In this document: positions 1 through 50,855 of the stretch, one piece after another
Layout: every line of letters begins with the position of its first letter
How positions within the stretch are numbered: position 1 is the stretch's first letter
From: Chitinophaga pinensis
GTDB lineage: Bacteria; Bacteroidota; Bacteroidia; NS11-12g; UBA955
Length of the DNA: 50,855 bases
Assembly: GCA_945888525.1 (NCBI GenBank)
Contig: CAMDAF010000013.1
Span: 1-50,855 of the forward strand
Direction of reading: 5' to 3'
The notes under the pieces: generated by a model
What the model was told of the DNA's origin: nothing
The model's database searches: none
The model's input: only the letters and a program-made list of their open reading frames with translations
Program-made: the position numbers and the translations under genes

Positions 1-30
1 AATTAAATGTATATAGTTCGAAAAAACGCG

Positions 31-38
31 TATTTTTG
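31..38 (+). promoter_or_regulatory. Putative -7 promoter element of leader copy 1
   Basis: TATTTTTG matches the Bacteroidota -7 consensus TAnnTTTG and is conserved in the second leader (5313-5320). No clear -33 TTTG is seen in either copy. If used, transcription would begin near base 42 and give an untranslated leader of about 260 nt before the gene at 304. Confidence 0.45.
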
Positions 39-57
39 TTTAGAAGGAAGAATAAAA

Positions 58-105
58 ATGCTTGTTTACTTCTATACTTCGAAGTCGCTAAAAAAGGTAC
101 TTTAA
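58..105 (+). other. Leader mini-ORF 1 (15 codons)
   Basis: The frame reads MLVYFYTSKSLKKVL and is preceded by a purine-rich stretch (GAAGGAAG) that could serve as a ribosome-binding site. The second leader keeps the ATG and the first 12 codons but ends one codon later as MLVYFYTSKSLKN (5340-5381). It may be a leader peptide, or it may be conserved only because the RNA is. No known leader peptide was recognised. Confidence 0.25.
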
Positions 106-119
106 TCTTAAAAAAAACT

Positions 120-164
120 ATGAAAAAAAACAGACCAAACACATTTTTAAATCCAAATTTCTAA
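120..164 (+). other. Leader mini-ORF 2 (14 codons)
   Basis: The frame reads MKKNRPNTFLNPNF and then TAA. The second leader has MRKNRPNTFLNPNF with the same stop position (5405-5449). The only difference is AAA to AGA, a conservative Lys to Arg change. The stop codon falls in the loop/arm of a small hairpin (CAAATT-TCT-AATTTG, 154-168), as expected if translation influenced RNA folding. Translation is unproven. Confidence 0.3.
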
Positions 165-230
165 TTTGAAGCTGCTTTGGTATCAAACCATTGAAATGCG
201 CGAACATCTATTTTATAGGTCTTGACCTAT

Positions 231-263
231 CTCTTACACAAAGAGTCGGGCAGTTTTAACTGC
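231..263 (+). promoter_or_regulatory. Tandem RNA hairpins in leader copy 1
   Basis: Two adjacent hairpins are present: CTCTT-ACACA-AAGAG (231-245) and GCAGTT-TT-AACTGC (250-263). Both are identical in the second leader (5518-5550). A third hairpin just upstream (ATAGGTC-TT-GACCTAT, 215-230) exists only in this copy. The pair lies 40-70 nt before the start codon at 304, where it could affect translation or transcript stability. The RNA class was not recognised. Confidence 0.45.
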
Positions 264-303
264 ACTTAATTTTTAGTTTCAATTTTTAAAAATCAATTAT
301 TTT

Positions 304-714
304 ATGAAAAATTTAGTTTTCAAAACGTTTCTTTTATTGGCTTTTGTAATGGTGTCTTTTATTGGTAAAGCACAACCTTGCGAATTAACCATTGACAATT
401 TTAGTTCTTGTGCTGTTAATGTAACAGTCTTGAACTCAACTCTAACTGCAATAGGCGCATTCGGAACTCCAGCAGTGGCAGGTTTGGGTGGACAATATGT
501 TTGGACACCTTGTGGTAATCCTGGAGATATTCCGGCCTTTTTTCAAGTGGACTATGGAACTTGTGGTTCAATAATTGTTGATTTGACAGGAACTTTGTTC
601 GGCCCTTTTACCCCAGGACTTTGCTGTCCATGTGGAAGTATTACAATGAGCGGAATTTCTGGGGCTTCTCCTTGCGGTGTAACCTCTTTAATTTACCACC
701 TTGATATTCACTAA
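304..714 (+). CDS. Small Cys-rich secreted protein A
   Basis: The product is 136 aa of unrecognised function. Residues 1-23 form a typical signal peptide (MKNLVFKTF, a hydrophobic stretch, then GKAQ), so the mature protein is exported. The mature part has eight Cys, including CC-x-C near residue 107, and few charged residues, which suggests a disulfide-stabilised extracellular domain. There is no T9SS C-terminal domain. The first nine residues are identical to the paralogous-looking small protein at 5591, whereas the mature halves align only loosely. It sits behind a long conserved leader and is followed by a hairpin and then a giant T9SS surface protein. A role as an accessory to that protein is inferred only from position. 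Confidence 0.8.
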   Translation: MKNLVFKTFLLLAFVMVSFIGKAQPCELTIDNFSSCAVNVTVLNSTLTAIGAFGTPAVAGLGGQYVWTPCGNPGDIPAFFQVDYGTCGSIIVDLTGTLFGPFTPGLCCPCGSITMSGISGASPCGVTSLIYHLDIH

Positions 715-731
715 TTTGCTTTAGATTGTAT

Positions 732-776
732 AATAAAGGCGCATCATGGAATATGTTCTATCGATGCGTCTTTATT
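732..776 (+). terminator. Hairpin terminator after small protein A
   Basis: A 14-bp stem with one G-U pair (AATAAAGGCGCATC with GATGCGTCTTTATT) encloses a 17-nt loop and begins 17 nt after the stop codon. The right arm itself is U-rich. The second module has an equivalent hairpin at 6079-6120. Confidence 0.65.
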
Positions 777-856
777 TATTGAATAAATTCAAACCTATGT
801 ATATTCAAATATAATAATTTTGTTTAATTTAAGAGTTACTTTTGATAAGAATTACA

Positions 857-3800
857 ATGTCTAAGGGTATAAATTTAATATTTTTTATTTGGTTTGTTGT
901 TAATTGCAAATCTTTAACCTGTCAAAATTTTGAATGGCTTAAAGGTTATGGGTCAAAATCTGGCTTCGAAAATATAATTGATTTAGAAACAGACAAAAGC
1001 GGAAATAGTATATACCTATTAAATGCAGCAGAAAGAACATCATTAACATTTATTGATTCAATTCAATTAGACTCTATAAAAGTCTTTTTACCATCAGGCA
1101 AGCAATCTAAAAGTTTGTTTCTCGTTAAGTCAGATAAAAATGGAAAAGTTATACAACTAAAAAATATTGGGAACTTTCAAGCTTCAAATATAGAAATTGA
1201 TGAAATTGGAAATATTTATGTAAGTGGTATTCTAGTAGATACCTCTTTTTTAATTGTTAATGGAAAAAAACTTGATATGGGAAATGGGCATTTAATTGTT
1301 CTAAAACTAGATCAAAATTTTAACCAAATATGGCTGTTTCAAGATGGGGTTGACTCTTTGATCTATTACAATGGCAGCCAATCCTACATGAATTTAGTTG
1401 CATATAAGAACAGGAAGCTTCTATTTAATTATAATGCATTAATTAAAACTAAATTTGGTTCAACTACCTACAATCCAATTACAATGTCTCCATTGTATGG
1501 AGAAATTAATTCATTAAATGGGAATTTAATTTGGACCAAAAGTCTATTAAGTACTAACAGTCAAATTGAAATTGCAATATCTAACATTATTTCAGTTGGA
1601 AATTGCATCTATTTGACAGGAAATTGCAGAAACAGTGCTCAAAAAGGTAGTTACACAATTATATATTCCGATACATTTTTTGGCAGAGAGTCATTTGTTA
1701 TTAAGTTAGATTCTGTTGGCGCCTTAATTAAAAAAAATCGTTTATATAACGGTAAAACAATCGTAATTAGTTCGCTAGCTAGTGATCAGAAAAATATTTA
1801 CTTAGGCGGACATTTTGTTGATACTTTGAAATGGGGAAGCCAGATCATTGCTCCAGAAATCAATGATTATCCAACTAATTTGAGTTATGGATCAGGAAAA
1901 TATCTTCAATTTTTCGTCGCTTCGCTTTCGCTAAACTTAACTCCAAGGTGGTTTTATAGACCTCAAGTCAATGGTAAATCTATTTCAAGTAATTATTCAG
2001 GCAATGTTTCTAAAATTTATTGTAATAATGATTTTATTTATGCTGGCGTAATCCAAGGGGGGAACTCAAAAATTAATGGAATTCAGATACCTGATGAGCT
2101 AGGGGTATTGATTTTAAAAATGGATCAATTGGGGAATGTCTTATGGTACGCTAAAGGTGGAAAAATGAATATTAATGGAATACAAGTAGCCATAGGTGCT
2201 TTTGATGGTAAATTTGTTTACATCGGAGGTCCGTTCATTGATTCAACAAAGTTTGGAATCTTATCAATTCTTAACAAAGGAATAGGTTCAGGTCAATCCG
2301 ACGCCTTCATCACCAAACTCTCTGACAACGCCATTATCCGCGGTCAGGTAAAGGCTGGTCCTTATTGTGCTGGTGATACCTTGCGTATTCCTTACCGCAA
2401 GATTGGCGATTATGATACCTCCAATGTCTTTATCGCTGAACTCAGCGATGCCGATGGTAATTTTACGGGTGCACACCGTCAACTTGGTAGACTAAAGTCC
2501 AATAAAGACAGCGTCATTCTTGCTCGCTTGCCCTTATTTCAGGTCAGCTCTTCTGAAAAATACAGAATTCGAATATTAAGTACTGCCCCTGCCGTGCAAA
2601 GCTATTATAAGGTCGATACACTGAGGCTTTTAATCTATTCCAAAGACAAGGCCTTTGCTGGCAATGATACCACAATATGCAATGGCGATTCGGTAAACCT
2701 TCAAACCTTTGGTGGTACCAAATGGAACTGGAGCCCTAGCTATAAATTAAAAGACAGCACGGCCCGCAAGACTCCTGCTTGGCCCGATAAAACCACGCGC
2801 TATAAAATTATTATTGCCGATAGCAGTGGCTGTGGTATGGCCGATACCGCTTATAAAACCATTGTGGTGCGCAAGCTTCCTAGCATACAATTTCACACGC
2901 CCAAAGACACAGGTGTTTGCATCGGTGGCCGCATGCCTTTAATTGCTTCTTTCCATGGTGGCGATTCTTTAGGATACTCTTGGCAATGGGCCAGTATTGA
3001 TGGCTTAGGCAATTATAGTTTTCCGCGCTCTGGTTCTGGTAAACTAGCCGATACCCTGCTGTACACCATGCCTGTGAATGAATTGGATTCTATGCGTTTT
3101 GTGTTGTACCTCAACGATGGCTGTACACCCAAAACTGCCTTTTATAATTACACCCTAAAAGTTAAAAAGCAAAAGTCAAGGGCAAGGTTTAATGGCTTAG
3201 ATACCATGGTATGCCCCGGTAAAGCAATTGCTGTGGTGGCTGGTTTTGATGCGGGCGATTATAGTTTGTATTCTTGGACTTGGCAAGAACAAAACCTCTC
3301 AGGGTCGTGGAACAACAGACGCTTTGGAAGCAATAAAGGTGCTGATACCTTTAAATATACTTTAAGTCCTTTGTGTCAAGGAAAGAAAAATCTGCGCGTG
3401 TTGCTCAAAGACCAATGCACCGGTCTGAGCGATACTGCTGTTTATTCTCTTATCCCAAGAGATACCTTATCGCTAAGTCTTAACAGTGCTGACACCACCC
3501 TGTGCCAAGCCAATCAATATGTGTTTAAAGTAAAAGCTAAGGGAGGCAATCCAAGTACTTACCAATATAGATGGATTAACACCAATAGCCAAGATACCTT
3601 ATCGCTAACAGACAGTTTGCTTTACAAACCAAAAATACCAGCTGCCCTAATGGTGGAAGTGAATGATGGCTGCATGCAAAAGTCTATTCAAAAAACCATT
3701 CAAGTGGATGTGTTTCCTGTTCTAAGTGCTGGAATATACAGCCAATCAAAAAAGGCAAAAGACAGCACCTTGTGTTACGGTCAAGTGCTTAAGGTATATG

Positions 3801-5236
3801 CCCAAAGCAGTGGTGGTAAAGGCAGTGGTTATACTTACCTTTGGAAATACAAAGGCGTAAACATTGGTCAAAAAGACAGTATTGCATTTACCCCTTCCCA
3901 AACTGCAGTTCTTGAACTCATAGGCAGCGATGCTTGTTTTGAAAAAGACAGCAGCCGCATAAACATTACGGTATTGCCTAAGCTAGAGTCAAACATCAAA
4001 ACCCAAGACAGTCTGTGCTTGCCAAGTGCCATAAGTCTAAAAGCCCTAGCCCAAGGTGGTAAAGGAAACTACAGCTACCAATGGCTAAGTTCAAGCAATG
4101 TGTTGCTAGGATCTAAAGACAGTTTGCAAATCAATTACAACGATAGCAGTCAAAAGGGTCTGCGTGTATACAAGTTAATACTCCAAGATGGATGTTCCAG
4201 CAATGACAGCACAAAAATAAACCTCCATTTATTGCCAGGTTTAAGCCTTGCATTAAAGACCCAAGACACCTGCATAAGTTCGTCAACTGTATTGACTGCT
4301 TTAGCTTCAGGAGGTAAGGCAAATAAGCAGCAAATAACTTGGTTTAAGAATGGGGTATTTTTAAGCTCAGGACCAAGCAGCAGTTTAAACATTGCAGCAC
4401 AAAGTGCAAGGTACAGCGCTGTCTTAAATGATGGGTGTAGCAAGGCCTCAGACACTGCAAGCATAAGGGTTTACACCAAAGCACAAGTCAGCATAAAGGT
4501 GAGCAATCCTTGTTATGGCGATACCAGTATTTTAAAAGCAAGACTGCTTAGCAGCAACCCAATATCCAATTACAATTGGTTAATCGACAACAACAATTTA
4601 AGCACCATTGATAGTGTATTGAAATTAAGGTTTAACAGCATTGGATTGCACACCATAGTTTTAAAAGCAGGCACAGGCCAATGTGTGGGCAAAGATTCCA
4701 TCAGTTTTACCATCATTGAAAAACCAAAGGCAGCCTTTGATTTTACCCATTTGCCTAACACCAACACTGGCATTCCTTTCCAGTTTTACGACCGCTCGCT
4801 GCTCGCCAATTCATGGGCTTGGACCTTTGGAACCTACGGGCAAGCCAGCACCAAGAACCCTAAGTTTACTTTCCCTGATTCAGGTTTTATTCGCATCAAA
4901 TTGCGTGTTGGAAAACAAAATCTTTGCTTTGACAGCACCGAGCAAAATATTCCAATTTACGAGCGTATAGAATTCTTCTTCCCTGATGCCATAAGCATTG
5001 ATGGCAATGGCATCAACGATGCATTTGGTTTAAATCCTGGTCAATATCCATTTGTAAAAACCTACCGCTTAAGCATCTTCAACCGTTGGGGTGAAAAGGT
5101 ATTCGACTCCGATGTTAAAGAAGAAACCTTTAGCAGTTCTCGTGCACTACAAGGCGTTTACGTTTACAAAGTATTTATTAAAGATATTTACGATGTAACC
5201 CATACACTGGAAGGGACGCTTACGGTGTTGAAATGA
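857..5236 (+). CDS. Giant T9SS type B surface protein with Ig-like repeats
   Basis: The product is about 1459 aa. ATG at 857 is preferred over the in-frame TTG at 842, because a -7-like box (TACTTTTG, 837-844) overlaps that TTG. After a signal-like N-terminus, residues up to about 480 resemble SBBP/beta-propeller repeats, with recurring motifs such as GNIYVSG and VGNCIYLTG. A series of Ig-like modules of roughly 80-90 aa follows, each with a paired Cys and phrases such as DSTLCYG or DGCxxxD. Near residue 1300 comes a PKD-like module (WAWTFG). The last ~85 residues are a gliding-motility/T9SS type B sorting domain (FFFPDAISIDGNGIND, FNRWGEKVF, GVYVYKV). It is expected to be exported by the type IX system and attached at the surface. 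GC content rises sharply near 2290, inside the gene. Confidence 0.85.
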   Translation: MSKGINLIFFIWFVVNCKSLTCQNFEWLKGYGSKSGFENIIDLETDKSGNSIYLLNAAERTSLTFIDSIQLDSIKVFLPSGKQSKSLFLVKSDKNGKVIQLKNIGNFQASNIEIDEIGNIYVSGILVDTSFLIVNGKKLDMGNGHLIVLKLDQNFNQIWLFQDGVDSLIYYNGSQSYMNLVAYKNRKLLFNYNALIKTKFGSTTYNPITMSPLYGEINSLNGNLIWTKSLLSTNSQIEIAISNIISVGNCIYLTGNCRNSAQKGSYTIIYSDTFFGRESFVIKLDSVGALIKKNRLYNGKTIVISSLASDQKNIYLGGHFVDTLKWGSQIIAPEINDYPTNLSYGSGKYLQFFVASLSLNLTPRWFYRPQVNGKSISSNYSGNVSKIYCNNDFIYAGVIQGGNSKINGIQIPDELGVLILKMDQLGNVLWYAKGGKMNINGIQVAIGAFDGKFVYIGGPFIDSTKFGILSILNKGIGSGQSDAFITKLSDNAIIRGQVKAGPYCAGDTLRIPYRKIGDYDTSNVFIAELSDADGNFTGAHRQLGRLKSNKDSVILARLPLFQVSSSEKYRIRILSTAPAVQSYYKVDTLRLLIYSKDKAFAGNDTTICNGDSVNLQTFGGTKWNWSPSYKLKDSTARKTPAWPDKTTRYKIIIADSSGCGMADTAYKTIVVRKLPSIQFHTPKDTGVCIGGRMPLIASFHGGDSLGYSWQWASIDGLGNYSFPRSGSGKLADTLLYTMPVNELDSMRFVLYLNDGCTPKTAFYNYTLKVKKQKSRARFNGLDTMVCPGKAIAVVAGFDAGDYSLYSWTWQEQNLSGSWNNRRFGSNKGADTFKYTLSPLCQGKKNLRVLLKDQCTGLSDTAVYSLIPRDTLSLSLNSADTTLCQANQYVFKVKAKGGNPSTYQYRWINTNSQDTLSLTDSLLYKPKIPAALMVEVNDGCMQKSIQKTIQVDVFPVLSAGIYSQSKKAKDSTLCYGQVLKVYAQSSGGKGSGYTYLWKYKGVNIGQKDSIAFTPSQTAVLELIGSDACFEKDSSRINITVLPKLESNIKTQDSLCLPSAISLKALAQGGKGNYSYQWLSSSNVLLGSKDSLQINYNDSSQKGLRVYKLILQDGCSSNDSTKINLHLLPGLSLALKTQDTCISSSTVLTALASGGKANKQQITWFKNGVFLSSGPSSSLNIAAQSARYSAVLNDGCSKASDTASIRVYTKAQVSIKVSNPCYGDTSILKARLLSSNPISNYNWLIDNNNLSTIDSVLKLRFNSIGLHTIVLKAGTGQCVGKDSISFTIIEKPKAAFDFTHLPNTNTGIPFQFYDRSLLANSWAWTFGTYGQASTKNPKFTFPDSGFIRIKLRVGKQNLCFDSTEQNIPIYERIEFFFPDAISIDGNGINDAFGLNPGQYPFVKTYRLSIFNRWGEKVFDSDVKEETFSSSRALQGVYVYKVFIKDIYDVTHTLEGTLTVLK

Positions 5237-5282
5237 GGGGTTAATAAGGCTTAACAGCCAAAAACCGATTGTTATATTTTCA

Positions 5283-5616
5283 AATTAAATGTATATAGTT
5301 CAAAAAAACGCTTATTTTTGTTTAGAAGCAAGAATAAAAATGCTTGTTTACTTCTATACTTCGAAGTCGCTAAAAAACTAGCCATTTTAATCTTAAAAAC
5401 AACTATGAGAAAAAACAGACCAAACACATTTTTAAATCCAAATTTCTAATTTGAAGCTGCTTTGGATTAAAATCCATTGATCTTCTTGAACCATCTATTT
5501 CATAGGTCTTTTTCTATCTCTTACACAAAGAGTCGGGCAGTTTTAACTGCACTTAAATTTTAGTTCCAATTTTTAAAAATCAATTATTTTATGAAAAATT
5601 TAGTTTTCAAAACGTT
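5283..5616 (+). repeat. Conserved leader repeat, copy 2
   Basis: This is the second copy of the leader at 1-329, again ending inside the first codons of a small secreted-protein gene. The -7 box (5313-5320), both mini-ORFs (5340-5381 and 5405-5449) and the tandem hairpins (5518-5550) are kept. The hairpin at 215-230 of copy 1 is not. Changes are scattered substitutions and short indels, with the longest identical block around mini-ORF 2. Confidence 0.9.
5518..5550 (+). promoter_or_regulatory. Tandem RNA hairpins in leader copy 2
   Basis: CTCTT-ACACA-AAGAG is followed by GCAGTT-TT-AACTGC, identical in sequence and spacing to copy 1 at 231-263. They lie about 40 nt before the start codon at 5591. 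Confidence 0.45.
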
Positions 5617-6070
5617 CGCTATTTTAGTTCTTAGTTTCTTTAGTATTTCAAATTCCAATGCCCAAATGACGGCCTGCACACCTACAGTATTAGATCCATT
5701 CCCTTGCGGGGCTGCCTGTACGGAAATTACAGTAGTAAACGTCGATGTTCCATGTGGTTTATCCCTTTATTGGGGTTATTTTAATTGCAGTCAATTAATT
5801 GGTTACAATGCACCTATCAATATGGGCGATTCAATTATTAAAACGGGGCCATGTGCCCGTTGCAACGATCAATTGCCTTGTGAATGTCCCAATAAAATAA
5901 TGCTGATGGACCAAACCAATACGTTGTTTTGGCCTTGGGGGAATTTAACTTCAATGAGCAACAGTTTATATAGCAATGTTCAGAATATCTGTGGTGCTTG
6001 CATTGGAGTAAATGTTCAAATTATAATAACTGGAACTAATTCTGCGACTATCAGATTCAGTTGTATATAA
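5591..6070 (+). CDS. Small Cys-rich secreted protein B
   Basis: The product is 159 aa of unrecognised function. A signal peptide spans residues 1-25 (MKNLVFKTF, a hydrophobic core, NSNAQ). The mature part is very Cys-rich (C-x2-C, C-x-C and C-x2-C pairs, for example CARCNDQLPCEC), suggesting disulfides or metal binding outside the cell. The N-terminal nine residues match small protein A at 304, as does the whole upstream leader, but the rest has diverged or been exchanged. A strong hairpin follows the stop codon, and 65 nt later a T9SS type B protein begins, repeating the gene order of the first module. Confidence 0.8.
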   Translation: MKNLVFKTFAILVLSFFSISNSNAQMTACTPTVLDPFPCGAACTEITVVNVDVPCGLSLYWGYFNCSQLIGYNAPINMGDSIIKTGPCARCNDQLPCECPNKIMLMDQTNTLFWPWGNLTSMSNSLYSNVQNICGACIGVNVQIIITGTNSATIRFSCI

Positions 6071-6078
6071 TTTTTTCT

Positions 6079-6120
6079 AATATAAAGAAAGTGCTAACTT
6101 TTTTGCACTTTCTTTATATT
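6079..6120 (+). terminator. Strong hairpin between small protein B and the T9SS type B gene
   Basis: A perfect 16-bp stem (AATATAAAGAAAGTGC with its complement) surrounds a 10-nt loop containing six T. It begins 8 nt after one stop codon and ends 15 nt before the next start codon at 6136. It could terminate transcription from the small gene or act as a partial terminator or processing site that sets the expression ratio. Confidence 0.7.
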
Positions 6121-6135
6121 ATATTTGAATACACC

Positions 6136-8610
6136 ATGAGACAAATATTTGTTTTGTTTATTTATTTAGGTTTTGCGTCCAGCATTATGGCCCAAAAAGA
6201 AACGAATATTTGGTATTTTGGAAACCGAGCGGGTATAAATTTTAATTACAATCCGCCTAAAGCAATTTTAAATTCAAAAATGTCCACAAGTGAGGGTTGT
6301 TCTGTCGGATCTGATAGTAGTGGTAACTTGTTGTTCTATACAGACGGCATAACTGTTTGGAATAAAAACCATGATACAATGGTTAATGGATGGGGTTTAT
6401 TTGGACATTCAAGTAGCACTCAATCTGCATTGATTGTAAACAAAGCTAAAAGTTCCATTTATTATATTTTTACAAGTGATTGTCTCCCAGGAATGATCAA
6501 TAGCCCAGGAAAGGGAGTCTGTTATTCTGTAGTAGATATGAAATTGGATGGAGGTAATGGTGTTGTTACCCTTAAAAATCAATTGCTTTTTGAATTTTCA
6601 TGCGAAAAATTGACAGCAGTTGAACATAATAACAAACGAGATATATGGATAGCTGCAGTTAAAAGACTTACCGATAGTATATTTGTCTATAAGCTATCTG
6701 ATTCAGGTTTGTCTAATCCAATTATAAATATAAATCCAGGCGCAAAAGTAGGTATAGGTCAACTAGTTGGTGGAGTGGGGCAAATGAAGTTTTCAAGTAA
6801 TGGGGAATATTTAGCGTATATAAATCATTTTGACACAAATTTTATTGAATTATCTGAAGTACATGTGCTAAATTTTAACAATAAAACGGGTAAATTGGCC
6901 CAACCTAGAGTGATCTTCGGGTTTCCTGCTTTGTCGGGAATTTATGGTCTGGAATTTTCTCCAAACAGTCGTATTTTGTACATAGGGACTCGGAAAAGTT
7001 TCTATCAAATACCAATTTCTAAAATAAAAGATAGCTCCGATATTAATTTGATTTCGGATTATAATCAATTAGGGGGAAATGTATTTAGGATTGGGGCATT
7101 TCAATTGGCTTCTAATGGAAAAATTTATATTGCTAACTCGAATGATTCTTTTGTTTCAGTGATAAATTACCCAGACAGCATTGGCGCAAAATGTGCTTTC
7201 TCGAAATATGGAATTAAGTTCTTAAACAGACTATCCTATCCTGGTCTTCCCGCTTTCGTTCAATCGCGTATCTATTACCCGGTCCGATTGCAAGCTGATA
7301 CCAATTGTGTCTTGGATTCTGTTTTGCTGAAAATTGAGAACACTCAAGTCGATTCGGTACATTGGGACTTTGGCGATGGGTATAAATCAAAAGGCTTAAC
7401 AAAATGGGCTAAACACCTTTATAATGATTCTGGAAATTACCAAGTTCAAGCAAAATTGTTTAGGCCTAATCTAACAGATACTGTTATTAGCACCTCTGTT
7501 TTTATTGCTTTTATTAAGCATCCCAAATTTACGTCCGATACCACCTTGTGCATAGGTCAAAACCTACTGCTTAAAACCCTTAATATGTCTATTTTTTCCT
7601 ATGCATGGAACACGGGTTCAAAATCACCTTCTCTGTTAATTAATTCAGCGGGTTTTTACAAAGTAAGTTTGCAAAATAAATATTGCAAATTGTCTGATAG
7701 CATACGTGTAAAATATGGCAAAAAACCGCAGGTTTTCATAGGGAACGATACGGCATTTTGTAAACAATTTTCTTTGGTGCTAGATGCAAACAGTAAATAC
7801 AAAGATTATCTCTGGAATACAGGTCAAACCACCTATAAAATAACGGTTAATCAAGAGGGGCAATACCATGTTAAAGTCCTGGACTCAAACCAATGTCCCG
7901 CAGCAGATACCATCAATATTAATGTGCTTAAAAAACCTAAGATTTCATTGTCCTTGGATAGTGTTTCTTGTCGCTATGTTGTATTAAGTTTTAACAAACA
8001 AAATGGTGTGCAATATGTTTGGAATAGTGGTGATACCTCAGCGCTCATTCAAGTAAACCAAAAAGGTCTTTACGTCCTAAGCGCTTCTAATCAATTTTGC
8101 AGCAATGCGGATTCAACATTGGTAAATCTTTTACCCAAACCTATGGTCAATTTGGGCGCCGATACTTTGATTTGCAATCCCATGGTTTTAAACACCAATG
8201 AAATTGGAAAATACCAGTGGAGCGATGGAAGTTCGAATGCATCTTTAACGGTTAATAAACCTGGTGTTTATTGGCTAAAAGTATCAAGAAACAATTGCTT
8301 TGCGATAGACAGCATCAGCTTAATACCTTGTAAAGAATTGTCGTATTTTATTCCCACTGCCTTTTCCCCAAATGGTGATCTTAGTAACGATGTATTCAAG
8401 GTTTATGGCAAAAACATCAAAGAAATAAAATTGGAAATATTCAACCGCTGGGGAGAACAATTACTTAATGTGAGCGATGCCGACCCTGAATGGAACGGCG
8501 TGTATTTAAACCAAACCTGCCAAGAAGGTATTTACCTTTATAAAATTGAACTCAAAAGTTACAATGGACAAATTTTATACCTCAATGGTTTGTTTACTTT
8601 ATTGAGGTAA
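6136..8610 (+). CDS. T9SS type B surface protein with propeller-like and PKD domains
   Basis: The product is 824 aa from ATG 6136. An in-frame upstream start at 6061 would overlap the preceding gene and place 25 extra residues before an obvious signal peptide (MRQIFVLFIYLGFASSIMAQ). The segment after the signal (NIWYFGNRAGINFN) is characteristic of a Bacteroidota family with a beta-propeller-like region, here to about residue 370. A PKD domain follows (VHWDFGDG, residues ~400-460), then three or four short Ig-like modules (YLWNTGQTT, YVWNSGDTS, YQWSDGSS). The final ~85 residues are a T9SS type B sorting domain (FIPTAFSPNGDLSNDVF, FNRWGEQL, GIYLYKIEL). The protein is predicted to be surface exposed, perhaps an adhesin; that function is inferred. 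It ends 6 nt before the convergent mutS. Confidence 0.85.
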   Translation: MRQIFVLFIYLGFASSIMAQKETNIWYFGNRAGINFNYNPPKAILNSKMSTSEGCSVGSDSSGNLLFYTDGITVWNKNHDTMVNGWGLFGHSSSTQSALIVNKAKSSIYYIFTSDCLPGMINSPGKGVCYSVVDMKLDGGNGVVTLKNQLLFEFSCEKLTAVEHNNKRDIWIAAVKRLTDSIFVYKLSDSGLSNPIININPGAKVGIGQLVGGVGQMKFSSNGEYLAYINHFDTNFIELSEVHVLNFNNKTGKLAQPRVIFGFPALSGIYGLEFSPNSRILYIGTRKSFYQIPISKIKDSSDINLISDYNQLGGNVFRIGAFQLASNGKIYIANSNDSFVSVINYPDSIGAKCAFSKYGIKFLNRLSYPGLPAFVQSRIYYPVRLQADTNCVLDSVLLKIENTQVDSVHWDFGDGYKSKGLTKWAKHLYNDSGNYQVQAKLFRPNLTDTVISTSVFIAFIKHPKFTSDTTLCIGQNLLLKTLNMSIFSYAWNTGSKSPSLLINSAGFYKVSLQNKYCKLSDSIRVKYGKKPQVFIGNDTAFCKQFSLVLDANSKYKDYLWNTGQTTYKITVNQEGQYHVKVLDSNQCPAADTININVLKKPKISLSLDSVSCRYVVLSFNKQNGVQYVWNSGDTSALIQVNQKGLYVLSASNQFCSNADSTLVNLLPKPMVNLGADTLICNPMVLNTNEIGKYQWSDGSSNASLTVNKPGVYWLKVSRNNCFAIDSISLIPCKELSYFIPTAFSPNGDLSNDVFKVYGKNIKEIKLEIFNRWGEQLLNVSDADPEWNGVYLNQTCQEGIYLYKIELKSYNGQILYLNGLFTLLR

Positions 8611-8616
8611 TTACCC

Positions 8617-11217
8617 TTAAAGCATCTTCTTCAATTCCTGCAATTTCATTAAGGCATCAATAGGGGTCATGGCATTGACTTCTAATGCACTTAATTGTCG
8701 GTGCAGTTCTTCTAATTTAGGGTCGTTGACACCAAACATGCTTAATTGATATTGCGGAACCTTAAGCGTTTTTAAAGTCTCCCTGCCACTAATTTGGGCA
8801 CGGTCTTTTTCAAGCTCTATTAATATTTCTTCGGCTCTTTGTAAAACGGTCTTTGGAACGCCCGCCATTCGGGCTACATGGATACCAAAACTATGCTCAC
8901 TACCTCCCTTTACCAGCTTGCGCAAAAACAGGACTTTATCTTTTGTTTCTCGCACCGAAATGTGGTAGTTAACTATGCCTTCAATATTTTTTTCCAATTC
9001 GTTCAACTCATGGTAATGCGTTGCAAATATGGTTTTTGGTTGCTCAGGATGCTTGCCTAAATATTCTGCTATAGCCCATGCCAAACTTACCCCATCGAAA
9101 GTACTGGTTCCTCTTCCAATTTCGTCTAATAGTATTAAACTGCGGTTCGAAATATTATTCAAAATGCCTGCAGTTTCTATCATCTCAACCATAAAGGTAC
9201 TCTCACCACCAGAAATATTATCGCTGGCGCCTACCCTTGTGTATATGCGGTCTACCAATCCAAAGACGGCTTCATCTGCAGCTACAAAGCAACCAATTTG
9301 TCCCATCAAAACTGCCAAAGCTGTTTGACGCAAAACAGCACTTTTACCACTCATATTGGGTCCCGTAAGTATGACTATTCGTTGGGTCTCTAAATCCAAT
9401 TCAATATCATTGGGTATATACGCATTATCGACCGGCAATTGCTTTTCAATTACAGGATGTCTGCAACCCAATAACTTCAAATTAAATCCTTCATCTATCA
9501 ATGGTCTCACATAACGGTTGTCTTGAGATATGCGGGCAAAACTCATCAAACAATCCAAACGGGCCAGTAAATGGCTGTTCAATTGAACCGGATTGATGTA
9601 ATCGCCCATATGCAACAACAGATTGCTGTAAATGGTGTTTTCAATTTCTAATATGCGGCTCTCGGCACTTAGAATTTTATCTTCATAAACTTTTAATTCC
9701 TGAGTGATATAACGCTCTGCATTGCTCAATGTCTGCTTGCGTATCCACTCCTCAGGAACCTTGTCTTTATGTGTATTTGTAACTTCTAAATAGTAACCAA
9801 ATACATTGTTGAATGCAATTTTTAATGAAGAGATTCCCGTTGCTTCTGCTTCGCGTTTTTGTATCTCTAATAGTTTCTCTTTCCCGTTCAATTGCAAATT
9901 GCGCAGCTCATCCAATTCTGCATCAACGCCATCGTTTATAACACCGCCTTTATTTACCAATACAGGTGTATCCTGTTTTAATTCTTTAAATATCTTCTCA
10001 GCTAAGTTTATACATGGATTTAATTGCTCTGCGTAAATCTGCATTTCTGCACTTGGCATGTCCATGCAAATTTCTCTAATTTGCTTAACACAATCCAAAG
10101 CCCTAGCCAACTGCAACACTTCTCTTGGGTTGGCGCGCAGCAAGGAAATTTTTGAAATAATGCGTTCAATGTCCCCAACCTGTGACAATAAATTTGCGAT
10201 CTTTTCTGAAGCATCCTTATTCTGAATAAAACCTTCAACCGTATTTAACCTTGCATTTATCTGCTGCAAATCTTTCAATGGCAATACCACCCACTTTTTC
10301 ATCAAACGGCTGCCCATAGGGGTTTGCGTTTTGTCCAAAATGTCTGCTAGAGTTTTGCCTCCGGGATTCGATGGATATAATACTTCTAAATTGCGAATCG
10401 TAAACTGATCAAACCATACATATTTATCCTCATCCATACGGCTTATCGCATTGATGTGTTTGATGTTGTTTTGTTGGTTGTGCTCCAAGTAATACAAAGC
10501 ACTTCCGGCAGCTACAATGGCTGAACTTAAATGCCCTATACCGAATCCTTTCAGTGTACTGGTGCCAAAATGATTCAATAATTTCTCTTCGGCATAATCT
10601 GATTGGAAAACCCAATCTTCTAAGGCAAAATGGTAATATTTTTCTCCAGTTAATTGTTTAAATAAATTGCTCTGCGGTTTGCTAATAATAACTTCGGCTG
10701 GCTTTAAACTACTCAATAGTTTATTGATGTAATCTGAGGAGCCTTCTGCCACCATAAACTCGCCCGTAGATATATCTAAAAAAGCAACACCTGTGTGGTC
10801 TTTTCCAAAATAAACAGAGGCTAAAAAATTGCTGGTGTTGATGTCTAAGACCTTGTCGTTAAATACCACCCCTGGCGTAACCAATTCTGTAACCCCTCTC
10901 TTCACAATACCCTTGGCCATTTTAGGGTCTTCCAATTGTTCGCATATCGCCACCCTGTGCCCGGCCCTTACCAATTTTGGCAAATAGGTATCCAAGGAAT
11001 GGTGAGGAAAACCAGCCAGCTCAATTTCACTGCTGCTGCCAGCACCACGCTTGGTTAATACGATGCCCAATACCTTCGATGCAAGCACTGCATCTTCTCC
11101 AAAGGTTTCGTAAAAGTCGCCCACACGGAACAACAAAAGTGCTCCAGGGTACTTTTGCTTGAACCCTGAATACTGTTTCATCAATGGTGTCTGATTATCT
11201 GTTATCTTTGCGGACAT
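8617..11217 (-). CDS. mutS: DNA mismatch repair protein MutS
   Basis: The product is 866 aa, normal for MutS. The mismatch-reading Phe-x-Glu motif is present (GDFYETF, F35 and E37). The connector, lever and clamp domains follow, then the ATPase domain with Walker A GPNMSGKS (619-626), the DNISGGESTFMVEM signature, Walker B LILLDEIGRGTSTFDG and the ATHYHEL switch. It recognises base mismatches and small loops as a dimer and recruits MutL. A short C-terminal helical tail is kept. It is divergent from an RNA methyltransferase with 58 nt between the start codons. Confidence 0.97.
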   Translation of the reverse strand: MSAKITDNQTPLMKQYSGFKQKYPGALLLFRVGDFYETFGEDAVLASKVLGIVLTKRGAGSSSEIELAGFPHHSLDTYLPKLVRAGHRVAICEQLEDPKMAKGIVKRGVTELVTPGVVFNDKVLDINTSNFLASVYFGKDHTGVAFLDISTGEFMVAEGSSDYINKLLSSLKPAEVIISKPQSNLFKQLTGEKYYHFALEDWVFQSDYAEEKLLNHFGTSTLKGFGIGHLSSAIVAAGSALYYLEHNQQNNIKHINAISRMDEDKYVWFDQFTIRNLEVLYPSNPGGKTLADILDKTQTPMGSRLMKKWVVLPLKDLQQINARLNTVEGFIQNKDASEKIANLLSQVGDIERIISKISLLRANPREVLQLARALDCVKQIREICMDMPSAEMQIYAEQLNPCINLAEKIFKELKQDTPVLVNKGGVINDGVDAELDELRNLQLNGKEKLLEIQKREAEATGISSLKIAFNNVFGYYLEVTNTHKDKVPEEWIRKQTLSNAERYITQELKVYEDKILSAESRILEIENTIYSNLLLHMGDYINPVQLNSHLLARLDCLMSFARISQDNRYVRPLIDEGFNLKLLGCRHPVIEKQLPVDNAYIPNDIELDLETQRIVILTGPNMSGKSAVLRQTALAVLMGQIGCFVAADEAVFGLVDRIYTRVGASDNISGGESTFMVEMIETAGILNNISNRSLILLDEIGRGTSTFDGVSLAWAIAEYLGKHPEQPKTIFATHYHELNELEKNIEGIVNYHISVRETKDKVLFLRKLVKGGSEHSFGIHVARMAGVPKTVLQRAEEILIELEKDRAQISGRETLKTLKVPQYQLSMFGVNDPKLEELHRQLSALEVNAMTPIDALMKLQELKKML

Positions 11218-11275
11218 ATGGCTTCGGCTTGTATCACAATTTCAGCAAAATAATTTTACAATTTTACCCGAAAAA

Positions 11276-11800
11276 ATGTACCGCAAGTTACACACACATC
11301 AGCTTAACCGATTAACAATTTATCAATACCAAACCACGCCTCTAAACCCCATTTGCGTTGTGCTCGATAATATTAGAAGCATGAACAATATTGGCAGTAT
11401 TTTTAGAAGCTCTGATGGTTTTGGTGTTGAGCATGTGCATCTGTGTGGCATAAGTGCTTGCCCTCCGCACCGCGACATACACAAAACGGCTCTAGGTGCT
11501 GAACTAAGCATGCCTTGGACCTACCACAAATCATGCTTGGAGGCTTGCATTGAACTTAAAAAACAAAACTATTTGTTGGTTGCTGTTGAACAAGTTGAAA
11601 ACAGCGTTTTTTTGCAAGACTTTAAAGCCCATTCTGAACAAAAAATTGCACTCATTTTAGGCAATGAAACCGATGGCGTTTCACAAGAAGTTTTGGATGT
11701 ATGCGACCATTGTATTGAAGTGCCTCAATTTGGAACCAAACATTCTTTCAATGTGTCTGTTTGTGCAGGCATTGTTCTTTGGGAATTGACCAAATTGTAG
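11276..11800 (+). CDS. SpoU/TrmH-family RNA 2'-O-methyltransferase
   Basis: The product is 174 aa and has the three SPOUT motifs: N-IRSMNNIGSIFRSSDGFG near residue 34, ALILGNETDGVS near residue 122, and EVPQFGTKHSFNVSVCAGI near residue 148. The third motif forms the deep trefoil knot that binds S-adenosylmethionine. It has no N-terminal substrate-binding extension of the RlmB type, so it most resembles the minimal TrmH/TrmL-like proteins that methylate ribose in tRNA. The exact target nucleotide cannot be told from the sequence. It is transcribed away from mutS. Confidence 0.88.
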   Translation: MYRKLHTHQLNRLTIYQYQTTPLNPICVVLDNIRSMNNIGSIFRSSDGFGVEHVHLCGISACPPHRDIHKTALGAELSMPWTYHKSCLEACIELKKQNYLLVAVEQVENSVFLQDFKAHSEQKIALILGNETDGVSQEVLDVCDHCIEVPQFGTKHSFNVSVCAGIVLWELTKL

Positions 11801-11984
11801 TCTACCTAAATTCCAATACTAGAACTCTATTAACGTAAGTTTTTCTCAGTCATTATAATTTATGTATAAGAAACTAATCAAAAGACTTCGTGCTGCGTAT
11901 ATTTAACTTTTTTTATTTCACTGATTTGAGTCAACTTGCATTTAATTTTTTAATGGCACCATTTTTGAAAATCTTAAAATAAAC

Positions 11985-14030
11985 ATGAAGTATTTCATAC
12001 TCTTCCTATTTGCTAACCTATTGCCATCTTTGCATTTTGCCCAAAACAAAGCCGTGGCACTCGATTGGCAAAACCAAATTGATTTTGAACAAAACCGTTT
12101 CGATATTTTAGATGGCGATTTGGATGGTAAAATTACCCTGAGCAACGAACACCAAAGCGCTTTAGCCAGCAAACTCTATTTAGAACGCATAGATTTGTTT
12201 CAAACCCAAATTAAATCTTTAGATGCTGTTCAATCAAAACAATACGCAAGAGGCTTGTTCGAATATCTTAAGAAGATTCAAAGACAAGACATTGTCCATC
12301 TTTCTTCTTCCCAAAGAAACATCGATTTATTGGATAGATTATTAAATCTCAAAAACGACAGCAAAGAACTTGAACTTTTAAAAACAGACATTAAAACGGG
12401 TTTAAATTTAAGCGATATAATCAACCTCAAGACCTATGCTAAAACTTATTGGTTATATGCCGCTGGCTTTTACCCTACCGATGTTTTAAATGTTTTCAAA
12501 AACTTAGCCTATTCACCCCTCGGCAATGATGTGTTACTTGCCTTAGCCCGCATAGATCCTGCAGCCATTAAACAATACTTTGGTTCCAACCATATCATCG
12601 ATAGGGCCATTAAAAATTCTAAAGACAGCATTGCCATTTTATTGTACGATATCTACAAACAATTTGGAACACAATCTCGGTCTTATGCACTCATAGAATA
12701 CATCTCTAAAAAACAATTAAGCATAACTGAAGCAGATCAAATTGCAAAGGATTCAAAACGCTTTTTTTCTAAACTTATAGAGCTGAGAAAAAAACAAAAT
12801 ATCTTAGCCGATTACACTGTTGACAAAGAACTTGAATCGATTGGTATGGAAAGGGTTGTTGAAATAAATTTAAGACACGAAGAAACCGAAGTTTACAGAT
12901 TTGCACCCATACAAAATGACAATGCCTACGAAATTTACACGTCCATTGTCTATTGTCCTCAAGAAATATTTACCTCTACTTTCCTTGGTATGTATAGCCG
13001 TCTCATGGAAAAAAGAAAGGAAACGTCTTCTTACCTGTTTCTTAAAAAAATGAACTACAATAAGTTCAGAATCTTTCTTAAACAATGTGCTGGCTACAAC
13101 AAATTGGACGATTTCTTTTCGCACATGAACGACAGCCAAGCCAATGCGCTTATCCAAGCATTTGCAGGTGGCTTGTACAATTATGGAGGCGATCTAGGCC
13201 CAGCTGTTGATGTTGCTGATACCTACGGAAGTTTAGACAACGAAAAAATCAAAGCTATTTTCCTAAACACCATTGAAAAAGAATTGAAAAAATGCATTCT
13301 TGAAAGCAATGAACACGGTATAAAAATATATGGTCTATTGCTCAAACTTTGTGGCGGAAATCCTACAACATATACCAGCAAATTTGCTTTCGATTTACCC
13401 AATTTAGACCGTGTTAGCTCTGTTGATTTATTCCCCGATAGCTTGCACATTCAACAACACTTTTTCTTTGACGATGAAGACGGTGAAACGGCTTTTAACA
13501 ATTGGTTGAGCTTGTACCCTGCTACCATTTATAAAAAGGAAGACAAAGGCACCTACATCGTTTTCAAAACCATTAAAGGAAAACGTATGGAAATTTATGC
13601 CAACAAACCCCATTCAGAAATTGAAGGCAGAAAAGCACTATCTGCTTATTTCGAAAGCATCAAGCGTTTCCCAGATTTAATCGTTCACCGAGGCCATTCT
13701 TACTACATTGAAAACACCCTCGACAACATGAGCAACAGCAACAAAGTGGCCATTTTAGGAAGTTGTGGTGGTTACCAAAACATTAGTAAAGCAATGGAAA
13801 ACGCCTTCGATGTTCAAATTATCAGCACCAAACAAGTGGGAACTATGGCCGTTAATACGGTTCTTATTCAAGAAATTACTGAAACAATTAGAGCTGGAAA
13901 AGACTTGGTGTGGTTAGATGTTTGGAAGCAAATAAGCATCAAGCTTAAAAACAATCCGCAGTTTAAAGATTACATCCCTCCATACAAAAATTTAGGTGCC
14001 AAATTCATTCGTGCTTACAACGAATTATAG
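11985..14030 (+). CDS. Exported protein of unknown function with a possible clan CD cysteine-peptidase motif
   Basis: The product is 681 aa and was not recognised as a named family. A signal peptide is clear (MKYFILFLFANLLPSLHFAQ). Near residue 45 a DGDLDGKITLSN stretch resembles an EF-hand/dockerin calcium loop. The middle is alpha-helical in character. Near the C-terminus H568-R-G-H571 follows a hydrophobic strand, and C594 lies in VAILGSCGGY after a second strand. This His then Gly-Ser-Cys-Gly arrangement is like the catalytic dyad of clan CD peptidases (caspases, gingipains, CHAT). A peptidase role is therefore possible but not established. There is no T9SS sorting domain. The stop codon overlaps the convergent glycosyltransferase gene by 6 nt. 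Confidence 0.7.
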   Translation: MKYFILFLFANLLPSLHFAQNKAVALDWQNQIDFEQNRFDILDGDLDGKITLSNEHQSALASKLYLERIDLFQTQIKSLDAVQSKQYARGLFEYLKKIQRQDIVHLSSSQRNIDLLDRLLNLKNDSKELELLKTDIKTGLNLSDIINLKTYAKTYWLYAAGFYPTDVLNVFKNLAYSPLGNDVLLALARIDPAAIKQYFGSNHIIDRAIKNSKDSIAILLYDIYKQFGTQSRSYALIEYISKKQLSITEADQIAKDSKRFFSKLIELRKKQNILADYTVDKELESIGMERVVEINLRHEETEVYRFAPIQNDNAYEIYTSIVYCPQEIFTSTFLGMYSRLMEKRKETSSYLFLKKMNYNKFRIFLKQCAGYNKLDDFFSHMNDSQANALIQAFAGGLYNYGGDLGPAVDVADTYGSLDNEKIKAIFLNTIEKELKKCILESNEHGIKIYGLLLKLCGGNPTTYTSKFAFDLPNLDRVSSVDLFPDSLHIQQHFFFDDEDGETAFNNWLSLYPATIYKKEDKGTYIVFKTIKGKRMEIYANKPHSEIEGRKALSAYFESIKRFPDLIVHRGHSYYIENTLDNMSNSNKVAILGSCGGYQNISKAMENAFDVQIISTKQVGTMAVNTVLIQEITETIRAGKDLVWLDVWKQISIKLKNNPQFKDYIPPYKNLGAKFIRAYNEL

Positions 14031-15476
14031 TTTTTTCTTTTTGTATAAAAACGATTTGGCATAGCCAGATTCAAACTTCTTTACCAAGCTATAAGCATTG
14101 CTGTCTGGCGCATTCCATTCCATATTCCCTGGATAACAGTACACCCTATACTGAGCTGTTTTTGAAAACGTGGTATCTAATTTAAATTGTCTTTCTTTTA
14201 TGTAGCCAAAACGGCTATCAACAGCGGCCAATTGCAATGGAAAGGCAAAGCCTACCGTATCATTTTGGTATTCGCCTGAATTAACAAAATCTAGCATTTG
14301 GGTATTGGCTTTTATCATATGTCTATACCCTAAATCTACTTCTGTAAACCTGGTCTTATTTTCTAAATTAAACAGACTGGCTATATAGGCAAGCGAAACT
14401 CCTAATACCACAAGCATTGGATGTAGGCGTTTGAAATATACGATACCTTTCGCAAATAGTATAAGTACAAAAGGAAGTAAGATTAAAAAATAACGGTCTA
14501 ACACTGCTGCTATGCCTGAGAATGCAATAAATCCAAAGCAATAAATGCCGAGTAAAATAAGATCAGAATCCAATTTAAAACGGATTTTATTTTTTCGAAT
14601 TAAAGCCACCACAAAGGCAAGAACACAAATGCCCGTTAACACCAAACGCCCTTGGTCTTTAAATGATATTTCCAAAGGATAATCCCAGGTCTTTTGAAGT
14701 ATACTGCCCAAACTAGGTTTTAAATTTCCCAAATTACCTGGATGTAAATACCATCCAAATGTTGCCTTTGTGAGCAATAAAAAGGCAAAGAAAAATCCAA
14801 GTGGCAAGAGAAATAATATCGATTCTTTAAAGACCTTCATTTTGTCTTGGTCAAACAGCAATAAGTACACTCTATGGGTCAAAAACGCAATGGCTAAGAC
14901 CAGCCCAGTTTCTTTTGTTAAGAGTCCAAAAACACAAAACACCATCGCCAATACATAGTGTTTGCGCATGTAAAACAACAAGGCAAAAATGGTGTTCATG
15001 GCCAAGAATACTTCCAATAAAATTTGGGTTGAAAGGGCCAAGACCATAGGTTGCATTAAAAACAACAAAAATGAAATGAGCGAAAGCAAACGGTCTTTGC
15101 TCAACTGATACGCCAATAGATAAGTGCCTAATGACAATAGATAAGTAAACAAAAGGTTGCAGACATGCAAGCTGGCAACGCTAGGACCAAAAACTTTTGC
15201 AAAAAGCGAAAACACAAGATGCATCATCAGTGGATGACCAAAACTTAATGAGGCCGGCAATGCCGCTGGCATTATTGAAATTCCATGGTCGTACATATAC
15301 AAGACGCCACTCGCATAAGCCCCCATCTCATCCCAAAAATAGGGTAAGAAGATATCGTTCCATTTTACCATTAAAAAAACAAGCCAAGCCAAGCCCATCA
15401 ACATGTTTCGGTAGATTGCTTTATCTACCCAACCAAACCATTTACTGGCTATTGTATGTTCTTTTTCTACTGACAT
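14025..15476 (-). CDS. GT39-like polyprenyl-phosphate-dependent membrane glycosyltransferase
   Basis: The product is 483 aa with about ten predicted transmembrane segments. Features of the ArnT/PMT-type GT-C fold are visible: an acidic pair in the first periplasmic loop (YFWDEMGAYASG, residues ~46-57), a conserved-looking GHPLMMHLVF segment near residue 80, and LLTKETGLVLAIAF near residue 185. The C-terminal ~90 residues form a soluble domain. Such enzymes transfer a sugar from a lipid-phosphate donor to lipid A, protein or another lipid at the outer face of the inner membrane. Substrate and acceptor are unknown. It is convergent with the upstream exported protein, and a -7-like box (TAATTTTG) lies about 19 nt before the start codon. 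Confidence 0.75.
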   Translation of the reverse strand: MSVEKEHTIASKWFGWVDKAIYRNMLMGLAWLVFLMVKWNDIFLPYFWDEMGAYASGVLYMYDHGISIMPAALPASLSFGHPLMMHLVFSLFAKVFGPSVASLHVCNLLFTYLLSLGTYLLAYQLSKDRLLSLISFLLFLMQPMVLALSTQILLEVFLAMNTIFALLFYMRKHYVLAMVFCVFGLLTKETGLVLAIAFLTHRVYLLLFDQDKMKVFKESILFLLPLGFFFAFLLLTKATFGWYLHPGNLGNLKPSLGSILQKTWDYPLEISFKDQGRLVLTGICVLAFVVALIRKNKIRFKLDSDLILLGIYCFGFIAFSGIAAVLDRYFLILLPFVLILFAKGIVYFKRLHPMLVVLGVSLAYIASLFNLENKTRFTEVDLGYRHMIKANTQMLDFVNSGEYQNDTVGFAFPLQLAAVDSRFGYIKERQFKLDTTFSKTAQYRVYCYPGNMEWNAPDSNAYSLVKKFESGYAKSFLYKKKKL

Positions 15477-15614
15477 CTAAACCTTAACGCTTGGGCAAAA
15501 TTAAACTAATTCATTTTAAATTAAGCCCTGCAATAATAATCAAGTATAAGTATTTGTATTGAAAATAAACATCAAGTTTGAATTAAATTGTCAATTTGAA
15601 TTACTCAAAATAAA

Positions 15615-15794
15615 ATGGCCGGTCTTGAATTCATTGTACAAGCACTCGGAGAAGGATTGATTCACCCATTCCTAAAGTCAATCGGAGCCCTGCTGCGTTG
15701 GCCTTTTCTATTTAGAAAATACAGTCTTAAAGAAATCTATAAAAAACCTTGGAAAGGGAGGATTGGGGTGCTCTTGTATTATAAGTATAGGTAA
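15615..15794 (+). CDS. Small protein of 59 aa with a hydrophobic segment
   Basis: The reading frame starts at ATG 15615 and encodes 59 aa. Residues 5-34 are hydrophobic or amphipathic (FIVQALGEGLIHPF, IGALLRWPFLF), and the C-terminus is strongly basic (KKPWKGR, YYKYR). Local GC content is higher than in the flanking AT-rich bases, as expected for coding sequence. It may be a small membrane-associated protein. No function was recognised. Confidence 0.5.
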   Translation: MAGLEFIVQALGEGLIHPFLKSIGALLRWPFLFRKYSLKEIYKKPWKGRIGVLLYYKYR

Positions 15795-16053
15795 GTAAAT
15801 AGTGCGTGATTTGATTTTGATCGCATTCACAATAAGCCTTGATAAATAAGGTTTATTGGCTCTGAACTTACACTTTTTAAAAAAGTATAACTTGAATTAC
15901 AGAGGTTGCAAAATGTAGATATTTTTTTGTAACAAAGTAATGTAATAAGAGGAAAATTCGTCATTATTAGAAGGTTAAAATAAAGATTATTAAAAATAAC
16001 TGAATTGGATAAATTTTGACATTTATGTTGCGTATTCTCCAATTAACATGTTA

Positions 16054-16308
16054 TTATTTTAACTTCGCTATAGATGCTTTTAAAGATTCTATTTCTCTTT
16101 TATAACCATCGGAAAATCGCTTCATCTCTGATTTCTTGTTAGCAATTTCATTTCTAGCACTTATTTTGCTGGATGAAGTGGCATTAGGAGTTTTCAATCT
16201 AACTTGAACTGTAGCTATAAATCTTTGACAACCTAACTTGTGGCTAGTAGCATTTGCTTTTACTCTTTCGATGCGATCTTTTAATTCTTGAATTTTTTCT
16301 TTGCTCAT
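16054..16308 (-). CDS. Small coiled-coil hypothetical protein
   Basis: The product is 84 aa, rich in Lys, Glu, Ser and Ala, with two heptad-like helices (residues ~3-20 and ~55-84) joined by a more polar linker. There is no signal peptide, membrane segment or known motif. A purine-rich AAGAG lies just before the ATG. It is probably a genuine small cytoplasmic protein, but coding potential is its only support. Confidence 0.5.
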   Translation of the reverse strand: MSKEKIQELKDRIERVKANATSHKLGCQRFIATVQVRLKTPNATSSSKISARNEIANKKSEMKRFSDGYKREIESLKASIAKLK

Positions 16309-16465
16309 CTCTTATTATTTTTATACTAAATAGGCTTTCGGATTACTCAACGTTATTTATAGTGATATCTGGTTTCCACTAATTAATTTTTATTACACTA
16401 CTTTTATTACAAACCTAATGATTTTTATTATAAATACAAATGAATATCTTAAAATGAATATATAG

Positions 16466-16533
16466 ATTCAAGACATTGTTCTAAGAAAATTTAATGACAG
16501 GATTACCTGACGGTGGTCCTAAGAGGGTGGCTT
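16466..16533 (+). repeat. Repeat core copy 1, 3' of the SDR gene
   Basis: The 38-nt core at 16496-16533 (starting GACAGGATTACCTGACGG) is identical to the core at 17335-17372 on the other side of the SDR gene. The 29 nt before it (16466-16494, starting ATTCAAGACATTG) are identical to 17571-17599, which precede core copy 4. The core ends 10 nt from the SDR stop codon. Confidence 0.85.
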
Positions 16534-16543
16534 TTATGTTTTC

Positions 16544-17176
16544 CTATTTTTCCGATATCGCAATATATTGTCTTAATGCAGTTTGTTTTTCTGCTTGTTT
16601 AATTAAAAAGTCAGCTACGTCAGCCCGATTAATTCCGCCTATATTTATTCCTTTGAACAATTTATTTTCAATGCGGTATTTCTCTGTTAATTCCTTGTCT
16701 AATAGTCTTCCTGGCCTCACAACAGTCCATTTCAAATCTGAATTGGTGATAATTTCTTCCATCTTAGTTTTATCTGCATAAACATCTTTTAAAAAGTATT
16801 TTAAAAACATTTTTACTAGCCAAGAAACATAATTTTTACTTTCTCCTGCTCCAAATCCTGTTACAAAAATCAAGGGGATGTCTATTTTCTTCTCTTCATG
16901 TATTTCCAAAATTACTTTTGCAAAATCTGAAAAAAGGGTAGTCGCATTCATATTCTTACCTGTCCCTAATGTTACAATTAGAGCTTCTGCGTTTTGTATT
17001 GATTTTAATAGATCCGCTTTATTTCTTGCATCACCTAGTATCATATTAAATGATTTTTTATCCTCTAATTCAATTGCAGTTCGAGAAAGGGTTGTTATCG
17101 AATGGTTTCTATTTAATCCTCGTTTTATTGTTTCTAATCCGATTCCAGCAGAGGCACCTATGATTGTTATGTTCAT
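16544..17176 (-). CDS. NAD(P)-binding atypical SDR oxidoreductase
   Basis: The product is 210 aa. The N-terminus has a beta strand and the dinucleotide-binding loop GASAGIG (residues 8-14), then an acidic LGDARN segment. The strand FVTGFG lies near residue 104, and WTVVRPGRLLDK near residue 150 is typical of the NAD(P)H-binding/NmrA-like atypical SDR group (SDR_a5 type). The classical YxxxK pair is not evident in the usual place, so it may act as a redox sensor or as a reductase of unknown substrate. The gene is alone between two identical 38-bp direct repeats and carries its own promoter-like box and inverted repeat upstream, giving it the appearance of an inserted single-gene cassette. Confidence 0.85.
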   Translation of the reverse strand: MNITIIGASAGIGLETIKRGLNRNHSITTLSRTAIELEDKKSFNMILGDARNKADLLKSIQNAEALIVTLGTGKNMNATTLFSDFAKVILEIHEEKKIDIPLIFVTGFGAGESKNYVSWLVKMFLKYFLKDVYADKTKMEEIITNSDLKWTVVRPGRLLDKELTEKYRIENKLFKGINIGGINRADVADFLIKQAEKQTALRQYIAISEK

Positions 17177-17210
17177 AATGATTTTTATTGATTTAATTTA
17201 TAATACGACC

Positions 17211-17254
17211 ACCAACTTGTTGCTTGATGACCGGTTCAATGTTGGTCAAAATTA
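17211..17254 (-). promoter_or_regulatory. Putative promoter and operator of the SDR gene
   Basis: On the minus strand TAATTTTG (17254-17247) matches the -7 consensus. Right after it come inverted repeat arms ACCAAC and GTTGGT (17211-17216 and 17241-17246) around a segment with outer TTGA and TCAA half-sites and an inner ACCGGT. An inverted repeat at the presumed transcription start is where a TetR- or MarR-type repressor would bind. No regulator gene is adjacent. Confidence 0.35.
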
Positions 17255-17334
17255 CAATTTAAACTGAACATACATAATCCTTAAGGAATTTATTTCTCAA
17301 GATATATTCAAGATAAGGTAATGTGAAATTTGGA

Positions 17335-17903
17335 GACAGGATTACCTGACGGTGGTCCTAAGAGGGTGGCTTAACAAAGAAAACAAAATCAGAAGTCTGC
17401 TGCGCATCCTTTTCTTTTTCTATGCCTCCAAATGCTCAAATCAGAGCCTTTGGCATTTTGCTGGAAAAGGGACAGGATTACCTAACGGTGGACCTGAAGG
17501 GGATGGCTTAACAAAGAAAAAAGAAAGTGCAGAATACTTCGTATTCTTTATTTTTTATTTCTAAAAAAATATTCAAGACATTGTTCTAAGAAAATTTAAA
17601 GACAGGATTACCTAACGGTGGTCCTAAAGGGGATGGCTTAACAAATAAAGAAGAATGTGCTGGCCTGCTTCGCATGCCTTCCATTTTTCATTTTGTAAAA
17701 TTGCTCAAAGCAAAGGCAGGGCTTTACGACAGGATTACCTAACGGTGGTCCTAAGGGGGTGGCTTAACAAAGAAAACAAAATCAGAAGTCTGCTTCGCAT
17801 CCTTTTCTTTTTTTATGCCTCCAAATGCTCAAATCAGAGCCTTTGGCATTTTGCGGGAAGAAAGACAGGATTACCTTACGGTGGTCCTGAAAGGGGATGG
17901 CTT
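17335..17903 (+). repeat. Array of five structured interspersed repeats
   Basis: Five more copies of the 38-40-nt core occur at 17335, 17471, 17601, 17728 and 17864, with starts 127-136 nt apart. The spacers are of two alternating kinds. After cores 17335 and 17728 a spacer has AAGTCTGC and GCATCCTT arms and a second hairpin (ATGCC..GCTC with GAGCC..GGCAT). After cores 17601 and 17864 a different spacer has GGCCTGC-TTC-GCATGCC arms. The spacer after 17471 holds AGAATAC-TTC-GTATTCT. All first hairpins share a C-TTC-G apex although the stems differ. There is no coding gene and no tandem identity of the CRISPR kind. Confidence 0.85.
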
Positions 17904-18000
17904 AACAAATAAAGAAGAATGTGCTGGCCTGCTTCGCATGCCTTCCATTTTTCATTTTGTAAAATTGCTCAAAGCAAAGGCAGGGCTTTGGCAATTTTCC

Positions 18001-18031
18001 GAAAATAAAAAATGCCGCTTTTCAAGCGGCA
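18001..18031 (-). terminator. Rho-independent terminator of tRNA-fMet
   Basis: On the minus strand the stem GCCGCTT-GAA-AAGCGGC (18030-18014) is followed by a run of T (ATTTTTTATTTT). It starts about 17 nt after the end of the tRNA gene. Confidence 0.85.
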
Positions 18032-18047
18032 CTTTCTTCTTTCTTTG

Positions 18048-18119
<72 letters not shown>

Positions 18120-18216
18120 ATTTTTTGGGACTGCAAATATACAGGTTATTATTAAATTTACAAGATATTAATCTTAAGTTTATTAAATCTGGTCGAAATT
18201 GAATGTGTTTTAGGTG

Positions 18217-19632
18217 CTATGCTTGCTCCAATTCTGCCGCAACATTGCCCATGTGGATGTGGCTAGAAAAACTACCAAAACGGTCTAATATTGGATATAA
18301 TCCTTGCTTCTTCTTTAATTTATAAGCCAGTATATACAATATGGCTTCTGTGCTAACTAAAATTGTTTTCTTGATGTCTGTGTTCCAGTTGATATAGGAA
18401 ACAAACGAATTGTATAAATCTGTAAAGTGGTTTGAAACCAAGATATAGGTAACTTTTTTATACCCTTCCTTGTTCAATGCCTTTAAATTATCAGAGATAT
18501 ATTCCTTAACAATTCTGCGGTCGTTTTCTTTTTGGAAATCTGCACTGCTTGGATGCGCATCTAAAATAATGGCAATGTTCTCTTCGCGGAACTTTAGCAC
18601 CGCATAGGCATTTTTTTCTTTGTTTTGATCCAATACCTCAACCTGAAAATCCAATTGAGAAAATGCTTCTAAAACCAAGGCTGAAAAACTATTCTCTATA
18701 TCATCTTGAACATACCCATTGTTTAACAAGCGGCTCAAACGAGGCATTAAGTATTCCTGGTAATTTATGAGATCCTTGCTCGCCATTGCATTGTCATTTT
18801 GCTCTTGTCTTCTCTCCTCGAGCTCAGCATCTTGAGGAGTCTCTGCGTTTGCAGATAGAACTGTAATTGCTTCTTTTGCAAGGGCTTTTATAGGCCCAGC
18901 TTTTGGGCTTGGTATTAATTCAGCAACATAAGACAATGCCTCAGGTTTAAATTTGAAATTCCATAAAGCATGCTCAACCTCCCAATAACTTACTTCTCTT
19001 CCAGCTATTTCTTCAATAATGCCTTTAACCTGGTTGTATACCGATAAATAAGCCTCATAGGTGGCCTTTTGGGTTTTTTGGTCTTCCCATACATTCAACT
19101 CTTTAAATGAATTGATTAAATTGGGGTATAGAATTGGCCATTTTTTATAATTGCTAATTTGCCAAAAATAGGACAAGAAAAAACCAACCGCTCCAGGATA
19201 TGGCGCATTGTGTTTGTCTTTAGATTTGGTGTAAATGGCAATTGTCATTTTTTCCAAAGTTTCTATTTTGCTTAAGGCCTCTCGTAAATTTTTAGGCTCT
19301 GTTATAAGTTCTTTTAAGGCTTCGGCTAATTTGTCTAAACTGGTCTCATTGTATTTAATCATTTGATTAAAATACATCTGACCCAATTTGGCAGTGAATC
19401 CCCATAAATTATTGTGTTTGTTGTAACTGTCTAATGCCGTTCTGAAATCATTTACATCAAAATCACCTTTCATAAAATTATGAATGATAATTTTAACAAC
19501 CTCAATGGCATAAACACGGCTATCGTCAATATTATTGCCGCTCTGAACTTCAAAGTCCTTTTCTGTTTTTACAGTTGAAACATGCGCGTTCCAAACCTCC
19601 AGAATTTGACTCCTTAAATGTGCTTCTGACAT
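18217..19632 (-). CDS. Uncharacterised protein with a FokI-like, probably inactive nuclease domain
   Basis: The product is 471 aa from ATG 19632; an in-frame TTG lies five codons upstream. The N-terminal two thirds are helical, acidic and unrecognised. The last ~140 residues follow the order of the FokI cleavage domain as I recall it: a helix, a strand (NAYAVLKF), the strand IAIILDAH, a helix with DRRIVKEYI, then TYILVSNHF and TILVSTEAILYIL. The last three align with FokI VDTK, FLFVSGHF and AVLSVEELLI. The metal-binding Asp is present (D358), but the catalytic Lys position is His (H360), and the other Asp position appears to be Asn. It is probably a PD-(D/E)XK-fold protein with altered or lost activity. 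No methyltransferase is nearby. Confidence 0.6.
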   Translation of the reverse strand: MSEAHLRSQILEVWNAHVSTVKTEKDFEVQSGNNIDDSRVYAIEVVKIIIHNFMKGDFDVNDFRTALDSYNKHNNLWGFTAKLGQMYFNQMIKYNETSLDKLAEALKELITEPKNLREALSKIETLEKMTIAIYTKSKDKHNAPYPGAVGFFLSYFWQISNYKKWPILYPNLINSFKELNVWEDQKTQKATYEAYLSVYNQVKGIIEEIAGREVSYWEVEHALWNFKFKPEALSYVAELIPSPKAGPIKALAKEAITVLSANAETPQDAELEERRQEQNDNAMASKDLINYQEYLMPRLSRLLNNGYVQDDIENSFSALVLEAFSQLDFQVEVLDQNKEKNAYAVLKFREENIAIILDAHPSSADFQKENDRRIVKEYISDNLKALNKEGYKKVTYILVSNHFTDLYNSFVSYINWNTDIKKTILVSTEAILYILAYKLKKKQGLYPILDRFGSFSSHIHMGNVAAELEQA

Positions 19633-20312
19633 TGCTATCCGTATCAACAGTTAATAGTGATCAAAAAAATTAAATCCTAGCTTGCCGCTAAGCAGAACAC
19701 AGAAATAAAGATTGGAATAAAATAGGAAAATTGATTTGATTTTTAGCAGTTAATCCTGACCCAATAAATGAGCCCCCCGGTAAAAGGCCGGCATGGAATT
19801 GTGATTTCATTTCTTTGTGCATTTGTGTTTGTCGTTTTGGTAACCTACATCCCTTCGGATGGAAATTATGAATTGATGGTTTTCATTTTAAATAAAAACT
19901 TAAAGCATTTTTTCACTTTTTCTTCGCAGCAAAGATGCTAAAAATTTTAAGTATTATATACTAATTACCCTATTTCTTATGGTATTTTTAATCCTATTCC
20001 TTTAACTTACATATAAGTAACTGATTAATTGATTGTTAACAATTTGTGCATGATGTCAAAATGAAAGCAATTGTAGTGTATAGATGGTTTTTTTAGTATT
20101 ATTTACTCAAAAAATATTCTTCAAAATTTGATTTAAAATATAAATTCCTGCTATTCAGGCTGATGAATCAAACAAAATAGATCAATATTAACCTGACGTA
20201 TTTCCTCTACTATTTGTTTAATATTTTGGTGGGGCATGATTCCGTATTTAAAAATAGACAATATTGATGTCTATAAATTGAATCATAACATAGATTTTCT
20301 GCTCATTTTAAA

Positions 20313-20325
20313 TTGCCTAAGGCAA
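20313..20325 (+). promoter_or_regulatory. Palindrome upstream of truncated haemoglobin
   Basis: TTGCC-TAA-GGCAA is a perfect 5-bp-arm palindrome about 95 nt before the promoter box of the haemoglobin gene. The TTG...CAA pattern is reminiscent of Crp/Fnr-family sites, but the spacing and inner bases do not match a specific regulator. Confidence 0.25.
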
Positions 20326-20418
20326 ATCATTTAAGGCATTACTTAAAAACTTATTGCCTTCACTTATGAGTCGTTTTCATGCATAAAAAATTTCTTACTT
20401 TACCATTGTCATTTTAAG

Positions 20419-20426
20419 TAAATTTG
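20419..20426 (+). promoter_or_regulatory. -7 promoter box of the truncated haemoglobin gene
   Basis: TAAATTTG matches TAnnTTTG and ends 4 nt before the ATG, which predicts a leaderless or nearly leaderless mRNA. No good -33 TTTG is seen. Confidence 0.5.
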
Positions 20427-20430
20427 TTTT

Positions 20431-20808
20431 ATGAAGCAAGATATAAAAACGGAAAAAGACATTGAAAACTGGCAAAATGCTTTTTATTCCAAACTACTTG
20501 CTGACCCTATCACTGCACCTAAATTTGCCCACCTTGACTTGCCAAAACATTTGCCTAGAATCGTTGAATTTTGGGCTTTTGTTTTACTTGAAAAAGAAGG
20601 TTACAAGACCAATGTATTTGAAAAACATATGTTTCTTGGCCTTGAAAAAATTCACTTTGATGCATGGCTTACCTATTTCTTTGAAACAAGCAACGAAATG
20701 TTTGAAGGTCCAATTGTAGATACTGCAAAATCGAGGGTAAAATTACTGGCCACTACTTTTATGCATAAATTAAGTGGTGAATATTTCCTTTTCGATGATA
20801 TAAAGTAA
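20431..20808 (+). CDS. Group III truncated haemoglobin
   Basis: The product is 125 aa, the usual length for TrHb3. The family pattern is present: a helix with FY near residue 18, HLPRIVEFWAF (residues 40-50), then EKHMFLGLEKIHFDAWLTYFFE with the likely proximal haem ligand H75 and the Trp-Leu of the F helix. It binds haem and O2 or NO in the cytoplasm. Family members are linked with nitrosative stress or microaerobic life, but the role here is inferred. The gene is single and has its own promoter box. Confidence 0.9.
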   Translation: MKQDIKTEKDIENWQNAFYSKLLADPITAPKFAHLDLPKHLPRIVEFWAFVLLEKEGYKTNVFEKHMFLGLEKIHFDAWLTYFFETSNEMFEGPIVDTAKSRVKLLATTFMHKLSGEYFLFDDIK

Positions 20809-20873
20809 AGTCATTTGCAAAAGTTATGGCAAATAGATGTGATTGATTTGTGTTATATTTGTTCTTCATATTT

Positions 20874-23096
20874 ATGAAGATACTTTTTACCTTTCTGTTT
20901 TTTGTTTTCTTTACGGCTTTTACATTTGGCCAAACTTCTTATTCAAATAGCAGTAAGATGGCCCTAAATTCCGACTTGAAGGATCTTACGCTTGTTGACG
21001 AAAAAGGCTTTATTCATGCCTTGGCTTATTGTTCAAGCAATTCCTGTGACTCAGAATTATTGGAAAAGGGAATAAAAATAAATGGCCATTTTGGACCAGT
21101 AATTTCTATACAAGTAAAATTAGAGCAACTTGAATCTATCCAAAATCTTTCTTGTATTACCTATATCGAAATTTCATCAAGATGCAACTCCACCCATTTT
21201 AAAAATGACATAGAACGACAAACAACATCAGTAGATAAAGTACAAAATGGATTGAGCAATGGCCTACCAATGAACTATACTGGAAAAGGTGTTGTTGTTG
21301 GTATAGTGGATGTCGGTTTTCAATGCAACAACCCCACATTTTTTACAACAGATGGGAAAAGAAACCGCATAGTACGCTATTGGCAACAAAGCAATAAGCA
21401 AGGTCCGGCACCAAGTGGATTTAATTATGGCACTGAACTTATCGACTCAAATAGCATCATTCCTGCAAACGACCTTGATGGATCGCATGCGACCCATGTG
21501 GCTGGTATCGCAGCCGGCAGTGGATATACAACACCTAATTTACAATACAGAGGAATGGCTCCCGAGGCAGAATTAGTGTTTGTTTCCATTAAATACAGCA
21601 ACGACACTTTGGCCGGCTCTGCCCTGGGTGATTATGTTGTAGCTAATCCTACAATTTTAGATGCCTACAAATATATTTTTGATTATGCCGCATCCGTTGG
21701 AAAACCGGCAGTCATTAATTTGAGTTGGGGCATGCACACTGGTCCACACGATGGCAAAAGTTTGTTTGATATTGCGACTGAATCATTGGTTGGTAAAGGC
21801 AAGGTATTGGTTGGTGCAAATGGAAATGAAGGCGACAACAACATGCATTGGAGTTATCAATTTAAGCGTGATACTGCGTCAACGATTATGATTGAAAACA
21901 ACAGGCAGTGGAGGCAAAGAGAAAGTGTTTATTCAGATTTTTGGGGCAGCAAAAACTCCAATTTTGCAATCCAAATTGAATTCATCGATACCAGTAAAAA
22001 AAGCATAGCTAAAAGCCCATTCATCTATTCATCATCCGATAAAGTTTCTGTTTTTAAATTTAACACCGACAGTTCAATATTTTCGGTGGCATTTATTTGT
22101 CAAGCCAAAAACCCATTGAACCAAAAGCCAAACATAACCGTTATGGCAGACCACCAAAATCAAAGAAGATACGCAATCATTGCGCATGTTGTTTCGGATA
22201 GTTCATTGGTGCACGCATGGAATAGTGGCGCCACCCGAGAATGGACCAGTGGTTCTTTTACCAATAAATTAAATAAACTTGATTTTTCGAAGTCATATAC
22301 CAATGGAAACACCAATTACACAGCTGGCGAAAATGGTGGCAGCTCCAAAGCAGTCATTTCAGTTGGTGCTCTTGCCGCTAGAAGTGCCTTCAGAAATGTT
22401 AAAGGTGTTTGGGTAAACGATTCAGGATACGTGGTTCCTGTTAACATCACCCGTTTTTCGAGCAAAGGCCCAAGTGTGGATGGTCGCATAAAACCCAATA
22501 TTTCAGCACCCGGTTTTTATGTGCCTTCTTCAATAAACAATAAGCAATTCAGTGGCTGGATGCTCGATAAAACATTATTGAAAACCGTGTTTAGAAATGA
22601 CACGCAATATTGGTCTACCTCCAGTGGCACGTCAATGGCAGCGCCACATGTAGCTGGAATTGTTGCTCTAATTTTACAAGCAAATCCTAAGCTTACTGCC
22701 GCTCAAGTTAAAACCATTTTAGAAACAACTGCAACGGTTGATCAAAATACTGGCGCTGTTCCGAACAACAGATACGGGTATGGAAAGGTTAATGCATACA
22801 ATGCGGTTTTAATGGCCCTGCAATATGCCGGAATTAATGCTATGAATAAGGGCAATGGAATTACAGCCTTCCCAAACCCATTTACGGATGAAATTAACAT
22901 TATTTTACCGTCTTACGGTAACAATACTTCCCTTGAACTCTATGGCCTAGATGGCAGATTGATTCATGCTTTTAATTTAGAGCCCAAGCATGCAAATCAT
23001 TTAAATATTCAAACATCTGACCTAGAAAAAGGGATTTACATTTTAAAATTCACGGATGGTGGAGAAATATTCATTTTGAAATTAGTCAAAAACTAA
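20874..23096 (+). CDS. Subtilisin-like S8 serine peptidase with T9SS type A sorting domain
   Basis: The product is 740 aa from ATG 20874. An upstream in-frame GTG (20850) precedes a -7 box (TATATTTG, 20854-20861) and so would not be transcribed from it. A signal peptide ends at FTFGQ. The S8 triad is complete: D146 (GIVDVGF), H205 (GSHATHVAG) and S587 (SSGTSMAAPHVAG). His and Ser are about 380 residues apart, much more than in subtilisin, so a sizeable extra domain lies between them. The C-terminal ~85 residues (AFPNPFTDEINI, LYGLDGRLI, LEKGIYILKF) form a type A T9SS sorting domain. It is therefore a cell-surface or secreted endopeptidase. Confidence 0.93.
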   Translation: MKILFTFLFFVFFTAFTFGQTSYSNSSKMALNSDLKDLTLVDEKGFIHALAYCSSNSCDSELLEKGIKINGHFGPVISIQVKLEQLESIQNLSCITYIEISSRCNSTHFKNDIERQTTSVDKVQNGLSNGLPMNYTGKGVVVGIVDVGFQCNNPTFFTTDGKRNRIVRYWQQSNKQGPAPSGFNYGTELIDSNSIIPANDLDGSHATHVAGIAAGSGYTTPNLQYRGMAPEAELVFVSIKYSNDTLAGSALGDYVVANPTILDAYKYIFDYAASVGKPAVINLSWGMHTGPHDGKSLFDIATESLVGKGKVLVGANGNEGDNNMHWSYQFKRDTASTIMIENNRQWRQRESVYSDFWGSKNSNFAIQIEFIDTSKKSIAKSPFIYSSSDKVSVFKFNTDSSIFSVAFICQAKNPLNQKPNITVMADHQNQRRYAIIAHVVSDSSLVHAWNSGATREWTSGSFTNKLNKLDFSKSYTNGNTNYTAGENGGSSKAVISVGALAARSAFRNVKGVWVNDSGYVVPVNITRFSSKGPSVDGRIKPNISAPGFYVPSSINNKQFSGWMLDKTLLKTVFRNDTQYWSTSSGTSMAAPHVAGIVALILQANPKLTAAQVKTILETTATVDQNTGAVPNNRYGYGKVNAYNAVLMALQYAGINAMNKGNGITAFPNPFTDEINIILPSYGNNTSLELYGLDGRLIHAFNLEPKHANHLNIQTSDLEKGIYILKFTDGGEIFILKLVKN

Positions 23097-23125
23097 GGTT
23101 TTTCGCTAATCTTGCACCTTAAATC

Positions 23126-24172
23126 ATGAGTTCAGAAATAACCTTTTTTACCCTCTTCATAGGCTTTATAATGATCGTTTTAGCCCTTGACCTTGGCGTG
23201 TTTTCAAAATCAAATAAAGCGGTCACATTTAAAAATGCCCTTTCTTGGACCAGTGTTTGGGTGAGTTTCGCCATTATGTTCTTCTTGTTATTAAAACAAT
23301 ATGGGCATTTAATTCATGGCATCATGAGTCAAGATCAATTAATTGCTTTAGCCAAAAACTATCAACCCGATATGGATTTCAGCAAAGGTGATTTTGCTTC
23401 TGAAATTATCCGATACAATGACCGAATTTCGCTCGATTTTCTTACAGGTTACTTTATTGAATATTCTTTATCGGTAGACAATCTTTTTGTTATACTTCTA
23501 ATATTCTCATCGTTCGCGGTGCCGCCAGTCTATTATAAAAAAGTATTGTTTTGGGGCGTTCTAGGCGCAATTGTTTTGAGAATGTTGTTTATTTTCTCAG
23601 GCTCAATGTTAATCGCCCAATTCCACTGGATTTTATATTTATTTGGGGCTTTCTTGGTGTTTTCAGGATTAAAAATACTATGGACAAAAGATGAAGATGA
23701 AAAAATGGATACAGAAAAACACCCAATGGTAAGACTAGCTTCCAAATATTTTTCTGTGCATCCAGAATATGTTAAAGGAAAATTTTTCTACAAAGAAAAT
23801 GGAAAGAAATTTATAACCCCCTTGTTTCTGGTTTTGCTTGTGGTAGAATTTAGCGATTTGGTTTTTGCAGTTGATAGTGTACCAGCAATTTTCTCTATAA
23901 CCAAAGACCCTTACATTGTATTCTTTTCTAATATTTTTGCAATCATGGGGCTTAGAAGTTTGTTCTTCTTACTGAGCAACATCATGCACTTATTCTCTTA
24001 TTTGAAATATGGTTTAGGTGTGCTATTGGCATTTATCGGAGTCAAAATGCTGTTCGAACATTGGTTTGCATCCATTGGATTTAACAATCTTATTTCGCTG
24101 TTTATTATTTTAGGTATACTTTCGGGCAGCATACTTCTTAGTTTGATATTTCCAAAGAAAACCATTGATTAG
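23126..24172 (+). CDS. TerC/Alx-family integral membrane protein
   Basis: The product is 348 aa with about nine hydrophobic helices. The conserved acidic residues of the TerC family sit in membrane helices: LALDLGVF near residue 20, SLSVDNLFV near residue 117, and the repeat-like VVEFSDLVFAVDSVPAIFS near residue 245. Homologues are implicated in manganese export or metallation of exported proteins and in tellurite or pH resistance. Which applies cannot be read from sequence. It starts 29 nt after the subtilase and could be co-transcribed. A weak TAATCTTG box lies before the ATG. Confidence 0.9.
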   Translation: MSSEITFFTLFIGFIMIVLALDLGVFSKSNKAVTFKNALSWTSVWVSFAIMFFLLLKQYGHLIHGIMSQDQLIALAKNYQPDMDFSKGDFASEIIRYNDRISLDFLTGYFIEYSLSVDNLFVILLIFSSFAVPPVYYKKVLFWGVLGAIVLRMLFIFSGSMLIAQFHWILYLFGAFLVFSGLKILWTKDEDEKMDTEKHPMVRLASKYFSVHPEYVKGKFFYKENGKKFITPLFLVLLVVEFSDLVFAVDSVPAIFSITKDPYIVFFSNIFAIMGLRSLFFLLSNIMHLFSYLKYGLGVLLAFIGVKMLFEHWFASIGFNNLISLFIILGILSGSILLSLIFPKKTID

Positions 24173-24242
24173 TGGCCACAAATAGGCCAATCATCGATTT
24201 TGTTTGGCGCATTCACTTTTTCGATTTATTCTTGAGCAACCT

Positions 24243-25514
24243 TTGAAAACCAGCTTATATATTCGACTATTTTATGAAAGCTTGGCCATGGCATTTCAGT
24301 CATTGGTGAGCAATAAATTGCGCTCCTTACTTTCAGTTTTAGGCATTACCATTGGCATATTTTCTATTGTCTTGGTATTTACGCTTGTTGATTCCTTAGA
24401 GTCTAACATTAAAAAAAGCATACAGTCGCTGGGTAAAAATGTTATTTACATTGATAAATGGCAATGGATGGGTGGCAATGGTGATTATCCTTGGTGGAAA
24501 TTTATGAACCGTCCTGATGCAACTTTAAGTGAAGCAAGAGCGCTCAAAGACCAACCTGTGGCGGCTTTGGCTGATGCCATATCGTTTACCAGTTCAGCCA
24601 GCACCACAGTGAGAATAGGGGATAAATTTTTGGAAAATGTCAATATAGCTGGTCACACTTTTGAATTTAGCAAGATTGAAACCTTAGAAATTACCGAAGG
24701 TCGCTTTTTAAATGAATTTGAAGACAACAATGGCCGTGCAGTTGCCATCATTGGGCACAATGTTGCTTCGGGTCTTTTCGGCAAAGCAACAGGGTTGGTG
24801 GGCAAGAAAATAACCTTCTATGGCAAACAAGTTGAAATCATTGGGGTATTCAAAAACCAAGGAGACAATTTAGTTAATATCGACTTTGATGATAATATCG
24901 TGGTCCCGATTAAGTTTCTTCAATACATAGACAACAATTTAAAAGGTTCTAATATCATTGTAAAAGCCAAAGACAAAATTGGCGTTGATGCTATTTATGA
25001 AGAGTTGCGCGGAAGCATGCGCAGCATAAGACGCTTAAAGCCGGCAGAAGACGATAATTTTACCTTAAATAAAATTTCATTCTTAAGTGATACCATTGGC
25101 GAGTTCTTTAAGATTATTAACTTGTTTGGTTTAATCATTGGCCTATTCTCTTTATTGGTTGGAGGCTTTGGTGTTGCAAATATTATGTTTGTTTCTGTAA
25201 AGGAAAGAACCAATATCATTGGTATTCAAAAGGCTTTGGGAGCACGCAATGAATTTATCTTATTAAACTTCCTAACTGAAGCGGTTGTACTAAGTGTACT
25301 TGGCGGCTTAATTGGCATACTAATAACTTGGGGTATTGCTGGAATTAGCAATTCAATTTTAGCCAACACCGATAACTCGTTTAGATTAATGATGACCTGG
25401 GCAAATGTTGGAAAAGGCATTATGTTTGCTTCCATTATAGGAATTTTAGCAGGTTTAATACCGGCCTATAGGGCCAGCAAATTGGTTCCTGTAGAAGCCA
25501 TTCGCAGCAAATAA
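24243..25514 (+). CDS. MacB/FtsX-type ABC transporter permease
   Basis: The product is about 423 aa if translation begins at TTG 24243, giving a start like related permeases (KTSLYIRLFYESLAMAFQSL). An in-frame TTG at 24204 is the alternative. Layout: a transmembrane helix near residue 32 (LLSVLGITIGIFSIVLVF), a MacB-type periplasmic domain (residues ~55-290), then three helices in an FtsX domain (ANIMFVSVKERTNIIGIQKALGA, a helix around LSVLGGLIGILITW, and the last with GLIPAYRASKLVPVEAIR). It would need an ATPase partner encoded elsewhere, since none is adjacent. Substrate unknown; the family includes lipoprotein or peptide exporters. Confidence 0.9.
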   Translation: MKTSLYIRLFYESLAMAFQSLVSNKLRSLLSVLGITIGIFSIVLVFTLVDSLESNIKKSIQSLGKNVIYIDKWQWMGGNGDYPWWKFMNRPDATLSEARALKDQPVAALADAISFTSSASTTVRIGDKFLENVNIAGHTFEFSKIETLEITEGRFLNEFEDNNGRAVAIIGHNVASGLFGKATGLVGKKITFYGKQVEIIGVFKNQGDNLVNIDFDDNIVVPIKFLQYIDNNLKGSNIIVKAKDKIGVDAIYEELRGSMRSIRRLKPAEDDNFTLNKISFLSDTIGEFFKIINLFGLIIGLFSLLVGGFGVANIMFVSVKERTNIIGIQKALGARNEFILLNFLTEAVVLSVLGGLIGILITWGIAGISNSILANTDNSFRLMMTWANVGKGIMFASIIGILAGLIPAYRASKLVPVEAIRSK

Positions 25515-25517
25515 AAA

Positions 25518-25543
25518 CACCATACAATTCTCATCGTATGGTG
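25518..25543 (-). terminator. Terminator between the convergent permease and transaldolase genes
   Basis: An 8-bp stem CACCATAC/GTATGGTG with a 10-nt loop is followed on the minus strand by TTTTTATTT, which fits termination of the transaldolase transcript. It may work on both strands, as the two genes converge here. Confidence 0.75.
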
Positions 25544-25567
25544 CTCTCAAAAATATTATAATAAATA

Positions 25568-26227
25568 TTATCCGTTTGCCTTTTTGTGGTCAGCTAAAAA
25601 CTTAGCCAATCCAATATCAGTCAATGGGTGGTTTAACAAGCCTAAAATTGCATCTAAAGGACATGTAACAACGTTAGCGCCATTCTCTGCAGCTTTAACA
25701 ATATGCAAAGGGTTTCTAACCGATGCAGCTAAAATTTGAGTCTCATAGCCTTGCAAAGTGTAAATATGAGCAATTTGAGCAATTAAATCCATGCCGTCCC
25801 AACTAATATCATCTACACGTCCAATAAATGGAGATAAATAGGTTGCACCTGCCTTAGCAGCTAATATTGCCTGACCAGCTGAAAATACCAATGTGCAGTT
25901 GGTTCTAATACCATTGGCGGTAAACCAGCTGATGGCTTTGATGCCATCTTTAATCATTGGCACTTTTACCACAATATTTGGATCGATGGCAGCAAGCTTT
26001 TTGCCTTCTTCAATCATTCCCTCAAAATCAGTTGAAATTACTTCCGCACTTACATCGCCTTTTCCAACGATATCACAAATCGCTTTGTAATGTTTCATCA
26101 CATTCTCAGTGCCTGTGATGCCTTCCTTTGCCATTAAAGACGGGTTAGTGGTTACACCATCAAGAATTCCAAGGTCTTTGGCTTCTTTTATTTGATTTAG
26201 ATTCGCTGTATCGATAAAGAATTTCAT
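25568..26227 (-). CDS. Transaldolase / fructose-6-phosphate aldolase-like (TalC/Fsa type)
   Basis: The product is 219 aa, the short-form length. The N-terminal [10 protein letters not shown] and [13 protein letters not shown], the Schiff-base Lys K88 in [18 protein letters not shown], and SPFIGRVDD are all diagnostic of the Fsa/TalC branch of the transaldolase family. It exchanges dihydroxyacetone units between sugar phosphates in the non-oxidative pentose phosphate pathway. Short-form proteins in Bacteroidota are usually transaldolases, but the aldolase activity cannot be excluded by reading alone. The minus-strand promoter box TAATTTTG ends exactly 4 nt before the start codon. Confidence 0.93.
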
Positions 26228-26231
26228 ATTG

Positions 26232-26239
26232 CAAAATTA
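26232..26239 (-). promoter_or_regulatory. -7 promoter box of transaldolase
   Basis: TAATTTTG on the minus strand is separated from the ATG by CAAT, again predicting a leaderless or nearly leaderless transcript. Confidence 0.5.
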
Positions 26240-26321
26240 GTTCAGACCCTTATGGATAAAGGCACAAGTTTTACACAGAAATATGCTCAGATTGGTTTTT
26301 TTTGTCTTAATTTGCCATTAA

Positions 26322-27806
26322 ATGAACCATTTGAATTGTTTTGTGATAGAGGCGATTGCTAAACAGCTGCAAATAAGAGCAAAAAATTCGGTGGTTTTAG
26401 ACTGTTTTAGCAACAGCCCTGATGAGATCATTTTTATCTTAGATACAGGCAGTTTAAAATGCTTATTCTTCCAAGCTGAAATTTATTTTTCTTTTGATGA
26501 TACCGATAGTTCTAAAAGCAGATTGTTCAAACCTCAGTTTACAGAAATAATCGAATCTCGAATCCTAAAAATCCAAGCCCATCATTTTGAAAGAAGTTTT
26601 CAAATGGACTTTGATACTGGTTTAACTCTGGTTTTTAAGTGCCATGGCAGAAAATCAAATATTTTATTGTTTGACCAATCAGATTTCAGTGAGATGTTTA
26701 GAAAAAATCTGGAAAATGATTCTTTAATAAAGCTTGATTCATTTCACGATAGAGCTCCTGAGTTTTTAGAAAATGGATTTGATTTTACTATAGATAATCT
26801 AAAAACAACTTGCCCATTTTTACCAAAAGAAATTTATGAGCATTTGAATCAAAATTTCACCATGTCTCAGTTGCAAGAAAAGATAAATGAATTTCAAAAT
26901 ATTTATGCTTTTGATTATGACCTTGCAGGCGAACTAAGTCCAGTAAACAACCGCACAACTTTGTTTGAAGATATCAGTAAATTCTCAAGACAAAGCATAA
27001 AATCTAAACGTTACTTAGGTCTAACCTCTGAACTAAATGAAGACCTCTTAAAAAAAATCAATGAAAAGAAACTGTTTATAGAATCTAATAAAACAGCACT
27101 GAAAAACATCTCCGAAAAAAGAAGCGATGAAGAACTAGGAAATATTATTCTTGCCAACCTTCATTTAATTCCGGAGGCCAGTAAAAAAGTTCAAGTGTTA
27201 GATATCTATAACAACCAAAACATTGAAATTAAATTAGATGATAAATTGTCTGCTGTTGACAATGCTTCTAAATACTTTAAAAAAGCCAAAGGTGTTCCGC
27301 ATACCCTCCGTTTACTTACCCAGAAAATTGAACAGGCTGAGGGTGTTTTAAAGGAATTAGAAATTAAATATGGGCTTCTTGCTCAAAGCAAAGAATGGAA
27401 GGACTTAAAACCATTGATTAAAGTTATTTCTAAAAATGAAAACGTAGCAGAATTACCGTACCGAAAGTTTAACGAACAAGGATTTGAAATTTTAGTGGGT
27501 AAAAATGCGGAAAGCAACGAAAAAATTTTAAACTACTACAGCGATAAGGACGATGTTTGGTTGCATGCAAAAGACGTTAGTGGCAGCCATGTATTAATTA
27601 GGTGCGCTAAGAATAAAAAGCTTCCTGAGGCAGTTCTATCCAGGGCAGCATCTTTGGCTGCGTATTATTCAAAAAACAGAAACCAAAGTCTTGCCACTGT
27701 TACATACACATTAAGGAAGTATGTGAGAAAAATCAAGGGAGCCGAAAAAGGCAAAGTAAGCTTGAGCCAAGAAGAAACTTTATTGGTCAAGCCAGGTTTA
27801 AATTGA
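26322..27806 (+). CDS. NFACT-family ribosome quality-control protein (RqcH/Rqc2 type)
   Basis: The product is 494 aa. An NFACT-N-like domain fills the first ~190 residues (VFKCHGRKSNILLFD). A helical coiled-coil region follows (residues ~230-370, KYFKKAKGVPHT). The C-terminal NFACT-R/DUF814 RNA-binding domain starts near residue 385 (EILVGKNAESNEKILNYY, DVWLHAKDVSGSHVLIR, YVRKIKGAEKGKV). In other bacteria RqcH binds obstructed 50S subunits with peptidyl-tRNA and adds Ala tails for degradation. It is short beside the ~570-aa Bacillus protein, so parts of the N-terminal or coiled-coil region are reduced. It ends 5 nt before the convergent AsmA gene. Confidence 0.88.
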   Translation: MNHLNCFVIEAIAKQLQIRAKNSVVLDCFSNSPDEIIFILDTGSLKCLFFQAEIYFSFDDTDSSKSRLFKPQFTEIIESRILKIQAHHFERSFQMDFDTGLTLVFKCHGRKSNILLFDQSDFSEMFRKNLENDSLIKLDSFHDRAPEFLENGFDFTIDNLKTTCPFLPKEIYEHLNQNFTMSQLQEKINEFQNIYAFDYDLAGELSPVNNRTTLFEDISKFSRQSIKSKRYLGLTSELNEDLLKKINEKKLFIESNKTALKNISEKRSDEELGNIILANLHLIPEASKKVQVLDIYNNQNIEIKLDDKLSAVDNASKYFKKAKGVPHTLRLLTQKIEQAEGVLKELEIKYGLLAQSKEWKDLKPLIKVISKNENVAELPYRKFNEQGFEILVGKNAESNEKILNYYSDKDDVWLHAKDVSGSHVLIRCAKNKKLPEAVLSRAASLAAYYSKNRNQSLATVTYTLRKYVRKIKGAEKGKVSLSQEETLLVKPGLN

Positions 27807-27811
27807 TCTAA

Positions 27812-30541
27812 TTATTTCTTTAACAACTCGCCTTTAATTCTGTCTAAGACCTTTTTCTTAGCACCTTGTAATTTCTTGTCTGCTTCGGCTTTCAACTTAT
27901 CCGCTTCGGCTTTTATTCGTTCCTCAGCCAAGCGTTTTTCTTCTGCAATTTTATCTTCTGCTAATTTCTTTTCAGCATTAATTTTATCAATACCCATTTG
28001 TTTGATTTTAGCAAAAGAATCAAGGGTTTTTTGTTTTGCAATGCTTGCCCGCCTTTTAGCTTCATCAAGTGCTGCTTGAACTTGTTTGTCTGCCTCAGCC
28101 TTCAATTGGTCTTTAACTCCATTTACCAAACTGTTCTTGGCATCATGCAAGCTTATTTTAATCTCTGGCTTTGCAAAGAATCCACCAATGAGCACATCAA
28201 CATCAACCATCTCACTCAACACAACATTCAAACCTTTTTGCTTTGCCTGTGCCTGCAAACTGTTCAAGGCTGTATTGGCTTCACCAAAATCCTTTCTGGG
28301 AATGGATAGTTTTGCAAGATATTGTATACTTTGATCCAATGCGGTGTAACCACTAATCTTAGCCTTTGCACCTGTCCATAAAGGTAAAACCATTGAATCT
28401 AAAGCAACTTTTCCATTAACAATCTTCAGTTTAAAATTCAAGTCTTTTAAGCTCAAATTTTTAAATTTCTCAATCTTTAATTTCTCAGCTATAATATTTA
28501 AAATAGGCAGGCCTGTAATTGCCGCTCCAGCAATACCTAGTCTAATGTCTCCGGTAACTGTTGGATATGAAACACTAAGGTCTTGGTTAAAATTATTTGC
28601 CAAATGTAACTCTGCGTTAAATAGGCCCTTGGTATATTGTGCAATAGGCATTAATTTCTTAACCATGTCAAACGTATTAAAGGTTTGAACTATGTCCAGT
28701 GATTTTATTCCAAAATCGACATTGCTAAATGGAAACTTAGGATTCTTGCTGTCGTATGTGCCATTCAAACTCATACCTCCGCCCAATAAATTCAAACCTA
28801 AATTTTCAAAAAACATTTGGCTTTCTCTTAAAACAATTCTTCCACCTAAATTGCTTAAATTTAAGTTGTCATAAACCATCGTTTTAATGCTAGAATTAAA
28901 AACAAAATCTATATTTTTTGGCACTTCAAATGCTTCTAAAGGAATGCTATCGGATGCTATAGGCTCTTTTTTCACCTCTGTCTCTTGGCTTAAAAACTCA
29001 TTCACATTGATGTAATTTGAATTCAAAGTAAAACTTCCTTTCAGAAGCTCATCGCGCATCATGTAGGCAAACAAATTGTCAATTTGACCTTTGGCATCAA
29101 AATCACTCATGCCAATATTTCCTTTGAATAAATCCAATGCGATTGTTTGAGGATTGAAACCCATAGCCGCATCAAAATTGGCGCCTTGTGGTAAATTGAT
29201 TGGGTCTTTAAAGTGAAAACCCTCTGCTGCAATTGTGCCTGCTGCATAAAACTTTTCAATATCATTGGTTTGTAAGCTATTTAAAAAGCCTTTAAAACTT
29301 ACATCACTTTTAATTAAGCCGCTTATTTCTGTGGACTTTTCAAGTGGAATAAAGCTCCTAAACTCAGCCAAATTTACATTCCCCTTTAATTCACCAGAAG
29401 CATACGGATTTGAAAGCGGATTTTTCATTAACAAACTCGCGTGAATTGGCTCTCCGGCGATGTTAGCATCAAATCTTTTTAAATCTATTATTGTATTGTC
29501 AGGATACCCGGTTTGATTGTCGATGGACAGATTTACAAAAATATTATTCAAAGATTTTGGCAAATCAGGGTATTGGAAAAATCCATTGTCTATGTTTAAT
29601 TTTAGACCAAAACCCGGCATTTTATCATCGGTCATTTTTCCCTTTAAGTACCCTCCAAAATCTAAATTACCTTTTGCCTTGGCTTGATCAAAACTTTTAG
29701 AATAAACCCCAGGAACCATAGACATTATCGTTTTAAAATCGGTCTTTTTAGATTTGAAAACAAGGTCAAAATCCATGTCATTCTCATTCATATCTACATA
29801 CCCTTTTCCACCTAATTGCAGCTGATTTAACAATACATCATTGTCCTTAAAGGTAAATTTCATGGCTTTCATGTCCATGTCCAAATTCACTTTTAAATCT
29901 GCCGCAACCTTATAGATGTAGTTCATCCCACCATAGCCAAGTGTAAATTCTTCTGCATTGGTGCTGGTCTCTAACAAGAATCTATCTGAGGTAAAATCTC
30001 CTTTTAAGCTGTGGTTAAAATGCCTCAATGAGGTATAAAAAGTTAAACTCTTGTCTTGGTAAACTAAATTTCCATTTGATATTTCCAATTGATCTAAGGC
30101 CATTTTAAAATTAGACGCACTGGTATCAGCAGCGCCGCTATCTGCCTTTGAAATATCATAATTTGCCTTGCCATTTTCCAATACCAAAATATTAAGCATG
30201 GGTTCTTGTAAATGAATTCGGTTAATTTCAATCTTGTCGCCTTTAATCACACTCATCAAATTCATGGTAATTGAGAGCTCTGGAAAATAGACCAAAGTAT
30301 CGTTTTTGAAGGTGTCTAAGCCTACAATGCTTAATTGCTTAATGTCTAATTGTAATTTTGGGAAACTCTTGATCAAGCTTAAACCGATATCATCCGAAAA
30401 ATTGACTTTCGCATTAATATTCTTATTGGTCTCTGCTTTTATCAATTGAACAATTTTACCCTTAAATAAAAAAGGCATGACAAGTAAAATTACAAAAAGT
30501 AAAAGCAAGGAAATACCACTTATTTTCAAGAATTTTTTCAT
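27812..30541 (-). CDS. AsmA-family envelope protein
   Basis: The product is 909 aa. A single transmembrane anchor spans residues ~7-27 (ISGISLLLLFVILLVMPFLF). The AsmA N-terminal signature follows (IGLSLIKSFPKLQLDIKQLSIVG), then a long series of beta-strand-rich repeats that fits the bridge-like lipid-transfer fold, and the AsmA C-terminal part around residues 650-800 (LRLGIAGAAITGLPILNIIAEKLK). The last ~95 residues are a charged Ala/Lys/Glu coiled coil, unusual for the family. Such proteins are thought to move phospholipids between membranes or assist outer membrane assembly. A -7-like box (TATTTTTG) lies 15 nt before the start. Confidence 0.85.
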   Translation of the reverse strand: MKKFLKISGISLLLLFVILLVMPFLFKGKIVQLIKAETNKNINAKVNFSDDIGLSLIKSFPKLQLDIKQLSIVGLDTFKNDTLVYFPELSITMNLMSVIKGDKIEINRIHLQEPMLNILVLENGKANYDISKADSGAADTSASNFKMALDQLEISNGNLVYQDKSLTFYTSLRHFNHSLKGDFTSDRFLLETSTNAEEFTLGYGGMNYIYKVAADLKVNLDMDMKAMKFTFKDNDVLLNQLQLGGKGYVDMNENDMDFDLVFKSKKTDFKTIMSMVPGVYSKSFDQAKAKGNLDFGGYLKGKMTDDKMPGFGLKLNIDNGFFQYPDLPKSLNNIFVNLSIDNQTGYPDNTIIDLKRFDANIAGEPIHASLLMKNPLSNPYASGELKGNVNLAEFRSFIPLEKSTEISGLIKSDVSFKGFLNSLQTNDIEKFYAAGTIAAEGFHFKDPINLPQGANFDAAMGFNPQTIALDLFKGNIGMSDFDAKGQIDNLFAYMMRDELLKGSFTLNSNYINVNEFLSQETEVKKEPIASDSIPLEAFEVPKNIDFVFNSSIKTMVYDNLNLSNLGGRIVLRESQMFFENLGLNLLGGGMSLNGTYDSKNPKFPFSNVDFGIKSLDIVQTFNTFDMVKKLMPIAQYTKGLFNAELHLANNFNQDLSVSYPTVTGDIRLGIAGAAITGLPILNIIAEKLKIEKFKNLSLKDLNFKLKIVNGKVALDSMVLPLWTGAKAKISGYTALDQSIQYLAKLSIPRKDFGEANTALNSLQAQAKQKGLNVVLSEMVDVDVLIGGFFAKPEIKISLHDAKNSLVNGVKDQLKAEADKQVQAALDEAKRRASIAKQKTLDSFAKIKQMGIDKINAEKKLAEDKIAEEKRLAEERIKAEADKLKAEADKKLQGAKKKVLDRIKGELLKK

Positions 30542-30696
30542 ACTAATTTAGATAAACAAAAATAATGCAAAACTTTCGCTTCAGGCGGCCATAGAAATAC
30601 CCCATTGGTAAAAAACTGAAATCCTTTTGTAAATAATAAATAAAAAGAAGGTATGGGTTATCGCCAAATTAATGGGTAAAGTGCAGCGAGATTGGC

Positions 30697-31623
30697 TTAT
30701 TGCTTGCTTAAAAAATCTGTGTAAGCGAGTTTAATGCCATCAACTAAAGTTGTTTTAGAACTCCATCCTAGATTGTTTAAATACGACGAATCCATCAATT
30801 TTTTCGGTGTCCCATCGGGTTTATTGGTGTCAAATTTTAAATTGCCTTGAAACCCAACGATACTTTTTATCAAAAGTGCTAAATCTTTTATACTTAAATC
30901 TGCATTTGAGCCAATATTAACAAACTTTTTGTCGTTGTAATTTAACATTAAAAACAATGCAGCATCGGCAAGATCGTCAGCATACAAAAATTCACGCATG
31001 GGTGAACCGGTTCCCCAAATTTCAACAAATTCGGCGCCGCTTATTTTAGCTTCATGAAAGCGCCTTATTAACGCTGGCAAAACATGTGAATTTTCAGGAT
31101 GGTAATTGTCATTCAAACCATACAGATTAGTGGGCATAACGCTGATAAAGTTACAATTGTATTGATCTCTGTAGGCCTCTACCATTTTGATTCCTGCAAT
31201 TTTTGCGATGGCATAAGGTTCATTGGTATTCTCTAACAATCCAGTGAGAAGATACTCTTCTTTTAAAGGTTGTGGAGCCAATTTAGGATAAATGCAACTG
31301 CTTCCAAAAAACATCAATTTTTTAACCCCTTTAAGGTAAGACTGATGGATTATATTGTTTTGAATACACAAATTATCATAGATAAATTCTGCTCTGTAGG
31401 TATTGTTGGCGACAATCCCCCCAACCCTAGCCGCAGCTAAAAAAACATACTCAGGTTTTTCCAATTCAAAAAATGCTTCAACCTCAAGCTGCTTGCGCAG
31501 ATCCAATTCGCTTGATGTCCTAGTAATAATGTTTGAATATCCCGCCTTGCTCAGTGCGCGGTAAACAGCACTACCCACCATACCTCTATGGCCTGCAACA
31601 TATATTTTTGCTGCTAATTCCAT
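30697..31623 (-). CDS. fcl: GDP-L-fucose synthase
   Basis: The product is 308 aa, the normal length. This extended SDR has the NADP-binding loop [16 protein letters not shown] at residue 10, the active-site Ser in FGSSCIYPK and the YxxxK pair in [10 protein letters not shown], plus the family sequences [25 protein letters not shown] and [17 protein letters not shown]. It performs the 3,5-epimerisation and 4-reduction of GDP-4-keto-6-deoxymannose to GDP-L-fucose. Its start codon overlaps the stop codon of gmd (TAATG), so the two are translationally coupled. Confidence 0.96.
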
Positions 31624-32759
31624 TATTCGAAATAACTCAAGGTTTTGAATCCACCTTCTTTAAGGTATTCATCTTTTTTCATCAAATGCAAATCACTCTG
31701 CATCATATCATTTACCAAATCACTTAAACTGTGTTTTGGTATCCAGCCTAATTTTTCTCTTGATTTTGTAGCATCCCCAATTAACAAATCAACTTCGGTT
31801 GGTCTGAAATATTTTGGGTCAACATTGATTACTTCTTTGCCAATTGATAAGGCAGACAGGTTTAACTTCAGTTCTTCTGCTCGGGCCATATCAATACCAG
31901 AAATAATACCTTTCTCGTTGATTCCTTCACCTTCGAAAGACAACTCCAAACCTAAGAAATTAAAGGCTTGTCTTGCAAATTCTCTAATTTGTGTGGTAAC
32001 TCCTGTAGCTATTACATAGTCTTCAGCAACTGGTTGCTGTAATATTAAATACATAGCCTCTACATAATCTTTTGCATGTCCCCAATCGCGTTGGCTGTTC
32101 AAATTTCCTAAGAACATTTTGTCTTGCAATCCTAAAGCAATTTTTGAAGCTGCTCTTGTAATTTTACGCGTAACAAATGTCTCGCCTCTAATAGGCGATT
32201 CATGGTTGAATAAAATTCCGTTACAAGCGTATATTTTATATGCCTCACGGTAATTTACTGTAATCCAATAGGCATACATTTTAGCCACTGCATAGGGTGA
32301 ACGAGGATAAAACGGAGTTGTCTCAGATTGCGGAACCGCCTGAACCAATCCGTACAATTCTGAAGTTGATGCTTGGTAAATTCTGGTTTTTTCAATCAGA
32401 CCACAAATTTTAATCGCTTCCAATAAACGCAATGTGCCAATACCATCGGCATTTGCAGTGTATTCGGGTGTTTCAAAACTCACATGAACGTGGCTTTGAG
32501 CTGCCAAATTATAAATTTCATCTGGTTGTGTTTCTTGGATAATACGAATCAAATTCGTGCTGTCGGTTAAATCACCATAATGCAATTTGAAATTAGCATT
32601 AGGCACATGCGGGTCTTGGTATAAATGGTCAATTCTATCGGTATTAAAAAGAGAACTTCTTCTCTTTATGCCGTGAACCATATATCCTTTCTTCAACAAG
32701 AACTCAGCTAAATATGCTCCGTCTTGTCCCGTAATACCCGTAATTAGTGCGACTTTCAT
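31623..32759 (-). CDS. gmd: GDP-mannose 4,6-dehydratase
   Basis: The product is 378 aa. An N-terminal NAD(P) loop [39 protein letters not shown] and [15 protein letters not shown] carry the Ser/Thr, Tyr and Lys catalytic set. [15 protein letters not shown] and [20 protein letters not shown] are typical of Gmd. It makes GDP-4-keto-6-deoxymannose, the substrate of the downstream fcl. Together they supply GDP-fucose for surface polysaccharide or glycoprotein O-glycans, which in Bacteroidota often decorate exported proteins. No fucosyltransferase is within the window. Confidence 0.97.
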
Positions 32760-32813
32760 TAATTCTAAATTTTATTCGTTAATTTGCCAAAAAATGCAAA
32801 TATAAGTAAAGTT

Positions 32814-34094
32814 TTGATTCAAATCCATTCTACATTGCGAAGTAAGCGTTTAGAATACACATTAAATTATGTATTCAAATGGCGCATGGGTATTGATTTT
32901 TCCATTGTTTCGGATCCAGCGCAAATAGACCACTCGCAAACTGTTATTGACTATAATGTTGAATCCAACGGATTTGGAATCCATATCATTCCCGATGGCC
33001 TTTTGTTTCGAACAGGAACCGAGCATATTGTTTCTGAAAAGACTAAGTTCAATTTAAATCCGATTGAACAGTCAAAATCTCAATATTCAGATATTTTCTC
33101 AAGTATATTTTACCATCTTTCAAGATATGAAGAATACAATGCTCCAAAGGATAAGCTCAGCCGGTTTTCATATAAATCATCTTGCCTATTTTTAAACAAA
33201 TGTATTGAAAGACCTTTGCTTGACGAGTGGATTGGCGATTTAAAAAATTATCTGATTCAATTTTATGATTTTCAAGCTCAAAATTATAAAATAGAAAATT
33301 ACAGCACACAAGCGAGTATTGATATTGATTCCGTATTTTCTTATAAAGGAAGAAATTTTGTTAGAACAATAGGCGCTTTTTCAAAGGATATTTTAAAACT
33401 TAATTTTAAGGAAATTTTTAAACGGTTTAAGGTATTAGCAAACCTTGAAATTGACCCAAATGACAATTTCGAACTTCAGAAAAATTTAATCGGGCAAAAG
33501 CCAGCTTGGTATTTTGTTCAAGTGGGAGAATATGGGCGGCTAGATAAAAATATAAGCCCTGATAATAAAGAATTTCAAAATATACTGAAAACAATAAACA
33601 ATGCAGGTCATCAAATTGGCCTGCATCCTTCTTTTGATTCGAATAGCAATGCCGCGACAATCAATACTGAAAAGAGTAAGTTAGAATCAATTATTGGCCA
33701 ACAAGTTAAACATTCTAGACAACACTATTTAAAGTTTGAATTGCCAAAAACCTACCAAACTTTAATTGACATCGGCATTGAACATGAATACTCAATGGGG
33801 TACTCTGAAATTGCTGGTTTTAGAGCGGCTACCGCTGTGCCATTTTATTGGTATAATTTAAATTCTGAAGAAAGCACAAAACTATTAATACATCCCTTTG
33901 TTGTTATGGATGTGGCGTATAAAAACTTTCAAAAAATGTCAGTTGAAGAGACGATAACTTCGAGTGCTGTTTTAAAAGATATTTGTAGGCAACTAAACCT
34001 GCCTTTTGTTTTTGTATTTCACAACGAATCGTTAAGCAGTCACAGAGGCTGGGAAAATTGGGATAAAGTTTTTTCTTTTTGGAACCATGAGTGA
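32814..34094 (+). CDS. Polysaccharide deacetylase-like protein
   Basis: The product is about 427 aa from TTG 32814, which gives an N-terminus (IQIHSTLRSKRLEYTLNYVF) like related proteins. The in-frame TTG at 32784 overlaps a -7-like TAATTTG and is less likely. The first ~130 residues resemble the helper region (DUF7033-like) found before NodB-type domains in Bacteroidota. The deacetylase-like part begins at SIDIDSVFSYKG, where the Asp pair resembles the NodB first motif, and continues with GHQIGLHPSF, where His and Asp or Ser match the metal-binding motif. Final strands include FVFVFHNES. It probably acts on cell-surface glycan. The stop overlaps the next gene by 8 nt. Confidence 0.75.
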   Translation: MIQIHSTLRSKRLEYTLNYVFKWRMGIDFSIVSDPAQIDHSQTVIDYNVESNGFGIHIIPDGLLFRTGTEHIVSEKTKFNLNPIEQSKSQYSDIFSSIFYHLSRYEEYNAPKDKLSRFSYKSSCLFLNKCIERPLLDEWIGDLKNYLIQFYDFQAQNYKIENYSTQASIDIDSVFSYKGRNFVRTIGAFSKDILKLNFKEIFKRFKVLANLEIDPNDNFELQKNLIGQKPAWYFVQVGEYGRLDKNISPDNKEFQNILKTINNAGHQIGLHPSFDSNSNAATINTEKSKLESIIGQQVKHSRQHYLKFELPKTYQTLIDIGIEHEYSMGYSEIAGFRAATAVPFYWYNLNSEESTKLLIHPFVVMDVAYKNFQKMSVEETITSSAVLKDICRQLNLPFVFVFHNESLSSHRGWENWDKVFSFWNHE

Positions 34095-35007
34095 AATCAA
34101 CTACATAAAGCATAAAAAAATAGACCTTGTAAAATGGGATGCTTGTATTGAAAATTCACAAAATGGATTAATTTACCCCTATGCATTTTTCTTAAATTCA
34201 ATGGCTGGAAAAAAATGGGATGCCCTTGTGCTTGGCGACTATGAGGCCGTTTTCCCCTTGGTTTGGAACAGTAAGTTCTTTATTAAATACCTTTACCAAC
34301 CCTATTTCTGTCAACAATTAGGTCTGTTTTCAAAACAAGAAATTACCGAAAATCTAGTTACGGAGTTTATCAATAAAATTCCAAGCAAATTTTTGTATTG
34401 GAATTTCCACCTCAATTACCAAAACAAATACTTCAGTCCTAGCATTCGGTTTATAAATCGAACAAGTTTCTGCATCAATTTAAACCAAAACTATACAGAG
34501 ATATACGATCAGTACAATGCAGATGCTAAAAAGAACTTGGCAAAATCAATGATACAAGGATTTTCTTACCAGAAGCACATTGAAATTAAAGCTGTTTCTG
34601 ATTGCTTTTTCAATGCTTATGGACAGCATTATCCAAAGGAGGAATCTCTCAAAATAAATATTAACAAATGTGCCAGTGAAGCTATAAAACAAAACAAAGG
34701 TTTTACCCGAGCGGTTCTTGGAAATGATGGAAATTTATGGTGTGCGGGGTTCTTTTTTATGTCTAACAACAGGATACACTATGCAATGGCTGCGCCAACC
34801 GATGAAGGCAAGAAGTATGGTGCGACCCATATATTAATAGACGAAGTTCTTAAAGAGTTTTCTAATAAAAACATCATCTTTGATTTTGAAGGATCTGACA
34901 TCAAATCAGTAGCCTATTTTTACTCTAAATTTGGATCTGTCACTTCCCATTATCTCCAAATTATTAAAAACAAACTGCCTTGGTGGCTAAGGTTTTTAAA
35001 AGACTAA
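34087..35007 (+). CDS. FemAB/GNAT-fold acyltransferase-like protein
   Basis: The product is 306 aa. Two GNAT-like halves are suggested: residues ~40-110 (WDALVLGDYEAVFPLVW) and the clearer C-terminal half around residues 200-290 (CAGFFFMSNNRIHYAMAAP, GATHILIDEVLKEF, IIFDFEGSDIKSVAYFYSKFGS). The last phrase is typical of FemAB-like proteins that act in polysaccharide or peptidoglycan synthesis. The acceptor and donor are not known. The 8-nt overlap with the deacetylase gene indicates coupled translation and suggests a shared pathway, probably linked with the adjacent GDP-fucose genes. Confidence 0.75.
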   Translation: MSEINYIKHKKIDLVKWDACIENSQNGLIYPYAFFLNSMAGKKWDALVLGDYEAVFPLVWNSKFFIKYLYQPYFCQQLGLFSKQEITENLVTEFINKIPSKFLYWNFHLNYQNKYFSPSIRFINRTSFCINLNQNYTEIYDQYNADAKKNLAKSMIQGFSYQKHIEIKAVSDCFFNAYGQHYPKEESLKININKCASEAIKQNKGFTRAVLGNDGNLWCAGFFFMSNNRIHYAMAAPTDEGKKYGATHILIDEVLKEFSNKNIIFDFEGSDIKSVAYFYSKFGSVTSHYLQIIKNKLPWWLRFLKD

Positions 35008-35098
35008 AATAGATTTTTTTGGTTTAAGTAAACCATACATAAGTCTCTTGTTGTCAACAATCTTGATAACCTTTTTAAGCCATGTTTTATATTTTTCG

Positions 35099-35106
35099 TA
35101 GGTTTG
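35099..35106 (+). promoter_or_regulatory. -7 promoter box of the FAH-M23-Bcp operon
   Basis: TAGGTTTG matches TAnnTTTG and ends 5 nt before the ATG of the FAH-family gene. Confidence 0.45.
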
Positions 35107-35111
35107 CATAA

Positions 35112-35717
35112 ATGAAAATTATTTGCATAGGAAGAAACTATGGATTGCATGCCAAAGAGCTAGGGAACGAAATCCCTGACAAGCCAGTTATTTTTTGTAA
35201 ACCCGATACTGCCTTGCTCAAAAATAACGATGATTTTTATTTGCCAAGCTTTAGCAAAGACGTACATTATGAAGCTGAAATTGTTGTAAAAATAGACAAA
35301 GCAGGAAAAAGCATTTTGCCGCAATTTGCTTCTAGGTATTACTCTCAAATTACTTTAGGAATTGACTTTACAGCGCGCGATGTTCAAAATGAACTAAAAA
35401 CTAAAGGCTTGCCATGGGAACTTGCAAAAGCCTTTGATTATTCTGCAGTGATTGGAAATTTTATCCCCCTCAAACAACCCATTCAAGATATTCATTTTCA
35501 TTTGTTGAAGAATGAAGTGACCGTTCAAAATGGCCATACTGCTGATATGCTTTTTAATGTTGATCAAATCATCAGTTTTGTTTCTGAGTATTTTACATTG
35601 AAAACTGGAGATTTAATTTTTACTGGAACCCCTGCAGGTGTTGGCCCTGTCTCGATAGGTGACAAGCTAAAAGGATATATTGAAAAAGAAGAAATATTTG
35701 ACTTTTTAATCAAGTGA
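35112..35717 (+). CDS. Fumarylacetoacetate hydrolase (FAH) family protein
   Basis: The product is 201 aa, a compact single-domain FAH protein. Conserved stretches are CIGRNYGLHAKELGN, KPVIFCKPDTALL, the metal ligands in HYEAEIVV (Glu pair) and GIDFTARDVQNELKTKGLPWELAKAFDYS (Asp), and ending GDLIFTGTPAGVGPV. The size fits acylpyruvase/oxaloacetate decarboxylase relatives (FAHD1 type), which cleave or decarboxylate 2-oxo acids with Mg2+. The exact substrate is not determined. Its stop codon overlaps the GTG start of the M23 peptidase gene by 4 nt. Confidence 0.9.
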   Translation: MKIICIGRNYGLHAKELGNEIPDKPVIFCKPDTALLKNNDDFYLPSFSKDVHYEAEIVVKIDKAGKSILPQFASRYYSQITLGIDFTARDVQNELKTKGLPWELAKAFDYSAVIGNFIPLKQPIQDIHFHLLKNEVTVQNGHTADMLFNVDQIISFVSEYFTLKTGDLIFTGTPAGVGPVSIGDKLKGYIEKEEIFDFLIK

Positions 35718-37429
35718 GAAAGAAATTATTCTATATAATTCTCCCGGTCATAATTGCTGTAAATTCAACCTTTGCAAGCGGCAAAAAAACGTTTCCTAAA
35801 AATGATTTCGGACTACCCTTTGCTGGCAGCAATGAAATTATCGGCACTTATTGTGAATTAAGACCAAACCATTTTCATGGTGGCTTAGATATTCGGACTG
35901 GCGGTGTAATAGGCAGACCGGTGCTTTCTGTAGGTGATGGCTATGTTTCACGTATCAATATCTCTACCATCGGATATGGTAAAGCAATATACATTACTCA
36001 TCCAAATGGATATACCAGCGTGTATGCACATTTGAGCGAGTTTCCTGCCACCATTCAATGGTTTATTACAAAAAGCCAATACCAAAACCAACAATACGAA
36101 ATAGAAATTTTTCCTGAGGCCGATCTTATAAAAGTTAAACGCGGAGAAACCATTGCTTACAGCGGAAATTCTGGCGCATCCCAAGGCCCACACCTGCATT
36201 TTGAAATTCGCGAAACCAAGTCTGAGGCTCCCGTAAATCCGCTGCTTTTTGGTGTTATTATGCAAGACCATATTGCGCCTTCTATTTTTGATGTTTTCTT
36301 GTACAAAAGGGATTCGTTAGAGAAAGTATACAATGGCCATTTTCCTTCTATCAGCTTGCCTACTTCAAGTGTTCAAATTGTAAAAAAAGGCAAAAAGAAG
36401 AAGAAGGTTTTTGTTCCAATTGGCAAACATTCCATTGCTTTTGGATCCTACGCATTTGGCGCTACCATGCGCGATTATGCAACATCTATGAGCGATAACA
36501 ATGGCGTTAATTATGTTCAACTGTATTTAAACGACCAACTTATTTATGACTGTAAATTAGAAGAATTTATGTTCTCTCAAATGCGTATGCACAACAACTA
36601 CATCGACTTCAAACGCATGAAACAATCGGGCACCAAAATGCACAAACTGTTTAAAGACAATGGCAGCACCTTAGAATTTTGGAATGAATCACCAACAGAT
36701 GGTTGGTTTACAATCGATGATACCATTGCCTATCATTTTAGAATAGTAGCCAAAGATGTTTATGGCCATAGCACTGAGAAGAAGATAACTTTGTACGGCT
36801 CTCCAAATGGCAGAAATGTGATATCCTATATTCAGCACAACAAATCTGCTAGCCTCTGTTATGCCAATAAAGACAATTTAATTTCCGTAAATCAAGACTT
36901 CAAAATTGGCGTACCTAAAAACGCTCTTTACAGCGATTATCAGCTTGCCTATCAAAAAAATTATGGCATCAATTATACCATTGGAAATACTTTGGTGCCA
37001 TTAGATAAAAAGATTGATTTACACTTCAGATTAAGCAATGAATTTGTTAAGTATGCCAACAAATTTACAGTATTCAGTGCCGATGGAAGATCCTATGGAA
37101 CTGAACTACAAAATCAAAATTGGGCTGTTGCTTCCGTTAAAGAATTCGGAACTTACCATATTGTTCTTGACACCATAAAACCCAATATCACACCTGTTGC
37201 AATGAACAAAAATGGGTATTTTTCTTTTCAGGTTTCTGATGGCACTTCGGGCATCAAAGACTTCGATTTTTACATCAATGGGCAATGGGTTTTGTTGGAA
37301 TACGACATTGGCTTCATCCATGGCCGCATACCCAATCAATTAATCAGTGGAAAACATTCCATTGAATTGATTGTTAGAGATAACAGATTAAACGAGAAAA
37401 AATTTACTAAAACAATAACTGTCCCATGA
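35714..37429 (+). CDS. Secreted M23 (LytM-type) peptidase
   Basis: The product is 571 aa from GTG 35714. It has a signal peptide (residues 1-22, ending TFASG). The Zn ligands are visible: H55 and D59 in HFHGGLDIRTGG and the pair H160-x-H162 in PHLHFEIRET. The family normally cuts peptidoglycan crosslinks. The insertion between these motifs (FPATIQWFITKSQYQNQQYE) and the long C-terminal ~380 residues of beta-rich character are typical for the Bacteroidota subgroup. The GTG start overlaps the upstream stop (GTGA), and its own stop overlaps the Bcp start (ATGA), so all three are translationally coupled. Confidence 0.9.
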   Translation: MRKKLFYIILPVIIAVNSTFASGKKTFPKNDFGLPFAGSNEIIGTYCELRPNHFHGGLDIRTGGVIGRPVLSVGDGYVSRINISTIGYGKAIYITHPNGYTSVYAHLSEFPATIQWFITKSQYQNQQYEIEIFPEADLIKVKRGETIAYSGNSGASQGPHLHFEIRETKSEAPVNPLLFGVIMQDHIAPSIFDVFLYKRDSLEKVYNGHFPSISLPTSSVQIVKKGKKKKKVFVPIGKHSIAFGSYAFGATMRDYATSMSDNNGVNYVQLYLNDQLIYDCKLEEFMFSQMRMHNNYIDFKRMKQSGTKMHKLFKDNGSTLEFWNESPTDGWFTIDDTIAYHFRIVAKDVYGHSTEKKITLYGSPNGRNVISYIQHNKSASLCYANKDNLISVNQDFKIGVPKNALYSDYQLAYQKNYGINYTIGNTLVPLDKKIDLHFRLSNEFVKYANKFTVFSADGRSYGTELQNQNWAVASVKEFGTYHIVLDTIKPNITPVAMNKNGYFSFQVSDGTSGIKDFDFYINGQWVLLEYDIGFIHGRIPNQLISGKHSIELIVRDNRLNEKKFTKTITVP

Positions 37430-37875
37430 GCACAATAGAAATTGGCAAAAAAGCACCTGAATTTAGCAGCAATGATCAAAATGGTGTAAAAAGAACATTA
37501 AAGGAATTTGCAGGTAAAAAATTGGTTCTTTATTTCTACCCTAAAGACGATACCCCAGGCTGCAGTGCTGAAGCCTGTGACTTAAGAGACAATTATAAAA
37601 AATTTATTGCAGCAGGATACGCCATTGTTGGTGTAAGTCCTGATGAAGAAAAGAAACATCAAAAATTTATAAGCAAATATGAATTGCCTTTTGATTTATT
37701 GGCCGATACCGACCATTCAATTGCCGAAGCATTTGGCGTTTGGGTTGAAAAAAGCATGTATGGAAGACAGTATATGGGCATCGCTAGAACAACTTTTGTA
37801 ATAGACGAAAAAGGCAAGATCCAAGACATTATTGCAAAGGTGAATACCAAAGACCACAGCAGTCAGATTCTGTAA
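37426..37875 (+). CDS. bcp: Thiol peroxidase, Bcp/PrxQ-type peroxiredoxin
   Basis: The product is 149 aa. The peroxidatic Cys C46 and the resolving Cys C51 lie in DTPGCSAEACDLRD, the five-residue spacing of atypical two-Cys PrxQ proteins. YFYPKDDTPGC, GVSPDEEKKHQKF and ARTTFVIDEKGKI are also typical. It reduces hydrogen peroxide and organic hydroperoxides with thioredoxin. It ends the FAH-M23-Bcp operon, with an ATGA overlap at its start. Confidence 0.96.
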   Translation: MSTIEIGKKAPEFSSNDQNGVKRTLKEFAGKKLVLYFYPKDDTPGCSAEACDLRDNYKKFIAAGYAIVGVSPDEEKKHQKFISKYELPFDLLADTDHSIAEAFGVWVEKSMYGRQYMGIARTTFVIDEKGKIQDIIAKVNTKDHSSQIL

Positions 37876-37908
37876 TAAAGTTTTAAAGTTTTAGCGTCTC
37901 GAATTTTA

Positions 37909-39396
37909 TCATAACTCTTTACGCAACCTAGCCACAGGAATATTCAATTGCTCTCTGTACTTTGCTACCGTGCGTCTTGCAATGTTATAACCTTTTGCTT
38001 TTAATAAATCCATAAGCGCCTCATCGGTTAAAGGCTTTTTCTTTGCTTCGCCATCAATGGCATCACTCAGAATTTTCTTCACTTCTCTGTTGCTAACTTC
38101 CTCACCACTTTCATTTAATATGCCTTCGCTAAAGAAATACTTTAAGGGGTAAATTCCAAAATCAGTTTGGACATATTTGCTGTTTGCCACCCTTGAAATG
38201 GTTGAAATATCCATTTGGATTTTATCTGCAATATCCTTCAAAATCATAGGTCTTAGTGACATCTCATCGCCATATAAGAAAAAATCTCTTTGGGCTTGAA
38301 CTATAGCTGTCATGGTTAGTTGCAAGGTCTGTTGCCTTTGCTTTACGCTGTCTATAAACCATTTGGCACCATCCAACTTTTGTTTGATATATTGCACCGC
38401 ATCCTTCAAATGTTTATCCTTGCCAGCATCTTTATCATATGCTTGAAGTGTTTCACTGTAGGAGTGGCTCAACTTCAGCTCAGGTGCGTTTCTTGAATTT
38501 AAAATAACACGCAATACACTGTCTTCATTGATAACCGTGAAATCAGGAATGATGTACTGTGAAACCGATTGTGATTGTGATTGACCTGGCTTTGGATTTA
38601 GTTTGGTAATTTCCGTTAAGGCACCTTTTAAATCATCGTCGTTAATCTTTAAAGCACTTTTAATTTTATCGTAATGCTTTTTGACAAATGCCTCCATATA
38701 ATCAGCAATGATTTTCTCTGCTAAATCAAGTGCTTTATTGCCTCCATAATCCTTTTTATACAGCTGAAGCAACAAACACTCTTGTAAATTTCTTGCACCA
38801 ATTCCGGCTGGGTCAAAATTTTGAATTTTAATGAGTATTCGCTCCAATTGGTCTTCTGTGGTGCTAATGTTTTCTGTAAAGGCCAAATCATTGACTATTG
38901 CAGCCAATTCTCTTCTTAAGTAACCATCTTCCTCAATGTTACCAACTATGTGCATGGCCAATTGTAAGTCAATGCCCTCTTCAAAATTTGCATGAACTTG
39001 ATCAACTAAAAAATCATAAAAACTTTGCTGATAGGCAATGGGCATTTCTTTTTGCTCTTCATCACCATAATCATCGGTCATTTTAAAACTGGCACTGCTG
39101 TCATCCCCACTTAAAAACTCCGAAACATTAAAGTCATCGTTGTCAAATGCATCACCAGTATTGAAATCATCATTTAAAGAATCTTCATTGCTAAACTCGT
39201 CTTTCTTGGTGTCAGAGCCCGTAAAAGTTGTTGGGTCCATTTCGTCCTCTCCTGTCTCTAGCGCTGGATTATCCAATAATTCTTGCTCCACCCTTTCTTC
39301 AAAATCAGCTGTTGTCATTTGCAACAGTTTGATGAATTGGATCTGCTGTGGAGACAATTTCTGGAGGAGCTTTTGACTTAGGGATTGTTTGAGCAT
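37909..39396 (-). CDS. rpoN: RNA polymerase sigma-54 factor
   Basis: The product is 495 aa. Region I is Gln/Leu-rich (QSLSQKLLQKLSPQQIQFIKLLQM). A strongly acidic region II follows (residues ~50-120). The core-binding region III and a helix-turn-helix (MDISTISRVANSKYVQTDFGIYPLKYFF) precede the RpoN box ARRTVAKYRE (473-482). It directs RNA polymerase to -24/-12 promoters, which need AAA+ activators; none is encoded in the window. The gene is divergent from asnS, with overlapping promoter-like boxes between them. Confidence 0.97.
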   Translation of the reverse strand: MLKQSLSQKLLQKLSPQQIQFIKLLQMTTADFEERVEQELLDNPALETGEDEMDPTTFTGSDTKKDEFSNEDSLNDDFNTGDAFDNDDFNVSEFLSGDDSSASFKMTDDYGDEEQKEMPIAYQQSFYDFLVDQVHANFEEGIDLQLAMHIVGNIEEDGYLRRELAAIVNDLAFTENISTTEDQLERILIKIQNFDPAGIGARNLQECLLLQLYKKDYGGNKALDLAEKIIADYMEAFVKKHYDKIKSALKINDDDLKGALTEITKLNPKPGQSQSQSVSQYIIPDFTVINEDSVLRVILNSRNAPELKLSHSYSETLQAYDKDAGKDKHLKDAVQYIKQKLDGAKWFIDSVKQRQQTLQLTMTAIVQAQRDFFLYGDEMSLRPMILKDIADKIQMDISTISRVANSKYVQTDFGIYPLKYFFSEGILNESGEEVSNREVKKILSDAIDGEAKKKPLTDEALMDLLKAKGYNIARRTVAKYREQLNIPVARLRKEL

Positions 39397-39440
39397 TTGG
39401 AAATTTTCTCTTTAATACTGAATTTATGTGCAAAGTAAAC

Positions 39441-39448
39441 TAATTTTG
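39441..39448 (+). promoter_or_regulatory. -7 promoter box of asnS
   Basis: TAATTTTG lies 28 nt before the ATG. On the opposite strand a TACTTTG just upstream could serve rpoN. Confidence 0.4.
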
Positions 39449-39476
39449 CAGTTTATTAAAAAGAAAACATTTAAAA

Positions 39477-40991
39477 ATGTATATCAAAGAAATACCTCAG
39501 TTTGAAGGAAAAGAAGTTGTATTAAAAGGATGGGTTGCTAACCGACGCGACAGCAAAGGTTTGGTTTTTATAAACCTCCGCGATGGAAGTGGATTGTGTC
39601 AATGTATTGCTGATGCAAATAAAATATCAGTTGAAGAATTTGAAAATGCCGGTAAATTAAGCCTTGAAAGCTCTGCCGAAATTCATGGCATCGTGGTAAA
39701 AGATGAACGTCAGATTGGTGGTTTCGAGGTTCAAGTAACGAAATTAATTGTCATTCAAATTGCAGAAGAATATCCAATTGCTAAAAAAGAGCATGGTATT
39801 GAGTTCTTAATGGACAAACGCCATCTTTGGTTGAGAAGCCAACGCCAATGGGCCATACTTAGAATTAGAAATACCATTATTTACAGCATACACCAGTTTT
39901 TCCAAAAAGAAGGTTTTGTTCAAATGGATGCGCCTATTTTTACCGGCAATGCCTGTGAAGGAACCAGCAACCTATTTGAAACAGATTTTTATGGAGATCC
40001 TGCATACTTAAGCCAAAGTGGCCAATTATACGGTGAAGCCATGGCTATGGCATTTGGTAAAATCTATACTTTCGGTCCAACTTTTAGGGCTGAAAAAAGC
40101 AAAACACGCAGACACTTATCTGAGTTTTGGATGATAGAACCTGAGGTTGCATTCATGGACATCCACGAAAACATGGACTTAATTGAAAACTTCCTGCAAT
40201 ATGTAATAAGAGCCGTTTTAGACAATTGCCAAAACGAACTGAAATTAATTGATAGAGATACCAGCATACTTGAATCCAGTTTGAAAAAATTCCCTCGCTT
40301 AAGCTACGATGAAGCGGTTGCAATTATTAAAGGCGAAAAAGATGTAAATGGTCAAAACAGCATTAAATCGCTTGAAGATGAATTGGCAAAAGTTGAAGCG
40401 GAAATTGCTGCTGCCATTGCTGAAATTGCAGATAGAGAAGCAAAATTGGCTGTGCCTGGAATGAAGAAAGGTGAAATCAATTTTAACCAAAATAAAATTG
40501 CCACACTTAAAAACGACTTAAAAGATTTAGAAGAACAACAACGCAACATTCCACAATGGATACAAAGTGCTAAAAACTTTGAGTATGGCAACGACTTAGG
40601 AGGCAGCGACGAAACTGTAATCACCCGTTTGTTCGACGTGCCTGTTATGGTTTATGATTGGCCGCATGAAGTGAAAGCTTTCTACCTTAAACGCAACCCG
40701 AACGATCAGAGATTCGCTAGAGGTGTTGATGTTCTAGCGCCAGAAGGTTATGGTGAAATCGTTGGTGGTGGTGAGCGTGAAACAGACGAACAAAAATTGC
40801 GCGATAAAATTATCGAGCATGATTTGCCAATGGCTGAATTCGAATGGTATTTGGACTTGCGAAAATACGGAAGTGTTCCACATGCTGGTTTTGGATTAGG
40901 CCTTGAACGCTTGGTTACTTGGTTGTGCAAACTAAAACACGTTCGCGAAAGCATTCCGTTCCCAAGAATGTACGGCAGATTATTGCCATAG
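39477..40991 (+). CDS. asnS: Asparaginyl-tRNA synthetase
   Basis: The product is 504 aa. An N-terminal OB-fold anticodon-binding domain (VVLKGWVANRRDSKGLVFINLRDGSG) is followed by the class IIb catalytic core: motif 2 around TFGPTFRAEKSKTRRHLSEFWMIEPEVAF and motif 3 at GFGLGLERLVTWLC. An insertion of roughly 80 residues (about 285-365) reads as a charged coiled coil (LAKVEAEIAAAIAEIADREA, IATLKNDLKDLEEQQRN) and makes the protein about 40 aa longer than the E. coli enzyme. Similar insertions are, as far as I recall, seen in other members of this phylum. It charges tRNA-Asn. Confidence 0.96.
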   Translation: MYIKEIPQFEGKEVVLKGWVANRRDSKGLVFINLRDGSGLCQCIADANKISVEEFENAGKLSLESSAEIHGIVVKDERQIGGFEVQVTKLIVIQIAEEYPIAKKEHGIEFLMDKRHLWLRSQRQWAILRIRNTIIYSIHQFFQKEGFVQMDAPIFTGNACEGTSNLFETDFYGDPAYLSQSGQLYGEAMAMAFGKIYTFGPTFRAEKSKTRRHLSEFWMIEPEVAFMDIHENMDLIENFLQYVIRAVLDNCQNELKLIDRDTSILESSLKKFPRLSYDEAVAIIKGEKDVNGQNSIKSLEDELAKVEAEIAAAIAEIADREAKLAVPGMKKGEINFNQNKIATLKNDLKDLEEQQRNIPQWIQSAKNFEYGNDLGGSDETVITRLFDVPVMVYDWPHEVKAFYLKRNPNDQRFARGVDVLAPEGYGEIVGGGERETDEQKLRDKIIEHDLPMAEFEWYLDLRKYGSVPHAGFGLGLERLVTWLCKLKHVRESIPFPRMYGRLLP

Positions 40992-41151
40992 GCCATAATT
41001 ACTCCACTGTAATTGAATTTTATAAAGTTAAATTTTCCTAAAAATAAGGATAATTTAACTTCGCCCTATATCTTTTATACCACCATATACAAGAAGCTTT
41101 AGAGCAAAATAATAAATTACGCTTAGGCTTTAAAATGCCAATGTATTTTAA

Positions 41152-41159
41152 TATTTTTG
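41152..41159 (+). promoter_or_regulatory. -7 promoter box of the OmpA-domain gene
   Basis: TATTTTTG ends 6 nt before the ATG at 41166, so the transcript should start at or next to the start codon. Confidence 0.45.
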
Positions 41160-41165
41160 CGTCGC

Positions 41166-42998
41166 ATGAAAAATTTCCGACTACAATTGGTGCTGCTAGG
41201 TATGCTAATATGCCTGAGTACTCCAGTATCATTCTCTCAGACAACAATTAAAAAAAGCGATGGTAAAGCGGCTCCTCAACCTGCTGCTATTACTCAGAAA
41301 TACAGTCTATATTTTGATATTGGTAAGGATAAAATCAAACCTGAAGGCTTCATAGCGCTCGATTCTTTGGTTTCCTTGCTGCAAACCAATCCGAATGTAA
41401 GACGCATTCAAGTGAATGGCTACGCTGACACGACTGGCGGTGCTGAAGCCAATTTGGAACTCTCCAACCGCCGCACCGATACAGTATCTAATTACATCAC
41501 CGGTAAAGGTCTGATGAAATTTAAAGTAAAATTTGCCTCTGCCTTTTTTGGTGAAACGTCCACAGGTAAAGAAGCTGACTTAAGTGAAATGCGTCGGGTA
41601 GATGTTGTGATTTATATGGCCCGTCCTGACAGAGATACCATCATTAAATCAGGTTGTGCCTCAGTGAAAATTAAAGCCAACACATTTGAAAATTACAACA
41701 ACGACGAATTGGTGTTTAGCATCATCTATGTAGACAATGCGGATGACATGAAGAAATACAATTTGAGCAACCTTGACAACGAAGGCAATAAACTTCTAAG
41801 CGCCGGTATGTTTAAAGTTACTGCTACTTTTAAAGGCAAAGCAGTTAAAGGAATTTTACCGGTTGAAGTCGAGTTGCCAATGGCTAATCAAGCCACTGAT
41901 TACAACCTTTACACGGGTATAGAAGAGAAAAACAAACCTGTTACTTGGAAACTTACGGATAAAGCAATAGCTAATAATAGAAGTACTTTTTCTGCAGGTG
42001 ATAAAGCTTGCTTTACAAGTTCTATTAGCAACGTTAACTTAAATATTTGGCACAATGCCGACAAAAAATTTAGCTGTGGATACTGCAATGCAGATCCATT
42101 TGGAGGCCTTGAAACCCCAGATAAATCAAATAATTTAGCCCGCTTTGGCCAAGACAAATCAATTGTTTTATTAAACGAATCTTGCTTTAAAAAGATGGAT
42201 GCAAGCAGCACTTACATGCAAGTAGTTGATGGTTTATACCCCAATGAATTCTTAAACTTCTGCAACAGCTTCCTTTTACCTGGCGTGGGCAATGTGCCTC
42301 AAATTCAAAAATTTGACCGTGAAATTGTCAAGTTTATTGACTTTAATGTTTCTCAAAAGAATGATACCGCTGACATGATTATGGTTAAAAAAACCAAAGT
42401 ATTAATCATGATTCCTAAAAGTAAATTCCCGGCCCACGAAGGCAAACAATACGCCATACTTCCTGCTGAAACTAAGAAAGACAATTTCTTCGATTGGACC
42501 ACTAAAATTGTTCTAAACGATGCTTGTCAAGGTTTAGCCAATTGCGATTACTGGATTTTTGAAGCACCATTTTCTGGCTTCTATTCTTTATTGGAATTAA
42601 CCCCACTTGAAAAAGGAAGTTCTAAATCTGTAAATGCTCAAGCAGATAATGGAGACGAAGCTGGCTCTAATAACTGTGTGAAAATTAAAAGCAAAAAATT
42701 CAACAATGTGTTGGTGATTTATGGTGCCAAAGAGGAAGACAAAACCACCACTGCTTCTTTTATCAAAAACAAAGGCAAACACAGTTTTAACCAATCGTTT
42801 ATCAGCAAGAAAGAAAAGAAAGCATGCGCAGACCATGTCTTCATGGCCTATGTGGTTGTGAACGGTAAACGTTATGCTTGGATTGGAAAAGGCAGTGAGT
42901 TAAAAACAAATTTCTTTACCGGCAATTGGAAAACACCAAAATTGGTTTATGTTCCTGATGAGCAGTGGGAAGAATTTGTAAAGAAAGCCTGCGAATAA
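41166..42998 (+). CDS. Exported OmpA-like domain protein
   Basis: The product is 610 aa from ATG 41166; an in-frame TTG three codons upstream overlaps the promoter box. A signal peptide ends at SFSQ. Residues ~45-150 are an OmpA-like peptidoglycan-binding domain placed unusually at the N-terminus (YSLYFDIGKDKIKPEGFIALDSLVSLL, VNGYADTTGGAEANLELSNRRTDTVSNYI). The remaining ~460 residues are unrecognised, beta-rich and contain several Cys (CGYC, DACQGLANCDYW). It may anchor an envelope complex to peptidoglycan. It is followed by a terminator and the convergent mnmA. Confidence 0.8.
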   Translation: MKNFRLQLVLLGMLICLSTPVSFSQTTIKKSDGKAAPQPAAITQKYSLYFDIGKDKIKPEGFIALDSLVSLLQTNPNVRRIQVNGYADTTGGAEANLELSNRRTDTVSNYITGKGLMKFKVKFASAFFGETSTGKEADLSEMRRVDVVIYMARPDRDTIIKSGCASVKIKANTFENYNNDELVFSIIYVDNADDMKKYNLSNLDNEGNKLLSAGMFKVTATFKGKAVKGILPVEVELPMANQATDYNLYTGIEEKNKPVTWKLTDKAIANNRSTFSAGDKACFTSSISNVNLNIWHNADKKFSCGYCNADPFGGLETPDKSNNLARFGQDKSIVLLNESCFKKMDASSTYMQVVDGLYPNEFLNFCNSFLLPGVGNVPQIQKFDREIVKFIDFNVSQKNDTADMIMVKKTKVLIMIPKSKFPAHEGKQYAILPAETKKDNFFDWTTKIVLNDACQGLANCDYWIFEAPFSGFYSLLELTPLEKGSSKSVNAQADNGDEAGSNNCVKIKSKKFNNVLVIYGAKEEDKTTTASFIKNKGKHSFNQSFISKKEKKACADHVFMAYVVVNGKRYAWIGKGSELKTNFFTGNWKTPKLVYVPDEQWEEFVKKACE

Positions 42999-43024
42999 TT
43001 TTAGAAAAACAATATTTTAAAAAG

Positions 43025-43048
43025 CCTTCCCTCTCGGAAGGTTTTTTT
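43025..43048 (+). terminator. Rho-independent terminator, probably bidirectional
   Basis: Stem CCTTCC-CTCTC-GGAAGG is followed by seven T on the plus strand and by CTTTTT on the minus strand. It lies 26 nt after the OmpA-domain gene and directly after the 3' end of mnmA. Confidence 0.85.
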
Positions 43049-43050
43049 AT

Positions 43051-44241
43051 TTAAGAAATAACGCCGCTTCCTATAGATTCATCTTCTAAGTACCACGCGG
43101 CAAACTGTCCTGCGGCTATGGCTTTGGTGGGTTTCTCAAACAAAATATAAATGCCTTCTTCTCTTTGGTATAAGCGGCCATTGGCCAACGTTTGTCTGTA
43201 GCGAATTCTCAAAAGAAAATCTTTCTCTTCGCCTCTTGCTAATTTTAAATCTTCTCTTATCCAATGTACATCTGCTTGGGGAACAAACAAACCATTGCGC
43301 AATAAGCCAGAGTGCTGATCTCCCATTCCAACATAAATGGTATTGGTAATGGTATCGGTTGCAATAACAAACATCCCCTCAGCTTTACCGCCAACATTCA
43401 ATCCTTTTCTCTGACCTATGGTAAAATAATGTGCCCCACTGTGCTCACCTACTTTTTTTCCATCTGTTTCTTGGTATTTAATGGCGCGGGTAAATGCCTG
43501 TAAGTCTTCGTCACCGCTCGAATACCTTGGTGTCTCAATATTATTATATAAACTAGAATCTGCTGCTATTTCAATAATATTTCCCGTTTTGGGTTTTAAT
43601 TGTTGTTGCAAAAATTCTGGTAAACGCACTTTTCCTATAAAACAAAGTCCTTGCGAATCTTTTTTAGTGGCAGTGGCCAATCCCATTTTTGCCGCTATCT
43701 CTCTTACTTCTGGCTTGGTCAAATGCCCAATTGGAAATAAGGCTTTTGATAATTGCTTTTGAGTGACTTGACACAAGAAATAACTTTGGTCTTTGTTGCC
43801 GTCTTTTCCGGCCAACAATCGGTATACCTTGCCCTCTGCTGTATCAATTTCTTCTTTTCGGCAATAGTGCCCTGTAGCCACATAGTCAGCCCCCAGTTGC
43901 ACCGCTGCATTTAAAAATACATCAAACTTTATCTCACGGTTGCACAACACATCTGGATTAGGTGTTCGACCTGCCTCGTATTCAGCAAACATATAATCTA
44001 CTATACGCTTTTTGTATTCTTCGCTCAAGTCTATTGTTTGAAAAGGAATGCCCAAACTTTCAGCCACCATTATGGCATCATTGCTGTCGTCAATCCAAGG
44101 GCATTCATCGCTAATGGTCACAGATGTATCATGCCAGTTTTTCATAAACATGCCAATAACTTCATGCCCCTGTTCTTGCAAGAGATATGCTGCTACTGAT
44201 GAATCTACGCCACCGCTTAAACCTACTACAACCTTAGCCAT
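43051..44241 (-). CDS. mnmA: tRNA-specific 2-thiouridylase
   Basis: The product is 396 aa. The PP-loop SGGVDSS (residues 9-15), the catalytic Cys in [12 protein letters not shown], the tRNA-binding ATGHYCR and the second Cys in [11 protein letters not shown] are all present, and the C-terminal beta-barrel ends with GQFAAWYL. It activates and thiolates U34 of tRNA Lys, Glu and Gln, taking sulfur from the cysteine desulfurase relay. A -7 box TATCTTTG lies 11 nt before the start on the minus strand. Confidence 0.97.
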
Positions 44242-44360
44242 GTTTGAAGCCGCAAAGATACAAATTTAAAATTGTCTGCTCTTCATCTATTCCAATCTTG
44301 ACATAAGTGGAATCTATAGAAATTATCCATTCTATGTCAAAAGCATTGCCTACAATTTAC

Positions 44361-44368
44361 TAAATTTG
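44361..44368 (+). promoter_or_regulatory. -7 promoter box of the flavin reductase gene
   Basis: TAAATTTG ends 4 nt (CGCC) before the ATG at 44373. Confidence 0.5.
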
Positions 44369-44372
44369 CGCC

Positions 44373-45212
44373 ATGCTATCATTCAATCCTTCAGAATTAA
44401 CAATTCCAAAATTACACCAACTTTTATTGGGAAGTGTTGGGCCTAGGCCGATTTGTTTTGCAAGTACTGTCGATAAAGATGGCAATCGAAACCTTGCACC
44501 CTTTAGCTTTTTTAATGTATTTAGTGCAAATCCACCAATTTTGGTTTTTTCTCCAGCAAGAAGTGGAAGAACAGGTGAAAGTAAAGACACCTACAAGAAT
44601 GTTAAAGAAGTGGCAGAAGTGGTAATCAATGTGGTAACCTACAACATGGTGCAGCAAATGTCTTTGGCAAGTTCTCCATTCCCTAGAGGTGTAGACGAAT
44701 TCGTTAAAACAGGTTTTACCCCAATCGAATCGGAGTTGGTTAAACCAGCCCGCGTTAAAGAAAGTCCCGTACAGCTTGAATGTGTAGTAGAAAACATTAT
44801 TGAACTAGGTCAAGAAGGTGGTGCAGGCAACCTCATTATTTGCAAAGTCGTAAAAATGCACATACAAGAGGATGCCTTAAACGAACACGGTCAAATTGAT
44901 CAAACCAAAATTGATTTGGTGGCACGTATGGGTGGCGATTGGTACTGCAGAGCCAATGGAGAAGCATTATTCGAATTGGTAAAACCACTTACTATCTGCG
45001 GCATTGGCGTAGATACTCTACCTGAACATATTCGATTGAGCCATATTCTAACAGGAAATGATTTGGGCAAACTTGGAAATGTTGAAGAAGCTCCGAGCCA
45101 TGAGTTCTCAACAGAAATCAAAAACAAGTATGCCGGCCAAGATTCCATTCTAGTTGCAAAAGAATTGCTCAACAAAGAACTTGCAAAAGAAGCTTTGGCT
45201 TTACTGTGGTAG
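44373..45212 (+). CDS. Flavin reductase-like (FMN-binding split-barrel) protein
   Basis: The product is 279 aa. The N-terminal ~170 residues have the DIM6/NTAB flavin reductase pattern: LLLGSVGPRPICFASTVDKDGNRNLAPFSFFNVFSANPP and FSPARSGRTGESKDTYKNV, then a KESPVQLECVVE stretch. It should bind FMN and use NAD(P)H or accept reduced flavin. The last ~80 residues are an extension (AGQDSILVAKELLNKEL) without a recognised domain. Partners are not apparent in the neighbourhood. Confidence 0.9.
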   Translation: MLSFNPSELTIPKLHQLLLGSVGPRPICFASTVDKDGNRNLAPFSFFNVFSANPPILVFSPARSGRTGESKDTYKNVKEVAEVVINVVTYNMVQQMSLASSPFPRGVDEFVKTGFTPIESELVKPARVKESPVQLECVVENIIELGQEGGAGNLIICKVVKMHIQEDALNEHGQIDQTKIDLVARMGGDWYCRANGEALFELVKPLTICGIGVDTLPEHIRLSHILTGNDLGKLGNVEEAPSHEFSTEIKNKYAGQDSILVAKELLNKELAKEALALLW

Positions 45213-45350
45213 TTTTGTGTTTCAGATTCTTCTAATTTTTTAAATAAAAATTAAAGCTATTTCAAAAAACATTAACTGTATAAGCGAAACTTATACAAAA
45301 TTCCATTTCTTATCCGTAGTTTTGTAGAATAATTCTAAATAAGAAATAAA

Positions 45351-45914
45351 ATGAGTGATTTTGTAACCATATATGCCGAGGCTACCCCTAATCCGGATAG
45401 TATGAAATTTGTTGTTAGTAAAATGATTTTACCTAACGACAGTGTCGATTACAGAACCCGCGAAAAAGCTGAAGGCAACTCTCCCCTTGCTGTTGAAATT
45501 TTTGATACTTTCAAATTTGCCAATGGTGTGTTTATCATGAATAATTTTATTTCTATTACCAAATTGCCCGATGAACAATGGGTTGAACATATTCCTGTAA
45601 TCCGCGAATTCATTAAGAATTACATCGAAAACGATAAGGAAATAATCTCAAGCAATAAAAATTTGACTCCTGAAGAAGAAGGTGAGATTGAAATAAAAAT
45701 CAAACGTCTTTTAGATGATCATGTGAAACCAGCGGTTGAAATGGATGGTGGTGCGATCAGCTTCAAATCATTTAAAGATGGCGTGGTTACGGTGGTTATG
45801 AAAGGAAGCTGCAGTGGTTGTCCTTCTTCTACTTTTACACTAAAAGCTGGTATTGAAAACTTACTTAAACGTATGGTTCCACAGGTAGAAACTGTTGAAG
45901 CTGAGGCTGAATAA
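45351..45914 (+). CDS. Nfu-type iron-sulfur cluster scaffold/carrier
   Basis: The product is 187 aa. An N-terminal Nfu domain (ATPNPDSMKFVVSKM, GVFIMNNFISITK) is followed by a NifU C-terminal domain with the cluster-binding CxxC in GSCSGCPSS near residue 153. Such proteins accept Fe-S clusters from the Suf or Isc system and deliver them to target enzymes. The gene is single, with a TAGTTTTG box 26 nt before the start. Confidence 0.93.
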   Translation: MSDFVTIYAEATPNPDSMKFVVSKMILPNDSVDYRTREKAEGNSPLAVEIFDTFKFANGVFIMNNFISITKLPDEQWVEHIPVIREFIKNYIENDKEIISSNKNLTPEEEGEIEIKIKRLLDDHVKPAVEMDGGAISFKSFKDGVVTVVMKGSCSGCPSSTFTLKAGIENLLKRMVPQVETVEAEAE

Positions 45915-46023
45915 GCCAATCTAGTATTTTTATACTGCCTATTTATTTGATAAATAAAATTTTGAGTCAAAAATTGCTCTTGGCATGCTTTTTGACGATT
46001 TCTGCACAATTACATACACAAAT

Positions 46024-46584
46024 ATGCAAAAATCAAATTTACTATTTGCCTTAATTTTAGGGTTATCGATCGCTTTCATTGCTTGCTCCAAAGAAGACAA
46101 CAACACAAACACAAATGTTACTTTGCCTGCCGGTGCTCAAGATACTGTAACGTCTTTTATGGTGTTCTTTACCAATACAATCGATTCATCTGCCGAGGTT
46201 GCAAGTTATGACGATCCAGATGGTCCAGGTCCAAAGTCACCAAATATTGGAGGTGTTACTCTGAACAAAAACGCTTCTTATAAAATTACCTTCTTTATTG
46301 AAGATGCCACCAACGCATCACAAATTGCTTACTTGCACACCAAAATAAAGAACAATGGTAAAGACTATAAAATTTGCACCAGCAATCCTTTGGGCATCAA
46401 TGTAACAGCAAAAGATTCAGATGGAACTTTCCCTATCGGATTGGTAAATGATTTGCTTACCAGCAGCACACTAGGTAGCGACAATATGAATTTTACAGTT
46501 AAATACCAAAAAAGTGTAAAGAACGGTCAATGCTCGCCTGGAGTTGTATATTTCAGTTGCAACATTCCAATTAGCGTTCAATAA
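46024..46584 (+). CDS. Predicted lipoprotein of unknown function
   Basis: The product is 186 aa from ATG 46024. An in-frame upstream start (45985) would add 13 residues before the signal peptide. The N-terminus MQKSNLLFALILGLSIAF-IAC-SKED is a signal peptidase II lipobox, so the protein is probably acylated on that Cys. The mature part is beta-rich with CSPGVVYFSC near the C-terminus and an Asp/Gly-rich segment (YDDPDGPGPKSPNIGG) that could bind calcium. No domain was recognised. Confidence 0.75.
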   Translation: MQKSNLLFALILGLSIAFIACSKEDNNTNTNVTLPAGAQDTVTSFMVFFTNTIDSSAEVASYDDPDGPGPKSPNIGGVTLNKNASYKITFFIEDATNASQIAYLHTKIKNNGKDYKICTSNPLGINVTAKDSDGTFPIGLVNDLLTSSTLGSDNMNFTVKYQKSVKNGQCSPGVVYFSCNIPISVQ

Positions 46585-46621
46585 TTTTCATTTCCAATTT
46601 TCTAATTTATAATTCAGCGCA

Positions 46622-46650
46622 TTTGATTTGCTGATATTTGTTTAGTTTTG
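46622..46650 (+). promoter_or_regulatory. Promoter of thiL
   Basis: TTTG (46622-46625), 17 nt, then TAGTTTTG (46643-46650) is the best -33/-7 pair seen in the window. The box ends 4 nt before the ATG. Confidence 0.6.
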
Positions 46651-46654
46651 CACT

Positions 46655-47692
46655 ATGTTTGAAAATAGTGCTAGAACTGAATTAAGTGAACTTGGAGAAT
46701 TTGCGCTGATAGAGCATCTATCAAAAAACGTTAAAATCTTTAATTCCAATACCATCAAAGGCATTGGAGATGATGCTGCAGTTATAGACAATGGACAAAC
46801 CTACAATCTACTCAGCACAGACATGATGGTAGAAGGTGCCCATTTCGATTTAACCTATACACCACTCAAACACCTCGGCTACAAAGCCGTTGTAAGTAAC
46901 ATCAGTGATATTGCTGCCATGAACGGAAAAGCCACCCATATTGTGGTGAGTTTGGCTATGAGTAACCGTTTCTCTCTTGAAGCAATTGAAGATTTATATG
47001 TGGGAATTTTAGCCGCTTGCAATCTATATAAAGTTGATTTAATTGGAGGAGACACCACCTCTAGTTCCAAGGGTTTAATTATTAATATTGCATGCTATGG
47101 CGAGGTTGCAAAAGAAAAAGTAACCTACCGTTCAGGTTGTAAAGAAGGCGACTTATTGGTGGTAACAGGTGACTTAGGTTCGGCATATTTGGGTTTGCAT
47201 ATTTTAGAAAGAGAAAAACGTATTTTCCTTGAAAAACCTGATTTTAGACCTGATTTAGAAGGCAACGACTACATCATTCAACGCCAATTAAAACCGGAAG
47301 CCAGAGTTGATATAGTTGACATTTTAAATGGATTAAACATCATTCCAAGTTCTATGATAGACATTAGCGATGGCTTGTCGAGTGAAATTCAACATTTAGC
47401 CAAACAAAGCAATGTAGGGTTTACCATTTATGAAGACAAATTGCCAATAGACCCCATTGCTTATCAAAGAGCCATTGATTTAGGCATAGATCCAACCGTT
47501 GCAGCCCTAAATGGCGGCGAAGATTACGAATTGCTATTTACAGTTTCACAAGAACACTACGAAGTGCTTAAAAAAGAACTGGATTTAAGCATTATCGGTC
47601 ATGCAGTAGCCGAACATGAAGGTATGCATTTAATTAGCAAATCGAACAACAAACACAAATTAACCGCTCAAGGTTGGAATAACTTTTCATAA
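46655..47692 (+). CDS. thiL: Thiamine-monophosphate kinase
   Basis: The product is 345 aa. It has the ThiL/PurM-like layout: GIGDDAAVI (residues ~37-45), STDMMVEGAHFDL, VSNISDIAAMNGKATHIVVSL, LIGGDTTSSS, SGCKEGDLLVVTGDLGSAYLGL, and in the C-terminal half MIDISDGLSSEIQHLA plus LNGGEDYELLFTV. It phosphorylates thiamine monophosphate to thiamine pyrophosphate with ATP. It sits 33 nt before panB and could be co-transcribed with that gene, joining two cofactor pathways. Confidence 0.95.
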   Translation: MFENSARTELSELGEFALIEHLSKNVKIFNSNTIKGIGDDAAVIDNGQTYNLLSTDMMVEGAHFDLTYTPLKHLGYKAVVSNISDIAAMNGKATHIVVSLAMSNRFSLEAIEDLYVGILAACNLYKVDLIGGDTTSSSKGLIINIACYGEVAKEKVTYRSGCKEGDLLVVTGDLGSAYLGLHILEREKRIFLEKPDFRPDLEGNDYIIQRQLKPEARVDIVDILNGLNIIPSSMIDISDGLSSEIQHLAKQSNVGFTIYEDKLPIDPIAYQRAIDLGIDPTVAALNGGEDYELLFTVSQEHYEVLKKELDLSIIGHAVAEHEGMHLISKSNNKHKLTAQGWNNFS

Positions 47693-47725
47693 AATCTGAG
47701 CCCATTTAAACCCAATACAATAACC

Positions 47726-48547
47726 ATGTCGGTAACACCAAATAGACCAGCAAAACGCGTAACAGTCCATACGCTTATAGAGATGAAACAAAGAAGTGAA
47801 AAAATAAGCATGTTAACGGCTTATGATTTTTCTCTTGCAAAAATAATTGACGATGCAGGCATAGATGTCATTCTGGTTGGCGACAGCGCCAGCAATGTGA
47901 TGGCTGGTCACGAGACAACCCTACCAATCACATTAGACCAAATGATTTACCATGCTTCTTCTGTAATTAGAGCGGTAAAAAGAGCACTAGTGGTTGTCGA
48001 TCTTCCATTTGGATCATACCAAGGAAATAGCAAAGAAGCTTTAAACAGCAGCATCCGTATAATGAAAGAAAGCGGTGCACATGCAATCAAATTAGAAGGT
48101 GGAGAAGAGGTATGTGAATCTGTAAAAAGAATCATTAGCGCTGGTGTGCCCGTAATGGGACATTTAGGTTTAACGCCTCAAAGCATCTATAAATTTGGAA
48201 CCTATGCGGTTCGTGCAGTTGACAAAGATGAAGCAGATAAATTAATTAAAGATGCGCAGTTGCTTCAAGATGCTGGTTGTTTTGCTTTGGTTCTTGAAAA
48301 AATCCCAGCTGAATTGGCTGAAAAAGTTTCGTCAATGCTAACTATTCCAGTAATCGGAATAGGCGCTGGTGCTGGTGTTGATGGGCAAGTTTTGGTGCTC
48401 CACGATATGCTTGGAATCAATAAAGACTTTTCACCACGTTTTATGCGCAGATACTTAAATCTATATGAAAATATAAAAACAAGTGTTGAATCGTATATCA
48501 CAGATGTGAAAGCAAGTGAATTTCCGAACGAAAACGAACAATACTAA
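47726..48547 (+). CDS. panB: 3-methyl-2-oxobutanoate hydroxymethyltransferase
   Basis: The product is 273 aa, as usual. [80 protein letters not shown] and [22 protein letters not shown] are characteristic and contain the metal-binding Asp pair and the catalytic Glu region. It makes ketopantoate in pantothenate (CoA) synthesis. Other pan genes are not in the window. Confidence 0.97.
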
Positions 48548-48629
48548 GCTTAACTTTCGACTGCTTTATTTGCTTGAATTCAATAATTGAAATAATTATT
48601 CAAACCCGCTAAAATTCTATTGTTTTAAT

Positions 48630-48637
48630 TACTTTTG
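48630..48637 (+). promoter_or_regulatory. -7 promoter box of the EamA transporter gene
   Basis: TACTTTTG ends 4 nt (TGCG) before the GTG start at 48642. This also supports the choice of GTG. Confidence 0.5.
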
Positions 48638-48641
48638 TGCG

Positions 48642-49514
48642 GTGAAATTTGAACCCAAAACCACCATTACCCTCCTATTCCTTGGTTTCGTTTGGGGAAG
48701 CGCTTTTATGTTAATGAAGAAAGGACTTGTTTCCTTTGAACCCATGCAATTGGCTTCTTTAAGATTGGTTTTTGCAGGTTCGGTTGCAGTTTTTTTCTTT
48801 GCAAAATCCTATAAAAAATTAAGTTCTAAAGACTGGTTGTACCTTTCTATCTCTGGCACAATTGGCAACTTTATACCTGCCTATTTATTTGCTAGCGCCG
48901 GAGCAGATATACCGAGTTCCTTATCTGGTGCTTTAAATGCAATGACCCCATTTTTTGCCCTAATTTTTGGGGTCATTTTGTTTTCGCAACTTTTTAAAGT
49001 CAAACAACTTCTTGGTATCCTAATAGGCTTAGTTGGAGCGCTGATTTTAATACTATCTAAAAGTGGTGCTGGTATTAGTTTTCAAACCAGCTATATTTTA
49101 CCCTGTTCTAAGGTAATCTTGGCTGCCCTTTTATATGGCATTAATGTCAATATAATTAAATCAAAACTGAACCACTTATCGCCGATAGTTAATAGCATGG
49201 TGCCTCTTACATTAATTGCCATTCCTGCATTGTGTATTGGCGTTTACCATGGGGCGTTTCAAGCTGCCATGCAAGCATCGGCTTTACCTGCCTTGGGTTT
49301 TATATTAATTCTTGGGGTTATTGGTTCTGCAGTATCGCTAATCGTATTCAATCAACTTGTTCAGAAAACAACTGCCCTGTTTGCAGCCTCTGTAACCTAT
49401 CTAATTCCGGTGTTTGCCTATATGTGGGGAATAATTGATGGAGAACCTATAGGTGTGTTTCAACTTGGGGGCATGATGCTCATCTTAGGTGGTATCACAT
49501 TGACAAAAAAATGA
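48642..49514 (+). CDS. EamA/DMT-family transporter
   Basis: The product is 290 aa from GTG 48642. Ten hydrophobic helices form two EamA repeats: helix 1 LLFLGFVWGSAFMLMKKGL, SLRLVFAGSVAVFFF, GALNAMTPFFALIFGVILFSQ, then the second repeat with LLYGINVNIIK, AVSLIVFNQLVQKTTALFAASVTYLIPVFAYMWG and LGGMMLILGGITLTKK. These carriers export amino acids or other metabolites; the substrate is unknown. Its stop overlaps the following ATG (ATGA). Confidence 0.9.
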   Translation: MKFEPKTTITLLFLGFVWGSAFMLMKKGLVSFEPMQLASLRLVFAGSVAVFFFAKSYKKLSSKDWLYLSISGTIGNFIPAYLFASAGADIPSSLSGALNAMTPFFALIFGVILFSQLFKVKQLLGILIGLVGALILILSKSGAGISFQTSYILPCSKVILAALLYGINVNIIKSKLNHLSPIVNSMVPLTLIAIPALCIGVYHGAFQAAMQASALPALGFILILGVIGSAVSLIVFNQLVQKTTALFAASVTYLIPVFAYMWGIIDGEPIGVFQLGGMMLILGGITLTKK

Positions 49515-50855
49515 AGCTGCCGAAAGAATTTATTGAACGAATGATTGGCCAGCTTGGTCAAGAAGAATTTAATTCGTTTGAAAAGGCATTGGCGCTTGAA
49601 TCTCCCGTTTCTATTCGTGTCAATACCAAAAAATTTAACCCTTTACTACATTTCGAGAAGGTGGCTTGGTGTGAAACTGGATACTACCTAAACCAAAGGC
49701 CAAATTTCGCCTCAGATCCACTTTGGCATGCTGGGGCATATTATGTTCAAGAAGCCAGCAGCATGATGCTTGAGAAGGCCTTTTTGAAAGCGAAAGAACT
49801 AAACCCAGAGCCATTAAAAATCCTTGACCTATGCGCTGCTCCTGGCGGTAAATCAACCCACATTGCTTCACTATGTGACCATAAAGATGTATTGGTTTGT
49901 AATGAGGTAATTAAATCGAGGGTTGCAGTTTTAGCCGAAAACATAAGAAAGCAAGGTTTTTCAAATGTTATTATCACGAATGCAGACAGTGGTGATTTTG
50001 AAAAGCTAGGCGGTGTATTTGACCTCATTGTTGTTGATGCACCATGCAGCGGCGAAGGCTTATTTAGAAAAGATCCTCAGTCAATAAATGAATGGAGTAA
50101 AGACAATATTCAAACATGCGAACTTAGACAAAAGAGAATTTTAGATTCAATCAGCAAATGCTTGAAACCAAATGGAATCCTTATATACAGCACGTGTACC
50201 TATAATCCTGGAGAAAACAACAAACAAATTGAGTCATTAATTGAGCTGGGATTTGAAGCAGTTAATTTTGAGGTTAACGGGAAAATAAGTCATACTTTTC
50301 AATGTATGCCACACCAAATCAAGGGAGAAGGGTTTTTCATCTCCATGCTGCAGAATAAATCACTTGAAAATCCTAAAAAAATAAATAAACAGTCCAAACT
50401 GCTTAAAGCCTTAAAAAAGCAAGACGAATGGATGCAAGGAATACCCGATGAAATTGAACTTTATGGATTTGAAAACAAAGTACTTGGAGGATTTCCTAAT
50501 ACGTTCGACTTTTTCAATGAGAGCCTTTCAGGAATTTACTGCTTTTCGATAGGTACTGAAATTGGCGAACTGAAGGAAAAAAGATTCGCCCCCAGTGAGT
50601 ACTTGCCTTTTGCTCAATTCTTAATCAAAGACCAATTTCCAAGTGTAGAACTCGATCAAAATAACGCTTTGAAGTATTTAGCAAAGAACCCTGTTATGCA
50701 TCAAAGCAGCGAAAGGGGTTGTGTACTTCTTACATTTAAATCAATACCAATTGGTTTTGGAAAATTTGCAGGAAACAGAATCAATAACTTATTCCCGTCT
50801 GAATGGAAATTGCGTATTATGCCTTCTGAAGATAAATGGTTTTCTTTTTCAAATT
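49511..50855 (+). CDS. RsmF/NOL1-type rRNA (cytosine-C5) methyltransferase, cut by the window end
   Basis: At least 448 aa are encoded, without a stop before the window ends. An N-terminal region (SPVSIRVNTKKF) and the NOL1/NOP2/Sun SAM-binding domain follow: DLCAAPGGKSTHIA near residue 110, VVDAPCSGEGLFRKDP with the PC motif near residue 180, and YSTCTYNPGENN with the catalytic TC Cys near residue 225. The C-terminal part (residues ~300 onward, LPFAQFLI, IPIGFGKFAGNRINNLFPSEWKLR) looks like the PUA-like extension of RsmF. It should methylate 16S rRNA. The start overlaps the transporter stop by 4 nt. Confidence 0.92.
   Translation, partial: MKLPKEFIERMIGQLGQEEFNSFEKALALESPVSIRVNTKKFNPLLHFEKVAWCETGYYLNQRPNFASDPLWHAGAYYVQEASSMMLEKAFLKAKELNPEPLKILDLCAAPGGKSTHIASLCDHKDVLVCNEVIKSRVAVLAENIRKQGFSNVIITNADSGDFEKLGGVFDLIVVDAPCSGEGLFRKDPQSINEWSKDNIQTCELRQKRILDSISKCLKPNGILIYSTCTYNPGENNKQIESLIELGFEAVNFEVNGKISHTFQCMPHQIKGEGFFISMLQNKSLENPKKINKQSKLLKALKKQDEWMQGIPDEIELYGFENKVLGGFPNTFDFFNESLSGIYCFSIGTEIGELKEKRFAPSEYLPFAQFLIKDQFPSVELDQNNALKYLAKNPVMHQSSERGCVLLTFKSIPIGFGKFAGNRINNLFPSEWKLRIMPSEDKWFSFSN

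Follow-up and report, generated by a model that had tools for sequence, protein, structure and literature searches.

The window analysed here is the whole of contig CAMDAF010000013.1 (C13), 50,855 nucleotides of an assembly assigned to Chitinophaga pinensis. It begins with an array of small and large genes in which the sequence ahead of the first small gene recurs ahead of the second. The features of the array are as follows.

1..303, forward strand: leader copy A (-7 box 31-38, predicted transcript start about 43, predicted 5' UTR 43-303)
58..105, forward strand: mini-ORF 1 (MLVYFYTSKSLKKVL); in copy B at 5340-5381, shorter (MLVYFYTSKSLKN)
120..164, forward strand: mini-ORF 2 (MKKNRPNTFLNPNF); in copy B at 5405-5449, with K2R
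231..263, forward strand: two adjoining short hairpins; copy B equivalent 5518-5550, identical
304..714, forward strand: P0001, small Cys-rich protein, predicted to be exported; 304-329 common to P0002
732..776, forward strand: terminator-like strong hairpin between P0001 and P0003 (z -5.0)
857..5236, forward strand: P0003, large protein with a C-terminal CHU_C type IX secretion domain
5153..5282, forward strand: 5' extension of the repeat; partner C3:132313-132442
5283..5590, forward strand: leader copy B (-7 box 5313-5320, predicted 5' UTR 5325-5590)
5591..6070, forward strand: P0002, small Cys-rich protein, predicted to be exported; relatives in four other genomes of the order
6078..6121, forward strand: terminator-like strong hairpin between P0002 and P0004 (z -7.8)
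6136..8610, forward strand: P0004, large protein with a CHU_C / T9SS type B sorting domain; conserved partner of P0002

Genes of the array

The products of P0001 and P0002 have signal-peptide-like starts, and each gene occurs once in the genome. Past these starts the two proteins have no detectable relatedness (score 39, shuffle p 0.11), and hhalign aligned the signal peptide alone. The predicted structure of P0001 was not usable (pLDDT 39). The P0002 model (pLDDT 70, from three sequences) had no Foldseek match under E 0.001. It aligned with many aegerolysins and actinoporins at Z 5-7, but the top row was an unrelated Vps13 domain at Z 7.1; the aegerolysin and actinoporin rows were not above background, and P0002 had no Pfam match.

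The two large proteins scored above the Pfam cut-off of 27 bits for CHU_C (P0003, 34.7 bits; P0004, 53.4 bits) and in this resemble the products of type IX secretion cargo genes. Unlike the usual CHU_C cargo, they come after small Cys-rich exported proteins that have no family in Pfam or NCBIfam. P0003 and P0004 are only distantly alike and differ in their N-terminal make-up. Within P0003 there is an abrupt change at about position 2299, with a GC content of 30% in 857-2298 and 43% in 2299-5236. Amino-acid identity to the homologue in the nearest relative (G010) is 25-42% before position 2291 and rises at the change from about 40% to 76%, a pattern that replacement of the N-terminal part would give. 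On the reverse strand inside P0003, positions 912-999 matched the eukaryotic snoRNA model snoZ266 at 35.7 bits against a gathering threshold of 43, most likely by chance.

Relatives of P0002 were detected in four genomes of the order (G002, G004, G014, and G062), each with a relative of P0004 downstream, and P0004 had 42% identity along its entire length to the counterpart in L078. Judged by this gene order, P0002 and P0004 are a conserved two-gene cassette. In one case, the G062 locus (L079), a Por_Secre_tail domain takes the place of CHU_C at the end of the partner. A search with a three-member P0002 alignment returned two loci, whose proteins were the same as those of the G002 and G062 cassettes, and the public records for two P0002-type cassettes are Bacteroidota metagenome-assembled genomes. 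Of six cassettes inspected, the two of the window among them, five have a strong hairpin separating the small gene from the large one, and the hairpin sequences look unrelated; the G004 cassette has about 30 bases between its genes and no hairpin of note. These hairpins may act as terminators, letting the small gene outexpress the large one. The cassette pairs a small Cys-rich exported protein with a large type IX secretion protein, in most cases across a terminator-like hairpin, and has no name in the libraries searched.

The repeat and its borders

The initial annotation reported that positions 1-329 recur at 5283-5616, and nucleotide comparison within the genome bore this out (92% identity, E 6.6e-134), with 22 substitutions and three indel events over 334 alignment columns. 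The alignment also agreed with the annotation that the likeness runs through the first nine codons of the following gene, which read MKNLVFKTF in both copies; ATGAAAAATTTAGTTTTCAAAACGTT is the last stretch alike in both, and the coding sequences then diverge. Two imperfect 25-nt tandem copies (TTTTCAAAACGTNTCTTTTATTGG) at 317-365 span the point where P0001 parts from P0002 and are possibly a trace of the junction. The annotation took the unit to be the leader plus the signal-peptide start. Both are present in the repeat, but the full unit is longer, at about 460 nt, and consists of the tail of a CHU_C gene, intergenic DNA, the leader and the nine codons. Its 5' border lies at C3:132313, which is equivalent to window position 5153 and falls about 130 bases upstream of the window start. 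In copy B the 5' extension comprises the last 27 codons and the stop codon of P0003, followed by intergenic DNA. Because the 5' end sits within another gene, the edges of the repeat do not follow functional borders, and the extent of the unit is better read as an accident of breakpoints.

Copy A touches the window edge, as annotated. The end of contig C3 overlaps window positions 1-149 exactly over 149 nt, after which the match runs on upstream; an exact overlap of this kind would be the usual mark of neighbouring contigs in an assembly graph. The annotation allowed for more copies upstream, and none beyond A and B was found in the assembled genome; the match on C3 is most simply copy A continued in the assembly graph, rather than an established third copy. 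A weak match at C3:128380-128421 was not counted as a leader copy since it sits at the A-rich start of a gene. Within the assembly only two copies exist, which is part of what the annotation had said would leave a plain duplication; because of the branch at the window edge, a further unit could still be there. The position of copy A at a contig end could raise the suspicion that the second copy is a false join. Yet the two copies are found on the same contig, and their divergence of 8% is far over sequencing error, which makes an assembly artefact a very remote prospect.

Direct repeats of this length, spaced 5.28 kb apart, could recombine. The locus might be an expression site for exchangeable payloads, at which secreted products are swapped again and again by recombination of one leader with another or one CHU_C tail with another, and of which the population carries additional units. 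Such a site would fit the two different payloads behind one leader, the branch at the repeat implied by the C3-C13 overlap, and the uneven identity of P0003 to its G010 homologue around position 2291. We nonetheless consider repeated exchange unlikely: the assembled genome contains no silent payloads or further leader copies, P0001 and P0002 occur once each, and no second genome with the leader was found. Of the recombination suggested by the annotation, an element is seen in the chimeric signal-peptide junction. Were exchange the true reading, the locus would be a payload-swapping surface locus. There is only a slim chance that this lineage has its own expression module, made up of the leader (promoter, long 5' UTR, and paired hairpins) and the signal-peptide start, behind which recombination trades secreted payloads within an array of type IX secretion surface proteins, and that the assembly break conceals more units.

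Both halves of the array consist of a leader, a small exported Cys-rich protein, a hairpin and a CHU_C protein, a symmetry that would be expected if an entire cassette, small gene and CHU_C gene together, had been duplicated in tandem, after which the coding parts diverged quickly and gene conversion kept the leaders alike. Because P0001 and P0002 show no detectable relationship past the signal peptide and P0003 and P0004 are only distantly alike, with different N-terminal make-up, this would need proteins that changed far more than the leader, and we regard it as improbable.

The leader as predicted promoter and possible RNA

Each leader copy contains exactly one TAnnTTTG box by motif scan, at equivalent sites (31-38 and 5313-5320), so the annotated -7 box is conserved in number and place. 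The chance of at least one such box in a random leader of the same composition is 0.22. TAnnTTTG is the -7 consensus of the Bacteroidota sigma-A factor (PMC6847099, PMC9723704), and no -33 motif was evident by eye in the leaders. The leader promoter is therefore assigned as sigma-A-type by consensus only, and it is predicted to be active. Counted from the -7 consensus, the predicted 5' UTR is 261 nt in copy A and 266 nt in copy B, far above the Bacteroidota medians of 24-32 nt (PMC9723704, PMC7366714).

A 5' UTR of this length invites the explanation that the leader works in cis as an RNA, perhaps as an attenuator whose short leader peptide is encoded at 120-164 and whose hairpins are those at 231-263, and that selection has maintained it in both copies since the duplication. 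The distribution of differences between the copies is in line with this explanation. They are clustered (30-nt windows, variance of differences, permutation p about 0.0002), most of them in a patch at 181..226 on the forward strand, which reflects either constraint on the remaining leader or replacement of a patch. The hairpin pair CTCTTACACAAAGAG and GCAGTTTTAACTGC (231-263) is the same in both copies and locally stable (local z -2.9, for a stretch picked after the fact). The fold of the whole leader, in contrast, was unremarkable against shuffles (z -0.85 and -1.18) and differed between copies, and the hairpin ATAGGTCTTGACCTAT (215-230) has a perfect stem in copy A and is broken in copy B. 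The annotated hairpins are thus conserved in part. No compensatory changes supporting a structure were found, a weak test with two copies only.

The annotated mini-ORFs did not hold up as conserved coding sequences. Mini-ORF 1 has 15 codons in copy A and 13 in copy B, and the sole change between copies in mini-ORF 2 alters an amino acid (K to R), so that comparison of A with B gave no sign of coding constraint on either. With a long 5' UTR and short ORFs behind a TAnnTTTG box, the leader resembles flavobacterial and Bacteroides leader-peptide attenuators and structured 5' UTRs (PMC9723704, PMC7366714). Unlike these, it lacks a fold signal over its whole length, a conserved peptide, any connection with an amino-acid pathway and any relatives.

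Searches with the leader were made across the genome and its relatives, and the two copies in the window were the only ones recovered. Neither 96 relatives of the same order nor 395 genomes sampled across the phylum contained the leader, with short AT-rich matches only, and these matches lay mostly around the start codon. An exact 21-base leader core found no leader in 84,980 species genomes or in viral contigs, and the leader was likewise not found in phages and plasmids. Regions upstream of other P0002-type cassettes gave nothing beyond the same short AT-rich matches. As a known RNA the leader was rejected, since an Rfam search to E 5 had no match over either copy. The cis-regulatory RNA proposed in the annotation gained no support from these searches or from the tests of folding and covariation, and a functional cis-acting RNA has little probability in our judgement. 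The repeat very probably reflects duplication rather than an RNA family.

Origin of the repeat

On the copy A side, the repeat begins with an orphan CHU_C remnant of 27 codons. An ftsE-like ABC transporter gene lies about 165 bases before it, and the join has an in-frame TAG. Four of the five codon differences between this tail and the end of P0003 are synonymous, against 23% expected, which from five changes only suggests that the tail still coded for much of the time since the duplication. A run of about 95 bases beside ftsE (L005:19586-19680; C3:132177-132271) contains three hairpins of the form AAGGTGTTNTNCACCTT; it adjoins the truncated CHU_C tail and is near the deletion breakpoint proposed below. 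The hairpins were rejected as a genome-wide repeat, being present only in this cluster.

Three congeners (G012, G013, and G015) have the order ftsE, DUF2851, mutS without the array, and the source genome (G000) has the array between ftsE and mutS. A DUF2851 gene was not found in the source genome, which is 98% complete, and is present in 12 of the 17 genomes of the genus set, the nearest relative included. In that relative (G010) the flanks have 92-94% DNA identity to those of the source genome; ftsE is followed by a gap of Ns and then DUF2851, and the contig stops before mutS. Its P0003 homologue lies on a short contig and has no leader after it.

The explanation we favour, at about even confidence, is that a local tandem duplication followed by deletion and divergence gave P0001 the promoter, leader and signal-peptide start of P0002. 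The ancestral array would have comprised a P0001-type gene, a P0003-type CHU_C gene, the leader, P0002, P0004 and mutS. A tandem duplication of the stretch that starts in the body of the P0001-type gene, takes in the P0003-type gene and the leader, and ends with the ninth codon of P0002 would have fused the leader and nine codons in frame to the P0001 body (copy A), with copy B still serving P0002. Deletion would then have removed most of the upstream P0003 copy, probably with the DUF2851 gene that is normally found after the ftsE-like gene, and left the 27-codon tail beside ftsE. In its present state the locus would have two small exported proteins expressed from a sigma-A-type promoter with a long 5' UTR, both provided by the leader, and behind each of them a terminator-like hairpin and then a large type IX secretion protein. 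This exact order of events could as readily be wrong as right. Copy B is likelier the original because P0002 and P0004 are a conserved pair.

Duplication accounts for both borders of the repeat, the 5' one inside a CHU_C gene and the 3' one inside signal-peptide codons. The locus holds a direct repeat that carries one gene's promoter, identified by consensus only, and is joined at one copy to a different gene. Duplication is the best supported of the three options offered in the annotation, which had called it recent; at 8% divergence we consider it old. Several observations stand against it. Beside ftsE the upstream copy is reduced to the 27-codon tail, no trace of a P0001-type gene was found upstream of copy A, and no intermediate came to light, nor any relative that still has the undeleted arrangement. 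The C3-C13 join is a branch in the assembly, where sequence including DUF2851 or a hidden extra unit could lie, and the clustering of leader differences is contrary to the prediction for neutral duplicates. On balance the evidence favours a single ordinary duplication over a payload-swapping locus.

A parallel is known from the E. coli long-term evolution experiment, in which a tandem duplication of rnk-citG brought citT under the rnk promoter and created a fusion ORF (PMC5918244). In both cases a tandem duplication would set one gene's promoter before another gene, with a fusion reading frame at the junction. The event proposed here differs in that its history is reconstructed rather than observed, the fusion falls within signal-peptide codons so that the product is predicted still to be exported, and most of the upstream copy is gone. 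It may be a natural example of how, in a single step, a Bacteroidota secreted protein could acquire both a promoter and an export signal from another gene. Elsewhere in the window, positions 17471-17990 contain a four-copy tandem array with units of about 130 nt that are 70% alike.
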